Shown here one piece after another: positions 1-64,000 of a DNA stretch of 64,000 nt. The notes beneath the pieces are model-generated. The model saw nothing but the letters and a program-made list of their open reading frames with translations, had not been told where the DNA came from and ran no database searches. The position numbers were made by a program, and so were the translations under genes. Every line of letters begins with the position of its first letter. Within the stretch, counting starts at the first letter, position 1. The DNA comes from Parasphingopyxis algicola (GTDB taxonomy: Bacteria > Pseudomonadota > Alphaproteobacteria > Sphingomonadales > Sphingomonadaceae). The stretch covers positions 2,554,501-2,618,500 of the forward strand of contig NZ_CP051131.1 in the NCBI RefSeq assembly GCF_013378075.1, given 5' to 3'.

Positions 1-589
1 GAAGGTTGCGCATCCAGTGCGCGATGGCGGGCCGGCCATTGGCCTCGATCTCATCGGCGGCCTTGCGGATCGCTTCTTCGGGCTTGTTCTGGTTGAGCTT
101 GATCGTGCCGCGCCAGGCCCTGGGTTCGAGCGCGAAGCCCGTGATCCCGCCCAGCATCTTCTCGAACAGCCCGTCCTTCATCTTGGCGCGCGTCCACGGT
201 GTCTTGTCGAACCGCGCTTCCTGCGCCGCGCTGAGCGCATCGGCCTGGGCGACGAGCGCATCTTTGGAAAGCATGGAGACCGGTCCTTCCAGCTCGACCG
301 CGACATAGTTCCAGGTCGGCACCTGGTCGGCTTCGCCATACCAGTCGGGGCTCACATAGGCGTCCGGGCCATTGACCACGAACAGCGCGGTCCGCTCGTC
401 GAGATATCTGGTCAGCGCATTGCCCTTCGCCAGATGGAAAAGCAGGCGGCCGTCCTCGAGGATTGCCGGGATATGCGCGACCCTCGGCCCGTCGGGCGTT
501 TCGGCGAAGACCATCCCGAAGCCGACCTGTTCGACGAATTCGGCCATCGCTCCGCGGTCCTGCCAGTGAAAGCGGGGATTGGGATGCAT
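1..589 (-). CDS. PaiB-like FMN-binding negative transcriptional regulator (3' end cut by window)
   Basis: The minus-strand frame opens with ATG at 589 (protein begins MHPNPRFHWQD) and stays open to position 2, giving about 196 residues; the family is usually 200-215 residues, so only the last few are missing. The visible pattern fits the PaiB/FMN-binding split-barrel family: an N-terminal HPNP motif, a GFGMVF strand, HLAKGN and PTWNYVAVE motifs typical of a flavin-binding beta-barrel. The name negative transcriptional regulator comes from Bacillus PaiB; a heme or flavin-linked redox role is equally possible. Its start codon shares one base with the stop of the rluA-family gene (TGATG), so it is the last visible gene of a crcB-rluA-paiB operon. 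Confidence 0.8.
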   Translation of the reverse strand, partial: MHPNPRFHWQDRGAMAEFVEQVGFGMVFAETPDGPRVAHIPAILEDGRLLFHLAKGNALTRYLDERTALFVVNGPDAYVSPDWYGEADQVPTWNYVAVELEGPVSMLSKDALVAQADALSAAQEARFDKTPWTRAKMKDGLFEKMLGGITGFALEPRAWRGTIKLNQNKPEEAIRKAADEIEANGRPAIAHWMRNL

Positions 590-1689
590 CAGGCTTTCCC
601 CCGGCTGCCGCGCCCGCGCCGTTCGCCGCGCCGCGCCCGGCGCCGGTCCTTCGCGTGCGCCTTGGCCGCGCGCTTATGCGCCTGTTTCGGATCCTCGCGC
701 GCCGGCTCCTGAAATACGGCGTCGCCGAGTTCGGGCGAGAATCCGAGCGCTGCGAGGCTGTTCGCAAAATGCTCGGGCAGATCCGCCGTTACGTCGAGCT
801 GTCCGCCATCGGGATGCGGCAGCTTCAGCCGCCGCGCATGAAGATGGAGCTTGCGGCTGATCCCGCCGGTCAGGAACGCCTCGGCCCCGCCATATTTGCC
901 GTCGCCGACGATCGGATGACCGATCGCCGCCATATGGACGCGCAGCTGGTGGGTGCGCCCGGTATAGGGCTGGAGCGCCACGAAGGCCGCGCGGTTTCCG
1001 GCGCGCTCGATCACCTGGTAGCGTGTCTTCGCCGGCTGGCCGTCCTCGAAAACATGCATCTTTTCGCCGCCCGTGCCCGGCTGCTTGGCGAGCGGCAGGT
1101 CGATCACGCCGTCCGCGATCTCGGGCACGCCGATCACGATGGCCCAGTAAATTTTCGTCGCCTTGCGCGTCGAAAAGGTCTTCGAGAAAAAGGCCGCGGC
1201 GCGCGGCGTTCGCGCGACGAGCAGCACGCCGCTCGTATCCTTGTCGAGCCGGTGAACGAGCTTGGGACGTCCGTCCGCGCCGTACTGGAGCGCGTCGAGC
1301 AGCCCGTCGACATGGTCCTTGGTCTTGGTGCCGCCCTGCGTGGCGAGGCCCGGCGGCTTGTTGAGGACGAGCGCGCTCTTGTCGCGGTGAAAATCGAGCG
1401 TTTGCGCGAATTCGATCTGGTCCGGGCTGAGCGGCGGGCGCTCCTTCTTGGGCTTTTGCGACTTGGGCGCTTCGGCCGGGGGCACGCGGATCACCTGCCC
1501 GGTCTCGATGCGGTCGCCCGGCGCCGCGCGCTTGCCGTCGAGACGGAGCTGCCCGGTGCGCGACCAGCGCGAGACGATGTTGAAGGTCGCCTCGGGAAGG
1601 TTGCGTTTGAACCAGCGGTCGAGCCGGATGCCGTCATCCTCGGTCTCGACCGTGAACTGCCGCACATCGTCGCTAAAGGTTTTGGTCAT
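589..1689 (-). CDS. RluA-family 23S rRNA pseudouridine synthase (RluC/RluD type)
   Basis: A 366-residue protein that isomerises uridine in rRNA. Residues about 18-70 look like an S4 RNA-binding domain, followed by a Lys/Pro-rich linker (75-90) and the catalytic domain with HRLDKDTSG at 146-154, whose first Asp (about D149) is the catalytic residue of this family. LNKPPG and GRTHQLRVH are also present. The last 30 residues are a very basic Arg/Lys tail that would help RNA binding. The start at 1689 overlaps the end of crcB by four bases (ATGA), which supports translational coupling. Which uridines it modifies cannot be told from sequence; the S4 domain points to RluC or RluD rather than RluA. 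Confidence 0.92.
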   Translation of the reverse strand: MTKTFSDDVRQFTVETEDDGIRLDRWFKRNLPEATFNIVSRWSRTGQLRLDGKRAAPGDRIETGQVIRVPPAEAPKSQKPKKERPPLSPDQIEFAQTLDFHRDKSALVLNKPPGLATQGGTKTKDHVDGLLDALQYGADGRPKLVHRLDKDTSGVLLVARTPRAAAFFSKTFSTRKATKIYWAIVIGVPEIADGVIDLPLAKQPGTGGEKMHVFEDGQPAKTRYQVIERAGNRAAFVALQPYTGRTHQLRVHMAAIGHPIVGDGKYGGAEAFLTGGISRKLHLHARRLKLPHPDGGQLDVTADLPEHFANSLAALGFSPELGDAVFQEPAREDPKQAHKRAAKAHAKDRRRARRGERRGRGSRGKA

Positions 1690-2063
1690 GCCGCGATCCT
1701 GACCAGCCAGAGCCCGGCGAACAGCGCCGCGACCGATGCAATCACCGAAACGAGCGCATAGCCGGCGGCAAGCCCCATCGCGCCGCGCTCGATCATGTTG
1801 ACGGTTTCCAGGCTGAAGGCGGAGAAGGTCGTGAAACCGCCCAATATCCCGATACCGACGAACAGACGCCATCCCTCGCCGCCGCCCCCGAACCGGGCGA
1901 GCAGCCCGGCCAGCACGCCCATGGCAAGCCCGCCCAGGATATTGGCGCCGAGCGTACCCCAGGGGAAGCCGGGGCCGAACTGGTGCAGGGCGAAGCGGCC
2001 GAGCAGGAAACGCAGTCCCGCGCCGATCGCGCCGCCCGCCATGACGAGAAACAGGTGAGGCAT
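1686..2063 (-). CDS. crcB: Fluoride efflux channel CrcB/FluC
   Basis: A 125-residue inner-membrane protein with four hydrophobic segments. It has the family signature: an N-terminal GGAIGAGLRFLLG, NILGGLAMG in helix 2 and GGFTTFSAFSLE in helix 3, where the Thr/Ser/Phe residues line the fluoride pore. CrcB forms an antiparallel dimer that lets toxic fluoride leave the cytoplasm. It is the first gene of the operon with the rluA-family gene (4-base overlap). I looked for a fluoride riboswitch in the short space upstream (2064-2072 to the next gene) and there is no room for one, so expression is probably constitutive or driven from the gene upstream. Confidence 0.93.
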   Translation of the reverse strand: MPHLFLVMAGGAIGAGLRFLLGRFALHQFGPGFPWGTLGANILGGLAMGVLAGLLARFGGGGEGWRLFVGIGILGGFTTFSAFSLETVNMIERGAMGLAAGYALVSVIASVAALFAGLWLVRIAA

Positions 2064-2072
2064 CGGGCGTAT

Positions 2073-3833
2073 CTAGGGGACGGACCGACGGGACGGCAAG
2101 CGCGAAGCGTTCGGCGCGTCCGCCCGCCCGTCGGATTGTCCTTCCCCCAGCGCGGCCAGGACGCTGTCCGGAGCACCGAACGCAAGCAGCTGCCCCGCCC
2201 CGGGCACGATCGTCACGCAGGCATCTTTCATGCGCGCGGCGGACCGTTCGACCCGGCATCGGCGGGACGTATCGCTTTCACCGACCAGAAACCGGGTCGG
2301 ACAGCCACATTCGGCGAGCATGGCGCTCCAATCGCCGCGCACCGATTTCTCGTCCTCCAGCAACCCGTGATGGCGTCTTCCGACCAGTTCGGCGCCCTGT
2401 GCGAGACAGTCGACGATATCCGGCCGGTCGAGCAGTCGCCGGTCGTCTGGATGCGAGAAGACCATCTTGGCGAACCGCTTGGGACCGATCCGGCCGTAGA
2501 GCGAGAAACCGGCACGCAGGATAAATTCGAGCAGCTTGCCGTCCTTGCGGGCGGCGGCGCTGACAAAGCCGTTATAGCGCGGCATGCCGTCCAGGTCGTC
2601 GTCGTTGCGAATGGGCGTCATTGGGCTGATCGCGACGATCCGCCGCACAAGATCCGGATGCTGCCAGGCGAAATATGCTGCGAAGTAGAATCCGTTGCCA
2701 TGGGCCAGTATCGTCGCCGGCTCCCCGCTACAGCGCCCGGCAACCAGCTCCGCGCAGGATGCGGTCAGTGCCCGGGTGCGCACTGTCTCGTCGGCGATCT
2801 CCGCCACGGCGCCATAGCCGGACCGGACCGGGACGATATAGCGCAGATCCGCACCGAGTGGCGACCGCGCCAGCGCCAGCAGAAAGGCGTCGCCGATCAG
2901 CTCGTCATGCATGGTCAGAACGGGCGCGCCGTCGGGTGAGCCGCGTTCGAACCAGTCGAGATCGGGCGTCGGATAGCGTCGCTCGGATACCGGAGCGGCG
3001 ATGCTGTCCGCCCCGGCTTCCGGGCCCGACGTTCGACCGACTTTGGCTCCGGCCGGGAAGCTGGCGGAAACGAGACGCGAAAGACCGAAAACCGCTTGCA
3101 TCAGTTCGGTCTGGCCCTTGGTTCCCGTCTTCATGTACAGGGATCGCAGCTGCGCCCTGATCGTGCTGATATGCGTATCGCGCAGGACGGAGATGCGGGT
3201 CGGATCGTGACCGAGCATCAGCGCTTCGAGGACCGCCAGCTCGGCTTCGGTCAGGGTGAATATCCGCGCCAGGCCCTGCCGCAGCGTATCGGACCAGACC
3301 AGAGCGGGTGTCCGTACAAGGATCACCGTCGCCGCTTCCTTGGTCTCCACCGGGGTGAGCGAGAGCAGGAGCGGTTTTCCGCACCCGTTTTCTTCCAGTT
3401 TGAGGATCTCGGCTTCCTGGCCGCGGCTGCCCGCCATGGCCAGCCGGTGCAACACATCGGCGAGCGTTTCGGCCGCTTCGTACGGCGCGAGCAAATCCGT
3501 CAGCCGGTCCCCGGGTCCGGCTCCGTAGGCCGCCAGCGCCAGTTCGTTCGCGGTAATGACGAGGCCGTCGCGGCTGACGAGAAAACTGGGCTGCTGTTCA
3601 TGCGCGAGCAGAACGGCAAGGCCGCCTCGGCTTTCGTCGCGCTGGAGCTGGTCGAACATGGCACAGGCGCGTCGGATATGGCGTCCAATGCCTTCACGCT
3701 CGCCGGGCGACGGCCCGCCCCCCTCGCCGAGCGAATCCACCAGTTCGGGAAACCGGCCGGGATCGAGAACCAGGTCGTAGATAAGCCCTATGAGGTCGGC
3801 GTCTTTTGCCAATCGATCCAGGCTCCCCGGCAT
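2073..3833 (-). CDS. LuxR-type HTH regulator fused to a degenerate alpha/beta-hydrolase domain
   Basis: A 586-residue protein in three parts. Residues 75-175 look like a PAS-type sensor region; 190-250 carry a LuxR/GerE helix-turn-helix (FTLTEAELAVLEALMLG, then HISTIRAQLRSLYMKTG); 285-575 have an alpha/beta-hydrolase fold. In the hydrolase part the nucleophile elbow expected as G-H-S-x-G reads A-H-G-N-G (377-381), so the Ser is Gly, and the catalytic His position near the end reads G-A-G-Q instead of G-A-G-H; only the acid residue (GESD) remains. The domain is therefore probably a ligand sensor rather than an enzyme. It faces the SGNH gene divergently and a 12-base palindrome lies just upstream. 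Confidence 0.8.
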   Translation of the reverse strand: MPGSLDRLAKDADLIGLIYDLVLDPGRFPELVDSLGEGGGPSPGEREGIGRHIRRACAMFDQLQRDESRGGLAVLLAHEQQPSFLVSRDGLVITANELALAAYGAGPGDRLTDLLAPYEAAETLADVLHRLAMAGSRGQEAEILKLEENGCGKPLLLSLTPVETKEAATVILVRTPALVWSDTLRQGLARIFTLTEAELAVLEALMLGHDPTRISVLRDTHISTIRAQLRSLYMKTGTKGQTELMQAVFGLSRLVSASFPAGAKVGRTSGPEAGADSIAAPVSERRYPTPDLDWFERGSPDGAPVLTMHDELIGDAFLLALARSPLGADLRYIVPVRSGYGAVAEIADETVRTRALTASCAELVAGRCSGEPATILAHGNGFYFAAYFAWQHPDLVRRIVAISPMTPIRNDDDLDGMPRYNGFVSAAARKDGKLLEFILRAGFSLYGRIGPKRFAKMVFSHPDDRRLLDRPDIVDCLAQGAELVGRRHHGLLEDEKSVRGDWSAMLAECGCPTRFLVGESDTSRRCRVERSAARMKDACVTIVPGAGQLLAFGAPDSVLAALGEGQSDGRADAPNASRLPSRRSVP

Positions 3834-3856
3834 TTTTCTCCGATATCGTTTTCATA

Positions 3857-3868
3857 GTTCATTTGAAC
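3857..3868. promoter_or_regulatory. 12-bp perfect palindrome between LuxR-type gene and SGNH gene (candidate operator)
   Basis: GTTCATTTGAAC is a perfect inverted repeat 24 bases upstream of the regulator start codon and about 80 bases upstream of the divergent SGNH hydrolase gene. Its place suggests autoregulation or control of the divergent pair by the LuxR-type protein. This is inference from position and symmetry only. Confidence 0.3.
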
Positions 3869-3948
3869 GATGCGCGAAACGGCATCGACCGGCAGGCTGT
3901 CCGCAACGATAAAAGGGTCGCCTGACCAACCACAGGGAAGGACCTGAC

Positions 3949-5357
3949 ATGAAAAGAAAATCACGTAGCACAGCCACAGTCTGGGGCGGCTTGGCGCTTC
4001 TGCTGACATTGACCGCCGCCAGTTGCGACCCGGCCGAGCGGGAAGCCCGGCCCAAAATGGCCGTCGCGCTCGGCGACAGTTTCGTCAGCGGCGAAGGCGC
4101 TGAGGATTTCATTACGGGAGACGGTGCGCGCAGTTATACGGCAATGGCTGCGAACGGAACGCGCCCGAATCCGTTATTCGTCACGGCGACGAACACCGAC
4201 CCCTACAGCTGCCACCGGTCCGAAAACGCCTCGATCTTCGTGGCGAACCTGCCCGGCATCGACGAGCGGCTGAATCTGGCATGCAGCGGTGCCGATCCCG
4301 AAGACCTGACCCGTGCCAATCCGACCTTCGTCATTCCCGCGGGTCAGCCGGGCATGGTCACCGAACAGGTCGCGCCGCAGCTCGAGGATTACTGGGCGCA
4401 GACATCGGGCAACGATGTCGAGCTCGTCCTGGTCGGCATGGGCGCCAACAACTCGGTGAACAATTTCAGCGGCCTGCTCAGTTTCTGCCATGCCGCTTTC
4501 ATGGCCGATGCCGCCGGCGGGCCGGCCGGGGGATGGCCGAGAACGCCGTTATCGAGACCTTCAACACCGGCGCAGGCGCGATGGTGTTTCCCAACGTGCA
4601 GGACACGATGGACCGCAACGGCTGCGTTGCCGTCGATTTCTACACCCAGACGCAGCTCAACACGATCCGGGATGCGTATGAAGCGGGTCTGCGGCAGCTG
4701 ATCGCGGGGATGCGGCTGCGCGGCTATCAGCCCGGCGACTGGAAGCTCGTGATCCAGGGCTATGCGAGCCCGTTCGCGACCGAACCGCATGAAGAATTCG
4801 AGCGGGAGGACGGCCGGCGGGACACGCGGGGCCGGTTCGCGGCTCTGGCGCGTGAACGCTATGCGGCGGGCTGCCCGCTCCATCTCGGCTCGATGGAGCA
4901 GAGCGACGATATGGCGCTCATGCTGTCGGAGGTTGCGCGCGACGTCGCCGATCGGCTGCGCAACGAATATCCGGACGACGATATCGTCTTTCTGGACGTG
5001 CAGCGGGCGTTCGACGGTGGCCGGCTTTGCGAAAATGCGGACAGTCCCGCCGGCGCGCTATGGAATCCGATCTGGTTCCGCACGCCCCCGGCCGAACAAC
5101 TGGCGCGGGAGATTCCGGCGCCCTTTGGCGGGACGCTTGCCGGGCAATGGCAACAGCTGGTGCTGCCCTGCGCCGACGATGCGACCGGCATCTTCGCGCG
5201 ATGCCAGGATTCGGCGCATCCGAACGAAGACGGCCATGCCGTGCTCGGCCGATGCCTGAGCGATGCCGTGGCGCTGTCGGATCAGAATGGCGGTGGTGGA
5301 GATATCGCGTGCCGCCGCAACCCGGGCAACGGATCGATCAGTGTTGCGACGATGTAG
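3949..5357 (+). pseudogene. SGNH/GDSL-family secreted hydrolase, one frameshift
   Basis: The reading frame that starts at ATG 3949 has a lipoprotein-like signal (LLLTLTAASC) and the block I motif ALGDSFVSGEG with the catalytic Ser. At a run of five G (4528-4532) the coding frame moves to the frame that continues MAENAVIETF and ends at 5357 with DSAHPNEDGHA, the Asp-x-x-His block V of SGNH hydrolases. Both halves read as one protein of about 469 residues if one base is added in the G run. So either the gene is freshly broken, or a base was lost in sequencing, or a slip occurs on the G run. Function would be a secreted or lipid-anchored esterase or lipase; substrate unknown. Confidence 0.75.
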
Positions 5358-5452
5358 CCGGGCGCCGCGCTTTTCCGGTCTTCCATGCCGACTGCGGTGT
5401 GTGGGAGACCGGCAAGCGCGCCAAGAGACGTCCCCCGGCGCGGTCCGCCCGA

Positions 5453-6229
5453 TCAGCTTCCGTTGCTGACGATCACGTCGACATCGGTGCCGCCGCCACG
5501 CCGCGGGGCGAAGATCATGTAATAGGCGCCTTCATCGCGCGCGCGGAATCCGCCGAGCACATTATTGTCGTGACGCAGCTGGTGTTCGGAGGAATAGCCC
5601 GAGCGCACGGCGCGGGTGTAGTACCAGTCGAGCAGGAGATCCATCGATGCGGTCGTGCGGAAGCTGACCACCCGCATACGGCAGCCATCCTGATTATAGC
5701 CGGCGGCTTCGGCGACTTCCGAACCCGGATAGACGTCGAACGCGCGGGGCAAGGTCGTCGCCCATCCCATCCCGTACTCGACCGTGCCGTCGCAGCTGTC
5801 GACCTGTGGCTCGTTCGCCTGACGGCCAGCCATCGCGCCGAGCGTCGTTTCTCCCTGTGCGGCGCTACGGCCGTTGGCGCAATCGACGCAGTCCTCGCCG
5901 CGGGTCGGCGTGGGAGCCGGCAGCAGGCGGCCCTGGCTGATCGCTTCCTGCGCGTCGCGCATCGTGTGCAGCGTTTCGGGGATCGGCGCGCCGCTCACGG
6001 CATCGCCGGGGAGCGCCGCGTTTGCGTTGGACTGGCCGGCCAGTTCCTGATCGATCATGATCTGGTCTTCGAGGGCGGTGGTGAGCGCGGGATCGCTATT
6101 GTCCGCTTCGCCGAGCAGCGCTTCGTCGAGCGCTTCGGTATCGGTGTCGGTCTGGCCGGTCCCGCAGGCGGCGAGCGCCAGGCTCAGCGCGATGGCGGCG
6201 GCTGTCGTTGAGAATCGGTTAAGCGTCAT
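5453..6229 (-). CDS. Lipoprotein of unknown function
   Basis: I place the start at ATG 6229 (MTLNRFSTT) because it gives a clean signal peptide ending in the lipobox L-A-A-C; the longer upstream frame has no such signal. The mature protein (about 235 residues) has an acidic N-terminal linker, a short cysteine pair CVDC, a C-terminal part with strand-rich sequence ending in a run of Gly and Val-Ile-Val. The last 110 residues, with VVSFRTTASMDLLLDWYYTRAVRSGY, resemble the pattern shared with the next lipoprotein gene (a strand, Phe-x-Thr, Asp/Ser, a helix with FY or YY, then R-x-GY), so both may carry the same small domain. I do not recognise a known function. Confidence 0.7.
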   Translation of the reverse strand: MTLNRFSTTAAAIALSLALAACGTGQTDTDTEALDEALLGEADNSDPALTTALEDQIMIDQELAGQSNANAALPGDAVSGAPIPETLHTMRDAQEAISQGRLLPAPTPTRGEDCVDCANGRSAAQGETTLGAMAGRQANEPQVDSCDGTVEYGMGWATTLPRAFDVYPGSEVAEAAGYNQDGCRMRVVSFRTTASMDLLLDWYYTRAVRSGYSSEHQLRHDNNVLGGFRARDEGAYYMIFAPRRGGGTDVDVIVSNGS

Positions 6230-6357
6230 GATGCGCGGCTCCTTGTCGGAAGCGCCGGATTTTCGCGACCAAAGGTTACCAAAAGGTGCAGAAATATGGT
6301 GAACGGCCAAAAAATTTACGATTTCTTCACGAATATGGCCGCGCGCCGCCCTGGCTG

Positions 6358-6792
6358 TCAGCCATCCATGCCGCCGCCATCGCGTTCGGCGGCGATCATC
6401 TGAGTCTGGCCCATATCCATCGTCGCGGCGATCCGGTAGCCGTCACGTTCGAGCGCGGCGCGATAGAATGCGATGACCTCGGCCGGCGAATCGTCGGTCT
6501 GAAAGCTCGATACCTGACCCGATCCGCCGTCCCGCGCGGTCGTGTTGATGGCGATGCCGCGGCTGGTATCGGCGCCCGGATAGGCGGGTAGCCCGCCGGG
6601 CATCTCCGCGCCGGACCCGCCGGTGGTGATCACCGCGTCTCCATCCGCGCTCCGATAGGTGGTCGTCCCGTCGCCGCCGCGTTCGACCCGCACCTCTTCG
6701 CCATCGGGTCCGCGATAGACCTGTTCGTCCGATCCGCCGCACGCCGCCAGCGCCAGCAAGGCGACCGCCGAGACCATATGTGTCGTTCGCAT
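6358..6792 (-). CDS. Small lipoprotein of unknown function
   Basis: A 144-residue protein with a lipoprotein signal (MRTTHMVSAVALLALAAC). After a charged segment rich in Gly and Arg it has the pattern GLPAYPGADTSRGI ... VSSFQTDDSPAEVIAFYRAALERDGYRI, which is the layout of a small domain found in many sphingomonad lipoproteins (Tyr-Pro-Gly, a strand, Phe-x-Thr-Asp, then a helix ending in Gly-Tyr). Its neighbour downstream has a related segment. The start codon is almost back to back with the next plus-strand gene region, so the two may share an upstream region. No enzymatic motif is seen. Confidence 0.75.
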   Translation of the reverse strand: MRTTHMVSAVALLALAACGGSDEQVYRGPDGEEVRVERGGDGTTTYRSADGDAVITTGGSGAEMPGGLPAYPGADTSRGIAINTTARDGGSGQVSSFQTDDSPAEVIAFYRAALERDGYRIAATMDMGQTQMIAAERDGGGMDG

Positions 6793-6907
6793 GTCTTTCC
6801 TCCCCCGAAACCGTTTGATGGACGGTTTATCGCATAGCGCCCTTGAAGCGCCAAACCGAGTGACCTATATCACTAACACAGCTTTTTTGGCCACAGGTGC
6901 AGACGAC

Positions 6908-7129
6908 ATGCTCAATTTAGTTTCGATCCTGGTCGGTCTCTTTGCCGCCCTGCTGACGTTGGTCGGCCTCATCCCGCTGCTCGGCTGGGTCAACTGGTTC
7001 ATGTTGCCGGTCGCCTTTATCGGACTGGTGATCGGGCTGTTGTCCGACAGCAATGGCGGCCGCAACCTCAACCTGATCATCATGGTGGTCGGCATTCTCC
7101 GCCTGATGCTCGGCGGCGGGATCTTCTAG
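6908..7129 (+). CDS. Small inner-membrane protein
   Basis: I use ATG 6908, giving 73 residues (MLNLVSILVGLFAALLTL...), because the longer frame from 6791 would run through the upstream region of the divergent lipoprotein gene and adds an unlikely polar segment. The protein is two or three membrane helices: 3-25, 28-45 and 55-73, with a short polar loop SDSNGGRN between the last two. It looks like other short sphingomonad membrane proteins of unknown role. There is no clear ribosome binding site before either start. Confidence 0.6.
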   Translation: MLNLVSILVGLFAALLTLVGLIPLLGWVNWFMLPVAFIGLVIGLLSDSNGGRNLNLIIMVVGILRLMLGGGIF

Positions 7130-7133
7130 GCGA

Positions 7134-7571
7134 TCAGCCGAAGCCGCTGCCCGGGTCGCGGGGCTTGTGGCGGATCAGCCGCGAAGTTTCGACCGCCGCC
7201 TGGCGGTGAACCACAGCCTTGCGGTAATCGGGATCGGTGGCCATTTCGAGGAAATCGCCGGCCTTGGGATAATGGGCGACGAATGCCGTGTCCCAGCGCT
7301 CATCCTCCGGGCCGATAACGATCGTCTGCGGCTCGCCCGACCATAATACCGTCCCGCCGACCCGTTCGAAGATCGGGCCGCTCTCCTCGCCATACAGCGC
7401 ATAGGCCTCCGCGCCGCTCAATCCCTTCCCCGCCATCGGATGGTCGTCCGGATACTCGGCCTTGTCGCGGAACCGGACGAGGTTCAGCATCGCGACCGGC
7501 TGGTCCCGGTCGAGCGCCTTGAACGCCTCGAAATTGGTGCGGCTCGGATCGACATAATGCGCGTCTGTCAT
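7134..7571 (-). CDS. DUF1330-like protein
   Basis: A 145-residue cytoplasmic protein from ATG 7571. The sequence VAMLNLVRFRDKAEYP, AYALYGEESGPIFERVGGTVLWSG, and FVAHYPKAGDFLEMATDPDYRKAVVHRQAAVETSRLI is typical of the DUF1330 ferredoxin-like fold family (dimeric alpha-beta barrel). Members of this fold are often small oxygenases or isomerases, but no function is assigned. The longer open frame upstream on the same strand overlaps the ExbD gene and is not coding. It ends five bases from the end of the membrane protein gene, so the two are convergent. Confidence 0.75.
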   Translation of the reverse strand: MTDAHYVDPSRTNFEAFKALDRDQPVAMLNLVRFRDKAEYPDDHPMAGKGLSGAEAYALYGEESGPIFERVGGTVLWSGEPQTIVIGPEDERWDTAFVAHYPKAGDFLEMATDPDYRKAVVHRQAAVETSRLIRHKPRDPGSGFG

Positions 7572-7691
7572 GTGTTCAGCGTCGCGCGGGACGGGCGGGC
7601 CGTCAAGCCGAAAGGCGATCGTGCTCCCCATGCTCTTTCCATCGTTGGGAATGTTATGATATATCTTGCGATGCTTAGAGGGAGAATGAGG

Positions 7692-8111
7692 ATGCCGAAC
7701 CTGATGACGCCGCCCGCCGCCGAGCCGATGCGCGAGCTCAATACGACACCGCTGATCGACGTGATGCTGGTTCTTCTCGTGATGTTCCTCGTCGCGCTGC
7801 CCGTGCTGACCCACAAGGTGCCTGTCGAACTGCCGTCTGGCGGTCTCGCCGAGGGTGTCGTTCCACCCACCCATCGGCTGTCGATCACGCCGTCGGGCGC
7901 AATATTCTGGGACGACCGGCCCCTGTCGAACGGCGCACTCGGCCCGCGGCTCCGGGAACTGGCGGCCGACCCGGCCCTGCCGATGCTCGAAATCGCGGCC
8001 GCGTCCGAGGCCCGGTACGAACGGGTCGACCAGATACTGGCCGAGATCAGCCGGGCGGGTGTCACGCGGCTCGGTTTCGTCGATAACGGGGCGTTTGCCG
8101 ACGGTTTCTGA
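7692..8111 (+). CDS. ExbD/TolR-family biopolymer transport protein
   Basis: A 139-residue protein. ATG 7692 is chosen because an AGAGGGAG ribosome site ends about eight bases before it; ATG 7686 in the same frame is also possible. The N-terminus has the ExbD/TolR signature MRELNTTPLIDVMLVLLVMFLVALP, where the membrane Asp (in P-L-I-D) carries protons. The rest is a periplasmic domain (VPVELPSG ... ILAEISRAGVTRLGFVDN). ExbD works with ExbB and TonB to energise outer-membrane receptors. No exbB or tonB gene is next to it, so this is an extra orphan copy that must pair with an ExbB made elsewhere. Confidence 0.88.
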   Translation: MPNLMTPPAAEPMRELNTTPLIDVMLVLLVMFLVALPVLTHKVPVELPSGGLAEGVVPPTHRLSITPSGAIFWDDRPLSNGALGPRLRELAADPALPMLEIAAASEARYERVDQILAEISRAGVTRLGFVDNGAFADGF

Positions 8112-8162
8112 GACGCGGCGCTTCGCTTGCACGGAGCGGCAAATCCCGGCACAAGACGGCGC

Positions 8163-8753
8163 ATGGGAAAAGCACGATGGATTGCCGCCGCGGCGGCCGG
8201 TACAGCGGCGGTGGCGGCTGCCGCCTATTATCTCAACGAGCGCAACAGCGAGAAGCCGGATTACGACCTGCTGATCGAGGAAGGCCGCTTCGCGCTGCGC
8301 GCCTATCCGGCGATGATGGTCGCCGAGACGGTCCAGGAAGGGCAGCGCGAAACCGCGCTCGGCAACGGCTTCCGCGTGCTGGCCGACTATATCTTCGCGC
8401 GCTCGCGCCCCGGCAAGAAGATCGCGATGACATCGCCGGTCCTTTCCGACCGGGCGGCGGACGAGGCCGGCTGGCGGACCCGGTTCGTGATGCCCAGACG
8501 GCTCGGCAAGGCGAAACTGCCCGAGCCGGCGCCCGGCGTCACGCTCGTCGAACAGCCGCCGCGCAAGGTCGCCGCGATCCGTTTTTCGGGCAATGCCGAC
8601 GATGAGGCGCTGGCGGCCCATGAAGCGGATCTGCGCGAATGGATGGCTGCGAACAGCCTCGAACCGGCCGGCGACGTCGAATATGCGTTTTACAATTCGC
8701 CCTTCATCCCGGGCCCCTTGCGGCGCAACGAGGTTTTGATCCCGGTCGCCTAG
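8163..8753 (+). CDS. SOUL heme-binding-family protein
   Basis: A 196-residue protein, start ATG 8163 (MGKARWIAAAAAGTAAVAAAAYYL), with an N-terminal membrane anchor or uncleaved signal. Then it has the SOUL/HBP layout: YDLLIEEGRFALRAYPAMMVAETV, FRVLADYIFARSRPGKKIAMTSPVL, WRTRFVMPR, KVAAIRFSGNADD and the C-terminal YNSPFIPGPLRRNEVLIPV. The K-I-A-M-T-S-P-V stretch and the final R-R-N-E-V are strongly conserved in the family. Eukaryotic members bind heme; in bacteria the role is not known. Its last four bases overlap the end of the convergent membrane-protein gene. Confidence 0.88.
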   Translation: MGKARWIAAAAAGTAAVAAAAYYLNERNSEKPDYDLLIEEGRFALRAYPAMMVAETVQEGQRETALGNGFRVLADYIFARSRPGKKIAMTSPVLSDRAADEAGWRTRFVMPRRLGKAKLPEPAPGVTLVEQPPRKVAAIRFSGNADDEALAAHEADLREWMAANSLEPAGDVEYAFYNSPFIPGPLRRNEVLIPVA

Positions 8754-9160
8754 CGCCGCTTGCCGGCATGTTTGAGCGCGACGTTGCCCGCGATGACGAT
8801 CGCCGCCGCGGCGATCAGGAATCCGGTGAAGCCGCCGATCATGAGCGCGAAGACCATGGCTATCGCAAAGGCGCCGATCCCGATCGAGGCCGGGTGCAAG
8901 CCTTCATTGTCCCGGTCTGAACGCCGCAGAAATTTCAGATCGGCCAGGCGTTCGAACCCGTCCGGATATTCGCGTTTGGCGGGTTGTCGGCCGGCCTGGG
9001 GTTCGGATTGCCGAGCGCGCTCGGGCTCCGCCGGCCTTCTCTCCTTCGACGCGGGGTGCAGGTCCGCCGCCTGTTTGGGCGGCAGATTGGTGCGCGCATC
9101 GAGAACGATCAGCTTACGCCCGCGTTCGATGACCCGATATTGTGTCGGCGGTGCGTCCAC
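8750..9160 (-). CDS. Hypothetical membrane protein
   Basis: A 136-residue protein. Residues 1-90 are soluble and highly charged (VIERGRKLIVLDARTN, then a Lys/Arg/Glu-rich linker), and residues 95-132 form two close membrane helices (IGIGAFAIAMVFALMIGGFTG and FLIAAAAIVIAGNVAL) with a basic C-terminus. This places the N-terminal domain in the cytoplasm. It overlaps the tail of the SOUL gene by four bases on the opposite strand. I do not recognise the family. Confidence 0.65.
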   Translation of the reverse strand: MDAPPTQYRVIERGRKLIVLDARTNLPPKQAADLHPASKERRPAEPERARQSEPQAGRQPAKREYPDGFERLADLKFLRRSDRDNEGLHPASIGIGAFAIAMVFALMIGGFTGFLIAAAAIVIAGNVALKHAGKRR

Positions 9161-9232
9161 GGCTTTCTCCGCCGCCCAGTCTATGACGGGCCGGGCGGCA
9201 GGGAAAGGCCGGGTGCGCCTGTCGGCGGCCGA

Positions 9233-9604
9233 TTATTCGCAGCGGGAGTCGCTGCGGTCGATCTCGCGGCCGATGAGCGCACCTACGCCCGCGCCGACGA
9301 TCGTTCCGACCGTGCGGTCCCGTCCGCCGTCGATCTCGCGGCCGAGCAGCGCCCCGGCGGCGCCGCCGATCAGCAGGCCGACCGTGCCGTCTTCGCGTCG
9401 GCAGCGATAGCGGCCGTCGCGATCGCGCCAGACGCGTCCGCGATAATAATCGTCGTCGTCGCGGTCATAATAGGCGATCTGGGTGAATCCTGCCGGGTGG
9501 GCCGTCTCGCCCCAGGCGGGGCCGTATTCGCCGGATCCGGCAAGCGCCGGTGCGGCGGCCGTGGCCATGATCGTGGCGGCACAGGCAATCACTGTTTTAC
9601 GCAT
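9233..9604 (-). CDS. Glycine-zipper 2TM-domain envelope protein
   Basis: A 123-residue exported protein with a signal peptide (MRKTVIACAATIMATAAAPALAGS). The mature part has a Tyr/Asp/Arg-rich stretch (YYDRDDDDYYRGRVW) then RYRCRREDGTVGLLIGGAAGALLGREIDGG and TVGTIVGAGVGALIGREID, two glycine-zipper hairpins as in the Rick_17kDa/Gly-zipper_2 surface antigens. Such proteins insert in or lie next to the outer membrane. Two cysteines, at the start of the zipper and at the C-terminus, could make a disulfide. Function unknown. Confidence 0.82.
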   Translation of the reverse strand: MRKTVIACAATIMATAAAPALAGSGEYGPAWGETAHPAGFTQIAYYDRDDDDYYRGRVWRDRDGRYRCRREDGTVGLLIGGAAGALLGREIDGGRDRTVGTIVGAGVGALIGREIDRSDSRCE

Positions 9605-9751
9605 CGAACATTCCTCTCAACAAGGGGTTGCGACAATGAACCCTCAACGGCGAACGCTAGCCGCGGTTGCATGAATGACCGGCAACGATCCGCCGCGATC
9701 GACGTTTCCGCGACCGGCGGTTCGATTCCTGCGATCAGTTTCCGGCGCGGC

Positions 9752-10294
9752 TCAGTTCTCTTCGGCTCTCACGAAACGTTGTCGATTGCCGAGCCGCCAG
9801 GTCTCGCCGCCATCGGTCGACATTTCCATGCGGGACCGGAACCGGTCGCGCTCGACGTCGTAGCGGGTGAAGCGCAGCATCAGGATCGATCCGTCCGCCA
9901 TGACCGTGTTCGGCGTCGTGCGCGCTTCGCTCGTGTCGGGGCCGATCATCCGCCACAAATGCCCGTCCGCGCCGACCGACGCCATTTCGATTTCGTTCCG
10001 GCTCGGCCGGACGAAAAACAGGATCGCCGATGCCTGGTTGAGTTCCGGAATCGTGCTCATGCCCGATACGATGCGGTCGGGCACCACCCAGCCGAACCGG
10101 TACTGGCCGGCAAGGGTTCGGGTTACGCTGCCGTCGGGTGCGATGAAATCGGTCTCGACATTCCACAGGCCGATCGCATGGCGGAGTTGCTCGATAGCGA
10201 CGGCTGGCGGTTCGGGCGGCGCATCCTGCGCTGCCGATGGCGTGGCCGATATGGCGACGCACAGCAGTGCGGCGGCGCACAGGAACAGGCGCAT
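9752..10294 (-). CDS. Exported protein of unknown function (DUF1579-like)
   Basis: A 180-residue protein with a signal peptide cut after MRLFLCAAALLCVAISATPSAAQ. The mature part reads like the DUF1579/lipocalin-like group: HAIGLWNVETDFIAPDGSVTRTLAGQYRFGWVVPDRIVSG, then strands ending with RFRSRMEMSTDGGETW. These proteins are small beta-barrels found in signal-bearing, secreted form; ligand unknown. The larger frame that starts at 10424 on the same strand only adds out-of-frame sequence and is not used. Confidence 0.7.
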   Translation of the reverse strand: MRLFLCAAALLCVAISATPSAAQDAPPEPPAVAIEQLRHAIGLWNVETDFIAPDGSVTRTLAGQYRFGWVVPDRIVSGMSTIPELNQASAILFFVRPSRNEIEMASVGADGHLWRMIGPDTSEARTTPNTVMADGSILMLRFTRYDVERDRFRSRMEMSTDGGETWRLGNRQRFVRAEEN

Positions 10295-10481
10295 ATATTA
10301 TCTCCCTCGGCCGGAAGCATATCATGCGCGGGGGGCGGTCGACTGCCCAGTCTTTTTCGACGAGAGACGGGACCGCGCGGCGAGCGCCTGTGACGGCAAG
10401 GGATGGATGCCGGGGCGCCGCCATTCACGTCTGGGAGGGCGACAAAAAGGGGCTGCACGCCCCGGCACAGGGGAAACGGGC

Positions 10482-10826
10482 CTAACGGTCGCCGTTGCCG
10501 AGCGTCACCCGGCCGACGCGATATCCGCGTTCGGCCATTTCGCCCGCATAATCGTCACGCGCGTCGGCGAGTTCATTGTAATATTCCGCCCAGGCATCGT
10601 TGCGGTCTTCCGGGTCGGTCGCGCGGGCGAGGTCGCTTTGCAGTTCCTGCTCGGCTTCGAAGACATCGGCCAGATAATCGTACCAATAATCGTTCTCGAC
10701 CCCGGCAATCGGGGCGTCGAGCAGATTTTCGCTTGCCCGGTGGCCGCGGTCACCGGCGACGGCGGGGGCTGCGATCAGAGCCGCGGCACCGATGGCGGTG
10801 CCGATAGCGACAGGGGGGATACGCAT
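10482..10826 (-). CDS. Small periplasmic protein of unknown function
   Basis: A 114-residue protein with a cleavable signal (MRIPPVAIGTAIGAAALIAAPAVAG). The mature chain is mostly helical and charged, with aromatic and acidic clusters (NDYWYDYLADVFEAEQELQSDL, NDAWAEYYNELADARDDYAGEMAERGYRVG), which suggests a helical hairpin or a coiled-coil. No known family is recognised. It stands alone on the minus strand between two other minus-strand genes with long gaps on both sides, so it probably has its own promoter. Confidence 0.65.
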   Translation of the reverse strand: MRIPPVAIGTAIGAAALIAAPAVAGDRGHRASENLLDAPIAGVENDYWYDYLADVFEAEQELQSDLARATDPEDRNDAWAEYYNELADARDDYAGEMAERGYRVGRVTLGNGDR

Positions 10827-10981
10827 AACAAATCTCCTTATCGGATACCCGGTCGAACCAGCCGGGCAGGACGGTAACGATCCGATCGCAGTCCATGGTT
10901 CCCGCCGCGCGGCCAGTGGAGGCCGGCGCGCGACGAGCGGGCGACGTTCGGGTTTCGTGCGCCTTTCGCTGAACGATAGCG

Positions 10982-11845
10982 TCAGTCGCGTTTCATCTCT
11001 TCGCGCACTTCGGCCATGACGTGCGGCACGCTGTACCGCTCGGCCTCCGCTCCGTCGGTTGCGTAGCGGTCGAAGCCCTGCATGATCTCCGCCGCACGCT
11101 TCTCGACCGCCGGGCGCGGCGCGGCGTTGGTCGGGATGATGAAGGCGCCGTCCTCGATACCCTTGAGCGCGGTCTCGGCAATATGCGCCGGCGCCATGCC
11201 GCGGGCCAGCATCGCCTTGGTAAATTCTGTCGCGCGTTCGGGCGTTGCGGGGAGGTCGTCATTCCGGCCGGTCTCGTAGAGCCGGGTCGCCGTAAGCCCG
11301 GGACAAAGCAGGCTGACCGAGATGTGGTCCGGCATCTCCGCACGCAGCACATCGGCGAGGCCGAGCACCGCGGCCTTGCTTGCCGAATAGAAGCCCGCGC
11401 CCGCATGCTGCATCCCGAGGCTGTGCTCGGAACCCGTGATGCACAGATGGCCGATCCGCCGTTCGGCCATCATCAGCCGGGCAAAGCTGGCGCAGGTCGC
11501 CCAGGCGCCCCGCATATTGACCTCGTAGATGAAATCGAAGGTCGCCGGATCGCCCTTGAGCAACGGTGCGCCCGGCCCGACACCGGCATTGGCAAAGACC
11601 AGGTCAACGCCGCCGAGCATGTCCCAGCTCTCCTCCGCCAGCCGCTCGACAGCGGCCACATCGCGGACGTCGCAGACCATCGCCGTCGCGGCGTCACCGA
11701 TCGCCTCGGCCGTACGCCCGGCTTCCGCACCGTCGACATCGGCGATCACGACCCGTCCGCCCCGCGCCACCAGGGTTTCGGCCAGCGCGCGGCCGATGCC
11801 CGACGCTCCGCCGGTGATAACCGCGGCCCTATTGTGCGTGTCCAT
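10982..11845 (-). CDS. Short-chain dehydrogenase/reductase (SDR family)
   Basis: A 287-residue NAD(P)-dependent oxidoreductase of the classical SDR type. It has the cofactor-binding TGGASGIGRA (residues 11-20), VIADVDGAEA after strand 2 (an Asp here usually favours NAD), NAGVG, the catalytic Ser region in CITGSEHS and the catalytic Y-x-x-x-K in GFYSASKAAV. The C-terminal part is longer than usual and ends with a charged helix. Substrate cannot be read from the sequence; relatives act on steroids, terpenoids or 3-hydroxyacyl compounds. It stands alone, with the DUF1801 gene divergent. Confidence 0.88.
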   Translation of the reverse strand: MDTHNRAAVITGGASGIGRALAETLVARGGRVVIADVDGAEAGRTAEAIGDAATAMVCDVRDVAAVERLAEESWDMLGGVDLVFANAGVGPGAPLLKGDPATFDFIYEVNMRGAWATCASFARLMMAERRIGHLCITGSEHSLGMQHAGAGFYSASKAAVLGLADVLRAEMPDHISVSLLCPGLTATRLYETGRNDDLPATPERATEFTKAMLARGMAPAHIAETALKGIEDGAFIIPTNAAPRPAVEKRAAEIMQGFDRYATDGAEAERYSVPHVMAEVREEMKRD

Positions 11846-11966
11846 GTCCGTCTCGCTCCCGCTTGTGCTGCATCCATGCTGCGCAGCATTTTCTATACTG
11901 CCCGTTTTGGAACGGACAGCCGCTTTGCGCTATATCCGGTTTCGACCGTAAAACAGGAGTATCGCC

Positions 11967-12578
11967 ATGACCCGCGATCCCCGCATCGACGCCTATATCG
12001 AAGAGCGCACCGGCGCCTTCGCGCAGCCGATCCTTCGCCATATCCGCGCGATGCTGCATGGCGTGGACGATGCGATTGAAGAGGGGATCAAATGGGGCGC
12101 GCCCGCCTTTCTCTACAAGGGGCGGACATTGGCGATCATGGCGAGCTTCAAAGAGCATGCCGTGCTCAGCTTTTCGCGCGACAAGGAGTTCGATCTCGAG
12201 GGATTGGGGCTCGAGGACAAGGCGGGCGACGCGATGGGACGGCTCGGCCGGATCGAGAGCATGGACGATCTGCCGCCGGACGATGCGATCGTCGCGCTGA
12301 CCCGGCAGGCGATCGCGCTGGAAAAGACCGGTCTGCCGAAAAAGGCAAAGAAGCCGGCGGTTGCGGTTCCCCCGTTGCCGGAGCCTTTTGCCGAGGCGCT
12401 CGCCGTCAATAGGGAGGCGCAGGCTGTGTTCGACGGTTTCCCGCCCGGCGCGCGGCGCGACTATGTCGAATGGATCGCAGGGGCCAAGCGCGAAGCGACG
12501 CGCGACAAGCGGATCGCGACGGCCGTCGAGTGGCTGGCCGAGGGCAAGAAACGAAACTGGAAGTACGAAAACTGCTGA
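11967..12578 (+). CDS. DUF1801 / YdeI (OmpD-associated) family protein
   Basis: A 203-residue soluble protein. The N-terminal part (residues 10-110) fits DUF1801: RIDAYIEERTGAFAQPILRHIRAML ... IEEGIKWGAPAFLYKGRTLAIMASFKEHAVLSF. The C-terminal part (145-200), with GARRDYVEWIAGAKREATRDKRIATAVEWLAEGKKRNWKYENC, is the YdeI/OmdA tail. Both parts are common in stress-linked bacterial proteins, but the biochemical role is not known. ATG 11967 follows a CAGGAGTATCGCC ribosome site. It ends near a strong hairpin shared with the convergent gene. Confidence 0.85.
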   Translation: MTRDPRIDAYIEERTGAFAQPILRHIRAMLHGVDDAIEEGIKWGAPAFLYKGRTLAIMASFKEHAVLSFSRDKEFDLEGLGLEDKAGDAMGRLGRIESMDDLPPDDAIVALTRQAIALEKTGLPKKAKKPAVAVPPLPEPFAEALAVNREAQAVFDGFPPGARRDYVEWIAGAKREATRDKRIATAVEWLAEGKKRNWKYENC

Positions 12579-12586
12579 GCGATGCC

Positions 12587-12612
12587 CGCCAGTCCCGATC
12601 CCGGGACTGGCG
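12587..12612. terminator. Hairpin between convergent genes (possible bidirectional terminator)
   Basis: CGCCAGTCCC and GGGACTGGCG form a perfect 10-bp stem with a six-base loop, nine bases past the DUF1801 stop and just before the end of the convergent YjhX gene. There is no run of T directly after it on either strand, so it may be a factor-dependent or weak terminator. Confidence 0.35.
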
Positions 12613-12626
12613 AAACATCTGCCTTT

Positions 12627-12899
12627 CTAGCGGTTGTCCGGCTGCGGCCGGACCGCGTCGAGCCCCTTGCGGCTGATCCGGTACGGTCCGCTGCCGCGGC
12701 TGATGATCAGCCGGCGGCGCTTGAGCTTTCGGAAGACGCTCATCGTGCAGTCGGAAAGGACATGGCCCTCCCGCGTGAAGCAGGTAATGGCCGTGATCCG
12801 TCCGCGTGCGCCGTCGCAGCGGTTTTCATGCTCATGTTTGATGTGCCCGCCCTGTGCGAGCACGTGCAGCGTGCGCTGCTCATATTTCGAAATATTCAT
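12627..12899 (-). CDS. YjhX family protein (UPF0386)
   Basis: A 90-residue protein. I choose ATG 12899 ([18 protein letters not shown]) since this is the conserved beginning of the family; the frame is open further upstream but the extra residues do not look coding. The whole chain matches the family: [68 protein letters not shown]. YjhX has been described as a toxin partner of YjhQ in E. coli; here a GNAT acetyltransferase gene (YjhQ is also a GNAT protein) starts 270 bases away on the other strand, which may be coincidence or a related pairing. Winged-helix-like fold is likely. Confidence 0.87.
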
Positions 12900-13168
12900 T
12901 GGAAATCGTGACCCCGGAGCGGGCGGAACGTTCCCGCCGGCTCCTTGCCGAGGTGGACAGGCGCAACAGAACGCCGCCAGGCTCAGCCGAGCGTGGCGGG
13001 CGGTTGCGAACCGACGGGCCACCGGGAACCTGTCCCGGGCCGTCCATCAGCGGGCGACAATTTCCTTCATAAAACACTCTGGTCTTGTTTGCGGTGGCGC
13101 GCTTAGCAGTACAGATAGAGATCGGCAACATCCCGTACCGGGGCATCTACGGAGCGAAGCGTCCCTTA

Positions 13169-13843
13169 ATGGCGGAAAAGAGCGCGATACCGATCACGAG
13201 AAACCCGGCCCCGGCCGATACCGAGGCGGCGATCCGCGCGGCCGTCCGCTCGGCGACGGCGATGGCCACCGACAATGAAAGCTCGCACCTCGCCACGCCC
13301 GAAGACGCCGACCTGTTCCACGCCTTTCTGAGCGATCCGGCGATCCATGCGCCGATCTATACATTGCCGCGGCCGCTGACACGGGACAGCATCCGCCGAT
13401 TCATCGAACGCCATCTGGAGGAGCGCGAGCGCGGCGCGGGCCTGCTCTTCCTGAATTTCAGCGGCGGCGAGATCGGCGGCTATACCGATCTCGCGATCTG
13501 GCCGCACTGGGCGGCGGGCGAAATGGGCGGCGCCGTCCATCCGGACCGGCAGGGCCATCGCCGCGGCATCCTCGGCGCCGAACGCGGCTTTACCTGGATG
13601 TTCGAAGCGCTTGGCCTCGATCTGATCTGCGAGACCGCCGCGCCCGACAATGTCCGTACGGCGCGGCTGCTCGATCATCTCGGCTTCCGGCGGATGGGCG
13701 AAGTGACGAGCTATCGCGACGATGGGACGAGCCGGCCCTCGCTGGTCTGGGAAGTCACGCGCGCCGAATGGGCTGCGCGGACACCGATCGAAGAGGCCAT
13801 GCCGCCGACCGGTGCGGCCGATACAACAGGGAGAAAGCCATGA
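13169..13843 (+). CDS. GNAT-family N-acetyltransferase
   Basis: About 224 residues from ATG 13169; ATG 13262 (MATDNESSH) is another good start and would give 193 residues. The chain has a GNAT fold: GLLFLNFSGGEIGGYTDLAIWP (strand 4), the acetyl-CoA-binding loop read as HPDRQGHRRGILGAERGFTWMFEALGLD (an R/Q-x-x-G-x-G/A variant) and the C-terminal TAAPDNVRTARLLDHLGFRRMGE, where the Asn-x-x-x-x-x-x-L and G-F-x-x-x-G pattern is typical of RimJ/RimL-like enzymes. Acceptor is unknown. The stop overlaps the next gene by four bases (ATGA), so the two are co-translated. Confidence 0.83.
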   Translation: MAEKSAIPITRNPAPADTEAAIRAAVRSATAMATDNESSHLATPEDADLFHAFLSDPAIHAPIYTLPRPLTRDSIRRFIERHLEERERGAGLLFLNFSGGEIGGYTDLAIWPHWAAGEMGGAVHPDRQGHRRGILGAERGFTWMFEALGLDLICETAAPDNVRTARLLDHLGFRRMGEVTSYRDDGTSRPSLVWEVTRAEWAARTPIEEAMPPTGAADTTGRKP

Positions 13844-14211
13844 CCGACAATATCGCCATCATCCGGAACTTCATCGCTGCCTGGTCGCGCCTCGATGCCG
13901 GGGAGCTGACCGGCTATTTCACCGAGACCGGCACCTATCACAATATGCCCGCCGCGCCGGTGAGCGGCCATGCCGCGCTCGAACAGTTCATCGGCGGGTT
14001 CATCGCCAACTGGACGCGGACCGACTGGGACATCCTCACCATCATGGGCGAGGGCGACACGGTGATCGCCGAGCGGCTGGACCGCACCAGGGTCGGCGAT
14101 ATCGAGATCGACTTGCCCTGTTGCGGCGTGTTCGAGATGGAAGACGGCAAGATCGCGATGTGGCGCGACTATTTCGACATGGCGACCTACACCCGGGCGC
14201 TGGGCGGTTGA
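13840..14211 (+). CDS. Limonene-1,2-epoxide hydrolase-like protein (SnoaL/NTF2 fold)
   Basis: A 123-residue protein with a small cone-shaped NTF2 fold. The sequence keeps the epoxide hydrolase catalytic pattern: Arg and Asp in VIAERLDR (corresponding to R99 and D101 of the Rhodococcus enzyme) and Asp in MWRDYFDM (D132). YHNMPAAPVSGHAAL is the conserved entry region. It would add water to a small epoxide without a covalent intermediate; the natural substrate cannot be told. It overlaps the GNAT gene by four bases, so they form a two-gene operon. Confidence 0.85.
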   Translation: MTDNIAIIRNFIAAWSRLDAGELTGYFTETGTYHNMPAAPVSGHAALEQFIGGFIANWTRTDWDILTIMGEGDTVIAERLDRTRVGDIEIDLPCCGVFEMEDGKIAMWRDYFDMATYTRALGG

Positions 14212-14227
14212 ACCGGCTGAACCGCGC

Positions 14228-14770
14228 TCACCGCGTGCGCAGCGTTTCCGACAGGGTGACCGCCATCGCGTCCTCGCTCTCGCCGATCACGATATCGGCG
14301 AGCAGCCAGTCCTCGCCGCGCCGCGCCCAGACATAGCGGACGGCGCGCGGCTCGCCGAAATTGCGGAAGCGCGCGACCATCGCGACCAGCCCGGGCGCGA
14401 CCGGCTCGTGCATGATCTCCAATTCGCTGATCTCCGCGTCCTGCCCGTCGACATGCCAGGCATAGTCGAGCACCGGCGCCAGCCCCTCGTTGGCCGCGGC
14501 CGCCTGCCGCTCGGCCGCGAACAGCGCGGCCAGCTCCTCGGTCATCGGCAGCGGCGGATCAAGCGGATCGACGGCGAAGGGATCCGCGTACAGGGCAGCC
14601 ACCCGCCGCACGAGACCGGCCGCCTCTTCGGGCGCGATCCCGGCATCCTCGATCGGGGCGCTCGCTTCGCCCCCGTCCATCGTCCCGTCCGCGTCCTCTC
14701 CGCCATTGGCGCAGGCCGCGGCGAGCGGCAGCGCGGCGAGCATGGCCAGGACGAGGCGGCCGCGCATCAC
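14228..14770 (-). CDS. Lipoprotein of unknown function (DUF3828-like)
   Basis: A 180-residue lipoprotein: signal MMRGRLVLAMLAALPLAAAC with a lipobox L-A-A-A-C. The mature part has an acidic Ser/Asp/Gly linker and then a compact domain: AAGLVRRVAALYADPFAVDPLDPPLPMTEELAALFAAERQAA..., VLDYAWHVDGQDAEISELEI, then RAVRYVWARRGEDWLLADIVIGE. The layout (helix, aspartate-rich loop, strands with W-L-L-x-D-I) resembles DUF3828 proteins. It lies downstream of the DksA-like gene on the same strand, seven bases from its stop. Confidence 0.7.
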   Translation of the reverse strand: MMRGRLVLAMLAALPLAAACANGGEDADGTMDGGEASAPIEDAGIAPEEAAGLVRRVAALYADPFAVDPLDPPLPMTEELAALFAAERQAAAANEGLAPVLDYAWHVDGQDAEISELEIMHEPVAPGLVAMVARFRNFGEPRAVRYVWARRGEDWLLADIVIGESEDAMAVTLSETLRTR

Positions 14771-14777
14771 CGCCCGG

Positions 14778-15110
14778 CTATCCTTCCTTCGACGCGCAAT
14801 GGATGCAGAGCGCCGCTTCGGGCCGCGCTTCCAGCCGCTTGGGATTGATATCGCCGCCGCAGCGCACGCAGGCCCCGTATTCGCCGTCTTCGATCCGCGC
14901 GAGCGCGCGCTTTACCGAGGCGATCTCGCGGGTGACGAGCAGCGCCTGCGCCTCGAGCGACTGATCGTCCTCCATCTCGACCGCCTGCTCGGAAGAATCG
15001 GCGTTCAGCGGTTCGGCGAGATCGCGCGCCAGATGCGCCTCCCGCTTCTCCAGCTCGGCGAGCTGGGCTTCGAGGCGGGACTGGGCCCCATCGATCGAGA
15101 GGTCGGTCAT
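14778..15110 (-). CDS. TraR/DksA-family zinc-finger protein
   Basis: A 110-residue protein from ATG 15110. The N-terminal 75 residues are a charged coiled-coil (QLAELEKREAHLARDLAEPL ... TREIASVKRALARIEDGEYG), and the end has four cysteines in the order C-x2-C ... C-x2-C (CVRCGGDINPKRLEARPEAALCIHC), the DksA/TraR zinc finger. DksA proteins insert in the RNA polymerase secondary channel and adjust initiation at rRNA and stress promoters. The coiled-coil is shorter than in E. coli DksA (151 residues), so this is a short paralogue rather than DksA itself. A second one lies at 25755-26099. Confidence 0.87.
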   Translation of the reverse strand: MTDLSIDGAQSRLEAQLAELEKREAHLARDLAEPLNADSSEQAVEMEDDQSLEAQALLVTREIASVKRALARIEDGEYGACVRCGGDINPKRLEARPEAALCIHCASKEG

Positions 15111-15260
15111 TATGCATGGCTCCTGCTGACAAGTCGGGTACAGTCTACGGGCCCGATCTACGCCCCCCATGATAGCCCGGCTTTGATCTGGCTCAAATGC
15201 CTCCGGAACGGCGCGAAAGCGGAGCAGGCTTAACGCGATCTTTGCCGGTAAGCGGGCAAT

Positions 15261-15866
15261 ATGCGCCGCATGGCACGGCCGCCCAAACCCCATCGCCGCT
15301 CCTGGCACGGCGCGCATCGCGAGGCGACGATCTACCGGCTTGCGGATCGCCGGGCGAACCGGCTCACCGCGCCCTATCTGCTGATGATCGCGCTGATCGT
15401 CGCGATCGCCGGCATGTGGGGCCTCGAATTCGCCGAGCGGCGCGCCGGCCCCGCCGCAACCGACGCCCGGCCATTCGCGGCGCCCGCAGCCGGCCCCGCT
15501 TCCGCTCCCGCAGCCCGCTCCATATCCTTCGCTATCTGCGGATCGGGCCCGCGCCTGAACTGCGTCGTCGACGGCGACACCTTCTGGATGGCGGGGCAGA
15601 AGATCCGCATCCTCGATATCGACACGCCCGAACTCTCGCCGCCCCGCTGCGCCGAAGAGGAGCGGCTGGGCGAGGCCGCGAAACACCGGTTGCACGTATT
15701 GCTCAACAGCGGCGCGGTGACGCTCGAGCGCGCCGGCCGCGACCGAGACCGGTACGGGCGCCTTCTGCGCCGCGTGCGCGTCGATGGAACGCCCGTCGGC
15801 CGCGTGTTGATCCGCGAGGGGCTCGCGCGCGCCTATGGCGGCGGCCGGCGCAGCTGGTGCGGCTGA
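15261..15866 (+). CDS. Membrane-anchored thermonuclease (SNase) family protein
   Basis: A 201-residue protein. Residues 40-60 are a membrane helix (YLLMIALIVAIAGMWGLEF), followed by an Ala/Pro linker and the staphylococcal-nuclease fold. It has CVVDGDTFWMAGQKIRILDIDTPEL (with the calcium-binding Asp pair), a conserved Arg and Glu region AERAGRDRDRYGRLLRRV, and the C-terminal VNRVLIREGLARAY type end. The protein would be periplasmic or secreted, cutting DNA or RNA. ATG 15270 is a second in-frame start. It is convergent with the next gene, with palindrome A between them. Confidence 0.83.
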   Translation: MRRMARPPKPHRRSWHGAHREATIYRLADRRANRLTAPYLLMIALIVAIAGMWGLEFAERRAGPAATDARPFAAPAAGPASAPAARSISFAICGSGPRLNCVVDGDTFWMAGQKIRILDIDTPELSPPRCAEEERLGEAAKHRLHVLLNSGAVTLERAGRDRDRYGRLLRRVRVDGTPVGRVLIREGLARAYGGGRRSWCG

Positions 15867-15950
15867 GCCGTTTTTGCCGACCCGCTGATTCCAAAGGATT
15901 TTCCGGCCAGTTGTCACAAGAAGTCCCGCCTATGCGCGTGTGAGAGGATT

Positions 15951-16137
15951 TGTTTGTCAGACTCGACTTATCAGTCGAGCGCGGCAGAGTTTTTATGATT
16001 GTCAGAAACTTCCTATCGGAAGTTCGCGGCACCGGCCCGCTCCCCCTCCCGGCCTCCCAACAGGGTACACTCAATGGGAGGCCGGGAGGGGGAGCGGGCC
16101 GGTGCCGCGCTAAACCGACAGGTTTAGTCTGACAAAC
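15951..16137. repeat. Long intergenic palindrome, copy A
   Basis: The core is a perfect 35-bp inverted repeat (16025-16059 with 16075-16109) around a 15-base loop that carries GGGTACACTCAA. On both sides sit small hairpins bounded by TGTCAGA/TCTGACA: CTCGAC-GTCGAG (around 15965), AACTTCC-GGAAGTT (around 16010) and CTAAACC-GGTTTAG (around 16115). The element ends two bases before the stop codon of the minus-strand gene at 16139. See the repeat-family finding. Confidence 0.9.
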
Positions 16138-16138
16138 C

Positions 16139-16771
16139 TCAAGCCTGCGGCGCATCGCGCCAGTCGATCACCGCCTTCTCGCCGAAAGGCAGCGGATCGG
16201 GCGGGCACGCGTCGGGCGGGACGTCGGCGAGGGTGCCGGTCAGCTCGGCAAGGTCGTCGCGGGCGCGATCGACCGGGTCCCGGATCACAACGTCCATCAG
16301 GCCGGAAAGATTGCCATAGGTCATCGGCGCGAGATGCTTGAGCAGGAAGAGATGCAGCCGCTCTGACGGGCGGATGCGCGTCGCGACGAGCTCGCCCTCC
16401 TTCCATGTCTCCTCGCGCATGCCGTTCACCACCCGGTCGAACGCCAGCGCGACGAGCCGCGACGAGGCGAGCCGCAACGCCGCCTCCCAGGCATGGCCGA
16501 ACGCCTCCCCGTCGGGCCGCGCGCGCAGCCGGTATGCCGATCGCGCGCTCATCCCCGCCGCGGCCGCCGCCTCCCGCACGCAACCGGTTTCGGCGAGCGT
16601 TTCGACGAACAATCGCTGCCGCTCCGCCGACCAGCCATTGCGCTGCCTGCGCGGGGAGGCGGGCGTGAAATCGAGGACGGAAGGGGATGGGACATCGCCG
16701 GCGTCGGCGGGTTCGGAGGCGGCGGTATCGGCGTCGGGTTCGTCGGGTGGAACGGGGGCAAGCGAGTCCAT
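16139..16771 (-). CDS. Hypothetical protein with homeodomain-like HTH (terminase-small-subunit-like)
   Basis: A 210-residue protein; ATG 16771 has a GAGGAG site eight bases upstream, so it is a better start than the frame's first Met at 16792. Residues 45-75 read RRQRNGWSAERQRLFVETLAETGCVREAAAAAGMSARSAYRLR, a homeodomain-like helix-turn-helix. The rest is charged, with a conserved-looking ALRLASSRLVALAFDRVVNGMREETWKEGELVATRI. The pattern is common in sphingomonads and resembles the DNA-binding part of phage terminase small subunits, but no other phage gene is near. Function is not known. Confidence 0.7.
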   Translation of the reverse strand: MDSLAPVPPDEPDADTAASEPADAGDVPSPSVLDFTPASPRRQRNGWSAERQRLFVETLAETGCVREAAAAAGMSARSAYRLRARPDGEAFGHAWEAALRLASSRLVALAFDRVVNGMREETWKEGELVATRIRPSERLHLFLLKHLAPMTYGNLSGLMDVVIRDPVDRARDDLAELTGTLADVPPDACPPDPLPFGEKAVIDWRDAPQA

Positions 16772-16851
16772 GATGGCATCTCCTCGGTTCAATGAAAATG
16801 CCTATTATAACCTATATGGTGTATTGTAGGACAGCATATTGGATAAAAGTC

Positions 16852-16957
16852 CGTCACCCCGGACTCGATCCGGGGTCCAGGGCGGCAGGCGGCGTCGCTC
16901 TTGGCTCTGGATTGATCGCAGATCAGCTTCGCTTCCCGGGTCAAGCCCGGAATGACG
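16852..16957. repeat. REP-type palindrome, family 2 (copy 1)
   Basis: A CGTCACCCCGGACTCGATCC... arm and a ...GGTCAAGCCCGGAATGACG arm flank an interior that includes GGGTCCAGGGCGGCAGG and TTGGCTCTGGATT. The same layout recurs at 22627-22710. This 'GTCATTCC ... GGAATGACG' element is a very common type in alphaproteobacterial intergenic regions. The 180-base gap 16793-16969 holds this element and no gene. Confidence 0.85.
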
Positions 16958-16969
16958 AAAGCGGCCGAC

Positions 16970-17308
16970 CTACCAACTCGTGATCCGCGCCTTGATGCCA
17001 TAGGCGTCGCACAGCGCCTTGAAATGGTCGACGGCCTGGGCATCGCCTTCGAATTCGGCGTGGAGCAGTACGGCGGCGAGGCGGGGGACGTCCTTCGCCT
17101 CCACCGTGCAGAAGCGCTCATAATCGCCATCGCCCATCATCCCCTCGACCAGCGGCCCGCCATCGCAGCAATCGATGGTGAGGTCGCCATTATCGTGCAG
17201 CGTTAGCCCGACCGAACGCCCCGGCTCCCGCGCCAGCTCGACCATCCGCCCCTGCGCAATGGCAGCGCCGTTCCAGGATGTGCGTTTGGAGGGCGTGCTG
17301 TCGGACAT
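16970..17308 (-). CDS. Hypothetical protein
   Basis: A 112-residue soluble protein. It starts with polar residues (MSDSTPSKRTSWNG) and has GRMVELAREPGRSVGLTLHDNGDLTIDCCDGGPLVEGMMGDGDYERFCTVEAKDVPRLAAVLLHAEFEGDAQAVDHFKALCDAYGIKARI. The second half looks like a helical domain with a conserved Asp/His/Phe face. A Cys pair (DCCDGG) could bind metal. I do not recognise the family. It lies between the HTH gene and the SIR2-like gene, all on the same strand, and may be read from the same direction. Confidence 0.6.
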   Translation of the reverse strand: MSDSTPSKRTSWNGAAIAQGRMVELAREPGRSVGLTLHDNGDLTIDCCDGGPLVEGMMGDGDYERFCTVEAKDVPRLAAVLLHAEFEGDAQAVDHFKALCDAYGIKARITSW

Positions 17309-17353
17309 GGGCGGGAGGATAGGGCGGGTGCGGGGGAAAGGGAATATTCCAAA

Positions 17354-18406
17354 CTATTGAGTCAGGTTTTCACCATACTCTCTCCAAAACGCCTCGCAGT
17401 CACCATCTACTTTATCGGTAAATACACCATTTGGAGCTTGTACCTTACACGCAGTACTAACTCTCTCCTTTGTGAGTTCCCACTTTGGCCTCGGAATGTC
17501 GTACGTCGATGCGAAAAAGCGCAATGTCGTGCGAGACAGGTGCTCTGGCAAAGTCAGCAGTTTGATGTTTTGCTCAAGAAATCCAAATCCCAAAAAGACT
17601 AGATTCGTACAGCGGGAGATTTGCTGTTGAGCGTAATCGAGCGCTGTATCTTCGCTGCGCGCTTCCGAATATGTCCTTATCCTCTTCGCCATTCGTACCA
17701 AGTTTGTCGGATTAGCCTGTGCTCCATACTCGATTTTCTCGCCACCATCCTGATAGGGTAAATTTCCTAGGCTACCGTAGGGGTGATATATCCTCAGCGT
17801 TCTAGCGATTTCCGCCGCTTCAGACTCATCGACTTCGTAGACTTGCCGCAACCAGTGAAACACAAAATGTTCGACACATCGGTCGTAGTTGAAATTGATG
17901 ATGTAGAGATTCCGAAAGGCGCTCTTCAAATCAGCCACACCCAATCCGCGAGTTACGTCCCTTAGCAGCGAAGTGAGCCAGCTCTGCGCGGCTGATTGCG
18001 GCAATCCGCCGCCACTCGAATATTTGTCAACATATATGCTCGATCCGCGTTCCGCCTCGACGATCACCTTGGCGATGCCAAGTTTCGCGCAGTCAGCCTT
18101 CAGGTGATTAGCGCTGTGCCGCTCGATATACTCGTCAATTGAAGCAGAAAAAGTCATGGCGTTAGCGATCTGCACCGCTGCCGCGCGATGTGGATTGATA
18201 TCGCCCCCTTGTCCGTCACTTTGTCGTACCAAATGCCGCAAAGCCTCAACGATTTGCGGACTGCCACTTTCGAGTTGGCTACCAAAATCGTCAAACATTA
18301 TATTCAGGTCGTGAGCCAACAGGTCACGAAGCCCATCCCCTAGCGGTAAGCCAAAATTCTTACTCGATCCTGCGCCTAGAACGAGAACAGTAAGGTGATT
18401 CCTCAA
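17354..18406 (-). CDS. SIR2-like domain protein, possible antiphage NADase
   Basis: About 350 residues read from a TTG at 18406, eight bases after the nrdB stop; there is no ATG in frame before the conserved start. The N-terminus has the Rossmann loop VLVLGAGSSKNFGLPLG (residues 7-23), then INFNYDRCVEHFV (the N-Y-D motif of SIR2_2), YHPYGSLG (catalytic His-Gly-Ser type) and LVFLGFGFLEQN. These are the motifs of SIR2-like NAD-binding proteins found in defence systems such as ThsA and DSR. Base composition is visibly lower in GC than the neighbours, suggesting recent gain. Partner genes are not seen beside it. Confidence 0.72.
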   Translation of the reverse strand: MRNHLTVLVLGAGSSKNFGLPLGDGLRDLLAHDLNIMFDDFGSQLESGSPQIVEALRHLVRQSDGQGGDINPHRAAAVQIANAMTFSASIDEYIERHSANHLKADCAKLGIAKVIVEAERGSSIYVDKYSSGGGLPQSAAQSWLTSLLRDVTRGLGVADLKSAFRNLYIINFNYDRCVEHFVFHWLRQVYEVDESEAAEIARTLRIYHPYGSLGNLPYQDGGEKIEYGAQANPTNLVRMAKRIRTYSEARSEDTALDYAQQQISRCTNLVFLGFGFLEQNIKLLTLPEHLSRTTLRFFASTYDIPRPKWELTKERVSTACKVQAPNGVFTDKVDGDCEAFWREYGENLTQ

Positions 18407-18414
18407 TTCGCACC

Positions 18415-19464
18415 CTACTCCGCCGCCACCGGCTTCTCGCCGAACATGTCCTCGCCTTCGTCCTCGCCCTCGTCGTCGTTGGCCTTGCCCTTTTTGCGTT
18501 CGTCGAAGCTGTCCCAGACCTGGTTCCAGTCGCCGCGCGTCGCGCCCTTGCTGTATTCCGTCGCGCGGGTCTCGAAGAAGTTGGCGTGCTCGACGCCGTT
18601 GAGGAGCGGCGCGAGCCAGGGCAAAGGATGGTCGTCGATCATATAGACGGCGGGGAGGCCGAGCTGGCCGAGGCGCCAGTCGGCGATGTAGCGGATATAG
18701 CGCTTGATCTCCTTGGCCGTCATGCCGGGCACCGCGCCTTCGGAGAAAGCGAGATCGATAAACGCGTCTTCGAGCCGCACCGTCTTCTGGCAGCAATCGA
18801 TAATCTCTTCCTTGACGTTTTTCGTCAGGCAATCGCGCTCCTCGCAGAAAGCGTGGAAGAGCTTGATGATGCCTTCGCAGTGCAGGCTCTCGTCGCGGAC
18901 GGACCACGATACGATCTGCCCCATGCCCTTCATCTTGTTGAAGCGCGGGAAGTTCATCAGCATGGCGAAGGACGCGAAGAGCTGTAGCCCTTCGGTAAAG
19001 CCGCCGAACATGGCGAGCGTCTTGGCGATATCCTCGTCCGTGTCGACGCCGAACTCGTTCAGATAATCGTGCTTGGCCTTCATCTCCTCATATTCGAGGA
19101 ACATGGAATATTCGCTCTCGGGCATGCCGATCGTATCGAGGAGATGGCTGTACGCGGCGATATGGACCGTCTCCATGTTGCTGAACGCGGTCAGCATCAT
19201 CTTGATCTCGGTCGGCTTGAACACGCGGCCATATTTGTCGTGATAGCAGTCCTGCACCTCGACATCGGCCTGGGTGAAGAAGCGGAAGATCTGGGTGAGC
19301 AGTGCGCGCTCGTGATCGGTGAGCTTCTGCGCCCAGTCCCGGCAGTCCTCGCCGAGCGGCACTTCCTCGGGCATCCAGTGGATCTGCTGCTGGCGTTTCC
19401 AGAAGTCGTACGCCCAGGGATATTCGAAGGGTTTGTAGGTCTTGCGGGCTTCGAGAAGGGACAT
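18415..19464 (-). CDS. nrdB: Class Ia ribonucleotide reductase beta subunit (NrdB)
   Basis: A 349-residue protein, start ATG 19464 (the codon before it is TTG). It carries the ferritin-like di-iron site: an Asp/Glu-rich helix, METVHIAAYSHLL, FGGFTEGLQLFAS and VRDESLHCEGI. The Tyr in H-I-A-A-Y lies at the position of the E. coli Tyr122 radical site. The C-terminus has a long acidic segment (DDEGEDEGEDMFGE) and ends PVAAE, where the tail docks on NrdA. With NrdA it makes dNDPs for DNA synthesis. The DUF559 gene, the lipoprotein and nrdA lie directly upstream, so nrdA and nrdB are close but not adjacent. Confidence 0.95.
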   Translation of the reverse strand: MSLLEARKTYKPFEYPWAYDFWKRQQQIHWMPEEVPLGEDCRDWAQKLTDHERALLTQIFRFFTQADVEVQDCYHDKYGRVFKPTEIKMMLTAFSNMETVHIAAYSHLLDTIGMPESEYSMFLEYEEMKAKHDYLNEFGVDTDEDIAKTLAMFGGFTEGLQLFASFAMLMNFPRFNKMKGMGQIVSWSVRDESLHCEGIIKLFHAFCEERDCLTKNVKEEIIDCCQKTVRLEDAFIDLAFSEGAVPGMTAKEIKRYIRYIADWRLGQLGLPAVYMIDDHPLPWLAPLLNGVEHANFFETRATEYSKGATRGDWNQVWDSFDERKKGKANDDEGEDEGEDMFGEKPVAAE

Positions 19465-19496
19465 CAATCAAACTCCAAATCGTAAATTTGTCCGTT

Positions 19497-19622
19497 ACTC
19501 CCTCTCCCCTTGTGGGAGAGGGTCGGGGTGAGGGGGCCGGCCTCAGGCCGGCGCGCAACTTCGTCGCACACCCCTCATCCGGCCCTTCGGGCCACCTTCT
19601 CCCACAAGGGGAGAAGGAAGGG
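19497..19622. repeat. REP-type palindrome, family 3 (two facing arms)
   Basis: Two facing copies of a known-looking motif: CCCTCTCCCCTTGTGGGAGAGGG with a TCGGGGTGAGGGG tail (19501-19538), and CCCCTCATCCGGCCC...CCTTCTCCCACAAGGGGAGAAGG (19570-19618). Together they make a long inverted repeat of about 120 bases. The end of the DUF559 gene (stop at 19543) lies inside the element, so its C-terminal sequence SPLVGEGGPKGRMRG is repeat-derived. Confidence 0.85.
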
Positions 19623-19959
19623 CGGTGGCGATCCGCTCAAGCACGCCGTCGGTATTCGACAGCACGTCTTTGTTCCAGAAGCGAAGAACGCGATAGCCTT
19701 CGCCTTCGAGAAACCGTGTCCGGATGGCGTCCTGTTCGGTACGCTCAGCATGCTGCCCGCCATCGACTTCGATGATCAGTGCTGCGCGATGCGAGGCGAA
19801 GTCGGCGATATAACGGCCGAGCGGTACTTGCCGACGGAATTTCGCGGCGGGCAGTTTTTCGCGCAACGCATACCATATTATAGACTCGGCCGTCGTCGCG
19901 TTACGTCGCAGGGCTCGGGCGCGCTGGATAGCGTTCGCAGGCAGGGTATCGCGCGTCAT
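19543..19959 (-). CDS. DUF559 domain protein (Vsr-like endonuclease fold)
   Basis: A 138-residue protein, start ATG 19959. It has ARALRRNATTAESIIWYALREKLPAAKFRRQVPLGRYIADFASHRAALIIEVDGGQHAERTEQDAIRTRFLEGEGYRVLRFWNKDVLSNTDGVLERI, the DUF559 signature: a Glu, then Asp in YIADF and Glu-x-Asp in IIEVDGGQH, the PD-(D/E)xK-like active site related to very-short-patch-repair nucleases. The start overlaps the upstream gene stop by four bases. The C-terminal tail is encoded by REP family 3, which suggests that the gene travelled with, or was extended by, the repeat. Confidence 0.85.
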   Translation of the reverse strand: MTRDTLPANAIQRARALRRNATTAESIIWYALREKLPAAKFRRQVPLGRYIADFASHRAALIIEVDGGQHAERTEQDAIRTRFLEGEGYRVLRFWNKDVLSNTDGVLERIATALPSPLVGEGGPKGRMRGVRRSCAPA

Positions 19960-20270
19960 CGCTTCGCGCTCCGGGCGCCGACGCCGAGAAAGACGATGCC
20001 GACGAAATAGCCGAAATCGTACCAGCCGCCATTGTTCGGCACGGCGTAGATCGCGACCTCCTCCATGAACAGCGAGACGACCCAGGCGACCGGGAAGATA
20101 AAGCCGTGCCACACGCCGAGCAGAAAGCCCGGCGCTTCGGCCGCAACGCCCCCGCCCGATTGCTGCGCCGCGCAGCCCGCCAAAGTGAGGGGGAGCAGGA
20201 TGGTGAGCGTTGCGAGCGCCGCAACGGCGCGAGGGCTAAAGGCGCGTGCGCCTACTGGCACGCCAGGCAC
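19956..20270 (-). CDS. Membrane-bound lipoprotein of unknown function
   Basis: About 104 residues from ATG 20270, a start that lies inside the end of nrdA (stop at 20252). The sequence has a lipoprotein-like signal (LATLTILLPLTLAGC), a Gly/Ala linker and a second hydrophobic stretch (GFLLGVWHGFIFPVAWVVSLFM) followed by IYAVPNNGGWYDFGYFVGIVFLGVG. The NNGGWYDFG motif is typical of small membrane proteins found close to nrdA in sphingomonads. Function unknown. Its stop overlaps the DUF559 start, so nrdA, this gene and the DUF559 gene are likely one transcript. Confidence 0.7.
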   Translation of the reverse strand: MPGVPVGARAFSPRAVAALATLTILLPLTLAGCAAQQSGGGVAAEAPGFLLGVWHGFIFPVAWVVSLFMEEVAIYAVPNNGGWYDFGYFVGIVFLGVGARSAKR

Positions 20271-22165
20271 TCGTCATAATCGGTGCTCTCCGCCGTCGCG
20301 AGTTCGACCTGTTTGGGGTCGAGCGTATTGTCGGCGTCGACGCCGCCGGCGAAGCCCGCCCGCTGCACGCTCTTCGACCGCAGATAATAGAGCGACTTGA
20401 TGCCGAGCTCCCAGGCGCGGAAGTGGAGCATCAGCAGATCCCATTTCTCGACATCGGCCGGGATGAAGAGATTGAGCGACTGCGCTTGGTCGATATAGGG
20501 CGCGCGATCGGCGGCGAGTTCGAGCAGCCAGCGCTGGTCGATCTCGAAGCTGGTCTTGAAGCTGTCCTTCTCCTCGGCGCTCAGGAAATCGAGATGCTGG
20601 ACGCTGCCGCCTTTCTCGAGGATCGAATTCCAGACATTGGCGCTGTCCTTCGATTTTTCCTGCAGCAGTTCCTCAAGATATTTGTTCTTGACGATGAAGC
20701 TGCCGGACAGGGTCTTGTGCGTGTAGATGTTCGCCGGAATCGGCTCGATGCACGCCGACGTCCCGCCGCAGATGATGCTGATCGAGGCGGTCGGCGCGAT
20801 CGCCATCTTGCAGCTGAACCGCTCCATCACGCCCTGGTCCGCCGCATCGGGGCAAGGGCCGCGTTCGTTCGCCAGCATCATCGAGGCTTCGGACGCCTTG
20901 GTCTGGATATGCTTGAAGATTTTGAGGTTCCAGCTTTTCGCCAGCGCGCTCTCGAAGCCGAGGCCGCGCGCCTGCAGGAAACTGTGATAGCCCATCACGC
21001 CCAGGCCCACCGAGCGTTCCTGCTCGGCGCTGTACTTGGCCCGCGCCATCTCGTCGGGCGCGCGGTCGATATAGTCCTGCAGCACATTGTCGAGGAAGCG
21101 CATGACATCCTCGATGAACATCGGCTCCTCGCTCCACTCGTCCCACATTTCGAGATTGAGCGAAGAGAGGCAGCAGACAGCGGTGCGGTCGTTGCCGTGC
21201 TGGTCCATGCCGGTCGGGAGCGTGATCTCCGAGCAGAGATTGGAGGTCGAAACTTTCAGCCCGACATCGCGCTGATGCTTGGGCATCATGCGGTTCACCG
21301 TGTCGTTGAAGACGATATAGGGTTCGCCGGTCGCGAGCCGCGTCTCGACGAGCTTCTGGAACAGCGAACGCGCATCGACGGTGGCGCGGACGCTGCCGTC
21401 CTTGGGCGATTTCAGGTCGAACTCCGCTCCGTCGCGCACGGCTTCCATGAACTCGTCGGTCACGAGTACGCCGTGATGGAGGTTCAGCGCCTTGCGGTTG
21501 AAGTCGCCGCTCGGTTTGCGGATTTCGAGAAATTCCTCGATCTCGGGATGCGAGATATCGAGATAGCAGGCCGCCGAGCCGCGCCGCAGCGAGCCCTGGC
21601 TGATCGCCAGCGTCAGCGAATCCATCACGCGGACGAAGGGGATGATGCCGCTGGTCTTGCCGTTGAGGCCGACCGGTTCGCCGATCCCGCGCACGCTGCC
21701 CCAATAGGTGCCGATGCCGCCGCCGCGGCTGGCGAGCCAGACATTCTCGTTCCAGGTTCCGACAATGCCTTCGAGGCTGTCGGATACGGAATTGAGATAA
21801 CAGGAGATGGGCAACCCGCGGCCCGTGCCGCCGTTCGAAAGGACGGGCGTTGCCGGCATGAACCAGAGCTTCGAGATATAGTCGTAGAGCCGCTGCGCAT
21901 GGTCTGCATCGTCGGCATAGGCCGATGCGACCCGCGCGAAGAGGTCCTGATAGCTTTCGTCGGGCAGGAGGTAGCGGTCCTTCAGCGTCTCCTTGCCGAA
22001 TTCCGTCAGCAGGTCGTCGCGCGACTCATCCTGCTCGATCGGATGCATTTGCGGGCGGATCGATTTGCTGGTCAGCTCCTCTTCCGCCGTCTCATCCGTC
22101 TTCGGTGCGTCCATCGCCTCGATCACATCGTCCACCGTGACTTCGCCGTTATTCGCCAGATCCAT
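20252..22165 (-). CDS. nrdA: Class Ia ribonucleotide reductase alpha subunit (NrdA)
   Basis: A 637-residue protein. It has no N-terminal ATP cone domain of the usual length (the start is short, MDLANNGEVTVDDVIEAMD). The catalytic barrel is intact: PISCYLNSVSD (first redox Cys), TSNLCSEITLPT (active-site radical Cys), CLSSLNLEMWDEW (second redox Cys) and PTASISIICGGTSACIEP. The C-terminus DYDECLACQ has the Cys pair that passes electrons from thioredoxin. It converts ribonucleotides to deoxyribonucleotides with NrdB. A pair of NrdR-box-like sites upstream fits the usual control of this gene. Confidence 0.94.
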   Translation of the reverse strand: MDLANNGEVTVDDVIEAMDAPKTDETAEEELTSKSIRPQMHPIEQDESRDDLLTEFGKETLKDRYLLPDESYQDLFARVASAYADDADHAQRLYDYISKLWFMPATPVLSNGGTGRGLPISCYLNSVSDSLEGIVGTWNENVWLASRGGGIGTYWGSVRGIGEPVGLNGKTSGIIPFVRVMDSLTLAISQGSLRRGSAACYLDISHPEIEEFLEIRKPSGDFNRKALNLHHGVLVTDEFMEAVRDGAEFDLKSPKDGSVRATVDARSLFQKLVETRLATGEPYIVFNDTVNRMMPKHQRDVGLKVSTSNLCSEITLPTGMDQHGNDRTAVCCLSSLNLEMWDEWSEEPMFIEDVMRFLDNVLQDYIDRAPDEMARAKYSAEQERSVGLGVMGYHSFLQARGLGFESALAKSWNLKIFKHIQTKASEASMMLANERGPCPDAADQGVMERFSCKMAIAPTASISIICGGTSACIEPIPANIYTHKTLSGSFIVKNKYLEELLQEKSKDSANVWNSILEKGGSVQHLDFLSAEEKDSFKTSFEIDQRWLLELAADRAPYIDQAQSLNLFIPADVEKWDLLMLHFRAWELGIKSLYYLRSKSVQRAGFAGGVDADNTLDPKQVELATAESTDYDECLACQ

Positions 22166-22356
22166 TGCCCTAATACCCCTTTACCACCATTTCCTATATA
22201 GGAATGTTCCTACTTCGTTCGAGTCGGAAACTCCGTTCCTACACCCCTTTTTTGGCCTTGCGGGAACTCATTTGACCTTGTCCCCGATATCCACACGGGT
22301 TCGTCCGCAGGAGACAATAGGAGTGGGTGCCGCGAAACGCGATCGCGGCGCATTAC

Positions 22357-22401
22357 CACAACCTATTGGGTAGGCCCCCGGCCGAACCACTAGCCATAGT
22401 G
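22357..22401 (-). promoter_or_regulatory. Paired NrdR-box-like sites upstream of nrdA
   Basis: CACAACCTATTGGG (22357-22370) and CACTAGCCATAGTG (22388-22401) each match 11 of 14 positions of the NrdR box C-A-C-w-A-t-A-T-a-T-w-G-T-G. Their starts are 31 bases apart, three helical turns, which is the usual spacing of NrdR box pairs. They lie about 190-235 bases before the nrdA start codon. NrdR represses ribonucleotide reductase genes when dATP is high. The sites are read from sequence; binding is inferred. Confidence 0.6.
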
Positions 22402-22626
22402 TCCCAACCGCGAGTCGGGCACAAGAGGGTTAACCGGAAATTTGTGATTCGATTCACCGCTATTCTGACTCGGTTCGTCGCAGGCGGCTCCCTTCGCAGG
22501 TGCAGCGACGCATGGACCGAACTGGCCTTGCGGGATTGCAAGGGAACGGACCGGGAACGAAAAAATTTTGCTCTGATCTGCGTTTCATCCGGAAAAGCGA
22601 ACGCGAACGTCGTTGCTAAACGAAAT

Positions 22627-22710
22627 CGTCATTCCGGACTTGATCGGGAATCCAGGGCGGCAGGTGACGACGCTTTTGGCTCTGGATTCCGGATCAAGTC
22701 CGGAATGACG
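22627..22710. repeat. REP-type palindrome, family 2 (copy 2)
   Basis: CGTCATTCCGGACTTGATC ... GATCAAGTCCGGAATGACG is an inverted repeat around CCAGGGCGGCAGG and TTGGCTCTGGATT. The inner words are shared with the copy at 16852-16957, so both belong to one family. Confidence 0.9.
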
Positions 22711-22721
22711 GGTTCCGGTAT

Positions 22722-22750
22722 TTGACATTTTATATAGCTATCTATTATAT
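22722..22750 (+). promoter_or_regulatory. Near-consensus promoter of nitroreductase-marR operon
   Basis: TTGACA (22722-22727), 17 bases, then TTATAT (22745-22750): a nearly perfect sigma-70 type promoter. The spacer and -10 region are an AT-rich imperfect dyad (CTATCTATTATATAG, with ATAGCTAT before it), the type of site used by MarR regulators, and the second gene of the operon encodes one, so self-control is likely. Confidence 0.6.
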
Positions 22751-22777
22751 AGTTACATATGCAATAGGAGTTTCGCC

Positions 22778-23929
22778 ATGCCGACACGCCGCAGGATTCT
22801 CGTCACCGGTGCCGCCAGCGCCGTCATTATCGGGGGCGGCCTGTTCGCCTATGACATCTTCTCGCCGAGCCTCGCCGAAGCGCGCGAACCATGGCGGCAG
22901 GCGGCCGAGGGGTTCGGCGATCCGCGGCTCGATATCCTCGCCTATGCGATCCTCGCGCCCAATCCGCACAACAAGCAGCCCTGGCTGATCGAGCTGATCG
23001 GCGAGGACGGTATCCGCATCACCGCCGATCTCGACCGGATGCTGCCCGAAACCGATCCGCCCTGCCGCCAGATCACGATCGGCTTCGGCGCGTTCCTCGA
23101 GCAGTTGCGCATGGCGGCTGCGGAAAAGGGATATCGCGCCGAGATAACGCCTTTTCCAGAAGGCGAGCCGCAGCCCGTTTTCGACGATCGCCCGATCGCC
23201 GATATCCGCCTGGTCCGCGAACCGGGCATCGCGACGGATCCGCTGTTCGATCTCGTGCTGGAGCGGCATACGAATCGCGAGCATTATGAACCCCGCCCCG
23301 TCACCGACCGGCAGTTCGCCGCCTTGCGCGCGGCCCTGCCCGATGGAATCGCGATGGGCTGGGCGAACGAAGCGGGCCAAGTGGAGGCGCTCAAGGCCAT
23401 CGCGACCGATGCCTGGCTGATCGAATATCGAACGCCGCGCACGCTGCAGGAAAGCATCGATGTGATGCGGATCGGCGCGGACGAGGCGGTCGCCAATCCC
23501 GACGGCATCATTCTCGACGGGCCTGTGATGGAAGCCGCGAACAATCTCGGCATCGTGACGCGCCAAGCACTGGCCGATCCGGACAGCTATGCCTTTGCCG
23601 AGGGCATCACCATGTACACCGCGCTGATCGATGCCAGCCCCTCGATGCTCTGGCTCCATACGCCGGACAATAGCCGGGCGACGCAGCTCGCGACCGGCGC
23701 CGCCTGGCTTCGGGTCCAGCTCGCCGCTACACGGGAGGGGCTGGCGATGCAGCCGCTGAGCCAGGTCTTGCAGGAGTTTCCCGAAATGGCCGGGCAATAT
23801 GTGCGCCTCCACGAGCATCTGGGCATCGCTGCCCCGGCGCGCGTGCAGGGGCTGTTCCGGATCGGCCATGCGCCGGCCGTGCAGCCCGCGCCGCGCTGGC
23901 CGCTGACCAGCCGGCTGATCGACGCCTGA
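22778..23929 (+). CDS. Nitroreductase-like (Acg family) protein with Tat-type signal
   Basis: A 383-residue protein. It begins MPTRRRILVTGAASAVIIGGGLFAYDIF, with a twin Arg and a hydrophobic segment as in Tat signals. The body has AILAPNPHNKQPWLIEL, ITIGFGAFLEQLRMAAAEKGY, ERHTNREHYEPRPV and AWLRVQLAATREGLAMQPLSQVLQEFPEM, the layout of the FMN-binding Acg/nitroreductase-like family. The role may be reduction of quinones or nitro compounds, or flavin storage. It overlaps marR by one base (TGATG), so they are one operon. Confidence 0.82.
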   Translation: MPTRRRILVTGAASAVIIGGGLFAYDIFSPSLAEAREPWRQAAEGFGDPRLDILAYAILAPNPHNKQPWLIELIGEDGIRITADLDRMLPETDPPCRQITIGFGAFLEQLRMAAAEKGYRAEITPFPEGEPQPVFDDRPIADIRLVREPGIATDPLFDLVLERHTNREHYEPRPVTDRQFAALRAALPDGIAMGWANEAGQVEALKAIATDAWLIEYRTPRTLQESIDVMRIGADEAVANPDGIILDGPVMEAANNLGIVTRQALADPDSYAFAEGITMYTALIDASPSMLWLHTPDNSRATQLATGAAWLRVQLAATREGLAMQPLSQVLQEFPEMAGQYVRLHEHLGIAAPARVQGLFRIGHAPAVQPAPRWPLTSRLIDA

Positions 23930-24411
23930 TGGGAAAACCCGGGGAAACGGCGCCCAAGGGACCGGGGCTGAAGGGCGATCCGCTCGGCAATCTGGTGATG
24001 ACCGAGATCGGCATCATCGCCCAGCTTGCCGGCACGCTGTTCGAAAGCGTCCTGCCCGACGGCATGACCCAGGCCCAATATGGCGTACTCAATCACCTGC
24101 TGCGGATGGAGGCCGAACGCACGATCGGCGAGCTGGCCAGCTCCTTCCAGGTGCGCCAGCCGACCATGTCGTCCACCGTCCGCAAGCTCGAGGACAAGGG
24201 GCTGGTCGAGCTGAAAAGCGATTCGCGCGACCGGCGGATCCGCCGGGTGGCGATCACGAAAGCCGGGAGGGCGGCGCGCCAGGCCGGGCTCGACGCGCTG
24301 GGGCCGCTCTATGCCGAGCTGATGACCCATATGTCGGAAAGGGAATTGCAAGCGATCCTGCCGACCCTCACCAAATTGCGCGTCATCCTCGACGAGCGGC
24401 GGCCGGGCTGA
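23929..24411 (+). CDS. MarR-family transcriptional regulator
   Basis: A 160-residue winged-helix regulator. It has EIGIIAQLAGTLFESVLPDGMTQAQYGVLNHLLRMEAERTIGELASSFQVRQPTMSSTVRKLEDKGLVELKSDSRDRRIRRVAITKAGR: the recognition helix (QPTMSSTVRKLEDKGLV) and the wing (SDSRDRRIRRVAIT). MarR dimers usually repress the operon they sit in until a phenolic or oxidising ligand releases them. The AT-rich dyad at the promoter 22722-22750 is the likely operator, so the protein may tune the nitroreductase. Confidence 0.9.
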   Translation: MGKPGETAPKGPGLKGDPLGNLVMTEIGIIAQLAGTLFESVLPDGMTQAQYGVLNHLLRMEAERTIGELASSFQVRQPTMSSTVRKLEDKGLVELKSDSRDRRIRRVAITKAGRAARQAGLDALGPLYAELMTHMSERELQAILPTLTKLRVILDERRPG

Positions 24412-24473
24412 GCGGCGCCGGTGGCGGTCGCGTCCCCTGTCGGTCGGGCGTGCGATCGGTTATCATCGCACCC

Positions 24474-24743
24474 ATGATCTGGATCGTCTTCCTCATGGGC
24501 GTCGCCAACATCTTTCTCCATCGCAGCGTGATGGAGGGGCGCGGTCCCGTATTCGCCGAGATCGCCCAGACCTTGCACCGCTTCGGCGGCGGTTATGGCG
24601 GCTATGCGATCGAATTCGTCTTCCTCGTCGGCGCGCTCTGGTTCGCGAAACAGGGCCAGCCGATGGTGCTGTTCATCTACGGCGCCTACACGGCGCTCAA
24701 TATCGGCACCTTCGTGATGCTGACCCAGATGAACAAACGCTAG
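24474..24743 (+). CDS. Small inner-membrane protein
   Basis: An 89-residue protein from ATG 24474; a GTG at 24450 in frame would add eight residues. It has three membrane helices: MIWIVFLMGVANIFLHRSVM, YAIEFVFLVGALWFAKQG and MVLFIYGAYTALNIGTFVML. The short loops carry the Arg/Lys. It resembles small uncharacterised membrane proteins of sphingomonads. It ends four bases before the end of the convergent DUF3616 gene. Confidence 0.65.
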   Translation: MIWIVFLMGVANIFLHRSVMEGRGPVFAEIAQTLHRFGGGYGGYAIEFVFLVGALWFAKQGQPMVLFIYGAYTALNIGTFVMLTQMNKR

Positions 24744-24747
24744 GGAT

Positions 24748-25776
24748 TTAGGGCAGGCGGATCGCGAGCCGCTGCGGCGCGCCATCCGCGACCCCGTCGA
24801 ACAGGATCAGCAGCGAGACAGTATCGCCGTCGATGCCGGTGATCGCCATCGTCTCCGCCTTGCCGCCGCGCGGCGCATCGATGGTCGCAAGCAGCGGAGC
24901 GGCACCGTCCGCGCCGCGCAGATGGAGGCGATAGGGCACGTCCTGATCCTGGGCCGGACCGGACAGGATCAGCAATCGCCCGTCGGGAAGAAAGGCAAGA
25001 TCGCGGACGCCCGCATCCGCGCCGAGCGCGATCGGAACGGCGCGGCCGGGGCCGACGATATCGGGCGAAAAGAGCGCCGTCGCGCTGGTTTCGAAGAGAT
25101 AGGCCGTTCCGTCGACGACCGGCGCGCGCAGGCCGAAGACGATGCGGTCCCCGCGCGCCGCGAGCCCTTCGATCGTCAGGCCGTTACCCGCGCGCAGCGA
25201 GGTGCCGAAAAAGCGCGCGAGCGCGGGGTCGCGGCGCAGCATGCCGGACAGCCGGTGGCTGGTCGCGATGGCGACGGTTCCCGCCACGATCTCGCCGGCC
25301 GGATCGTCCGGTGCGATGCGCGCGACGATGAAGCTGGCGGGGCGCAATTCGTCGCTGTTGCGCGAACAGCCATGCGACCCCGTGACATAGAAGACGCCGT
25401 CGTCGAACGCCGCGGCCTCGCCGTCCAGCTCGCGATTGTCCGGATCGGCATCCGAACAGATATCGCGCGGCGGCGTGCCGAGCGGCTGGCCGACGCCGAG
25501 CAGCCCGAACCGCCGGCCCGCGGCGAGGATCGCGCCGTCGAACGAAGCCCATTGCGCCGCATCGCCCTCGTCCTCGATGGCAAGGCAGCGCATGCCGCCC
25601 GCCCCGTGCTGCCAGTCGCAGGCCAGGCCGCTCACATCCTCGGACGGCGCGCCATCTTCGCCGAAATGCCCGGCGACGGTGATGCCCGTCTCGAGCGGCG
25701 GCGCTGCCTCGGGTGTCCCGCCGCAGCCGGCCAGCCCCGTAAGCAGGGTGAGGGTCAGGACGCGCATGCAACGCAT
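24748..25776 (-). CDS. DUF3616 lipoprotein
   Basis: About 342 residues from ATG 25776 (ATG 25767 also possible). The N-terminus has the lipobox of LTLLTGLAGC, then DVSGLACDWQHGAGGMRCLAIEDEGDAAQWASFD, GLTIEGLAARGDRIVFGLRAPVVDGTAYLFE, VRDLAFLPDGRLLILSG and the end DGAPQRLAIRLP. This is the DUF3616 domain, seven-bladed-propeller-like, where E-G-L-A and G-L-R-x-P are conserved. Role unknown. Its start lies inside the 3' end of the DksA-like gene (stop at 25755), so the two are coupled. Confidence 0.82.
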   Translation of the reverse strand: MRCMRVLTLTLLTGLAGCGGTPEAAPPLETGITVAGHFGEDGAPSEDVSGLACDWQHGAGGMRCLAIEDEGDAAQWASFDGAILAAGRRFGLLGVGQPLGTPPRDICSDADPDNRELDGEAAAFDDGVFYVTGSHGCSRNSDELRPASFIVARIAPDDPAGEIVAGTVAIATSHRLSGMLRRDPALARFFGTSLRAGNGLTIEGLAARGDRIVFGLRAPVVDGTAYLFETSATALFSPDIVGPGRAVPIALGADAGVRDLAFLPDGRLLILSGPAQDQDVPYRLHLRGADGAAPLLATIDAPRGGKAETMAITGIDGDTVSLLILFDGVADGAPQRLAIRLP

Positions 25777-26099
25777 TGCGTGGCCATCGGATCGATCTCG
25801 AGCCGCTTTGCGGCGATCGCTTCGCCGCAGGACAGGCACCAGCCATATTCGCCCTCGTCGATCCGCCGGAGCGCGGCGTCGATCCGCGCGATGTCGGACT
25901 GGCGGCGGCGCGCTTCGGCATCGGCCATCGCCTGTTGCTGCATCGCGTCCATCCGCGAGAGCCGCCCGACGCTCTGCTGGTCGAGTTCGACCGGCTTGCG
26001 CCATTCCGCCGCGCCCGCGTCCTCGCCGCTGAGCTGCGCGCGCAGGGCGACAAGCTTTGCGCGGAAATGCGCGATCCGGGTGTCGGACAGATCAGTCAT
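25755..26099 (-). CDS. TraR/DksA-family zinc-finger protein (second copy)
   Basis: A 114-residue protein from ATG 26099. The coiled-coil part (HFRAKLVALRAQLSGEDAG ... MADAEARRRQSDIARIDAALRRIDEGEYGWC) ends in a four-cysteine type finger CLSCGEAIAAKRLEIDPMATQCVAC. Like the one at 14778-15110 it is short compared with DksA. Its start overlaps the end of the serine hydrolase gene by eight bases and its end overlaps DUF3616, making a tight three-gene operon (27342 down to 24748). Possible partner of RNA polymerase in stress control. Confidence 0.85.
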   Translation of the reverse strand: MTDLSDTRIAHFRAKLVALRAQLSGEDAGAAEWRKPVELDQQSVGRLSRMDAMQQQAMADAEARRRQSDIARIDAALRRIDEGEYGWCLSCGEAIAAKRLEIDPMATQCVACAS

Positions 26100-27342
26100 C
26101 GGCTGGCGGTCTATAGGTTTCGAGCGGCAAGTCCTGCGCCAGCCGTTCCTCGACGGCGGAGAAGGCCGAGCGGCCGGGGCGGGGCGTTTCCGGCAGGCCG
26201 GTCGCGAAATAGGCGACGCCGCGCCTTTCCTCGTGGCTGATCCAGAGCCCGGACCGCAGGCCATAGGCTTCGCCCGAATGGCCGCTATAGACGGCGCCGG
26301 TCGCGAAGAGATCGTCGTCGCACTCGCCGCCATCGCCGTTCAGCGTGTGGACGCCATGGTTGTAGCGGCAAAAGAAGCCGCCCGCGCTTTCACCATTTGC
26401 CGTGATCGGCGCGCGGCCGCCGCTGTAGAGCATCGGGATCAGCGGCAATCGGCGGTAGTGCCGGCCGACAAAGGCGAATTCCGTCCCCTCGCCGCGCGAC
26501 AGGAAGAGCATGCCGATACGGGCGAGATCGCTTGCCGAAATCCGCAAGCCCCCCTGCGGGCTGAACGCGGCGCCGTTGCGGGCGAGGCGGTAGGTGTCGA
26601 GATCGCAGCTGCCGTCGCGAGCCGGTGTGGCGGGGCAGTCCTCCGCGATTGCGCGCTGGCTGTCGCGCGCGACTTCACCATCCGGTCGATACAGTGCCAC
26701 CGCTCGGCTGCGCGCTTCGTCGCTGCATGTCGTCCAGTTGAAACAGGCGTCGAGCCCGAGCGGCTCGAAAACGGTGCGCGCCATGAGACGATCGAAGCGT
26801 TCGCCGGTCGCGCCTTCCAGAACCGCGGCGATGATCGGAAAGTTGAGATTGGCATAGGCGAACCAGCCGGGCGGGTGTTCGGCGTCCCAGGCTTCGGGCT
26901 GGCCGGTCCACGCTTCGAGATCGGCGTCGAGCGGTAGTGCATAACCGGCCGTGTCGCGTACACCGGCCCGATGGTCGAGCAGCGCGCGCAGCGTGATGAC
27001 CTCGTCGGGGAAATGCGGATTGCGGAGCCGCCAGCCGAGATGAATCGAGACATCGTCGCGCAGGTCGATCGCGCCCTCCTCGACTAGCCTTGCCGCGGCG
27101 AGCGCGACCACGAGCTTCGAAATACTCGCGATGCGCACCGGGTCGTCGACGGTCAGTTCCCGTTCGGTATCCAGATCGGCGAGCCCGCCGGCGGCGCTCT
27201 CCACAATGCCGTTCGCATCGAACTCGACCCGCGCCCAGCCGATCACGGGATCGGCCGCCGGGACGGGTTCCGCCCCGGTTTCCGACTGGGCTGCTATACC
27301 GCCCAAAAGGCAGGTTGCGATCAAACAGAGGATCGGCGACAT
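26092..27342 (-). CDS. Serine hydrolase of the beta-lactamase (class C / DD-peptidase) family
   Basis: A 416-residue exported protein with a signal peptide (MSPILCLIATCLLGGIAAQ). The active-site S-x-x-K is in RIASISKLVVALAAARLVEEG, the Y-x-N in WFAYANLNFPIIAAVLEGATG, and the third motif region at SGHSGEAYGLRSGLW. Such enzymes include class C beta-lactamases, esterases and D-aminopeptidases; the sequence cannot distinguish. A linker rich in Cys (ECDDD, CNWTTC, CPATP, CDLD) could form disulfides in the periplasm. First gene of the overlapping operon with the DksA-like and DUF3616 genes; divergent from the MBL gene. Confidence 0.85.
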   Translation of the reverse strand: MSPILCLIATCLLGGIAAQSETGAEPVPAADPVIGWARVEFDANGIVESAAGGLADLDTERELTVDDPVRIASISKLVVALAAARLVEEGAIDLRDDVSIHLGWRLRNPHFPDEVITLRALLDHRAGVRDTAGYALPLDADLEAWTGQPEAWDAEHPPGWFAYANLNFPIIAAVLEGATGERFDRLMARTVFEPLGLDACFNWTTCSDEARSRAVALYRPDGEVARDSQRAIAEDCPATPARDGSCDLDTYRLARNGAAFSPQGGLRISASDLARIGMLFLSRGEGTEFAFVGRHYRRLPLIPMLYSGGRAPITANGESAGGFFCRYNHGVHTLNGDGGECDDDLFATGAVYSGHSGEAYGLRSGLWISHEERRGVAYFATGLPETPRPGRSAFSAVEERLAQDLPLETYRPPADD

Positions 27343-27377
27343 GCGGAAAACTCTATGGGAAAGATCGCCGCAACGCC

Positions 27378-28559
27378 ATGATCAAACGCCTGTTCCGCTG
27401 GCTGGGCAGCGGGCTTCTCTTTCTGCTGATCGCAGTCCTGCTGGCGCCGGTCGTGGTGCCGCCGTTTCTCGATCGCATCTATTATGACGGCCCGGTCTCG
27501 GAGAATTTCGACGGCGAGCGGTTCGTCAATCCGGACGAGGGCGCGGGCGGCTGGGTCGGCGATCCGACGCGGGTCGGCAATCCCCGCCGGAGCAGCTTCC
27601 TCCTGCGCTTCATCACGGGCGACGACCGGCCGGGCTGGCCAGAACGCGTGCCCGTTACCCCGATCGTGCCCGGCGAGCGTGTCGCGGGCGACCGGATGGT
27701 GACGACCTGGGTCGGCCATGCCTCCGCGCTGATCCAGACCCAGGGCCTCAACATCCTCACCGATCCGATCTGGTCCGACTATGCCTCGCCCTTCCAGGGC
27801 GTCGGGCCGCGCCGCGTCGCCGCGCCCGGCATCCGGTTCGAGGATCTCCCGCCGATCGATCTCGTCGTGATCAGCCACAATCATTACGACCATCTCGATC
27901 TCGCCACCCTGCGGCGGCTCTGGGAGCGGGACCGGCCACTGATCGTCACGAGCCTCGGCAACGAGACGGTGATCGCCGAAGCCGGCGCCGAGGCCGTGAC
28001 GCGTGACTGGGGCGGGATCGTGGAGGTATCGCCCGATGTCTCGGTGATCGTCACCCGCAACCATCATTGGGGCTCGCGCTGGGGCGTCGACCGCAACCGC
28101 GCGCTCTGGTCGAGCTTCGTCATCACGACGCCGGCGGGGAACATCTTTTTCGGCGGCGATACGGGACCGGGCGACATGCGCTGGCCCGAAGAGGCGGCCG
28201 CATACGGCCCGGTGCGGCTCGCCTTCATCCCGATCGGCGCCTTCCGCTTCCAGCCGGGGCAGGAATGGAGCGGCAACCATATCGGCCCGATGCACGCGAT
28301 CCAGGCCTGGAACCGGCTCGGCCGCCCGGTTTCGATCGGCGTCCATTGGGGCACGTTCCGCCTGTCCTGGGAAGGCTATTGGACGCCGGCGCGGATGCTG
28401 CACATGCTGCAGGACTGCGCGGGTATCGAGGACGGCTTCTTCCGCGCCGTCCGCCATGGCCAGCGCTTCGATATCCCGCCGGTGCGCGAGACGGCGGAGG
28501 TAGACGAAGCGGCCGTCGAACGCTGCGCGACGGAGCCCGAAATCCGGGCTTTGGATTAG
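27378..28559 (+). CDS. MBL-fold metallohydrolase, NAPE-PLD-like, membrane anchored
   Basis: A 393-residue protein, start ATG 27378. The N-terminus has a membrane anchor (LGSGLLFLLIAVLLAPVVVPPF). The enzyme part has TTWVGHASALIQTQGLNILTDPIWSDYASPFQGVGPRRV, the metal motif SHNHYDHLD (H-x-H-x-D-H), then RNHHWGSRW, FFGGDTGPGD and VSIGVHWGTFRLSW. This is the pattern of N-acyl-phosphatidylethanolamine phospholipase D-like and lipid-related lactonase enzymes of the metallo-beta-lactamase fold. It may act on membrane lipids in the periplasm. It is followed by palindrome B. Confidence 0.88.
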   Translation: MIKRLFRWLGSGLLFLLIAVLLAPVVVPPFLDRIYYDGPVSENFDGERFVNPDEGAGGWVGDPTRVGNPRRSSFLLRFITGDDRPGWPERVPVTPIVPGERVAGDRMVTTWVGHASALIQTQGLNILTDPIWSDYASPFQGVGPRRVAAPGIRFEDLPPIDLVVISHNHYDHLDLATLRRLWERDRPLIVTSLGNETVIAEAGAEAVTRDWGGIVEVSPDVSVIVTRNHHWGSRWGVDRNRALWSSFVITTPAGNIFFGGDTGPGDMRWPEEAAAYGPVRLAFIPIGAFRFQPGQEWSGNHIGPMHAIQAWNRLGRPVSIGVHWGTFRLSWEGYWTPARMLHMLQDCAGIEDGFFRAVRHGQRFDIPPVRETAEVDEAAVERCATEPEIRALD

Positions 28560-28570
28560 TTTGGGGGGTT

Positions 28571-28711
28571 TGTTTGTCAGAACGTTGCGAGCGCAACGTC
28601 ACCGCACCGGCCCGCTCCCCCTCCCGGCCTCCCATTGAGTGTACCCTAGTGGGAGGCCGGGAGGGGGAGCGGGCCGGTGCGGCGATTTCCCGACAGGGAA
28701 ATTCTGACAAG
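28571..28711. repeat. Long intergenic palindrome, copy B
   Basis: A 33-bp perfect stem (28602-28634 with 28650-28682) around the 15-base loop TTGAGTGTACCCTAG. Left flank: TGTCAGA then ACGTTGC-GAGC-GCAACGT. Right flank: ATTTCCC-GACA-GGGAAAT then TCTGACA. It lies between the convergent MBL and VOC genes. Loop orientation is opposite to copy A. Confidence 0.92.
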
Positions 28712-28750
28712 GGAATCAGCGCCGCTCGCCCTATCGGTCGAGTGACAAAA

Positions 28751-29131
28751 CTACCCGACCTTGAACGCGCAGAGCTTGTTGCCGTCGAGATCGCGGAAAT
28801 AGGCTGCGTAGAAGCCCATTTCTTCCGGTTCGCGCAAGCCCGGCGCGCCCTCGTCATCGGCGCCCAGCTCTAGCGCCTTGGCATGCAGCGCGTCCACCTC
28901 GGCACGATCCTCGGCCTGGAGCGCGATCATCATGCCGTTACCGACCGTCGCCTTTTCGCCGTTGAACGGCGGGGTGACGCACAGCATCGGCTGGCCCATT
29001 TCCTTGCCGTAACCGGTAAAGCCTTCGTCGAGCTGCATCAGCCGTTTCGCCCCCACGGTTTCGAACAGCGCGTCGTAAAAGCCCCGCGCCTTTTCCAGAT
29101 CGTTGGTGCCGATAGTCGCATAGCCAATCAT
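28751..29131 (-). CDS. VOC-family (glyoxalase/bleomycin-resistance-like) protein
   Basis: A 126-residue protein with a paired beta-alpha-beta-beta-beta fold. It begins MIGYATIGTNDLEKARGFYDALFETVGAKRL and has GKEMGQPMLCVTPPFNGEKATVGNGMMIALQA and the end GFYAAYFRDLDGNKLCAFKVG. Y-F-R-D-L-D-G-N-K-L is the standard metal-site strand of this family. It could bind a small substrate or antibiotic, or be a lactoylglutathione-type enzyme. It is the only gene between palindrome B and the TIR locus and reads in the same direction as it. Confidence 0.88.
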   Translation of the reverse strand: MIGYATIGTNDLEKARGFYDALFETVGAKRLMQLDEGFTGYGKEMGQPMLCVTPPFNGEKATVGNGMMIALQAEDRAEVDALHAKALELGADDEGAPGLREPEEMGFYAAYFRDLDGNKLCAFKVG

Positions 29132-29234
29132 TGTTTCAGCCTTTCAGAAGGGAGAGGAAAATCGCGCGGCATCATGCTCGTGCGTCGCAGTCGCCGTCAA
29201 TGACGTCCGAGGTAAGAATGGCCGCGCGACGGGT

Positions 29235-30239
29235 TCAGCAGTTCTTGCCTGCATAGAAATAGTGAAACTCCACCTCGTACAGGCTCTGTCCGCCCGCGCC
29301 GTCCCGTATCGTGAGGTTTCCGTCGGCCAATATCTTGGTGTTCCGTTCCGGCGTGACGTCGAGTGCGAATGTCGCGGTGCCGCCGTCGAGCGCCGCGGGC
29401 CGGCAGGTGAATTCGGCAAGCAGCTTCGCGTCCACGCCCTCGGACAGCCCGTCCATCGAGCAATTGTGCCGCCCGTCCGGATCGAAAAAGGAAATGCCGG
29501 GATTGGTCGATTCGATCGCTCCGATGCAACCGGCCGAGGATTGAAGATCGAGCCGATCGAACAGCGCCTCGGCCGCTTCCCGCCCGTCGCCCGCCGCGAC
29601 CGGCGTATGGACCGTCATCTCGCGGACCCAGCTTCCCGGCAGCACCTTCAGTTCTGCGTCCGCTTCCCCGCCGATCAGGAACCAGGCGGCCGCAATACCC
29701 GCGACGGCGATCGCCGCACCGCCGCCGAGCCAGGCGATCCTGTTCCGGCCGGACCGGCCGCGCGCACGGGACGGCGTGGTCGCCTGCGCGCCGGATGCGC
29801 CGTCGTCGCCGGCCTGCAGCTTGATCGTGTCGATCAGGCGCTGGATCGTCGCGTCGCGGCGGTCGATCCAGTCGATCCACTGATAGCCGCTCAGCCAATA
29901 GGCGAGACCCTCGGCGTCGATATCCTCGAGCCGGACCGGATAGATCAGCTTCTTGTTGTCGACCGCCAGGGTCAGTTCGCGCCGGACATGGTCCGACTGG
30001 TCGGATTTCGCGCAGAAGAGCAGGACGACCATGTCGGACCGGCGGACCTGATCGACGATCGCCTTGTCGAAGACCACGCCCGGCTCGATATCGTCGGGCG
30101 CCATCCACCCCTCGACGCCGTTGCGTTCGAGGATGGTCTTCAGGTGCCGGGCGGTCTGCTCCTGCGAACTGTGATGGCTGATAAAGGCAACCGGCCGCGG
30201 TTCGTCCTCATCGGACCCGGGATCGGCCGCATCGTTCAC
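29235..30239 (-). CDS. TIR-transmembrane-DUF3617 protein, second copy
   Basis: About 334 residues from GTG 30239, which is 16 bases after the stop of the preceding gene; the open frame also extends to 30335 across that stop. Residues 15-150 are a TIR domain almost identical in layout to the neighbour (PVAFISHHSSQEQTARHLK, WMAPDDIEPGV, VVLLFCAKSDQSDHVRREL with the likely catalytic Glu near residue 88, LIYPVRLEDI). One membrane helix follows near 170-190 (AWLGGGAAIAVAGIAAAWFL). The C-terminal part from about residue 200 (PGSW ... FDPDGRHNC ... FTC ... GKNC) lines up with the neighbour's DUF3617-like domain. TIR would be in the cytoplasm, DUF3617 in the periplasm. See finding. Confidence 0.82.
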   Translation of the reverse strand: MNDAADPGSDEDEPRPVAFISHHSSQEQTARHLKTILERNGVEGWMAPDDIEPGVVFDKAIVDQVRRSDMVVLLFCAKSDQSDHVRRELTLAVDNKKLIYPVRLEDIDAEGLAYWLSGYQWIDWIDRRDATIQRLIDTIKLQAGDDGASGAQATTPSRARGRSGRNRIAWLGGGAAIAVAGIAAAWFLIGGEADAELKVLPGSWVREMTVHTPVAAGDGREAAEALFDRLDLQSSAGCIGAIESTNPGISFFDPDGRHNCSMDGLSEGVDAKLLAEFTCRPAALDGGTATFALDVTPERNTKILADGNLTIRDGAGGQSLYEVEFHYFYAGKNC

Positions 30240-30255
30240 CGGGCCCGCCCGCCCG

Positions 30256-31347
30256 TCACTCGCACGGTCCGAGATACCGGCCCGTTTGATTCGCGACGAA
30301 GCGGAACTCGTTCGGCGTATCGGGCGCGAATGCATATTCGGCCTCGGCGTCGATCCGGTCCTGCCGATAATCGCCGCGCATCCAGACGGTGAGCGCGACG
30401 CCGATATTGGGCGGCCGGCATTCGAGCTGGACGCGGAAATCCCCGCCCTCCATCTGCAGATTGCTCATCGCGCAGTTGTTCGCCCGGTCGGGATCGAAAA
30501 AGTCGTTGCCGGGCGAGCGCGCCTCCGCCTCGCTGATGCAATGGGTGGCGACATTCGCTTCGAAACCGCTGACAAAGGCGTCGACATCCGCCTGGCTGCC
30601 GCTGCGATTTTCCAGAATCCGGTCGACTTCGTACCGGGTTTCCCATTGGCCCGGGCGGACCTTGAATTCCGATTCCCCCGCCATGCTGTTGACGAACAGC
30701 CCGAGCAGGATGGCCGCGAGCACCGCGCCGCCGCCGATCGCATACCAGCCTTTCCGGTTCAGCGGGATACCGAGGAAGCGCGGCGGCGAGTCGCCGTCGC
30801 CGCTCCCATCGCCCATCAGTCCAACCGGCGCGGTTTCGGCCGGCGTGTCGGGAACCGGTTCGGCCGGAGCGGGCGCGCTCTCGGCGACGTCGGTCTCGTC
30901 GTCGTCGGCCGGCTCGTCATGGCCGACCTGGCGCTTGATCGTCTCGATCATCCGCTGGATCGTCGCGTCCCGCCGGTCGATCCAGTCGATCCACTGATAG
31001 TCGTTGAGCCAATAGGCGAGGCCCTTGGCGTCGATATCCTCGAGCCGGACCGGGTAGATGAGCTTCTTGTTGTTCTCGGCCATCATCAGCTCGCGCTTCA
31101 CATGGCGCGACTGATCGGATTTCGAGCAGAACAGCAGGACGATCAGGTCCGACCGTTCGACCTGTTCGATGATCGCCTGGTCGAAGGCGACGCCCGGATC
31201 GATATCGTCGGGCGCCATCCAGCCGGTGACGCCGTTGCGTTCGAGGATGGTCTTCAGGTGCCGGGCGGTCTGCTCCTGCGAGCTGTGATGGCTGATAAAG
31301 GCAACCGGGCGTCTCTTCCCCGCCGATCCTCCGTCATTCTGCGCCAT
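30256..31347 (-). CDS. TIR-transmembrane-DUF3617 protein, first copy
   Basis: A 363-residue protein from ATG 31347, behind a G-rich ribosome site. Residues 14-150 are a TIR domain: RRPVAFISHHSSQ, WMAPDDIDPGV (BB-loop region), LIVLLFCSKSDQSRHVKREL, where Glu 86 sits at the catalytic position of TIR NADases. A linker (150-200) is acidic and Pro-rich; a membrane helix (WYAIGGGAVLAAILLGLFV) spans about 205-225. The rest, PGQWETRY ... HCISEAEARSP ... FFDPDRANNC ... GGDFRVQLEC ... GRYLGPC, is a DUF3617 domain that resembles the lipoprotein encoded just upstream. TIR faces the cytoplasm, DUF3617 the periplasm. Confidence 0.85.
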   Translation of the reverse strand: MAQNDGGSAGKRRPVAFISHHSSQEQTARHLKTILERNGVTGWMAPDDIDPGVAFDQAIIEQVERSDLIVLLFCSKSDQSRHVKRELMMAENNKKLIYPVRLEDIDAKGLAYWLNDYQWIDWIDRRDATIQRMIETIKRQVGHDEPADDDETDVAESAPAPAEPVPDTPAETAPVGLMGDGSGDGDSPPRFLGIPLNRKGWYAIGGGAVLAAILLGLFVNSMAGESEFKVRPGQWETRYEVDRILENRSGSQADVDAFVSGFEANVATHCISEAEARSPGNDFFDPDRANNCAMSNLQMEGGDFRVQLECRPPNIGVALTVWMRGDYRQDRIDAEAEYAFAPDTPNEFRFVANQTGRYLGPCE

Positions 31348-31454
31348 CAAACCCCCCGTTCGCCGCCCCAAACGCGCCCGTCCCATATCCTAACCGCGCC
31401 GCGCCATCCTATCAATGCGGGCCTAGTCAATGCGGGCGCCCGTCCACGGGCCGG

Positions 31455-32024
31455 CTAACCGTCGGCGTCGGTCGCGCAGTCGGGGCCGAGGAAGCGGCCG
31501 TTTACCTGGCCGGCCATGGTCATCGGGCCCATCGGCCCGCCATCCATGTTCATGTTCATCGTCATGTCATAGCTGGTCGGCGTGTAGCTGCCTTCCATCC
31601 GCATCGTCATCGCGCCCGGCATTCCTTCGGACTGGCAGGTCCCGGCGATCAGGATGGTGCCGCCCGACATGTCGAACTCGCTATAGGTGCAATCGTCGCC
31701 ATCGCCGAACATGTTGGCTTCGGGCGCCGCGGCTTCCTCGGGCGTGATGCACGAGGTGTTCGTTTGCGCCCGGCCCATCTGTTCCTGCATCATGCCGCGC
31801 ATATCCTCCGGCATGTCCGGCATGTCGAACTCGGTCAGCTGGACGGTGGCTTCCCACTGGCCGGGCGTGATGTTCGCCCCGGCGCTTTCCATCTCGGCGG
31901 CCGCTTCCGCGCTGCTGATTTCGCCGTCGCCGTCCGCATCCGCATCGCCGCCGGACGAGCAGGCGGCGAGCAGCGCCATCGGCGCGGCACATGCGATCAG
32001 GGTCTTCAAGGCCGAATTCGTCAT
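31455..32024 (-). CDS. DUF3617 lipoprotein with an EF-hand-type calcium loop
   Basis: A 189-residue lipoprotein (ATG 32024; ATG 32027 directly before is also possible). Signal and lipobox: MTNSALKTLIACAAPMALLAAC, Cys 22. Residues 29-40 read D-A-D-G-D-G-E-I-S-S-A-E, a textbook 12-residue EF-hand loop (D1, D3, D5, G6, I8, E12). Then the DUF3617 domain: ITPGQWEATVQLTEFDMPDMPEDMRGMM, SCITPEEAA, DDCTYSEFDMSGG, GTCQSEGMPG and GRFLGPDC, with four conserved cysteines. It precedes the first TIR gene by 107 bases in the same direction. Its Met content is unusual. Confidence 0.85.
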   Translation of the reverse strand: MTNSALKTLIACAAPMALLAACSSGGDADADGDGEISSAEAAAEMESAGANITPGQWEATVQLTEFDMPDMPEDMRGMMQEQMGRAQTNTSCITPEEAAAPEANMFGDGDDCTYSEFDMSGGTILIAGTCQSEGMPGAMTMRMEGSYTPTSYDMTMNMNMDGGPMGPMTMAGQVNGRFLGPDCATDADG

Positions 32025-32123
32025 CATTTTCCTCCCACGAGTGCCTTCGGGCATCGACCGGGTGATAGGCGGGCGCGGCTCTCGCATCAATCCCGCGCCG
32101 CCATAGTCACGACAAGCGACCAC

Positions 32124-32163
32124 AAGAAAAGCGCCGCCGCGGCGGGCGGTCGCGGCGGCGCTT
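32124..32163 (-). terminator. Rho-independent terminator between the two DUF3617 lipoprotein genes
   Basis: On the minus strand an 11-bp perfect stem GCGCCGCCGCG / CGCGGCGGCGC (32161-32151 with 32141-32131) with a nine-base loop is followed by TTTTCTTG. It lies 20 bases after the stop of the first DUF3617 gene. So that gene is probably a separate or attenuated transcript from the EF-hand DUF3617-TIR-TIR genes. Confidence 0.72.
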
Positions 32164-32182
32164 CACTATCGCTGCGATGACG

Positions 32183-32680
32183 TCAGCTATCGGCCTGCGT
32201 TTCAGCTTCGCAGTCGCCGGAGCGTTCGGCTGTCATCGTGCTGGCTATCCGCATTTCCATCGGTCCGCCTTCGACATTGCCCGTTATTTCGGCTTCCATG
32301 CTCGTGGCCGTGTAGCTTCCTTGCATCGAGAAGGTCGTGGTACCCGGCCCTTCGGTTGCCTGGCAGGTTGCATCGACATTGATGACACCGCCTTCGAAGG
32401 CGGATTCACCGAAATCGCAATCCTCGCCCATGTCGCCCTCCATGAACATCGCTTCGACGGGGTTTGTCACATCCTCGTCGCTCAGGCAGATGGTGTTTGG
32501 GGGTTGCGCATTCGCCTGTTCCCGCATTTGCGCCACCATCTCTTCCGGTACGCTCGGGATGTCGATCTCGGTCATCTGCGTGGTCATCGTCCACTCGCCG
32601 GCTTGAAGACCGTCGCTACCGCCGCCCGAACACGCGCTGAGCAGCGCCAGCGGCGCCACCGCGATCAAAAACTTCTGCAT
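32183..32680 (-). CDS. DUF3617 lipoprotein
   Basis: A 165-residue lipoprotein: [17 protein letters not shown] with the lipid-modified Cys 17. The domain reads [80 protein letters not shown] and the C-terminal RSGDC. The order of four cysteines and the G-x-W start are those of DUF3617. The family is periplasmic or outer-membrane-anchored and of unknown role. The gene is the first of the TIR-DUF3617 locus and is divergent from uvrB. Confidence 0.85.
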
Positions 32681-32865
32681 TCTGGATACCTCTCGGTTTC
32701 ATCGTTGGCAAAGGAGCGGACCCTCGGGCGCGACACTGGCGAACGCGGCGAAAAGACGCAAGGACAAACCGCCGCGCCGATGGCGGGCATCCGCATGTCA
32801 GGAGGCTTGTCGTCCGGCGCAGCGCACCGTTGCGAAACCGCCTCCCGCGCTCCATATCCGCCCGC

Positions 32866-35046
<2,181 letters not shown>

Positions 35047-35052
35047 CATATC

Positions 35053-35093
35053 TTGCGATCTGCAAAATCTATGATAGTATCTACGATAGATAC
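35053..35093 (+). promoter_or_regulatory. Promoter and 17-base palindromic operator of the RAMA-HigBA genes
   Basis: TTGCGA (35053-35058), 16 bases, TAGTAT (35075-35080). Overlapping the -10 is GTATCTACGATAGATAC (35077-35093), a perfect 7-bp arm palindrome around CGA. The GGAG ribosome site of the first gene follows at once. Such placement suits repression by the RHH protein or by HigA. The binding protein is inferred. Confidence 0.5.
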
Positions 35094-35104
35094 GGAGATT
35101 TAGT

Positions 35105-35563
35105 GTGCAGATTGAGATCGATTTTGACGTTTTCAAAGCGCTAACGGCGCTGCGACAGACTGAGGCAGACTCATACAACTCTGTCATCAGAAGACTCCTT
35201 GAACTCCCCGATCAGGCGGCTTCAGTCTCCGATCAGCCAAATGCGTTGGCCCAGTTCGCCAAGCGGCGGGGCGTTTTGGAGGGAGTGGGGAAAAACGCAC
35301 TTTTGGACACCTTGGGCGGGATATGGTTTGGGAGTACCCATTTTCCTGACGGAACGAAGTTCCGAGCAACATACAAGGGCCGGACCTATTTCGCAGAGAT
35401 TCGAGATGGCAAATGGATTGATGAAGACGGTCTGGTTAGGACGAGTCCGTCAGATGCCGCGAGCGCGATTTCAAATACAAACGTGAATGGGTGGCGCTTC
35501 TGGTATGTTCTGATGCCTGGCACATCCGAATGGCGGAAGATGGATGAGTTTAAATCATCATGA
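35105..35563 (+). CDS. SeqA-like RHH plus RAMA domain protein
   Basis: A 152-residue protein from GTG 35105, with GGAG seven bases upstream. Residues 1-35 (MQIEIDFDVFKALTALRQTEADSYNSVIRRLLEL) resemble the SeqA N-terminal ribbon-helix-helix dimerisation unit. Residues 70-145 (GIWFGSTHFPDGTKFRATYKGRTYFAEIRDGKWIDEDGLVRTSPSDAASAISNTNVNGWRFWYVL) form a RAMA domain, found with restriction-modification and predicted DNA-modification recognition proteins. GC is lower than in neighbours. Its stop overlaps the start of the HigB gene by four bases (ATGA), so the three genes are one operon. Possibly a reader of modified DNA that reports to the toxin-antitoxin pair. Confidence 0.75.
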   Translation: MQIEIDFDVFKALTALRQTEADSYNSVIRRLLELPDQAASVSDQPNALAQFAKRRGVLEGVGKNALLDTLGGIWFGSTHFPDGTKFRATYKGRTYFAEIRDGKWIDEDGLVRTSPSDAASAISNTNVNGWRFWYVLMPGTSEWRKMDEFKSS

Positions 35564-35841
35564 TCCGTGGTTTCGCCGATAAGCAAACCGAGCGTATCTG
35601 GAATGGTCGACGTAGCCGTAAGCTGCCGAACAATATCCAGAGCCGAGCACTCGATCGGCTGAAAATGCTCAACCGCGCCAAATCTCTGGAAGATTTGCGG
35701 AATCCGCCCGGCAATCGTCTTCATGCGCTGAAAAAAGACCGCGCTGGGCAGCATTCGATTTCCATTAATGACCAATGGCGTATATGTTTCGTCTGGAAGG
35801 ACGGAAACGCAGATGGCGTCGAAATCGCAGACTATCACTGA
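35560..35841 (+). CDS. higB: HigB-type toxin (RelE/ParE superfamily)
   Basis: A 93-residue protein. MIRGFADKQTERIWNGRRSRKLPNNIQSRALDRLKMLNRAKSLEDLRNPPGNRLHALKKDRAGQHSISINDQWRICFVWKDGNADGVEIADYH is a complete match to the HigB layout: LKKDRAGQHSI and NDQWRICFVW. HigB cuts mRNA on translating ribosomes. The toxin gene comes before the antitoxin, as is usual for HigBA. Overlaps the RAMA gene by four bases and higA by 29 bases. Confidence 0.92.
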   Translation: MIRGFADKQTERIWNGRRSRKLPNNIQSRALDRLKMLNRAKSLEDLRNPPGNRLHALKKDRAGQHSISINDQWRICFVWKDGNADGVEIADYH

Positions 35842-36133
35842 TCCCGACTGGCTACATAACAGCCATGCTGGGGAATTATTGGTGAGCGAATTTATTGAGC
35901 CTCTGAGGCTCGATGTTGCCGAGCTTGCGCAAGCCTTGGCGATCCCTTCCGCTCGCCTGCAATCGATGATTGACGGAAAGGCGCGAGTCGACGCCGATCT
36001 CGATCTCCGGCTGGCGCGCTATTTTCGCATGTCGGAGGGCTTCTTTCTCGGATTGCAAAACGATTATGAGCTGCTCGAAGCGAAGCGCGCATTGAACGGC
36101 GAACTCGACCGGATCGTTCCGCGCGCCGCCTGA
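35813..36133 (+). CDS. higA: HigA-type antitoxin (XRE-family HTH)
   Basis: A 106-residue protein from ATG 35813. It has an XRE helix-turn-helix (PLRLDVAELAQALAIPSARLQSMIDGKARVDADLDLRLARYFRMSEGFFLGLQNDYELLEAKR), the HigA/VapI pattern. It neutralises HigB and represses its own promoter; the palindrome at 35077-35093 is the natural candidate site. The start lies within the last 29 bases of higB. Confidence 0.9.
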   Translation: MASKSQTITDPDWLHNSHAGELLVSEFIEPLRLDVAELAQALAIPSARLQSMIDGKARVDADLDLRLARYFRMSEGFFLGLQNDYELLEAKRALNGELDRIVPRAA

Positions 36134-36221
36134 CGCTAAATCCTCGCATTTGATCGAAGTCATTTTGGCGCACCGCCCGCCCGGGTTACACTGCGTTTCG
36201 TACTTGCGCAGGAGAGTCGCC

Positions 36222-37682
36222 ATGGTCCGCACCCCAGATCTCGATCCCGAAGGCACCCGTCTTCCCATCAAATTCGACGGCACATCGAACGGCGAATTCT
36301 TTCCGCGGCCACCGACCGTGAAACAGCATCATACGAACCGGCTCGCGCATGAAACCGCGACCGAGAACGCCAAAAAGCTCGGCATGGGGCGGCGGGCCTT
36401 TCTCGTCTCCTCGATGGGCGCGGCGACGACGCTCGCGGCCTGCAACCGGGCCAATCCGGGCGCTGGCGGTCATTATGCCATGGCGCATGAGGCGGCGTTC
36501 GAGCCCGAGGCGGCCGATGCCGCGATCGGCGGCGACGAGTTTATCTTCGACGTGCAGACCCATTGCGTCGACCCTTCCGCCGCCTGGGCGACAGGGCGCG
36601 ACGGCGAGATCTGGGAGGCGGCGCTCTCCCGCGCCTTTGGCCAGTCCACCCAGTGCGCGGACGGCAGCTATGACTGTTATTCGGCGCAGACGCTCGCCCG
36701 CGAAGTCTATCTCGACAGCGATACCGATGTCGCGGTGGTCTCCGCGCTCTGGGGCACGGCGGAGAGCAACCCGACGCCGATCGAATATGCAGCCGAGGCG
36801 CGCGGGATCATCGAACAGATCGGCGGCGACGGCGCGCGCTGCCTGATCCATGGCGGCGTGCTGCCCAACGATCCGGGCGAGCTGGAAGCGATGGACGAAA
36901 AGGCCGAGGTTCACGGCGTCGACGCCTGGAAGATGTACCCGCAATGGGGGCCGGACGCCGAAGGCTTCTTTCTCGACGAAAGCGATTATGCGGAGCGCAC
37001 CTTCGCCAATGCGCGGCGGCTCGGCAAGACGATCATCGCGGTGCACAAGGGCATCTCGCTCTACGGCCTCGATCCGCTCTATTCGAGCCCGCGGGACATG
37101 GGCAATGCGGCGGTTTCCAATCCCGATCTCACCTTCCTCGTCTACCATTCGGGCTTTCAGCCCGGCGTGACCGAGACCGCCTACGACCCCGATGGCGGCG
37201 GTGTCGACCGGCTGATCAAGGCGCATCGCGATGCAGGCCTCAGACCGAACGAGGGCAATCTCTATGCCGAAATGGGTTCGCTCTGGCGCTATTTCATGGG
37301 CCGCCCGGACGAGGCCGCGCATGTCATGGGCAAGCTCTTGCAGACGTTCGGCGAGGAGCGGATCATCTGGGGCACGGATTCGATCTGGTACGGCAGCCCG
37401 CAGGACCAGATCCAGGCCTTCCGCGCGTTCGAGATCGGCGCAGAATATCAGGAACGCTTCGGCTATCCGGCGCTGACCCCCGAGGCCAAACGCAAGATTT
37501 TCGGCCTGAACGGCGCGGCGGTCTATGGCCTCGACCTTGAAGAGGTTGCGGCGGACCGGACACTGCTGGAACGCCGGGCAGACTATCGCGCCGATCCCAA
37601 TCCGAGTTTCGCGACCTATGGGCCGAAGACGCGGCGCGAGTTCATGGCGAACTGGGCCGCGCATGGCGGCCGGCCGGGCTAG
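36222..37682 (+). CDS. Amidohydrolase-family protein with lipoprotein/Tat-like leader
   Basis: A 486-residue protein from ATG 36222 (a GGAGA ribosome site lies just upstream). The first 55 residues are polar, then a signal-like MGRRAFLVSSMGAATTLAAC with twin Arg and lipobox-like Cys. The body has a TIM-barrel metal-dependent hydrolase: FIFDVQTHCVDP (H of the metal site), LIHGGVLPNDPGE, VHGVDAWKMYPQW, IAVHKGISLYGLDPLY, LVYHSGFQPGVTE and IIWGTDSIWYGSP. This fits the Amidohydro_2 (decarboxylase/hydrolase) group. Substrate unknown. The frame is open to 36150 but that part does not read as protein. Confidence 0.85.
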   Translation: MVRTPDLDPEGTRLPIKFDGTSNGEFFPRPPTVKQHHTNRLAHETATENAKKLGMGRRAFLVSSMGAATTLAACNRANPGAGGHYAMAHEAAFEPEAADAAIGGDEFIFDVQTHCVDPSAAWATGRDGEIWEAALSRAFGQSTQCADGSYDCYSAQTLAREVYLDSDTDVAVVSALWGTAESNPTPIEYAAEARGIIEQIGGDGARCLIHGGVLPNDPGELEAMDEKAEVHGVDAWKMYPQWGPDAEGFFLDESDYAERTFANARRLGKTIIAVHKGISLYGLDPLYSSPRDMGNAAVSNPDLTFLVYHSGFQPGVTETAYDPDGGGVDRLIKAHRDAGLRPNEGNLYAEMGSLWRYFMGRPDEAAHVMGKLLQTFGEERIIWGTDSIWYGSPQDQIQAFRAFEIGAEYQERFGYPALTPEAKRKIFGLNGAAVYGLDLEEVAADRTLLERRADYRADPNPSFATYGPKTRREFMANWAAHGGRPG

Positions 37683-37693
37683 GGGTTGGAGTT

Positions 37694-37996
37694 TTGTTTG
37701 TCAGAACGTTGCTAGCGCAACGTCGCCGCACCGGGATTCTTTTGTCAGACCTTCGGCTTCGCCTCAGGCGCGGCACCGGCCCACTCCCCCTCCCGGCCTC
37801 CCAACAGGGTACACTCAATGGGAGGCCGGGAGGGGGTGCGGGCCGGTGCGGCGACGTTGCGCTAGCAACGTTCTGACAAACAAAACCCGGTGCGGCGAAC
37901 TTTCGCTAGAAAGTTTCTGACAAACCAAACCCGGTGCCGCGATTTCCCGCGAGGGAAGTTCTGACTAAAAGAAGCGAAGCCCAGATTCTGACGAAC
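37694..37996. repeat. Long intergenic palindrome, copy C, with a tandem chain of small hairpins
   Basis: The longest repeat array of the window. From left: TGTCAGA, ACGTTGC-TAGC-GCAACGT, CGCCGCACCGGG, TTGTCAGA, CCTTCGGCTTCGCCTCAGG, then the long palindrome (arms 37782-37802 and 37820-37850, one mismatched stretch), then ACGTTGC-GCTAGCAACGT, TCTGACA, ACTTTC-GCTA-GAAAGT, TCTGACA, ATTTCCC-GC-GAGGGAAGT, TCTGAC. So small modules repeat on both sides with opposite polarity. It sits 12 bases after the amidohydrolase stop. Confidence 0.9.
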
Positions 37997-38076
37997 AAAA
38001 TCCCAAACGCGCCGTCGCTTGATATCCCGCCATTTCCACCCCATTGATAGAGTCAGAGATTCCTTGGGAGAAACCC

Positions 38077-38739
38077 GTGCGTCCGATATTGTTCGTCGTC
38101 CTGCCTGCGCTTGCGCTGACCGCCTGCGCGCGAACCGAAACGCCCGAAGAGGCGCGCGCCGCGGCCCAGGCGGCCCAGGCCGAATATGAGCGGCTCGCCG
38201 ACGAAGCGCGAGCCGGAAGCGAAGAGGAAGAGGTGCTGTCCGGCACCTCGCCGGGCCAGATCGATACGAACCTGACCGGCAGCCTCACGCCGGGCGCCTG
38301 GAGCGTCTCGACGGTCGAGGGCGAACGGATGGCCGTCTTCGGCGAAGAGGACCAGACGCCCGTCATCACCATCGCCTGCGAGCTGGGCGGCGGGATCGAC
38401 GTCCGGCTGATCGGCATGCCGCCCCAGGGCGGTTCGGGCACCGTCTATATCAGCACACCCGAGGGCGGATCGACCTTCACCGCGTCCGAAGCCGTGGGCG
38501 ACACGGCGGCCGCCTATATATCGGTGCCGGCCGCCGATCCCTTTATCGGCCGGCTGATCGGCGGCAACGGTCCCTATTCGGTTCGCCTCGGCGGCGACCA
38601 GCGGATCACCTTTCCGGCCGACGATGTCCTGACCAGTATCGTCAGCGCCTGCGACCGGCGGGACGCGTCCGACGAAGTCGCCGATCTCGAGGCCGCGGCG
38701 CCAGCATCCGAAGCAACCGAAGAGGGCGCGGCGGAATGA
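38077..38739 (+). CDS. Lipoprotein, first of three related
   Basis: About 220 residues from GTG 38077, which has GGGAGA seven bases upstream and gives the signal VRPILFVVLPALALTAC with Cys as lipid site. Next comes an Ala/Glu-rich helix (EEARAAAQAAQAEYERLADEARAGSEEEE) and then a beta-rich domain: SLTPGAWSVSTVEGERMAVFGEEDQTPVITIACELGGGIDVRLIGM and AYISVPAADPFIGRLIGGNGPYSVRLGG. The stop overlaps the next gene start by four bases. Similar sequence blocks (x-G-x-W, then Tyr/Phe-Gly-Glu, then xx-C) recur in the next two genes. Function not known. Confidence 0.72.
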   Translation: MRPILFVVLPALALTACARTETPEEARAAAQAAQAEYERLADEARAGSEEEEVLSGTSPGQIDTNLTGSLTPGAWSVSTVEGERMAVFGEEDQTPVITIACELGGGIDVRLIGMPPQGGSGTVYISTPEGGSTFTASEAVGDTAAAYISVPAADPFIGRLIGGNGPYSVRLGGDQRITFPADDVLTSIVSACDRRDASDEVADLEAAAPASEATEEGAAE

Positions 38740-39236
38740 GCCTGTTCGGTCTGAACGCCGTCACCGCGACGACGGCGATCTTCGTCGCGCTCGGTGCCTG
38801 TTCGGCGGCCCCGACACCCGCACCGGCCCAGACGGATGCCGACTGGCGCGATGTTCCGCTCGCCGAAGGCACTTGGGTCTATCGGCAGGACGATCGCGGC
38901 TCGGTCGCGCTGTATGGCGAACCCGATAGCGACGCCCTGTTCCTCGTGCGCTGCAATGCGGACGACCGGCGCATCTATTTCTCGTTCGAGGGCAGTCTTC
39001 CTTCGGACAGCGGAACGATGGCGTTCCAGGCGACGCATGGCGAAGCCAGCTATACCGCGCAGAACAGCCCGGGCGCGCAGTCCTATATCGTCGCCGCGAC
39101 CGACGCGTCGGACGACTATCTCGACACGATTGCCTTCAGCCGCGGCCGCATCGCCGTCACTGTGACGGGTCAGACGCTCGCCGCCATTCCCAACTGGCCG
39201 GAAATGACCCGGGTGTTCGAGGATTGCCGGGGCTGA
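38736..39236 (+). CDS. Lipoprotein, second of three related
   Basis: A 166-residue protein with a lipoprotein-like signal (VTATTAIFVALGAC). The domain reads PLAEGTWVYRQDDRGSVALYGEPDSDALFLVRCNADDRRIYFSFEGSLPSDSGTMAFQATHG then SYIVAATDASDDYLDTIAFSRGRIAVTVTGQTLAAIPNWPEMTRVFEDCRG. Blocks E-G-T-W, Y-G-E-P-D-S-D-A-L-F-L-V-R-C and the end with E-D-C match the first and third gene, so they look like a tandem family. The start overlaps the gene before by four bases (ATGA). Confidence 0.75.
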   Translation: MSLFGLNAVTATTAIFVALGACSAAPTPAPAQTDADWRDVPLAEGTWVYRQDDRGSVALYGEPDSDALFLVRCNADDRRIYFSFEGSLPSDSGTMAFQATHGEASYTAQNSPGAQSYIVAATDASDDYLDTIAFSRGRIAVTVTGQTLAAIPNWPEMTRVFEDCRG

Positions 39237-39325
39237 TCGCCGCCCGCTTCGCCGGGACTGCCGCAAAACCGTAATAATGGCGTGCCATGCGCGCGGCTTC
39301 GACCATTGCGAAGGAGCCGTATGAC

Positions 39326-39850
39326 ATGACCGTGCGCGTATGGAGTGCGATGGCGCTCGCCCCAGCCCTGTTCCTGGCGCTCACCGCCTGTGCGGGAGAG
39401 GCCGGCGACGGAAGCACCGCTGAACCCGCCGCGCTGGCCCTGACGCCCGGCGCCTGGGCCGCCGATGACGAGCGGGCCAGCTATGCCGACGAGGACGGCG
39501 CGCTCCTCGCCTCGTTCCGCTGCGACGCCGAAACGGCCGAGCTCGTGCTGGAAATGCCCGGCGGCGTTCCCGATGGCGGGCGTCCGGCGATGCTGTTGCG
39601 GGCGGGCGATTTCATGCACGGCGTCGATCCGGTCGAGATCCGCACCGGTGCGGACGGGCCGGTCAGGCTGGCGCGGTTGCCGGTGGCCGGTCCGCTCGCG
39701 GGAACGATCCGCGGTTTTCCCGCGCCGTTGACCGTCGAAAGCGACGGCGGCGAACCGGTGATGATTCAAACCGACGCCGTGCTTCAGGAATTTTTCGAGC
39801 AATGCGCCGCGGCGGCGGGCGGTTCGGCGCCCATAAATGGCGGGCAATAA
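39326..39850 (+). CDS. Lipoprotein, third of three related
   Basis: A 174-residue lipoprotein from ATG 39326, with GGAG about ten bases before. Signal MTVRVWSAMALAPALFLALTAC. Domain: ALALTPGAWAADDERASYADEDGALLASFRCDAETAELVLEMPGGVPDGGRPAMLLRAGDFMHGVDP, then VRLARLPVAGPLAGTIRGFPAPLTVESDGGEPVMIQTDAVLQEFFEQC. It keeps the T-P-G-A-W, the Phe-Arg-Cys and the end Cys of the family. The stop TAA at 39848 is at once followed by a hairpin with an A/T run. Confidence 0.75.
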   Translation: MTVRVWSAMALAPALFLALTACAGEAGDGSTAEPAALALTPGAWAADDERASYADEDGALLASFRCDAETAELVLEMPGGVPDGGRPAMLLRAGDFMHGVDPVEIRTGADGPVRLARLPVAGPLAGTIRGFPAPLTVESDGGEPVMIQTDAVLQEFFEQCAAAAGGSAPINGGQ

Positions 39851-39875
39851 AAAAGCCGCGAAGGTCTTTCGCGGC
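39846..39875 (-). terminator. Terminator on the minus strand at the end of the lipoprotein gene
   Basis: GCCGCGAA and TTCGCGGC pair around a five-base loop; on the minus strand the stem is followed by TTTTTTATT. On the plus strand the same hairpin lies right after the lipoprotein stop but lacks a T run. The minus-strand terminator has no obvious gene before it except the far MATE gene. Confidence 0.55.
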
Positions 39876-39966
39876 GAGCGGCGGATGATTGCGCAAAAAA
39901 ATGTGGAAAACAAGGGTTGATCCACGAGTCGCAATGATTCATTCCTGCACATGAGTTCAACAATGC

Positions 39967-39981
39967 GAAAGGAGGTGATCC
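39967..39981 (+). promoter_or_regulatory. 15-base perfect Shine-Dalgarno (full anti-16S-tail complement)
   Basis: GAAAGGAGGTGATCC is exactly the reverse complement of the last 15 bases of bacterial 16S rRNA up to the TTTC (GGATCACCTCCTTTC). Normal ribosome sites in the window match four to six bases. It sits one base before ATG 39983. Confidence 0.85.
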
Positions 39982-39982
39982 G

Positions 39983-40039
39983 ATGTCTCATGGTTCAGTA
40001 GTGAGGTCGGTTCAGTCGTTTCGGAGGATGCGGGGCTAA
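39983..40039 (+). CDS. Mini-ORF of 18 residues behind the super Shine-Dalgarno
   Basis: ATG 39983 to TAA 40039 encodes MSHGSVVRSVQSFRRMRG (18 residues, six basic). The start codon directly follows the 15-base ribosome site, a distance too small for efficient initiation, so translation may be odd or regulated. Downstream hairpins (GCGGGG-CTAACT-CCCCGC around 40030-40047 and CGGCCGG-CACT-CCGGCCG at 40059-40076) and the terminator at 40091-40121 make this a compact transcript of about 150 bases. It could be a leader peptide, an sRNA that carries an anti-ribosome sequence, or both. Confidence 0.5.
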   Translation: MSHGSVVRSVQSFRRMRG

Positions 40040-40090
40040 CTCCCCGCCTGAGTTCTCCGGCCGGCACTCCGGCCGCTGACCATGTTTAGG

Positions 40091-40121
40091 GCTGCCAGGC
40101 ATCGCGCCTGGCGGCCTTTTT
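40091..40121 (+). terminator. Rho-independent terminator of the mini-ORF transcript
   Basis: GCTGCCAGGC and GCCTGGCGGC (40091-40100 with 40106-40115) form a ten-bp stem with one G-U pair and a five-base loop, followed by TTTTTTC-like T run (40117-40121). It ends the transcript of the mini-ORF. Confidence 0.8.
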
Positions 40122-40133
40122 CATATGGGCCTG

Positions 40134-40387
40134 TGTTTGTCAGATTTCCCTGACGGACAATCGCCGCCCCCGGTTTTGTTTGTCAGAAACTTTCTAGCGA
40201 AAGTTCGCCGCACCAGCCCGCTCCCCCTCCCGACCTCCCATTAAGTGTACTCTGTGGTAGGTCGGGAGGGGGAGCGGGCTGGTGCGGCGCCTGAGGCGGA
40301 GCCGAAGGTCTGACGAAAGAATCCCGGTGCGGCGCTCGACCGCTAGGTCGAGTCTGACAATAAAACGCAAAGCCGGGAATCTGACGG
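40134..40387. repeat. Long intergenic palindrome, copy D
   Basis: Arms CCGCACCAGCCCGC... and ...GCGGGCTGGTGCGG around the loop TTAAGTGTACTCTG. Compared with copies A and B the G-C pairs at two places are A-T pairs on both arms (CACCAGCC/GGCTGGTG and CCCGACC/GGTCGGG), so the change is compensated; one inner mismatch (TGGTAGG) remains. Flanks: ACTTTC-TAGC-GAAAGT, GAGGCGGAGCCGAAGG and CTCGAC-CGCTAG-GTCGAG modules with TCTGACA ends. Confidence 0.9.
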
Positions 40388-40402
40388 AACAGTCCTTAAC
40401 TC

Positions 40403-41797
40403 TCACCCGTAATCCACGAGCCCGATCCGGCCGCGCAGCATCCAGCGCGCGACCATCAGGACGGCGACGACCGCGAGGCCGGCGGCGAGGCCGATCCAGA
40501 TGCCGACGCCCTGCATGCCGCCCGGAAAGCCGAGCCAGACGGCCAGCCCGAGCCCGACGATCCAATAGCCGAATGCCGCGAACAGCATCGGTATCCGCGT
40601 ATCGTGCAGCCCGCGCAATATGCCCGCGCCGACGGCCTGCGCCCCGTCGACGAGCTGGAACAGCGCGGCGATCACGAGGAAGGAGATCGCCAGCCGGAAG
40701 ACCGGCGCGCTTTCCGGGTCGGTCCGGTCGACGAACAGGCCGACCAGTTCGTCGGGGATCGCCACCATCGTCGCCGAGAGGAGCAGCGCCGCGCCGACGC
40801 CGAGCCCGAGCGCCACCGTCCCCGCCCGCGTCACGCCCGTCGCGTCCCGCCGTCCGTGCCACAGGCCGACCCGGACCGTCGCCGCCTGGGCGAGGCCGAG
40901 CGGGATCATGAAGGCGAGGCTCGCGACTTGGATCGCGATCGCGTGCGCGGCCAGCGACGCCCGGTCGATCAGGCCCATCAGGAACACGGCGGCGTTGAAC
41001 ACCGTCACTTCGAGCGCCAGGGTTACCGCGATCGGCAGGCCGAGGCTCAATATGCCGAAAAAGCGCGGCCAGTCGCTCTGCCAGAAGCGGCCGAGCAGAT
41101 GATAGCGGCGAAATGGGCCGACCGTATAGACGACGAGGATCATGCCGAACATCAGCACGCCATTGGCGATGAGGCTGGCGATCGCCGCGCCGATCAGGCC
41201 GAGCTCGGGAAAGCCGAACAGACCGAAGACGAGGATCCAGTCGGCGATCGCGTTGAACGCGACGCCGATCACGGTGACGAGCACGCCCCAGATCGGCCGT
41301 TCGAGCGCCGAGACATAATAGCGCAGGACCATGAAGATCAGGAAGGGGAACAGGCCCCACATCATCACGCGGACGTAGCGAGCGGCGGCCTCGGACAATG
41401 CCGGATCCTGGCCGAGCAGCAGCATGATCGCCTCGGTGTTCCACAAGATCGCCCAGCTCGGGATGCAGACGGCGAGCGAGGCCCAGCAGGCCTGGCGCAC
41501 GGTGCGCCGGACATCGCGGACCGAGTGCGGCATCCGGCCGCGCTCGGTCGCGATCATCGGCGAAGCGGCGGTTACCAGTCCCATCGCGAACACCGCAAAG
41601 GCGAAGAACAGGTTCACACCGAGCGCCGATGCGGCGAGCGCGTCGACATCGTAGCGACCGAGGATCAGGACGTCGGTCGTGTTGATCGCGGCCTGCGCGA
41701 AATTCCCGACGATTAGCGGTAGGGCGAGCGCAAGGGTGGCGCGAATCTCCGCGCGCAAAGGCGTCGTGCGGCCGTCAAGGGCGGTCCTGGTAGCCAT
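40403..41797 (-). CDS. MATE-family multidrug efflux protein (NorM-like)
   Basis: A 464-residue inner-membrane protein with twelve helices in two halves. It begins with LALALPLIVGNFAQAAINTTDVLILGRYDVDALAASALGVNLFFAFAVFAMGL, the conserved MATE entry, and has the second-half equivalent LALEVTVFNAAVFLMGLIDRASLAAHAIAIQVASLAFMIPLGLAQAATVRVG. It exports cationic drugs or metabolites in exchange for Na+ or H+. It ends close to palindrome D on one side and its 5' end faces the AAA ATPase gene after a gap of about 120 bases. Confidence 0.93.
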   Translation of the reverse strand: MATRTALDGRTTPLRAEIRATLALALPLIVGNFAQAAINTTDVLILGRYDVDALAASALGVNLFFAFAVFAMGLVTAASPMIATERGRMPHSVRDVRRTVRQACWASLAVCIPSWAILWNTEAIMLLLGQDPALSEAAARYVRVMMWGLFPFLIFMVLRYYVSALERPIWGVLVTVIGVAFNAIADWILVFGLFGFPELGLIGAAIASLIANGVLMFGMILVVYTVGPFRRYHLLGRFWQSDWPRFFGILSLGLPIAVTLALEVTVFNAAVFLMGLIDRASLAAHAIAIQVASLAFMIPLGLAQAATVRVGLWHGRRDATGVTRAGTVALGLGVGAALLLSATMVAIPDELVGLFVDRTDPESAPVFRLAISFLVIAALFQLVDGAQAVGAGILRGLHDTRIPMLFAAFGYWIVGLGLAVWLGFPGGMQGVGIWIGLAAGLAVVAVLMVARWMLRGRIGLVDYG

Positions 41798-41916
41798 TTG
41801 GGCACGGTTAGAGGCGACTCACGCTGTTCATAAGAGCGGCGTGTGTAACGCGGTTGCGCGACTCTGCGAAGAGGGGTGCTGCGATTGGGCCACAGCGTTT
41901 CCGCTCGATGTATCAT

Positions 41917-42447
41917 TTAGGCAACAAGTTGGGCGCGGAGGAACTCGGCCCGCGCGTCGGCAGGGCCGGGCGGGATGGTAACGAGCTCATAGCCCAACTC
42001 CTCATAGATCCGGGCGTGCAGCACGCCGAACCGCCGGGCGTCCGCAAGCCCGATGCGCCGGGCGGCGGTCCGTTCGATGAAATCGAGACCGTCGACGAAA
42101 AAGACGCGGCGCACGAAGAGGCGCCGTGTCGCGATCCGATCCAGCAGGCGGTGCAGCGAATCCGGCACGGGGACGTCGAGATGGCGGGCGAGCGCCAAGG
42201 TGCAGACGGGCGAGCGGTCGTGAAGCTGGACCGGGTCGATCGCCGCATCGATCCGTTCCGCCTGCAATCGGGCGATCCTGTCTATGAATTCGGGATGCTC
42301 CCATGGCGCGTCGATCCCGTCGGCCTGTTCCCGCGCGATAATATCGGTTGCCGCCTCCGCGACGGTCGCCAAGCCCCGTTCGGCGAGCCGCCGGATAATG
42401 GTCGTCTTGCCCGCGCCGGGGGCGCCGGTCAGGATGAAGCGTTGCAT
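41917..42447 (-). CDS. AAA-family ATPase/kinase-like protein
   Basis: A 176-residue P-loop protein. Walker A is MQRFILTGAPGAGKTTIIRRLAERG at the very start; the chain then has EAATDIIAREQADGIDAPWEHPEFIDRIARLQAERIDAA (AAA_28 type), HDRSPVCTLALARHLDVPVPDSLHRLLDRIATRRLFVRRVFFVDGLDFIERTAARRIGLADARRFGVLHARIYEELGYELVTIPPG. The layout resembles NadR-like or ATPase_28 proteins; it may phosphorylate a small metabolite. It ends 39 bases from the next gene on the same strand (polyprenyl synthase), so they may share a transcript. Confidence 0.82.
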   Translation of the reverse strand: MQRFILTGAPGAGKTTIIRRLAERGLATVAEAATDIIAREQADGIDAPWEHPEFIDRIARLQAERIDAAIDPVQLHDRSPVCTLALARHLDVPVPDSLHRLLDRIATRRLFVRRVFFVDGLDFIERTAARRIGLADARRFGVLHARIYEELGYELVTIPPGPADARAEFLRAQLVA

Positions 42448-42486
42448 GATGGGTTCCGGATTTGGAGGTGGAGCAAATGCCCCGGA

Positions 42487-43503
42487 TCAGTATGCCCGCG
42501 CCACCGCGAATTCGACGGCTTCGGTCAGCGCCGCCTTGGCCTGGCCCTTGGCGAACGGCCCGAGCGCGTCGATGGCGCGCTGGCCGTAATGACGCGCGCG
42601 GGCCATGGTGTCGGCGATGGCGTTGTGATGGATCAGCAGGTCCTTGGCCTGGGCCAGATCCTCGTCGCCGATGCGTCGGCCTTCGATCGCATCGCGCCAG
42701 AAGGTCTTTTCCTCGTCGCTACCGCGCGCATAGGCGAGGATCACGGGAAGCGTCACCTTGCCGTCGCGGAAATCGTCGCCGACATCCTTGCCCATCGTTT
42801 CTTCGTCCGAGACATAGTCGATCGCGTCGTCGACCAGCTGGAAGGCGATGCCGAGATTGCGGCCATAGGCGTCGAGCGCCTCCTCGATCTCCTCGTCGCG
42901 TTCGGCGACGACGGCGGCGATCCGGCAGGCGGCGGCGAACAGCGCCGCCGTCTTCGCGCCGATAATATCGAGATAGCGGTCTTCGCCGGTATCGATCCGG
43001 CGTTGGGCCGTGAGCTGGTTGACCTCGCCCTCGGCGATAACGGCGCTGGCGCCCGAAAGGATGCGCAGCACCTTGAGGCTGCCATCCTCGACCATCAGCT
43101 CGAAGGAGCGCGAGAAGAGGAAATCGCCGACGAGCACGCTCGCCGGATTGCCCCAGATGACGTTGGCGGTCTTCTTGCCGCGCCGCTGGTCGGAGACATC
43201 GACGACATCGTCGTGGAGCAGGGTCGCGGTGTGGATGAACTCGACACAGGCAGCGAGCTTGTGATGCCGGTCGCCCGGATAGTCGAGCAGCTTCGCCGAA
43301 GCGAGGGTCAGCATCGGCCGCATGCGCTTGCCGCCGCCCGCGATCAGATGCCCGGCCAGTTCGGGGATCAGCGGAACGTCGGACTGCATGCGATCGAGGA
43401 TCACCTGGTTGACGCGGTTCATGTCGGCCGCGACCAGAGCGATCATCGGATCGAGCGACGGCGGCGCGTCGTCGCCGCGGATCGGGGTTATGGTAGCGCT
43501 CAT
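42487..43503 (-). CDS. ispB: Polyprenyl (octaprenyl-type) diphosphate synthase
   Basis: A 338-residue trans-prenyltransferase, start ATG 43503. First Asp-rich motif: HTATLLHDDVVDVSDQRRGKKTAN, second: GIAFQLVDDAIDYVSDE. GGGKRMRPML and GNPASVLVGDFLFSRSFELM are also conserved. It extends farnesyl diphosphate with isopentenyl units to the side chain of ubiquinone, usually octa- or decaprenyl; chain length cannot be fixed from sequence. The end ARAY is slightly unusual. Confidence 0.94.
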   Translation of the reverse strand: MSATITPIRGDDAPPSLDPMIALVAADMNRVNQVILDRMQSDVPLIPELAGHLIAGGGKRMRPMLTLASAKLLDYPGDRHHKLAACVEFIHTATLLHDDVVDVSDQRRGKKTANVIWGNPASVLVGDFLFSRSFELMVEDGSLKVLRILSGASAVIAEGEVNQLTAQRRIDTGEDRYLDIIGAKTAALFAAACRIAAVVAERDEEIEEALDAYGRNLGIAFQLVDDAIDYVSDEETMGKDVGDDFRDGKVTLPVILAYARGSDEEKTFWRDAIEGRRIGDEDLAQAKDLLIHHNAIADTMARARHYGQRAIDALGPFAKGQAKAALTEAVEFAVARAY

Positions 43504-43735
43504 TGCGTGACGGCTCTGACGGGATTTCGGTGCAAAGGCAAGGCTTGGGGAACTTGGAAGACTATCAGACGCACCCGGACCATGTCGGCCTGTACAGCGT
43601 TCTCGGCGATAACCCCCCCGCGTCCCGAAACAGTTCTGGCGGCCCCATCCGTTCCGCTCTAGGTTTTGTGGTGAGCAGCGGCTTTTTATCGCCATATTCC
43701 AACTGCATATCCGGGCCAGAACAAGGGGACAGGTC

Positions 43736-44239
43736 ATGACAAGAATGATGATTTTCGCAATGACTGCCGCAGCGCTGGCAGCGAATTCGACAATGGCGGC
43801 GGCAGCCGACGATCGAGGGCTTGAGCTCCATCAACCGTTCCAGACCCGGTCCCAGCAGTCGCTGGGTGGGCAGGCCAGCCTGACGATCCGTTTCGGCGGC
43901 AATCAGTCTCTTGAAGAACGTACGCAACTCAGCCTGGTCGCAGGTCCGGCCATCGCCATCGATCGACCTGACGGCCGCAATCTGATCGTCGGCGACCTGG
44001 CCAGTCTGCGGTTCAGGCCCAGCGGTGAACTCTCTTTTGCACTGGCCAATACCGAAGTTGCAGGGTGGCAACCCGTGCTTCGTGCGCAGGAAGAAGATAC
44101 CGAAGAAGATGATGACGATACCGTTGAGACTGTTCTGACGGGAGGGGCTATTGCCTTGGGTGTATTCGGCGTTGTCGTAGCCGCTGGCTTTGCTTCGTTG
44201 ATAATCGCTTGCAACTCTCCAGAGGGTTGCGGTGAATGA
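43736..44239 (+). CDS. Exported protein with C-terminal membrane helix, unknown function
   Basis: A 167-residue protein. Signal peptide: MTRMMIFAMTAAALAANSTMAAAA. The middle is beta-rich (QASLTIRFGGNQSLEERTQLSLVAGPAIAIDRPDGRNLIVGDLASLRFRPSGELSFALAN), then an acidic cluster EEDTEEDDDDTVETV and a C-terminal helix (GAIALGVFGVVVAAGFASLIIAC) with a short Cys-containing tail. I do not know the family. The gene has a clear GGGGACAG ribosome site and its own long upstream gap (43504-43735). Confidence 0.65.
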   Translation: MTRMMIFAMTAAALAANSTMAAAADDRGLELHQPFQTRSQQSLGGQASLTIRFGGNQSLEERTQLSLVAGPAIAIDRPDGRNLIVGDLASLRFRPSGELSFALANTEVAGWQPVLRAQEEDTEEDDDDTVETVLTGGAIALGVFGVVVAAGFASLIIACNSPEGCGE

Positions 44240-44335
44240 TAGCAAAATACCAAAGATCAGCGGTGTGAGGCGATGGAAACGCCGGCGCGAGGAAGACGGG
44301 TAAGCCGCCTTACTCGCGCCGAATAACGAAACCGC

Positions 44336-44362
44336 CAAAAAGGAGCCGGTCGGACCGGCCCC
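44336..44362 (-). terminator. Rho-independent terminator of the P450 gene
   Basis: On the minus strand GGGGCCGG-TCCGA-CCGGCTCC (one mismatch) is followed by TTTTTGG right after the P450 stop at 44365. A second hairpin, GGCGCGAG ... CTCGCGCC, lies just beyond it. Confidence 0.7.
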
Positions 44363-44364
44363 TG

Positions 44365-45699
44365 TCAAGCCTTGAAGCTGACCGGCAGCTCGGTGATCGC
44401 ATGGACGAAATTGTTGGGCGCGCAGACCATTTCGCCATCCATCACCATGTCGGGGAAGCGGGCGAGGAGCTGGCGATAGGCGCTTTCGAGCTGCATCAGC
44501 GCGATCTGGCGGCCGAGGCACACATGCTTGCCGAAACCGAAGGCCAGGTTCTTATCGGCGTTTTTCCGCTCGATATCGAATGTATGCGGGTTCTCGAACA
44601 TCGCCGGATCGCGATTGGCGGCGCCGTACCACATGACGACCTTTTCGCCCGCGGCGATCGGCTGGCCGCCGACCTCGGCATCCTCCAGCGCCGTGCGCTT
44701 CATATGGATGACCGGGCTGATCAGCCGGACCGCTTCCTGGATCGCGTTCGGCAGCAGGTCCGGATTGTCGATCAGCCTGGCCTTCTGGTCGGGATTTTCG
44801 GTCAGCAGCTTCATCATCCCGGAAATCGAGTTCCGCGTCGTGTCGTTGCCGGCGATGAAGATCAGCTCCCAGGCGCCGTTCAGATACATTTCGGGCATCG
44901 GATCGCCGTCGACGATGGCGTTCGCGATCGCGCTCATCAAATCCTCGCGCGGTTCGTCCTGCCGCTTCCTGATCTCGTGCATGCCATAGTCGAAAAATTC
45001 GCGGATGCGGTCTTCCCAGCCATTATAGACCTGGATCATCTCGGGCGTCGGCTGCAACAGCCCTTCGCGGATCGCGCCGAAATAGGGCGCCATCTCCAGG
45101 TCCGTCATCCACTGGACGAGCCGCGGCCGGTCCGCCTGGTCCACGCCCAGAAGCTCGGCGAGCGTGAATAGCGGCAGCTGCGCGGCGAACTCGTCGACGA
45201 GGTTGCAGTGCGGGGCCTTGTCCGCCAGCTCGTCGAGCAGCTCGCTCACCTTGACGTCGACCTTCTCCTTGAGCTGCTTGATATAGGCGGGCGTGAAGAA
45301 GGGCATGTGCTGGCGGCGCAGCTCGAGATGCGGCTCGCCGTCGAGCGCGATCATGTTGTCGAGCGCGGCCGGCGAGAGCAGCGGGTGCATATTGTCCGGA
45401 TCGCCGTAGGAGATGTTCACGCCGCCCTTCTGGCTGGAAAAGATCTCCGGCTTTTTCGAGATCGCCTTCACATCGGCATAGCGGGTGAACGCCCAATAGC
45501 CGGGTTCGCCCTGCATCGGCTCGTCCTGCCAATAGACCGGCGCCTCCTCGAGCAGGCGGACATAGCCGTCGGCCGGGTGGCCTTTGCGGAAGAGATCGAT
45601 GTCCGAGAGATTGACGATCTCGCCGGCATCGTAAACCGGCGGGTTGCGCGGCCCGACCCAGCCGGGGCGGCGATAGTGTTCGTGATTGAGCTCGAGCAT
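44365..45699 (-). CDS. Cytochrome P450
   Basis: A 444-residue bacterial P450, start ATG 45699 behind AGGAGG; the longer frame from 45732 lacks it. Key parts: the I-helix oxygen-binding AWELIFIAGNDTTRNSISGMM, the E-x-x-R helix (IQEAVRLISPVIHMKRT), and the heme-thiolate loop LAFGFGKHVCLGRQIALMQLESAYRQLLARFP. It is soluble and needs ferredoxin plus a reductase, which are not coded nearby. Similar P450s act on terpenes, steroids or aromatic acids. A TauD-type oxygenase gene follows downstream with palindrome E between. Confidence 0.94.
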   Translation of the reverse strand: MLELNHEHYRRPGWVGPRNPPVYDAGEIVNLSDIDLFRKGHPADGYVRLLEEAPVYWQDEPMQGEPGYWAFTRYADVKAISKKPEIFSSQKGGVNISYGDPDNMHPLLSPAALDNMIALDGEPHLELRRQHMPFFTPAYIKQLKEKVDVKVSELLDELADKAPHCNLVDEFAAQLPLFTLAELLGVDQADRPRLVQWMTDLEMAPYFGAIREGLLQPTPEMIQVYNGWEDRIREFFDYGMHEIRKRQDEPREDLMSAIANAIVDGDPMPEMYLNGAWELIFIAGNDTTRNSISGMMKLLTENPDQKARLIDNPDLLPNAIQEAVRLISPVIHMKRTALEDAEVGGQPIAAGEKVVMWYGAANRDPAMFENPHTFDIERKNADKNLAFGFGKHVCLGRQIALMQLESAYRQLLARFPDMVMDGEMVCAPNNFVHAITELPVSFKA

Positions 45700-45771
45700 C
45701 AGGCATCCTCCTACTGACACCGATGATAGCAAGGCCTTACGTTCACGTTAAGGAGAATCGTCGGGGGATTC

Positions 45772-45957
45772 TGTTTGTCAGAAACTTCCTATCGGAAGTT
45801 CGCCGCACCGGGTTTTGGTTTGTCAGAACGTTGCTCGCGCAACGTCGCCGCACCGGCCCGCACCCCCTCCCGGCCTCCCATTGAGTATACCCTAGTGGGA
45901 GGCCGGGTGGGGGTGCGGGCCGGTGCGGCGATTTCCCGAAAGGGAAATCCTGACAAT
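45772..45957. repeat. Long intergenic palindrome, copy E
   Basis: Core arms (45849-45879 with 45896-45927) around the loop TTGAGTATACCCTAG; one change of CTCC/GGTGG breaks the lower stem. Flanks: AACTTCC-TATC-GGAAGTT, ACGTTGC-TCGC-GCAACGT on the left and ATTTCCC-GAAA-GGGAAAT on the right, each with TGTCAGA or TCCTGACA. It sits 3 bases from the TauD stop at 45961, in the gap between P450 and TauD. Confidence 0.9.
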
Positions 45958-45960
45958 CAG

Positions 45961-46836
45961 TTAAGTCGGGTCTGACGAATAATAGGGCCGGCCGCCCTTG
46001 ATCGTCGCGCGCTCCATCGCCCGGCGGGCGGGGAAATAGTCGGAGGCGGCGAAATGCTGGCAGGCGCGATTGTCCCAAAAGGCGATCGATCCCGGCGCCC
46101 AGCGGAAGCGGCACTGTATCTCGGGATTGGCAGCCTGCGCATAGAGATGACGGAGCAGGTCGGCGCTCTCCCGATCGGACAGTCCCTTGATATGGCTCGT
46201 GAAGGCGCCGTTGACATAGAGGCAGGGGAGCCCGGTTTCGGGATGGGTGCGGACGACCGGATGTTCCATCGGCGGATATTGCTCGTGCAGCTCTTCGGGC
46301 CGCTTGCCGAGCCGCTTCGCGAATACGCGCGCGATATCGTGGACGGCCGTCAGCCCGGTGACGAAGCGCCGCATCTCGTCGGACAGGCCTGTGAACGCGG
46401 CGTGCATGTCGGCGAACAAGGTGTCGCCACCGACCTCGGGAACCTCGATCGCGCGCAGGATCGATCCGAGCGAGGGCTCGGCGCGCCAGGTGACGTCCGA
46501 ATGCCACATATTCTCCTGGCCCCGGCTCTTGGGGCCATGCTCGATCCGCAGGATCTCGGGAAGCGCCTGGTCCTTGGGTGTCGCCGGATGGATTTCGAGT
46601 TCGCCGAACATCTGCGCGAAGGCGAGATGCTGTTCACGGCTGATGTCCTGATCGCGGAAGAAGATGACCTTGTGATCGAGCAGCGCCTGGCGGATCGCCG
46701 GGATCGCATCGCCGATATCGGACGCGCCGAGATCGATATCGAGCAGCTCGGCGCCGATCGCGGGCGTCAGCGGGCGGATGGTGAACGGCGTATCGGTGGA
46801 CGCCTTTATCTCGGTGGCGGCATCGATATCGGCCAT
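45961..46836 (-). CDS. TauD/TfdA-family 2-oxoglutarate-dependent dioxygenase
   Basis: A 291-residue iron enzyme. The iron triad is H-x-D in NMWHSDVTWRAEPS and the distal His in CQHFAASDY, with Arg in FPARRAMERATI for 2-oxoglutarate. FFRDQDISREQHLAFAQMFGELEIHP is the usual start region. TauD-type enzymes hydroxylate taurine, 2,4-D, alkyl sulfates or other small acids; the substrate is not determined. It lies upstream (in transcription direction) of the P450 gene's stop only in the sense of the map: it reads away from it, toward palindrome E, with its own start facing the TpsB-like gene. Confidence 0.9.
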   Translation of the reverse strand: MADIDAATEIKASTDTPFTIRPLTPAIGAELLDIDLGASDIGDAIPAIRQALLDHKVIFFRDQDISREQHLAFAQMFGELEIHPATPKDQALPEILRIEHGPKSRGQENMWHSDVTWRAEPSLGSILRAIEVPEVGGDTLFADMHAAFTGLSDEMRRFVTGLTAVHDIARVFAKRLGKRPEELHEQYPPMEHPVVRTHPETGLPCLYVNGAFTSHIKGLSDRESADLLRHLYAQAANPEIQCRFRWAPGSIAFWDNRACQHFAASDYFPARRAMERATIKGGRPYYSSDPT

Positions 46837-47039
46837 GGCCCGACTCTCCCCTCGTTGCGGCGCGCAGACTGAACCCAAAGCGATACGGCCGCAAGGACAG
46901 CTTTAAACCTTTCAGTAAACGCGCTGTTATACTGGCTGTTGGAAATTGGGCGGCTAATACTGGTGATAGACGAGCCGACAAAAGTCGAGCCGGATAACGG
47001 GTGCGCAAGGCAACGGTCCGACAAGGGGAAGGATTGCGG

Positions 47040-48608
47040 ATGCGGACATTACCCTGTTCGATGCTGGCATTGGCGGCGTTGGTGTCGTTCGGCTCGCCGC
47101 TCGCCGCGCGATCCGCGAGCCCCGGCATTCCATATGATTTCGCCGACACGGGCGGACCCGTTTCGCAAATCGCGGTCGACGGGGCGACCCGCTACGATTC
47201 CCATCATCTGCTCGCCTTCGCCGCCGCCCATGCCCGCGCATCGCATGGCGCGCTGACCGCATCGGGCACGGCGGATGCGATCGCGCTGATGTATCGCGAA
47301 GACGGCTATCCGCTCGCCGAAGCGCATTATCGCTACGACGCGGCGACCGGCACGCTGACCTTTCACATCCTCGAAGGCTTTATCGAGCGCGTTTCCGTCG
47401 AGGGCTTTTCGGACGGCGTCGCCGCGCGGATCGCGGGCTATGCGGATCGGCTCATCGGTCGGGCGCCGCTGACCCAGGCCGAACTCGAGCGCGCGATCGT
47501 GCTGGCTTCCGATCTTTCCGGAGTGACGCTTGTCTCCGAGCTCGACCACGAACCGGGCGACGCCGGAACGCGCCTGCGCATCATCGGATCGGAGCGGCGT
47601 CAGTCGGGCGCGGTCGGCATCGAAACCATACCATTGCGGCCGGACGCCGCCGTCCGCATCTTCGCGGTCGAGGAGATTTACAGCCTTGCCACGGCCGGCG
47701 ATATGCTTCGCCTGCTCGGCCAGGCGACGCTCGATCGCGGCGACGACTGGTCGGTCGCGGGGACGCTCGTCTACCGGACGCCGGTCGGCGCGTCGGGCAG
47801 CTATATCGAGGCGTTCGCCGGCAATGTCATCGCGCGCCGCGATCTCGGCACCGTGGCGACCGACGATCGGCTGCGCGGCTATAACGCGGCGCTGATATTC
47901 GGTTATCCGATCCGCCGCAGCGTCCACCGTTTCACCTATCTGCTCGGCGAATATGAATTTGTCGAAGCCCGTTCGCGCTTTGGCGGCCAACGACTGTCGA
48001 GCACCAGCCATTCGCTGCGCGCCCATGCGATCACTGGGGTCAATCTCGACAATGGCGGGATCGTCCAGGCAGGGCTGACGCTGAGCGCCGGCCGCCGGCC
48101 CGGGACCGATGCGGGCGAGCTGCGGGACGGCGCGCGCAGCTTCGCGCATATCCGCGGCGAGTTCGGGCTCGTCGTTCCGATCGATCGCCGCAATGCGACC
48201 TATTTCCGGCTCGAGGCCCGCGGCCAATGGGCGGACACAAGGCTTCCCGAGGTCGAGCGGTTTGCCCTCGGGCATGCGCCCTTTCTCCGCGGCTATGCGC
48301 CGGCCGAAATCGAAGGCGATAGCGGTTATGGAGCGAGCATCGAGTTCGACCATGTGATCGAGACCGGTTCGTCCGCGATCCCGTCGGTCGTGCCGACGGT
48401 GTTTTTCGATATCGGCGCCGCCGATGTCCGCGACCGGCGGGTCGGAGAAACCGGCGATCGCTGGCTGGCCTCGGCCGGCATCGGCGCGGAGGTGCGATTC
48501 GGAGGCGCTATCTCGATCGCAGGCTGGGCCGCCATGCCGCTGCGCGACGGCCCCCAGAGCCGGTCGGGCAATCCGGCTTTCCATATCAGCCTGTCGAAGG
48601 GATGGTGA
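47040..48608 (+). CDS. TpsB/ShlB-like outer-membrane protein (two-partner secretion or Omp85 type)
   Basis: A 522-residue protein, start ATG 47040 behind AAGGGGAAGG. Signal peptide (MRTLPCSMLALAALVSFGSPLAAR), then a POTRA-like part (ISQIAVDGATRYDSHHLLAF, DAIALMYREDGYPLAEAHYRYDAATGTLTFHILEGFIERVSVEGFSD, PLTQAELERAIVLASDLSGV), and a beta-barrel with the FLRGYAPAEIEGDSGYGASIEFDH motif, the 'VRGY' hallmark of TpsB proteins. These export a large TpsA partner; no TpsA with a filamentous-haemagglutinin repeat is near. The next gene starts two bases after the stop, so it is the natural partner candidate. Confidence 0.85.
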   Translation: MRTLPCSMLALAALVSFGSPLAARSASPGIPYDFADTGGPVSQIAVDGATRYDSHHLLAFAAAHARASHGALTASGTADAIALMYREDGYPLAEAHYRYDAATGTLTFHILEGFIERVSVEGFSDGVAARIAGYADRLIGRAPLTQAELERAIVLASDLSGVTLVSELDHEPGDAGTRLRIIGSERRQSGAVGIETIPLRPDAAVRIFAVEEIYSLATAGDMLRLLGQATLDRGDDWSVAGTLVYRTPVGASGSYIEAFAGNVIARRDLGTVATDDRLRGYNAALIFGYPIRRSVHRFTYLLGEYEFVEARSRFGGQRLSSTSHSLRAHAITGVNLDNGGIVQAGLTLSAGRRPGTDAGELRDGARSFAHIRGEFGLVVPIDRRNATYFRLEARGQWADTRLPEVERFALGHAPFLRGYAPAEIEGDSGYGASIEFDHVIETGSSAIPSVVPTVFFDIGAADVRDRRVGETGDRWLASAGIGAEVRFGGAISIAGWAAMPLRDGPQSRSGNPAFHISLSKGW

Positions 48609-48609
48609 G

Positions 48610-49965
48610 ATGATCGCGATACGTCTCGTCGGCGGAATGGCCCTTGGCACCGCACTGCTCGCGGCAGTCCCGGCTATGGCGGCGGGTAATCACCATGGCT
48701 GGTGCCGCGGCGTCGGCAACCCGCATCACAGCACGGCCTGTGTAGCCGGGCCCGTCAACACGCCGCCGGGCGAGACGGGCCAGACTCCGGTCGCCAACCA
48801 AAATCCGCCGACGGATACGGGTTTGCCGCAAACGCCCGATCAACACGTCGTCCCTCCGCAACCGCCCGCGCAGCAGGTGCCGCCGACGCCGGTTCAGCAG
48901 GTGCCACCGACGCCGGTGCAGCAGGTGCCGCAGCCTGTACTGCCGCCGCAGCGCACACCGCCGATGGTGCCGCCGCAACCGCCCGCGCAGCAGGTCCCTC
49001 CCACGCCGGTCCAGCAGGTCCCTCCCACGCCGGTCCAGCAGGTGCCGCAGCCCGTGCTGCCGCCGCAGCGCACACCGCCGATGATCCCGCCGCAGCCGCC
49101 CGCGCAACAGGTGCCGCCCACGCCGGTGCAGCAGGTGCCGCAGCCCGTGCTGCCGCCGCAACGCACGCCGCCGATGGTGCCGCCGCAGCCGCCGGTCCAA
49201 CAGGTCCCGCCCACGCCGGTGCAGCAAGTGCCGCAGCCGGTGCTGCCGCCGCAGCGGACGCCGCCGATAGTGCCGCCGCAGCCGCCGACGCAGCAGGTGC
49301 CGCAGCCGCCGGTCCAGCAGGTCCCGCAACCCGTGCTCCCGCCGCAGCGCACGCCGCCGATAGTGCCGCCGCAGCCGCCGACGCAGCAGGTTCCGCCGAC
49401 GCCGGTGCAGCAGGTCCCGCAACCGGTGCTGCCGCCGCAGCGCACGCCGCCCATGGTCCCGCCGCAGCCGCCAACGCAGCAGGTTCCGCCGACGCCGGTG
49501 CAGCAGGTGCCGCAACCGGTGCTGCCGCCGCAGCGGACGCCCGGCGCGGTGACGGTCACGGTGCGGCCCGATATGCGGCCGCCGGTCCCGGCGCAGACGG
49601 GACCGGTCGCGATCGCCAGGCCAAGACCGGTCACAGGACAGACCGTGACGGTGCCCGTGCAACGCCCCGATACTCTGGTGGGTCCGCTCACCGATGTTCC
49701 GCCGCATGGCGGTTTCGTGGCGGTCGAGCCCGGCCGGCACGACCCCCATGCCCTGCCCAGCTTCGAGGACGATCATGGAACGCACCAGTGTCTGGCCAGC
49801 GGCTTCGGCCGACGGCATGTGTCCGGCGACGGCGAACGGACGCGCTCGGCTGGCGTCGTCCCGATATTGCGAACTCCCGACATGGTGATGCGCGACATTC
49901 CGGCGCTGCGCCATCGCGGCGCGGAATGCGTGATCCTGATCAGGCGGCGTCACGCCGAGAAATGA
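48610..49965 (+). CDS. Exported Pro/Gln-rich tandem-repeat protein
   Basis: A 451-residue protein with a signal peptide (MIAIRLVGGMALGTALLAAVPAMAAG), then a Cys-containing head (HHGWCRGVGNPHHSTACVAG). Residues about 80-310 hold seven copies of a repeat of 31 residues (VPPQPP-x-QQVPPTPVQQV and VPQPVLPPQRTPP), with one extra VPPTPVQQ block in the first two units. The C-terminal 130 residues are non-repetitive and end with ECVILIRRRHAEK. The gene overlaps the end of the TpsB-like gene's operon region, two bases after its stop. It may be the secreted partner or a periplasmic stalk; no known TpsA signature was seen. Confidence 0.8.
   Translation: MIAIRLVGGMALGTALLAAVPAMAAGNHHGWCRGVGNPHHSTACVAGPVNTPPGETGQTPVANQNPPTDTGLPQTPDQHVVPPQPPAQQVPPTPVQQVPPTPVQQVPQPVLPPQRTPPMVPPQPPAQQVPPTPVQQVPPTPVQQVPQPVLPPQRTPPMIPPQPPAQQVPPTPVQQVPQPVLPPQRTPPMVPPQPPVQQVPPTPVQQVPQPVLPPQRTPPIVPPQPPTQQVPQPPVQQVPQPVLPPQRTPPIVPPQPPTQQVPPTPVQQVPQPVLPPQRTPPMVPPQPPTQQVPPTPVQQVPQPVLPPQRTPGAVTVTVRPDMRPPVPAQTGPVAIARPRPVTGQTVTVPVQRPDTLVGPLTDVPPHGGFVAVEPGRHDPHALPSFEDDHGTHQCLASGFGRRHVSGDGERTRSAGVVPILRTPDMVMRDIPALRHRGAECVILIRRRHAEK
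48852..49545 (+). repeat. Tandem repeat inside the Pro/Gln-rich gene
   Basis: Seven direct copies of a unit of about 93 bases; the first two are longer by one 24-base block. Copies differ at a few codons (PPAQQ, PPVQQ, PPTQQ; PPM, PPI, IPP), so they are old enough to have drifted. This is not a CRISPR: no spacers and the reading frame is kept across all units. Confidence 0.92.
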
Positions 49966-50062
49966 GGATCGAGCGGCGAGACGGGGAACTTTGTCCGCCG
50001 TTCATGCGCTTGTCTGTTGCCTCGGCGCGCATCGGCGCGCCCAGAATCGATGGAGTAACAGT

Positions 50063-50188
50063 ATGAAAACCCTCGCAATCCTCGCCGCCGCGCTGACCTT
50101 CACGGCAACCGCCGCCTGCAACACGATCGCCGGTGCCGGCGAAGACGTCGAGTCCGTCGGTGAAACCGTCCAGGACGCCGCCGAATAG
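50063..50188 (+). CDS. Entericidin-family small lipoprotein
   Basis: A 41-residue lipoprotein: MKTLAILAAALTFTATAAC (lipobox Cys 19), then NTIAGAGEDVESVGETVQDAAE. The sequence is a standard member of the EcnA/EcnB family, where N-T-x-x-G-x-G-x-D-x-x-x-x-G is conserved. Entericidin B has been described as a bacteriolytic lipoprotein controlled by osmotic and stationary-phase signals. It has the ribosome site GGAGTAACAGT. It stands alone before the M20 gene. Confidence 0.85.
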   Translation: MKTLAILAAALTFTATAACNTIAGAGEDVESVGETVQDAAE

Positions 50189-50321
50189 ACCGCACATCGC
50201 CCGGCCGCGAACCGGCGGCCGGGCACCTGCCTCATGATCGGGCATCGCGCATTTGCCCGGCGGTCGCTACCGCCCTATCGATAGGATTCGATTGGTCGGG
50301 GCGATAACGGGGACTGAAATT

Positions 50322-51662
50322 ATGCGCACATCATTATGGGCTCTTGCAGCGACACTCATGCTGGCGACGCCGGCCAGCGGCCAAAGCGATATCGCGGCGA
50401 ATGTAGACGCCGATTACAGCGCCTTTCTCGAAGAACTCTTCCTCGATTTTCATCGCAATCCCGAGCTCAGCTACATGGAGACCCGGACCGCCGGGATCAT
50501 TGCCGCGCAGTTGCGCGCGGCGGGCGTGGAGGTGACCGAGGGCGTCGGCGGCACCGGTGTCGTCGGCATCATGCGCAACGGCGAGGGGCCGACCGTCCTC
50601 GTGCGCGCGGATATGGACGGGCTGCCAGTCGCCGAGGATAGCGGCCTCGAATATGCCTCGACCGCCCGCCAGGTCGGGATCGACGGCGTCGAGGCGCCGG
50701 TCATGCATGCCTGCGGCCATGATGTGCATATCACGTCGCTCGTCGGCACCGCGCGGCAACTCGCCCGGCTCCGCGACAGCTGGAACGGCACGGTCGTCTT
50801 GATCGCGCAGCCGGCCGAGGAGCGGATCGGCGGCGCGCGGGCGATGATGGAAGACGGGCTCTACGACCGCTTTCCCAAGCCCGATTATGCGCTCGCCTTC
50901 CATGTTTCGGCCGCCCTGCCCACAGGGACCATCGCCATGCAGCCGGGCCTCATCGCCTCGTCATCGGACAGCGTCGATATCACGATCCACGGCGTGGGCG
51001 CGCATGGCGCCTATCCGCATATGGGCGTCGATCCGATCGTGATGGGCGCCGAGATCATCATGGCGCTGCAGACGCTGGTCAGCCGGACCGTCTCGCCGCT
51101 TGACCCGGCCGTCATCACGGTCGGCGCGTTCCAGGGCGGCATCAAACACAACATCATCTCCGATCGCGCGACGATGCAGCTCACCGTGCGCTCCAACGAA
51201 CAGTCGGTGCGCGAAACCCTGCTCGAGGGAATCGCGCGGATCGCGGAAAATGTGGGCCGGATGAACGGCATGCCGGAGGACCGGTTGCCGGAGGTAGAGG
51301 TGTCCACCGAGTCGACCCCGCCGACGATCAACGATGAAGCGCTGTCCAACCGGCTGCGCGGCGTCTTCGGGGGGAATTTCGGCGATGGCGTGGTCCTAGA
51401 CCCGATGGAGCAGACCGGCATGGGCGCGGAGGATTTCGCCTATTTCGTCCAGCCCGACACCGGCGTTCGCGGCGCTTATTTCAGCGTCGGCGGAACGCCC
51501 CAGGCCGCATTCGACGCGGCCGAAGCCGGCGGCCCGCCCGTGCCGTCGCACCACAGTCCCTTCTTCCGGATCGATCCCGAACCCTCGGTGACGCTCGGGA
51601 CGGAGGCGATGGTTGTCGCAGTGCTGGATCTGCTGGCGCCGGAAGGCGAAGCGAACGACTGA
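50322..51662 (+). CDS. M20-family metallopeptidase / amidohydrolase (exported)
   Basis: A 446-residue protein with a signal peptide (MRTSLWALAATLMLATPASGQ). Metal site motifs: VLVRADMDGLPVAEDSG, PVMHACGHDVHITSLVG (H-A-C-G-H-D), LIAQPAEE (the E-E pair), VITVGAFQGGIKHNIISD and the end YFSVGGTP ... PSHHSPFFRID. It belongs to the M20D group of N-acyl-amino acid or hippurate hydrolases and IAA-amino acid hydrolases. Being exported, it probably cleaves peptides or N-acyl amino acids taken up from outside. Confidence 0.92.
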   Translation: MRTSLWALAATLMLATPASGQSDIAANVDADYSAFLEELFLDFHRNPELSYMETRTAGIIAAQLRAAGVEVTEGVGGTGVVGIMRNGEGPTVLVRADMDGLPVAEDSGLEYASTARQVGIDGVEAPVMHACGHDVHITSLVGTARQLARLRDSWNGTVVLIAQPAEERIGGARAMMEDGLYDRFPKPDYALAFHVSAALPTGTIAMQPGLIASSSDSVDITIHGVGAHGAYPHMGVDPIVMGAEIIMALQTLVSRTVSPLDPAVITVGAFQGGIKHNIISDRATMQLTVRSNEQSVRETLLEGIARIAENVGRMNGMPEDRLPEVEVSTESTPPTINDEALSNRLRGVFGGNFGDGVVLDPMEQTGMGAEDFAYFVQPDTGVRGAYFSVGGTPQAAFDAAEAGGPPVPSHHSPFFRIDPEPSVTLGTEAMVVAVLDLLAPEGEAND

Positions 51663-51664
51663 TT

Positions 51665-51727
51665 TTTTCAGATTCGACCTAGCGGCCGAGCGCAGCGCTT
51701 GAGTGTAGCGAAGGTCTGACGAACAAG
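51665..51727. repeat. Degenerate remnant of the long-palindrome family
   Basis: TTTCAGATTCGACCTAGCGGCCGAGCGC, then TTGAGTGTA (the loop word) and GCGAAGGTCTGACGAAC. The small-hairpin module and the TCTGAC end are there but the long stem is gone. So this site looks like an eroded or incomplete copy, right after the M20 stop. Confidence 0.6.
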
Positions 51728-51744
51728 ACCTTGCCCCACCCCCC

Positions 51745-54099
51745 TTAAAACCGCATTCGCGCGCTCGCAAATACGCGCGCCGGGTCGCCGTAAAAGGCGG
51801 TCAGCGTGCCTTCGAGGCCGAGGGTCGGGACGAACCCGCCCATGCCGTTGGGCGCCACGAAATTATAGCCCGAGACGATATAGCGCTCGTCCGTGATGTT
51901 TTTCGCATGCAGGCCGAGCTGCCAGTGATCGTCGTCCGACGTCCAGACGATGCTCGCGTCCCACAGCGCATAGCCGTCCTGGTCGAGCGGGCTGCGCACC
52001 TCGAACTGGCTCGTCTCGCTGCGATAGCTGACGGTCGTCAGGAAATTGAGATCGCCGCCGAAGACGGGCACCGAATAATCGAGCGTGCCCGAGAGCGTCC
52101 ATTCGGGCGTGTTCTGGAACACCCGCTGGTCGGCGACGTCGTTGCCGAAGGCGTCGATGAACTCGTCATAATCGGCGTTGATGTAACCCATCGCCCAGTT
52201 GAAGCCGAGCCGGTCGCCGGCAGCCACGAAATCGCGGCCGATGCGGGCCTGGCCCTCGAACTCGATGCCCCAGATCGTCGCCGCGCCGGCATTGGACGTA
52301 ATGCCGATAAAGCTGTCATTGACGCCGTCCCCGGTCGTATCGACGCCAACCGAGCCCGGGATCTGGATGTCGGTATAATCGGCATAGAAACCCGCAAGCG
52401 CGAGGTTGACTGCACCGTTCGCCAGCGACGCGCGATAACCAAGCTCGAAACTGTCGACCGTTTCGGGATCGAACTGCATGAACTCGAAAATATCGGCATC
52501 GTCGATGTCGCCGTCGCCGTCGAGATCGGGCGCTGCCGTGGTCTGGCCGCGCGGGTCGAACCCGCCGCCCTTGAAGCCGCGCGCATAGCTGAAATAGATA
52601 TTGTGGTCGGGCGTCGGCCGGTAGGAGATGGATGCACGCGGGGTGAATTCCTCGAAGGTTTCCGTGCCGTCGAAGTCGGACGTCGTGGCGATGAGCAGCG
52701 CGTTGTTGCCCCCGAACTGCGCGGTCGGGCCGAACAGGAAGGTCTGGCGCAGCACCCGCGACGAGCGCTCGTCATGGGTGAAGCGGCCGCCGACCGATAC
52801 GCTCCACTGATCGGTGATGTCGAAGCTGAAATCGCCGAACACCGACCAGGTTTCGGTTGCGACATCGCCGAACGTCTTCGCCGTGAGACCCGGCAGCGGT
52901 CCGCCGGGCGGCGGAATGACCGCACCGGTGGTCGCCAGGATCACGTCGAAATCGGTCGAGGCGTTGGCGTCGAGATAATAGAAGCCGAGCAGGCCCGCGA
53001 GCCGGCCGTCGTCATAGACGATCTGGAATTCCTCGGAGAACTGGTCGTTCGCATAGGCGGCCGGCACGTCGAGATCGGCGGCGGGCAGGCTGTCGAAATC
53101 GATCGGCGTCGTCGATTCATCGTCGCGATAGGCGATGATGTTGCGCAAACGGATATGATCGCTGACCTGGATCTCGATCGTGCCCGAGACGCCCCAGGCC
53201 TCGACCCGCTGGCGCGGAAATTCGAGGCCGGCGCGCGTATCGAAGACATTGTCGAGAACCGGTGCGCCCGAAAAGAGGCTCGGGATCAGCCGATGGCCCT
53301 GGCGCGGGTTGGAACGGTCGTCGGTATAGTCGCCGGTGATCCGCACGAAGACATCGTTGTTCGGCGCATATTCGATCGTACCGCGCGCCGCGGTCACGTC
53401 CTTGTCGTAATTCTCGATCCCGAGATTGAGGTTTTCGCCGAAGCCGTTGCGGGTCAGCAGTGCGCCGGCCCCGCCAACATAGAAGCCGCTGTCGCCAAGC
53501 GGCAGCGCGACCGAGGCGACGCCGTCGAACTGGCCATAGGTGCCCGCATTGACGCGGAACTCGCCGATCGGGCTGTCGGAAAGGCGGCGGGTGACGAACT
53601 TCACCGCGCCGCCGATCGTGTTGCGGCCGTAGAGCGTGCCCTGCGGCCCGCGCAGCACCTCGATCCGTTCGACATTGAAGATATCCAGCACGGCGCCCTG
53701 CGGCCGGTTGTAATAGACGTCGTCGACATAGAGGCCGACGCCGTTTTCGAAGCCGGCGACCGGATCCTGCTGCCCGACGCCGCGGATGAAGGTGGTCAGC
53801 GTCGTGTTCGTGCCGCGCGAAACCTCGAAGGTGACGTTGGGGACGCTTTCGGCGATTTCGGTGATATCGAGTGTGCCGGACTGGTTGAGCTGCTCGGCGC
53901 CGATCGCCGTGATCGAGAGCGGCACCTCGACAAGCGCCTCGTCGCGCCGCCGGGCGCTGACGATGATCGGCGCATTCTCGCCGGCCGTCTCGGCGCCCGC
54001 ATCGGTTTGCGCCTGGGCGGCGCCGGGCAGGGCGAAAGCGAGCGGCGCAAGGGCGATACCGCCGAGATAGCGGATGGCGCGGTTGCTGCGATTGGTCAT
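51745..54099 (-). CDS. TonB-dependent outer-membrane receptor
   Basis: A 784-residue protein from ATG 54099 with signal MTNRSNRAIRYLGGIALAPLAFALPGAAQAQ. The plug has NAPIIVSARRRDEALVEVPLSITAIGAEQLNQSG, FIRGVGQQDPVAGFENGVGLYVDDVYYNRPQGAVLDIFNVERIEVLRGPQGTLYGRNTIGGAVKFVTRRLS; the barrel ends in RVFASARMRF with a terminal Phe. This is the sphingomonad-type receptor used for plant or aromatic compounds, siderophores or oligosaccharides; ligand unknown. It is the last gene of the AraC-hydrolase-receptor set on the minus strand. Confidence 0.92.
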   Translation of the reverse strand: MTNRSNRAIRYLGGIALAPLAFALPGAAQAQTDAGAETAGENAPIIVSARRRDEALVEVPLSITAIGAEQLNQSGTLDITEIAESVPNVTFEVSRGTNTTLTTFIRGVGQQDPVAGFENGVGLYVDDVYYNRPQGAVLDIFNVERIEVLRGPQGTLYGRNTIGGAVKFVTRRLSDSPIGEFRVNAGTYGQFDGVASVALPLGDSGFYVGGAGALLTRNGFGENLNLGIENYDKDVTAARGTIEYAPNNDVFVRITGDYTDDRSNPRQGHRLIPSLFSGAPVLDNVFDTRAGLEFPRQRVEAWGVSGTIEIQVSDHIRLRNIIAYRDDESTTPIDFDSLPAADLDVPAAYANDQFSEEFQIVYDDGRLAGLLGFYYLDANASTDFDVILATTGAVIPPPGGPLPGLTAKTFGDVATETWSVFGDFSFDITDQWSVSVGGRFTHDERSSRVLRQTFLFGPTAQFGGNNALLIATTSDFDGTETFEEFTPRASISYRPTPDHNIYFSYARGFKGGGFDPRGQTTAAPDLDGDGDIDDADIFEFMQFDPETVDSFELGYRASLANGAVNLALAGFYADYTDIQIPGSVGVDTTGDGVNDSFIGITSNAGAATIWGIEFEGQARIGRDFVAAGDRLGFNWAMGYINADYDEFIDAFGNDVADQRVFQNTPEWTLSGTLDYSVPVFGGDLNFLTTVSYRSETSQFEVRSPLDQDGYALWDASIVWTSDDDHWQLGLHAKNITDERYIVSGYNFVAPNGMGGFVPTLGLEGTLTAFYGDPARVFASARMRF

Positions 54100-54130
54100 T
54101 TTTGGCTCCCTGTAGATCTTGTTTTGTCGG

Positions 54131-55066
54131 TCATTGGTCGCGGCCTTCGAGAAAGGCGCGGACATCGGCGGCGGTTTGCCCCGGTATTTCCTCCTGCGGC
54201 GCATGGCCGACGCCGGGATAGGTAATGAGCCGCGCATCCGGGATCGCGGCTTCGATCCGCCTGGCATGGTCGAGCGGGATCACCCGGTCTTCCTCGCCCC
54301 AAAGGATCAGCGTCGGCGCGGCGACCCGCGCCAGATCGGCCTCGGGATCGGGCAGGACGAACTCTTCGAGATGGCCGACAAAGGCTTCGCCGTTTCCGGG
54401 GCGTGCCATCATTTGCTGGATCTGTTCGATCCGGCCCTCGGGAAGGCGCGAAGGATCGGCATAGATCTGCGTCGCGGAGGCCTGCACGCCGGCGAGCGGG
54501 GCGGCGAGCAGATAGCCGCGCATCGCATCGGGCACGGGCACCGGATTTTCGGTGACGCCGTAGATCGAATAGGCGCCGCTATCGACGAGGATCAGCCGCT
54601 CCACTCGTTCGGGATGAGCGGCGGCGAAGCGCCAGGCGACGAGCCCGCCGAAACTGTTGCCGCCCAGCGTCGCGCGTTCGATGCCGAGCGCATCGAGCAG
54701 CCGGCCCAGCACCTCGACGCGCTCGTCGGGCGCATAGCGCGTCAAGGGATCGGGTCCGGTCATGCCATGGCCGAGCAGGTCGTAGCGGATGACGCGATAG
54801 TCGTCGGTCAGCCGCTCGGCCCAGCCGTCCCAGCTTTCGAGACTCATCGTAAAGCCGTGCAGCAGGACGATCGCCGGCGCATCGGCCGGGCCCTCCTCGC
54901 GCACGCGGATCTGCGCGCCATCGATATCGATCGTGCGGGTGACGGGCGAGGTCGACGCGGTCACGGCAGCGGCGGGCGGCGGCGTGTCCGGCGCGCAGGC
55001 GCCGAGCGCCGCCGCCAGGATCAGGGCGAAGCCGCCCGATTTCGGAAAATCCACTTTTCGTAACAT
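54131..55066 (-). CDS. Alpha/beta-hydrolase lipoprotein
   Basis: A 311-residue protein with signal and lipobox-like AAALGAC. The hydrolase is complete: LLHGFTMSLESWDGW (oxyanion region), YDLLGHGMTGPD, the nucleophile elbow G-N-S-F-G-G, the acid in WGEEDRVIPLD, and catalytic His in YPGVGHAPQEE. It would be anchored in the periplasm or outer membrane and cut an ester, lactone or C-C bond in a compound brought by the neighbouring receptor. It follows the AraC gene (111 bases) and precedes the receptor gene (31 bases) in the same direction. Confidence 0.9.
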   Translation of the reverse strand: MLRKVDFPKSGGFALILAAALGACAPDTPPPAAAVTASTSPVTRTIDIDGAQIRVREEGPADAPAIVLLHGFTMSLESWDGWAERLTDDYRVIRYDLLGHGMTGPDPLTRYAPDERVEVLGRLLDALGIERATLGGNSFGGLVAWRFAAAHPERVERLILVDSGAYSIYGVTENPVPVPDAMRGYLLAAPLAGVQASATQIYADPSRLPEGRIEQIQQMMARPGNGEAFVGHLEEFVLPDPEADLARVAAPTLILWGEEDRVIPLDHARRIEAAIPDARLITYPGVGHAPQEEIPGQTAADVRAFLEGRDQ

Positions 55067-55176
55067 CCCGTACCCTGAAATAACCGGCTATTGCTGCCAG
55101 CTTTGCTGCACTCCTAGCCGCAGCAAAGCCCGCCGGTCGATGACGGGTTCGATCAATTTGAAAGGGACAATTTCGC

Positions 55177-56244
55177 TCAATACTGTCGCTGGACGGGCGC
55201 ACCCTTCCGGAAATGGCGGGGCGCATGGCCGGTCCAGGCGCGAAACGCGCGCGCGAAACTCCGGCCGTCGCTGAAGCCCAGCTGCTCGGCGACCGCCGCC
55301 ACCGGTTCGCCGCGCGCCAGCCTCTGACGCGCTTCATCGGCCAAGGTTTCCGCGCGCACATCGCGAAATCGCGTGCCCCTCTCGTCGAGCCGCCGCCGCA
55401 AGGACGCGACGCTCATGCCGAGATGCCGCGCCACGCTGCGCTGGTCGCCGAGCCCGTCGCGCAGTGCCTGTGCGGTCCGGTCCACGATATCGTCGCCCGC
55501 GGCGTCCGCGCCGCCGAGCCGGTCGAGCGTGCGCGCGATCCCGCCATAGATGGTGCGCGAGCCGAGGACCGGGCAGGCGGCCGGATCGACCGCCCAGTCG
55601 GCCACCGAGGCGTCGTAATGGAGCGCGAAATGGCGCGCGCCGTGCACGACCGCAACGCCCCAACCGGCCAACGGGCTCGGCGCATCGTCCTTCGGCCGCC
55701 GGGTGCGGATGCTGCGGACCGGGAGCGGCGCATCGGCTGTGCTGCTCGATTGCAGCAGGACATGAACGTAGACGAGCAGCGCCTCGAGGGAGAAGAGGAT
55801 GAATGGATCGTCCTTGGGAATCGCATAGGGAAAGTCGCTGTCGTCCATGACGAAACAGAGCTCGTCGCGCGCCGTCGCCACCCGGTTGTAGCGGCCGCCA
55901 TGGATGACATTGTAGCTGGCGGCGAGGACATCGAGCATGCCGCGCACCGTCTTCGCGTTGCGCAACCGGTCGCGGATGAAATCGGAAGTGCCCAGCATCA
56001 GCGGGCGGGCGGAGACGTGGATCGTCTCGTCGCCGATCGCGAGCGCGATCTGTTCGCTGAGCCGGAAATAGTCGGCGAGACTGACGCTGCCGGTCCGGCC
56101 GGGGTCGAGCAGGCCGTCCGGCAACTGCGCCGCGGCGAGTACGGCATCCCGATCGAGCGCCGCCTCCTCGATGATCGCCGCGAGCGGTTGCAGCGTCGCC
56201 GCTGCCACGTTGACACTCCCTAACCCACGCGCCTCGATCATCAT
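55177..56244 (-). CDS. AraC-family transcriptional regulator (HTH plus N-terminal ligand domain)
   Basis: About 355 residues from ATG 56244 (ATG 56241 also in frame). The N-terminal part (1-240) is an Arabinose_bd/ArcR-type ligand domain (TLQPLAAIIEEAALDRDAVLAAAQLPD, ADYFRLSEQIALAIGDETIH). The C-terminal 100 residues hold the AraC DNA-binding domain: SVARHLGMSVASLRRRLDERGTRFRDVRAETLADEARQRLARGEPVAAVAEQLGFSDGRSFARAFRAWTGHAPRHFRKG. It is upstream of the hydrolase and receptor genes and probably activates them in the presence of the ligand. Confidence 0.9.
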   Translation of the reverse strand: MMIEARGLGSVNVAAATLQPLAAIIEEAALDRDAVLAAAQLPDGLLDPGRTGSVSLADYFRLSEQIALAIGDETIHVSARPLMLGTSDFIRDRLRNAKTVRGMLDVLAASYNVIHGGRYNRVATARDELCFVMDDSDFPYAIPKDDPFILFSLEALLVYVHVLLQSSSTADAPLPVRSIRTRRPKDDAPSPLAGWGVAVVHGARHFALHYDASVADWAVDPAACPVLGSRTIYGGIARTLDRLGGADAAGDDIVDRTAQALRDGLGDQRSVARHLGMSVASLRRRLDERGTRFRDVRAETLADEARQRLARGEPVAAVAEQLGFSDGRSFARAFRAWTGHAPRHFRKGAPVQRQY

Positions 56245-56317
56245 GCAGCGCTCTATAGGGAACGGCGCGCGCTCTGTCTTGCGACGGCTCAACAGGCCGG
56301 CCGGGAGCGCGGCAAAG

Positions 56318-56351
56318 GAAAAGCCGGCGCGGCGAACCGCACCGGCTTTTC
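56318..56351 (-). terminator. Terminator of the TonB receptor gene (bidirectional shape)
   Basis: AAAAGCCGG and CCGGCTTTT pair around TGCGGTTCGCCGCG (itself able to fold). The minus strand reads stem then TTTTCC, right after the receptor stop at 56376; the plus strand also has T4 after the stem. Confidence 0.7.
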
Positions 56352-56375
56352 GAAAAACCGCTCGGGAGTCAGGCC

Positions 56376-58922
56376 CTAGAAACCGACCCGGGCGGAAACG
56401 CCGTAATAGCGCGGCTGACCCGGATAGCCGGCAAAGGTGCCGGTCTGTTCGGGCACGGCGAAGGTCTGGATGTTGTAATAGGTATCCAGCAGGTTCTCGA
56501 CGAAGAATTCGAGCCGCCAGCGATCGTCGGTCGACACGATACCGACCCGGGCGTTGATGATGCCATAGGGCTCATTGTCGACGATGCCGCGGCCGGCCGC
56601 GCTTGTCGCGGTCGCGCTGTTGAAGCGGGCGTCGACATGAAGCAGACCGTCGAAGCTATCGGTCAGCGCGGGCGTCCAGGTCGCTGCACCCGTCAGCGTG
56701 TGCCGCGGGACGTTGACGAGCTGGAGCCCCTCGGCGCCGGCGAGCGGCGTTCCGGTGAGATCGCTGCTTTCGTCGAACGCGGCATCCGTCAGCGCGTAAC
56801 CGAGCTGGAAGGTCAGATCGCGCACCGGCCGGATCGTCGCGTCGATCTCGATACCTTTGGAGATCGTCTGCTCGACATTCTGCACGAAGAAGCTCGTGCC
56901 CGAAAAGACGAGTTGCTGATAGTTGGAGAAGTCCTGGTAGAAGGCGGCGACGTTGAAGGTGAACTCGCGGCCCCAGCTCGTCTTCAGGCCAACCTCATAA
57001 GCATCGACCGTTTCGGCCTCGAATTGCAGATCGGTGATCTGCGGTCCGTTGCCGCCCACGAGTACGGAATCGAAACCGGCGCGGTCGAGATTGTAGCCGC
57101 CGGACTTGTAGCCTCGGTCATAGGCCGCATAGACGAGCACGTCCGGATTGATCTGATAGGCGAGCCGCACCGTGCCGGTGAACTCGTCGTCGCTGAACCC
57201 GCCCGCATAGGTGCCGTTGAACTCGGTGTTCACCGTCGGGTTGCAGGCGAGCAGGAACGCCTCGGGCACATTGGCGAGGATCAGGCTGCTATAGGGCCCG
57301 GTCGCCGGATCGAAGAAGAAGCCGCAAGCCGGCGTGTTCGCGTCGAGATTGGCGGCGATGTCCTTCTCTTCATGGTTCCAGCGCAGGCCGAGGGTCAGCG
57401 ACAGTTCGTCGGTGATGTCGATGACATTATGCGTGAAGAGCGCGATCGCCTCGGTATCGACCGTGTAATTGTCGGCCTGCTGGCCCGCGCCCGACGGGTT
57501 GCCGGGCAGCGGCGTGTTGAACAGCGCGAAGAGCGCGGGGTTCGCCGCCGCGGCCGCGGCGAGCTGCGGGTTGGTGGCGAGCAGGACCTGGCCGAATTCG
57601 GGCACGGTCGGGCCGAAGCTGTCGAAGAATTCGAAGCCCGCCGCCGGATCGAAGGCGAAGAGCGCGTCGACATATTGGTTGGCCTGCGCCCCGAACCGGA
57701 CGGTATCGCGCAGGGTCAGCGTTTCATTGAGATAGAAAGCGCCCACGAGCCAGTCGAGCCGGTCGTCGAACGCGGTGCCCTGGAGGCGGATTTCCTGGGT
57801 GAAGTCTTCGAGGCCCGTCCGGTACCCTTCGCGAAAGGCCCGGTCCGCGCCGGAGAAATCGATGTCCTGGTTGCGCAGCGTGCGCCAGTCGCGGAACGCG
57901 GTAATCGAGGTCAGCGTGAAGGCGTCGAACTCGTAATCGATCTGGGCCGAAACGCCCCATTCCTCGACTGCCTCGTTGAAGTTGCGGCCCGGGGTGACCG
58001 CCATGTCGCGGTCTTCGGGATCGCCGGTCGCGACGCCGACATTGCCGGCAAGGCCCGCGATCAGATCGAGCGCGCCGGCCGTCGGCCCGGCCACGAGGTT
58101 CACCGCGCCGCAGCATTCTTCGTCGGTATCGGCATAGTCGGCGATGATCCGGACGGTCAGCCGTTCATTCTCGAACAGCGCCTGGCCGCGCAGCGCGTAG
58201 CGGTCGATCGTATTGATGTCGCGCCCGCTGTTGACGTCGTTGATATAACCGTCGCGCGACCGATAGACGCCGTCGAAGCGCAGCGCGATCGTGTCGCTGA
58301 CCGGTCCGGTGATCGCCCCGCGCAGCTCATAGGCGTCGAAATTGCCATAGCTGCCCTCGACGAAGCCGCCGAGATCGAATTCGGGCATCTGGGTCGTGAT
58401 GCTGAGCGCCCCGGCCGAGGTGTTGCGGCCGAACAGCGTACCCTGCGGGCCGCGCAACACCTCGACGCGTTCGACCGGCGGCAACTCGCTCAGCGCGACG
58501 CCGGCGCGGGCGCGGTAGACGCCGTCGATGAACACGCCGACCGCGGGTTCGAAGCCCGGATTGTCGCCGGCGGTGCCGATACCGCGGATCGAGAGCGCCG
58601 TGGCGTTCGACGAGGACTGGCCCGTCGTCGCGACGAGGCTCGGCGCGAGCTGGGCGAAGTCGCGGATATCGTCGACCCCGGCATTTTCGACGAGCTCGCC
58701 GCTGATGACGGACACCGACAGCGGCACGCTCTGCACGTCCTCGGCGCGGCGTGTCGCGGTGACGAGGATGATATTGGGATCGAAATTGGTATCGTCGGCC
58801 GCGGCGGTTTCGGTTGCGCTGTCCGCCTGTTCGGGAGCGGCCTGTTCGGGCGCCGTCTGGGCGTAGGCCGGGGCGGCGCCGAGGATGGTGGCGGCGCTGG
58901 CGAGAAGAATGGATTTTTTCAC
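56376..58922 (-). CDS. TonB-dependent outer-membrane receptor (second)
   Basis: An 848-residue receptor starting with GTG 58922 (an out-of-frame ATG lies before it; AAGGA is eight bases upstream). Signal: MKKSILLASAATILGAAPAYAQ. Then an acidic stretch, the plug with ILVTATRRAEDVQSVPLSVSVISGELVENAGVDDIRDFAQLAPSLVATTGQSSSNATALSIRGIGTAGDNPGFEPAVGVFIDGVYRARAG and a barrel ending in YYGVSARVGF. It is larger than the first receptor and has no enzyme gene next to it. Ligand unknown. Confidence 0.92.
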   Translation of the reverse strand: MKKSILLASAATILGAAPAYAQTAPEQAAPEQADSATETAAADDTNFDPNIILVTATRRAEDVQSVPLSVSVISGELVENAGVDDIRDFAQLAPSLVATTGQSSSNATALSIRGIGTAGDNPGFEPAVGVFIDGVYRARAGVALSELPPVERVEVLRGPQGTLFGRNTSAGALSITTQMPEFDLGGFVEGSYGNFDAYELRGAITGPVSDTIALRFDGVYRSRDGYINDVNSGRDINTIDRYALRGQALFENERLTVRIIADYADTDEECCGAVNLVAGPTAGALDLIAGLAGNVGVATGDPEDRDMAVTPGRNFNEAVEEWGVSAQIDYEFDAFTLTSITAFRDWRTLRNQDIDFSGADRAFREGYRTGLEDFTQEIRLQGTAFDDRLDWLVGAFYLNETLTLRDTVRFGAQANQYVDALFAFDPAAGFEFFDSFGPTVPEFGQVLLATNPQLAAAAAANPALFALFNTPLPGNPSGAGQQADNYTVDTEAIALFTHNVIDITDELSLTLGLRWNHEEKDIAANLDANTPACGFFFDPATGPYSSLILANVPEAFLLACNPTVNTEFNGTYAGGFSDDEFTGTVRLAYQINPDVLVYAAYDRGYKSGGYNLDRAGFDSVLVGGNGPQITDLQFEAETVDAYEVGLKTSWGREFTFNVAAFYQDFSNYQQLVFSGTSFFVQNVEQTISKGIEIDATIRPVRDLTFQLGYALTDAAFDESSDLTGTPLAGAEGLQLVNVPRHTLTGAATWTPALTDSFDGLLHVDARFNSATATSAAGRGIVDNEPYGIINARVGIVSTDDRWRLEFFVENLLDTYYNIQTFAVPEQTGTFAGYPGQPRYYGVSARVGF

Positions 58923-59396
58923 GGCATGGTCCTTGCTGTTTGGGAGGAGGGTAAGGGACGACGGCGCGGTCGAACGACCGCGAAACGTCAGAGCTGGAGA
59001 ATGTGCGGGCGGGACCCGATCTCGATCCTGGGGTCGCCGAGAGGGGTCGGCTCTTCGCGCGGCGCGTCGGCCGCTATTGTCGATATCATGTTCGCCCGTC
59101 TTTCCATTTTGGCGGATCGTTCCGGCACGCTCGCATTCGGTACCCCTCGTACCGTCCGTGCTTGGCCTGCGATGCCATAGCCGGATCGCGATGCGTTATT
59201 TGCCGGGCGAAGCGCCCTATTCCGTTTCGGTATTTTTACCTAATGGGTAATTGCTTTGCATATGGTAAACGCCGGAATCAAGACGAAAAATTGCGCATGA
59301 CGAATGGCTCCACGGTCGGGAGACGGGCTGGAGGCGATGTTCGGCCGGCCGTATGGTCCGGCCGTTCCGCAGGGACCGTTCGTTGCGGTCCGGCGA
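58923..59396. other. 474-base gap between the receptor and tRNA-Ala
   Basis: I see no convincing gene. The gap must hold the promoter of the receptor (the 58925-58980 part has GGGAGGAGG on the plus strand) and the region before the tRNA. A few AT-rich words (TTTTTACCTAATGGGTAATTGC around 59235-59255) may be promoter parts. Confidence 0.5.
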
Positions 59397-59472
59397 TGGT
59401 GGAGCCGGGGGGATTCGAACCCCCGACCTCTGCAGTGCGATTGCAGCGCTCTCCCAACTGAGCTACGGCCCC
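59397..59472 (-). tRNA. tRNA-Ala (anticodon CGC)
   Basis: On the minus strand the acceptor stem GGGGCCG pairs with CGGCTCC, containing the G3-U70 wobble that identifies alanine tRNAs. The anticodon loop reads A-T-C-G-C-A-C with anticodon CGC (decodes GCG), the T arm has GTTCGAATC and the CCA end is encoded (59397-59399). Length 76 with CCA. GCG is a common Ala codon in this GC-rich genome. Confidence 0.96.
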
Positions 59473-59557
59473 GCACCATCGTCTGCGCCGCATTTCCGCG
59501 GCGGGCGCTTCCTTTAGCGGTGTGAATTGTCGGGCGCAACGGGAGAGTTTTTCGGTC

Positions 59558-59742
59558 TGTTTGTCGGACTCGATCTTGCGGTCGAGCGCGGCAGTGTTCT
59601 TGTCAGAATTTCCCTCGCGGAAAATCGCCGCACCGGCCCGCACCCCCTCCCGGCCTCCCATTGAGTGTACCCTGTGGGAGGCCGGGAGGGGGTGCGGGCC
59701 GGTGCGGCGCCTGAGGCGAAGCCGAAGGTCTGACAAACAGAA
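59558..59742. repeat. Long intergenic palindrome, copy F
   Basis: Core arms CCGCACCGGCCCGCACCCCC... and the matching GGGGGTGCGGGCCGGTGCGG around the loop TTGAGTGTACCCTG. Flanks: CTCGATCTTGCGGTCGAG, TTTCCCTCGCGGAAAA and GAGGCGAAGCCGAAGG modules, with TGTCGGA and TCTGACA ends. The copy lies between the tRNA and the reductase gene. Confidence 0.9.
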
Positions 59743-59801
59743 TCCTTTCCTGCTATCGTCCGTTGCAATAGAAAACCCCACCATATGATTAGGAGAAGCA
59801 C

Positions 59802-60791
59802 ATGCCCCGCGCCTGGCACCTGAAATCCCGTCCCGAAACCATGGCCGCCCATGAGAATTTCGAACTCAAGGAATTCACGCAGGCGCCGATGGGCGACGGC
59901 ACGATCCGGGTCGCGAACAAATGGCTGTCGGTCGACCCCTATATGCGCGGCCGGATGCGCGACGTGAAAAGCTATGTCCCGCCCTTCGCGATCGGCGAAC
60001 CGATGCAGGGCGGCGCGATCGGCGAAGTCGTCGAGAGCAATGCCGACGGTTTCGACGTCGGCGACATGGTCCAGCATATGGCCGGCTGGCGCGACGAGGC
60101 GGTAGTGCCGGCCGCCGAAGCGCAGAAGCTTCCCGATCTCGGTATTCCGATTCAGTCGTTCCTCGGCTTTCTCGGCATGCCGGGGATGACCGCCTATTTC
60201 GGCCTGCTCGACGTGGCCGCCGCCAAGGAAGGCGATATCGTCTTCGTTTCCGGCGCGGCAGGAGCGGTCGGCTCGACGGTCATCCAGATCGCCAAGGCCA
60301 AGGGCATGACCGCGATCGGTTCGGCGGGCGGCCAGGAAAAATGCGACTGGGTCAAATCGCTCGGTGCCGATGCGGTGATCGACTACAAGGCCGATGGCGA
60401 ACTGATGCCCAAACTGATGGAGGCCGCGCCCAATGGCATCGACGTCTATTTCGACAATGTCGGCGGCGAACATCTCGATGCGGCCTTCGCGGTCGCCAAT
60501 CCCGGCGCGCGGTTCGCCGAATGCGGGATGATCTCGGGCTATAACAGCACCGATCCGATGTGCTTCCGCTATATCATGAACATTATCGGCAAGGGGCTGC
60601 GCATCCGCGGCTTCATCGTCACCGAATTCATGGACCGGATGGGCGAATTCCACGCCGATATGGGCGGGATGCTCCAGGCCGGAAAACTGACGGGCCAGGA
60701 GACCGTGCATGAAGGCCTGAACAGCCAGGTCGACGCGTTCATCGGGCTTTTTACCGGCGGGAACACGGGCAAGATGCTGGTGAGCCTGTAG
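59802..60791 (+). CDS. NADP-dependent oxidoreductase, MDR superfamily (CurA/leukotriene B4 dehydrogenase type)
   Basis: A 329-residue medium-chain reductase without the zinc site. It has WLSVDPYMRGRM, PMQGGAIGEVVESN, GMPGMTAYFGLLDVAAAKEGDIVFVSGAAGAVGSTVIQIAKAKGM (Rossmann G-x-x-G-x-V), GADAVIDYK and VYFDNVGGEHLDAAF. Such enzymes reduce the double bond of alpha,beta-unsaturated ketones or aldehydes. The start follows AGGAGAAGCAC. It is flanked by palindromes F and G. Confidence 0.92.
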   Translation: MPRAWHLKSRPETMAAHENFELKEFTQAPMGDGTIRVANKWLSVDPYMRGRMRDVKSYVPPFAIGEPMQGGAIGEVVESNADGFDVGDMVQHMAGWRDEAVVPAAEAQKLPDLGIPIQSFLGFLGMPGMTAYFGLLDVAAAKEGDIVFVSGAAGAVGSTVIQIAKAKGMTAIGSAGGQEKCDWVKSLGADAVIDYKADGELMPKLMEAAPNGIDVYFDNVGGEHLDAAFAVANPGARFAECGMISGYNSTDPMCFRYIMNIIGKGLRIRGFIVTEFMDRMGEFHADMGGMLQAGKLTGQETVHEGLNSQVDAFIGLFTGGNTGKMLVSL

Positions 60792-60845
60792 CGCGGAGCC
60801 GCCTTTGCGGGACTCGGTCCAACGGTCGAGTCCCGCATCGGAGTT

Positions 60846-61057
60846 CGTTTGTCAGGCCTTCGGTTTCGCTTTCTTATTGTCAGACTCGACCTATCGGTCG
60901 AGCGCGGCACCGGCCCGCACCCCCTCCCGACCTCCCACTAGTGTACACTCAATGGGAGGTCGGGAGGGGGTGCGGGCCGGTGCCGCGAACTTCCGCAAGG
61001 AAAACTCTGACAAACGAAATCCGGCGCCATACTCGATCGTTAAACCGAGTCTGACGA
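60846..61057. repeat. Long intergenic palindrome, copy G
   Basis: Core with CACCGGCCCGCACCCCCTCCCGACCTCCCA and its complement TGGGAGGTCGGGAGGGGGTGCGGGCCGGTG around CTAGTGTACACTCAA. The inner A-T pair (GACC/GGTC) is the same compensated change as in copy D. Flanks: CTCGAC-CTATCG-GTCGAG, AACTTCC-GCAAGGAAAACT and CTCGATCGTTAAACCGAG, with TGTCAGA/TCTGACA ends. It lies two bases from the metallopeptidase stop at 61059. Confidence 0.9.
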
Positions 61058-61058
61058 A

Positions 61059-61985
61059 CTACAACCTCCTCGCAGAGAAGGTATCGCACGCCGCCGGATC
61101 GCCGCTTTCGATTCCGCGGCGCAGCCAGCGCTGGCGCTGTTCCGACGTGCCGTGCGTGAAGCTTTCCGGCACGACATAGCCCTGCGCCGCGCGCTGCAAC
61201 GCGTCGTCGCCGATCGCCGCGGCGGCGCGCATGCCTTCTTCCAGATCGCCAGGCTCCATCGCGTCGCGTTCGCGATTGGCCCAGACGCCCGCATAGCAAT
61301 CGGCCTGCAGCTCCATCCGTACCTGCAGCGCATTGCCCTCTTCGCGGCTCGCGCGCTGCTGCTGGCGGCGGACATCGGCCGAGATACCGGTGATCGTCTG
61401 GATATGATGGCCGACTTCGTGCGCGACGACATAGGCCTGGGCAAAATCGCCGCCTGCGCCGAGTTCGGTGCGCAGCTGGTTGAAGAAGCTCGTGTCGAGA
61501 TAGATTTTCCGGTCGGCCGGGCAGTAGAAGGGCCCCATCGCCGAATCCGCCGCGCCGCAGCCGGAACTGCCGCGATTGTCATAAAAGACGAGCGTTGCCG
61601 GAACGTAGCGCTCGCCGCGTTCGGCGAAAATCTCGCTCCAGCGATCCTCGGTCGAGCCGAGGACCTGCGCGACGAAGCGATCGGTTTCGTCCTGGATCGC
61701 CTGTTCGCCGCGCGTGACCTCGCCGCCGCCGACGGGGCCGCCGCTGCCGTCCGTCAGGCCAAGATTGCCGAGCCCGCCGTTCAGATAGGACATGACGAGG
61801 AAGACGATCAGGATCAGCGCGATCGAGCCGCAGCCGAGCTGGCCGCGCCCGCTGGCCGGGATCGGGATCGGCATGCCGCCGCCCCTTCTGCCGCCGCGTA
61901 GCCCGCCGGGTATCCGAAAGCCGCCCCGGCCTCCCCCGGTCTGCCGTTCGATATTGCTGCTGGTCCGCCGTCCGCCAAGGCGCAT
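61059..61985 (-). CDS. Neutral zinc metallopeptidase, YpfJ family
   Basis: A 308-residue protein. It begins with a basic Gly-rich tail, then a membrane helix (CGSIALILIVFLVMSYL) and a periplasmic peptidase domain: AMGPFYCPADRKIYLDTSFFNQLRTELGAGGDFAQAYVVAHEVGHHIQTITG (the H-E-x-G-H-H zinc motif), ELQADCYAGVWANRE (the third ligand region) and the end with Cys. The family is common in Gram-negatives; substrate unknown. Convergent with the reductase gene. Confidence 0.9.
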   Translation of the reverse strand: MRLGGRRTSSNIERQTGGGRGGFRIPGGLRGGRRGGGMPIPIPASGRGQLGCGSIALILIVFLVMSYLNGGLGNLGLTDGSGGPVGGGEVTRGEQAIQDETDRFVAQVLGSTEDRWSEIFAERGERYVPATLVFYDNRGSSGCGAADSAMGPFYCPADRKIYLDTSFFNQLRTELGAGGDFAQAYVVAHEVGHHIQTITGISADVRRQQQRASREEGNALQVRMELQADCYAGVWANRERDAMEPGDLEEGMRAAAAIGDDALQRAAQGYVVPESFTHGTSEQRQRWLRRGIESGDPAACDTFSARRL

Positions 61986-62109
61986 GCGATTTTCTCCCTC
62001 TTCCCATCCTCACAATGCGCGGCGCCCGGGAGAGTTGCAATTATTGCGCAATCGGTCGCGACGCAGCGTTGCATCGCCGATCCGGCTGACCGATAAGCGC
62101 CGAACGATC

Positions 62110-63240
62110 ATGGCAGATGCGGACCCCTCCTCCCAGCCGGCCTTGCCGCTGCCCGACCAGACGGCGCTGGTGCTTCAGGGCGGCGGCGCGCTCGGTTCCT
62201 ATCAGGCGGGCGTGTTCGAGGCGCTGGCCCGTGCGGGTATCATGCCCGACTGGGTCGCCGGCATATCGATCGGCGCGATCAATGCCGCGATCATCGCCGG
62301 CAATCCGCCCGAAAGTCGGGTCGACCAGCTGCGCAGTTTCTGGGAAGGGGTGACCGCCGCCCTGCCGAGCCTTCCGGTCTGGCCCAACGACTATATGCGC
62401 GAACTGCTGCACGAATGGTCGGCGGGCTTCGTCGCGGCCTTCGGCGTTCCGGGCTTCTTTCAGCCGCGGCCCGTTCCGCCCTTTCTCGCGCTTCCGGGCA
62501 GCGAGGCGGCGCTGAGTTTCTACGATAGCGGCCCGCTCGGCGATACGCTCGACGCGCATGTCGACTGGGGGCGGGTCAATGGCGGCGATGTCCGCCTGTC
62601 GGTCGGCGCGGTGAATGTCGAGACCGGCAACTTCCGCTATTTCGACAGCGCGGCGGAGCCGCTCGACGCGCGGCACATCATGGCCTCGGGCGCGCTGCCG
62701 CCGGGCCTGCCGCCGGTCGAGATCGACGGCTGCCTGTGGTGGGACGGCGGGCTCGTTTCCAACACCCCGCTCCAGCATGTCGTTGCCGAACGGACCGGCG
62801 ACCTGCTCGTCTTCCAGGTCGATCTGTTCAGCGCCACCGATGTCCGCCCGACGACGATCGACGATGTGATGGCGCGCGCGAAGGAGATCCGCTATTCGAG
62901 CCGCACCCGGCAGATCACCGATCAGTTTCTCGACCATTGCAACATGGCCGGAACCATCCGCGCCGCGCTCGACAAGCTGCCCGAAAGCCTGTGCGACGAT
63001 CCCGATATCGTCGCGCTCAAGGCGCTGGCCGAGGAGCCGGCGATCAACATCGTCCATCTGATCTACAAGGCCAATGCCTGGGAGGGCGGCGCGCGCGATT
63101 ATGAATTTTCGCGGCGGACGATGGAGGAGCATTGGCAGGCCGGCCGCGACGCCGTAGCCGAAACGATGGACCAGGGCGATGTGATCGCCCGCAACATTGT
63201 CGACGGCCGGAGCGCCGCCTTCGACCTGAACCCCGTCTAG
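62110..63240 (+). CDS. Patatin-like phospholipase
   Basis: A 376-residue protein from ATG 62110. Oxyanion hole: LVLQGGGALGSYQAGVFEAL; nucleophile Ser in WVAGISIGAINAAIIAGN (G-x-S-x-G); catalytic Asp in CLWWDGGLVSNTPLQHV (D-G-G). The extra C-terminal part (IRAALDKLPESLCDD ... DYEFSRRTMEEHWQAGRDAVAETM) is shared by patatins found beside 3-hydroxybutyrate dehydrogenase genes. It may release fatty acids from lipid or depolymerase products of PHB. The next gene starts 13 bases after its stop. Confidence 0.9.
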   Translation: MADADPSSQPALPLPDQTALVLQGGGALGSYQAGVFEALARAGIMPDWVAGISIGAINAAIIAGNPPESRVDQLRSFWEGVTAALPSLPVWPNDYMRELLHEWSAGFVAAFGVPGFFQPRPVPPFLALPGSEAALSFYDSGPLGDTLDAHVDWGRVNGGDVRLSVGAVNVETGNFRYFDSAAEPLDARHIMASGALPPGLPPVEIDGCLWWDGGLVSNTPLQHVVAERTGDLLVFQVDLFSATDVRPTTIDDVMARAKEIRYSSRTRQITDQFLDHCNMAGTIRAALDKLPESLCDDPDIVALKALAEEPAINIVHLIYKANAWEGGARDYEFSRRTMEEHWQAGRDAVAETMDQGDVIARNIVDGRSAAFDLNPV

Positions 63241-63253
63241 CGAAAGGACGAAG

Positions 63254-64000
63254 ATGTTTCTGACAGGCAAAACGGCGATCATTACCGGGTCCACCTCCGG
63301 CATCGGCCTGACCTACGCCAAGGCGCTCGCCGCCGAGGGCGCGAGCGTCATGATCAACGGGTTCGGCGATGCGGACGAGATCGAGGCTGAGCGCACGGCG
63401 CTGGAAGAGACTTCGGGCGCCAAGGCCGTCTATTCGGATGCCGACATGTCCGATCCGGCGGCGATCGAGGCGATGGTGACGCAATGCGCGGAGGAACTCG
63501 GCACCGCCGATATCGCGATCGCCAATGCGGGCATCCAGCATGTCTCGCCGATCGAGGATTTTCCGGTCGAGAAATGGGATGCGATCATCGCGATCAATCT
63601 CTCCTCGGCCTGGCATCTGGCGCGGCTCACCGTACCGGCGATGAAGCGGAAGGGCTGGGGGCGGATCATTTGTACCGCCTCGGCGCATTCGCTCGTCGCG
63701 AGTCCCGACAAATCGGCCTATGTCGCCGCGAAGCACGGCATGGCCGGGCTGGTCAAGACGGTCGCGCTCGAAACCGCGCAGGACGGGATCACCGTCAACT
63801 GCATCAGCCCCGGCTATGTCTGGACGCCGCTCGTCGAACAGCAGATTCCCGACACGATGCGGGCACGCGGAATGACGCGGGACGAGGTGATGAACGATGT
63901 GCTGCTGGCCGCGCAACCGAGCAAGGCGTTCGTCACGCCGGAACAGGTGGCGAGCTTCGCCCTCTATCTGTGCCGCGACGAAGCCGCCTCGATCACCGGC
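63254..64000 (+). CDS. 3-hydroxybutyrate dehydrogenase-like SDR (3' end cut by window)
   Basis: The frame from ATG 63254 is open to the window edge (249 codons seen). MFLTGKTAIITGSTSGIGLTYAKALAAEGASVMINGFGD begins the SDR fold; NAGIQHVSPIEDFPVEKWDAIIAINLSSAW, the catalytic YVAAKHGMAGLVKTVALE and NCISPGYVWTPLVEQQIPD complete it. G-F-G-D after strand 2 and H-V-S-P-I-E-D-F are diagnostic of bacterial 3-hydroxybutyrate dehydrogenases, which oxidise 3-hydroxybutyrate to acetoacetate with NAD. Behind the patatin gene, the pair fits polyhydroxybutyrate or lipid breakdown. Confidence 0.9.
   Translation, partial: MFLTGKTAIITGSTSGIGLTYAKALAAEGASVMINGFGDADEIEAERTALEETSGAKAVYSDADMSDPAAIEAMVTQCAEELGTADIAIANAGIQHVSPIEDFPVEKWDAIIAINLSSAWHLARLTVPAMKRKGWGRIICTASAHSLVASPDKSAYVAAKHGMAGLVKTVALETAQDGITVNCISPGYVWTPLVEQQIPDTMRARGMTRDEVMNDVLLAAQPSKAFVTPEQVASFALYLCRDEAASITG

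Follow-up and report, generated by a model that had tools for sequence, protein, structure and literature searches.

Bacterial TIR domains have mostly been studied as effectors within phage-defence operons. In animals, Toll-like and IL-1 receptors combine one TIR type with varied ectodomains in single-pass proteins whose sensing part lies outside the cell and whose TIR domain is cytoplasmic. The Glu at the NADase position occurs in >70% of all TIR domains and need not track activity (PMC7075850). TIR domains that produce cyclic ADPR show strong conservation of the Trp in the WxxxE motif (PMC11374754).

The two proteins described here, TIR1 and TIR2 of Parasphingopyxis algicola, share features with several of these systems. 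By sequence and AF2 model they appear to follow the single-pass layout of Toll-like and IL-1 receptors, as a resemblance and not as membership, but their TIR domain is N-terminal (the opposite order) and they lack LRR or Ig domains and a known adaptor. With Thoeris ThsB/ThsA they share the TIR domain, but they differ from that system by the membrane receptor layout and by a His in place of the Trp tied to cyclic ADPR. SPARTA TIR-APAZ and SARM1 provide the nearest TIR structures and keep the same Glu; TIR1 and TIR2, in contrast, are predicted to be membrane-bound and have neither APAZ, Argonaute, SAM or ARM parts nor the WxxxE Trp. DUF3617 lipoproteins (PF12276) carry a homologous domain with the same four Cys, which in TIR1 and TIR2 is joined to a TIR domain and a transmembrane (TM) helix instead of a lipid anchor. 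TIR-TM-LprI and TIR-TM-TonB_C proteins of Sphingomonadales have the same TIR family and membrane layout with another periplasmic domain and are likewise undescribed in the literature searched. That literature contained nothing relevant to TIR receptors in membranes or to fusions with LprI or TonB_C, and it did not mention DUF3617 or PF12276. PADLOC and NCBIfam named no system: PADLOC returned weak partial TIR matches only, those to ThsB_TIR among them, and its SAVED_TIR match covers the TIR part only, Pfam finding no SAVED domain of the kind that CBASS TIR-SAVED proteins carry.

The uvrB-linked locus

The window analysed is a stretch of 64,000 nucleotides of contig NZ_CP051131.1, and positions are counted from its first letter. 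The genes concerned and their landmarks are the following.

28751..29131, minus strand: glyoxalase-fold protein, anchoring the synteny on the flank away from uvrB (Pfam, synteny)
29235..30239, minus strand: TIR2, 334 aa, TIR - TM - divergent DUF3617 (Pfam TIR_2, identity to TIR1)
30256..31347, minus strand: TIR1, 363 aa, TIR - acidic/proline-rich linker - one TM helix - DUF3617 (Pfam, AF2 model, genus orthologues)
31455..32024, minus strand: lipoprotein A (P0003), a free DUF3617 protein whose lipobox is followed by an EF-hand-type loop (Pfam DUF3617 2.8e-22)
32129..32163, minus strand: strong terminator-like hairpin 3' of lipoprotein B (fold and scan)
32183..32680, minus strand: free DUF3617 lipoprotein B (P0004) (Pfam DUF3617 7.5e-14)
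32830..35046, plus strand: uvrB, divergent, syntenic anchor (Pfam, synteny)

All four open reading frames, for TIR1, TIR2 and the two lipoproteins, are present in the sequence, with likely starts at 31347 for TIR1 and at a GTG at 30239 for TIR2. The earlier note had described two neighbouring TIR-TM-DUF3617 proteins with two DUF3617 lipoproteins upstream on the same strand, an arrangement borne out by the reading frames, Pfam and AF2. TIR2 lies 16 nt downstream of TIR1 and is 49% identical to it over 306 columns. Spacing is conserved, at 79-107 nt between lipoprotein A and TIR1 and 16-60 nt between TIR1 and TIR2. Because the hairpin at 32129-32163 sets lipoprotein B apart, lipoprotein A, TIR1 and TIR2 form the likely transcription unit; hairpins occur at the matching place 3' of lipoprotein B in two other loci (L034 and L035).

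A TIR domain with an HxxxE motif

30922..31311, minus strand: TIR domain of TIR1, residues 13-142 (VIA-align Z against TIR structures)
31102-31104, minus strand: codon of H82 of TIR1 (invariant in 39/39 family TIRs)
31090-31092, minus strand: codon of E86 of TIR1 (invariant in 39/39 family TIRs)

Pfam TIR_2 (PF13676, cut-off 28) matches both TIR1 (3.6e-18, 66.7 bits) and TIR2 (1.1e-18, 68.3 bits). The AF2 model of the TIR1 TIR domain, of moderate confidence (53-81 in 10-residue blocks), aligns with the SPARTA TIR 8i87_G at Z 16.8 and with the SARM1 TIR 9mw2_A at Z 15.7 (VIA-align). E86 in helix C occupies the NADase position, aligns with the Glu of metazoan TIR-STING and is invariant across the family, as are Trp43, Asp48 and Trp119. 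The earlier claim of a conserved Glu at this position is thus correct, yet its value as a sign of NADase activity is weak, since most TIR domains have this Glu and activity need not go with it (PMC7075850). Moreover, the Trp position of WxxxE is held by the equally invariant His82, giving a family motif HxxxE, while two other TIR proteins of the same genome (L125 and L126) keep WxxxE. With the Trp replaced by an invariant His, cyclic-ADPR signalling by this family looks unlikely from its sequence.

The membrane helix and the DUF3617 domains

30682..30756, minus strand: TM helix of TIR1, AF2 helix 198-222 (Kyte-Doolittle maximum 2.04 at 201-219, preceded by NRKGW)
30262..30657, minus strand: DUF3617 domain of TIR1, residues 231-362, with Cys 270, 292, 310 and 362 (Pfam, own-genome search, AF2)
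29238..29654, minus strand: DUF3617 domain of TIR2, residues 196-334, below Pfam detection (hhalign, AF2)

A single hydrophobic helix precedes each DUF3617 domain, and in both proteins basic residues flank it towards the TIR domain; AF2 confidence for the helix of TIR1 is low. Four Cys are conserved in the C-terminal part of every fusion. The earlier note had assigned both C-terminal domains to DUF3617. For TIR1 this holds by Pfam (PF12276, 49.4 bits, 8.9e-13, above the cut-off of 24.5), with 52.2 bits in a search within its own genome and a pLDDT mostly of 81-95. The domain of TIR2 stays below the single-sequence Pfam cut-off, and the assignment there relies on hhalign against the DUF3617 lipoproteins (probability 95.4%, E 1.7e-8), on four matching Cys and on an AF2 model (mean pLDDT 88.5, pTM 0.81). 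The structure prediction, proposed earlier as a check, gave the same order of elements as in TIR1. On these three grounds the TIR2 domain is here called a divergent DUF3617 homologue. Pfam detects three DUF3617 domains in the genome, all within this locus, the other two being those of the free lipoproteins (80 and 52.9 bits).

The DUF3617 model searched alone against the PDB returned nothing under E 0.001 (best Foldseek E 0.014). It weakly resembles lipocalins, odorant-binding proteins, avidins and designed barrels, but at scores within the chance range (Z ≤8.0), and DUF3617 can be assigned to no known structural family; for lack of a clear PDB relative, ligand binding is a guess.

Distribution and evolution

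TIR-DUF3617 fusions adjoin uvrB in seven Parasphingopyxis genomes, are rare elsewhere in Sphingomonadales and were found in none of 385 genomes sampled across the class. These orthologues rule out a one-genome artefact: the neighbourhood survey found the pairing, whose restriction to a single genome would have spoken against the original idea, in a conserved and repeated layout. The membrane TIR family is fixed in the genus. It is a paralogous family in which one TIR type bears exchanged C-terminal parts: DUF3617, LprI, LprI-like with TonB_C (an own-genome paralogue, TonB_C 7.1e-11) and a SPOR-like part (E 0.024, sub-threshold). A more distant TIR-TM-SH3_3 protein (SH3_3 2e-7) is encoded in the same genome. 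The paralogues lie mostly in conserved housekeeping neighbourhoods, and TIR1 and TIR2 are core genes of such neighbourhoods, not genes of mobile defence islands.

The two halves of TIR1 evolve at different rates. In four species pairs, dN was 0.020-0.056 for the TIR domain, 0.042-0.064 for uvrB and 0.215-0.404 for the DUF3617 domain, which evolves 6-13 times faster than the TIR domain, itself no faster than UvrB. Gene conversion is an unlikely source of this conservation because the TIR domain is 91-96% identical to its orthologues at a dS of 0.47-0.91 and only 76% identical to that of TIR2 in the same genome. A slow TIR and a fast DUF3617 domain are expected where an inside partner or chemistry is fixed and an outside part adapts; mere relaxation could also explain why the outside domain evolves fast.

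Linkage of free DUF3617 genes to uvrB is ancestral, and the TIR fusions appear later in the same cluster. The tree, on which the fusions require four changes, neither demonstrates nor rejects a single origin of all TIR-DUF3617 fusions (AU p 0.099). Paralogues are poorly resolved in the TIR tree.

Candidate envelope receptors

We give a probability of about 0.5 to the reading that TIR1 and TIR2 cross the inner membrane once and act there as receptors for some envelope component or state, with one conserved TIR output. The TIR domain would be cytoplasmic and the DUF3617 domain, predicted to be small, beta-rich and barrel-like, periplasmic, where it might bind a ligand, a lipid or the free lipoprotein paralogues. 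Binding or crowding would bring TIR domains together, and the assembled domains would hydrolyse NAD+ or act as a scaffold; the enzymatic version is weakened by the His in place of the WxxxE Trp. Since the same TIR recurs in paralogues with different periplasmic parts, a common cytoplasmic output is probable. Constitutive envelope surveillance would be the likeliest job, and phage entry might be among its triggers. The sensor proposed in the earlier note gains from these data: the TIR domain, the one helix and the Cys-bearing, presumably periplasmic DUF3617 domain are in place, and the receptor-like modularity of the family makes sensing more likely.

The strongest competitor, somewhat less probable, considers the TIR a non-catalytic assembly domain in membrane scaffolds, which would recruit soluble TIR proteins or regulators to the envelope. 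The HxxxE motif, the undiagnostic Glu (PMC7075850) and the very strong conservation along the entire TIR domain, which suggests conserved TIR-TIR contacts, are consistent with it, as are a TIR-winged-helix protein in one relative (L057) and a stand-alone winged-helix gene just upstream of the TIR-TonB_C gene. Against it, the overall fold is nearest to catalytic TIRs, and the invariant Glu, Trp43, Asp48 and Trp119 could, short of proof, be a preserved pocket.

Antiphage abortive infection, in which DUF3617 would sense damage or phage entry, the TIR destroy NAD+ and kill the cell, and the lipoproteins restrain or report, appears improbable. The fold nearest the SPARTA and SARM1 NADases, the invariant E86 and the free DUF3617 paralogues directly upstream of the fusions in every genus uvrB locus not cut off would suit it. 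However, the site by uvrB is core and syntenic within the genus, paralogues lie in housekeeping neighbourhoods, the TIR is as conserved as UvrB, lipoproteins occur without TIR in other genera and PADLOC matched no system; a Thoeris ThsA-type STALD effector (PF18185) was found in none of 10 genomes, where the controls were likewise silent. Core synteny and the lack of a recognised partner speak mildly against this reading.

It is just as doubtful that DUF3617 is a localisation domain captured from the adjoining lipoprotein genes and merely displayed on a membrane anchor: the ancestral uvrB linkage and the grouping of some fusion domains with free lipoproteins agree with capture, but the TIR1 and TIR2 domains group apart with other fusions, some from outside the genus, in a starred clade (99/99), and the four Cys and the fold are kept despite fast divergence.

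To return to envelope receptors, a bolder version, possible but rather unlikely, would give Parasphingopyxis a Toll-type receptor set in which swappable ectodomains (DUF3617, LprI with TonB_C, SPOR-like) report envelope state through a near-invariant HxxxE TIR to a common output. If true, bacteria would have a layer of receptors built on a plan like that of animal Toll receptors, DUF3617 would gain its first functional context, and the role of a bacterial TIR outside mobile defence islands would become directly testable in a cultured genus.

The free lipoproteins

31905..31940, minus strand: EF-hand-type loop DADGDGEISSAE, residues 29-40 of P0003 (loop motif scan)

Both free proteins start with a signal peptide and a lipobox (LAAC and LSAC). 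They had been proposed as decoys or inhibitors of the TIR proteins, which is not supported as their original role because in sister genera free DUF3617 lipoproteins adjoin uvrB without any TIR fusion. Relatives of lipoprotein A occur in 27 of 60 genomes. Its EF-hand-type loop reaches only E 0.79 with Pfam EF-hand_5; such a loop is present in 17 of 45 free DUF3617 proteins and in 22 of all 4976 open reading frames scanned.

Domain composition and gene order

The tandem TIR-transmembrane-DUF3617 proteins and matching free DUF3617 lipoproteins proposed in an earlier note are borne out by Pfam, alignment, AlphaFold2, the membrane helix and the cysteines; the arrangement is real and conserved, and no description of it was found in the literature searched. 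Between uvrB and a glyoxalase-fold gene, the minus strand carries lipoprotein B, lipoprotein A, TIR1 and TIR2 in this order:

28751-29131, glyoxalase-fold gene, flanking the locus on the TIR2 side
29235-30239, minus, TIR2
30256-31347, minus, TIR1
31455-32024, minus, lipoprotein A
31905-31940, canonical EF-hand-type loop DxDxDGxIxxxE, also in orthologues at loci L034-L040, L052 and L110-L118
32129-32163, strong hairpin 3' of lipoprotein B
32183-32680, minus, lipoprotein B
32830-35046, plus, uvrB, divergent from the four-gene set

Pfam matched TIR_2 in both TIR1 and TIR2, and DUF3617 well above cut-off in TIR1 and the two lipoproteins. The TIR2 C-terminus had no DUF3617 match by Pfam; four aligned TIR2-type C-terminal domains compared with 39 DUF3617 lipoproteins gave a probability of 95.4% (E 1.7e-8), and in the AlphaFold2 model of the TIR2 domain (pLDDT 88.5, pTM 0.81) strands and helices follow one another as they do in the DUF3617 portion of the model for TIR1. 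A single hydrophobic helix separates the TIR from the C-terminal part, where four Cys are kept in 15/15 fusions compared.

TIR1 and TIR2 are 16 nt apart in the window, with lipoprotein A 107 nt upstream; spacing is comparable in four relatives (79-91 nt between lipoprotein A and TIR1, 16-60 nt between TIR1 and TIR2 where the latter is present). Hairpins occupy the position matching 32129-32163 in L034 and L035. Judging from gene spacing and hairpin, lipoprotein A is probably transcribed as one unit together with TIR1 and TIR2, and lipoprotein B as a separate one.

The DUF3617 model is beta-rich, with the element order E H E H H E E E E E. A PDB search gave no chain under E 0.001; the nearest likenesses, at a chance-level Z of 6-8, are lipocalins, odorant-binding proteins, avidins and designed barrels. 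That the domain is a small barrel able to accommodate a ligand is at most a plausible guess. In lipoprotein A and many relatives the EF-hand-type loop immediately follows the lipobox, which suggests that these proteins may bind Ca2+. The loop occurs in 17/45 free DUF3617 proteins against 22/4976 of all ORFs scanned; the lipoproteins with the loop form one class of DUF3617 lipoproteins.

Distribution and origin of the fusions

The pairing extends beyond a single genome. The order uvrB, at least two free DUF3617 genes and TIR-DUF3617, with or without TIR2, is repeated in the window and in L034-L039 of the genus Parasphingopyxis, with the glyoxalase gene next in line except in L039; the contigs of L040 and L052 stop short of the whole uvrB locus. 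Among 348 Sphingomonadales genomes searched, three outside the genus (G160, G354, G294) encode complete fusions, and three metagenome assemblies hold further ones. Within the stretch read, none of the non-genus fusions adjoins uvrB or a free DUF3617 gene. Across the class, 385 genomes drawn yielded a fusion at E <= 1e-20 in P. algicola's own genome only.

A lipoprotein A-like protein is present in 18/48 genera sampled. At 8 of ten non-genus loci, picked for strong DUF3617 matches, DUF3617 adjoins uvrB without a TIR, and in four of these 8 a glyoxalase is also nearby; most simply, then, the uvrB-DUF3617 linkage would predate the TIR fusions found here. The TIR1 and TIR2 domains group in the DUF3617 tree with other fusions, among them those of G354 and G294, in one starred clade (99/99), and further fusions fall among free lipoproteins. 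The fusion state needs four changes on this tree; the AU test does not reject a single clade (p 0.099).

A constant TIR with differing outside domains

Over four species pairs, the dN of the TIR of TIR1 (0.020-0.056) was under that of uvrB (0.042-0.064) in every pair, against 0.215-0.404 for its DUF3617 domain and still higher values for the linker. TIR2 follows the same trend (0.052-0.119 for the TIR, 0.147-0.320 for DUF3617). Constraint on the inside part is as tight as on a core repair enzyme, and the outside part is fast-changing. This pattern would fit a receptor whose cytoplasmic partner stays fixed while its ligand shifts, and it would also fit relaxed constraint acting on the outside part.

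The same TIR is joined in P. algicola, by way of a linker and membrane helix, to an LprI-like and TonB_C part (TonB_C by Pfam, LprI-like by our judgement of the sequence). With this layout it also precedes a SPOR-like part (E 0.024, below cut-off), LprI or, in one further case, no recognisable C-terminal domain. The loci concerned include:

L126:4695-5690 (own genome, near 3,564,000), TIR-TM-SH3_3 with a more distant TIR and a bacterial SH3 domain
L045:8972-11063 (one relative), TIR-DUF3617 and TIR-SPOR genes in tandem
L053:9137-9451 and 9641-11212 (own genome, near 3,457,000), winged-helix gene and downstream TIR-LprI-like-TonB_C gene
L057:10102-10989, TIR with winged-helix DNA-binding domain (Trans_reg_C 1.1e-17), open at contig end

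The SH3_3 part is likely periplasmic and possibly wall-binding. At the locus of the L045 tandem, L048 and L042 carry the SPOR type alone. Most paralogue genes lie in neighbourhoods conserved between species; by names read from sequence, the TonB_C type adjoins apparent branched-chain keto-acid dehydrogenase genes; gltB-like and uppP-like genes lie next to the SPOR type, and homoserine-dehydrogenase-like genes next to the LprI type. The stand-alone winged-helix protein of L053 (Trans_reg_C 4.5e-19), encoded immediately upstream, is kept with its TIR gene in L041, L047 and L050, and the L057 protein is a candidate soluble partner of the membrane TIRs.

TIR chemistry and function

The SPARTA (Z 16.8) and SARM1 (Z 15.7) TIRs are among the best structural matches of the TIR fold. 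The Glu that the earlier note saw at the NADase position, E86 of TIR1, is invariant in 39/39 family members and aligns with that of oyster TIR-STING. According to a survey of TIR domains, more than 70% of all TIRs have this Glu, and its presence need not correlate with activity (PMC7075850). Bacterial NADase TIRs have a WxxxE motif whose Trp is linked to cyclic-ADPR production (PMC11374754); two other TIRs of the genome retain it, and the family has an invariant His82 at the Trp position. Since His82 replaces this Trp and the Glu need not go with activity, plain NAD hydrolysis or scaffolding appears more likely than a cyclic-ADPR signal. A STALD effector search gave no match, its control being uninformative.

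We favour, at a probability of about one half, a family of envelope-surveillance receptors whose TIRs share one output. An antiphage suicide device in which the lipoproteins act as decoys is a less likely possibility, with some indirect evidence against it.

Neighbouring sequences

Beyond uvrB lie the gene of a small protein that weakly resembles RAMA/DUF4357 (35105-35563), a HigB-like toxin gene (35560-35841; PF05015, 6.8e-16) and, at the antitoxin place, a short gene with no Pfam match (35768-36133). At 28574-28710, a long imperfect palindrome, whose arms of 61 nt are 80% complementary and lie 15 nt from each other, is a copy of an interspersed repeat resembling a MITE- or REP-type element. 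The repeat has 84 matches in the genome, many being both strands of a single copy, which makes about 40 places; the scoring covered 40 of 106 candidates.
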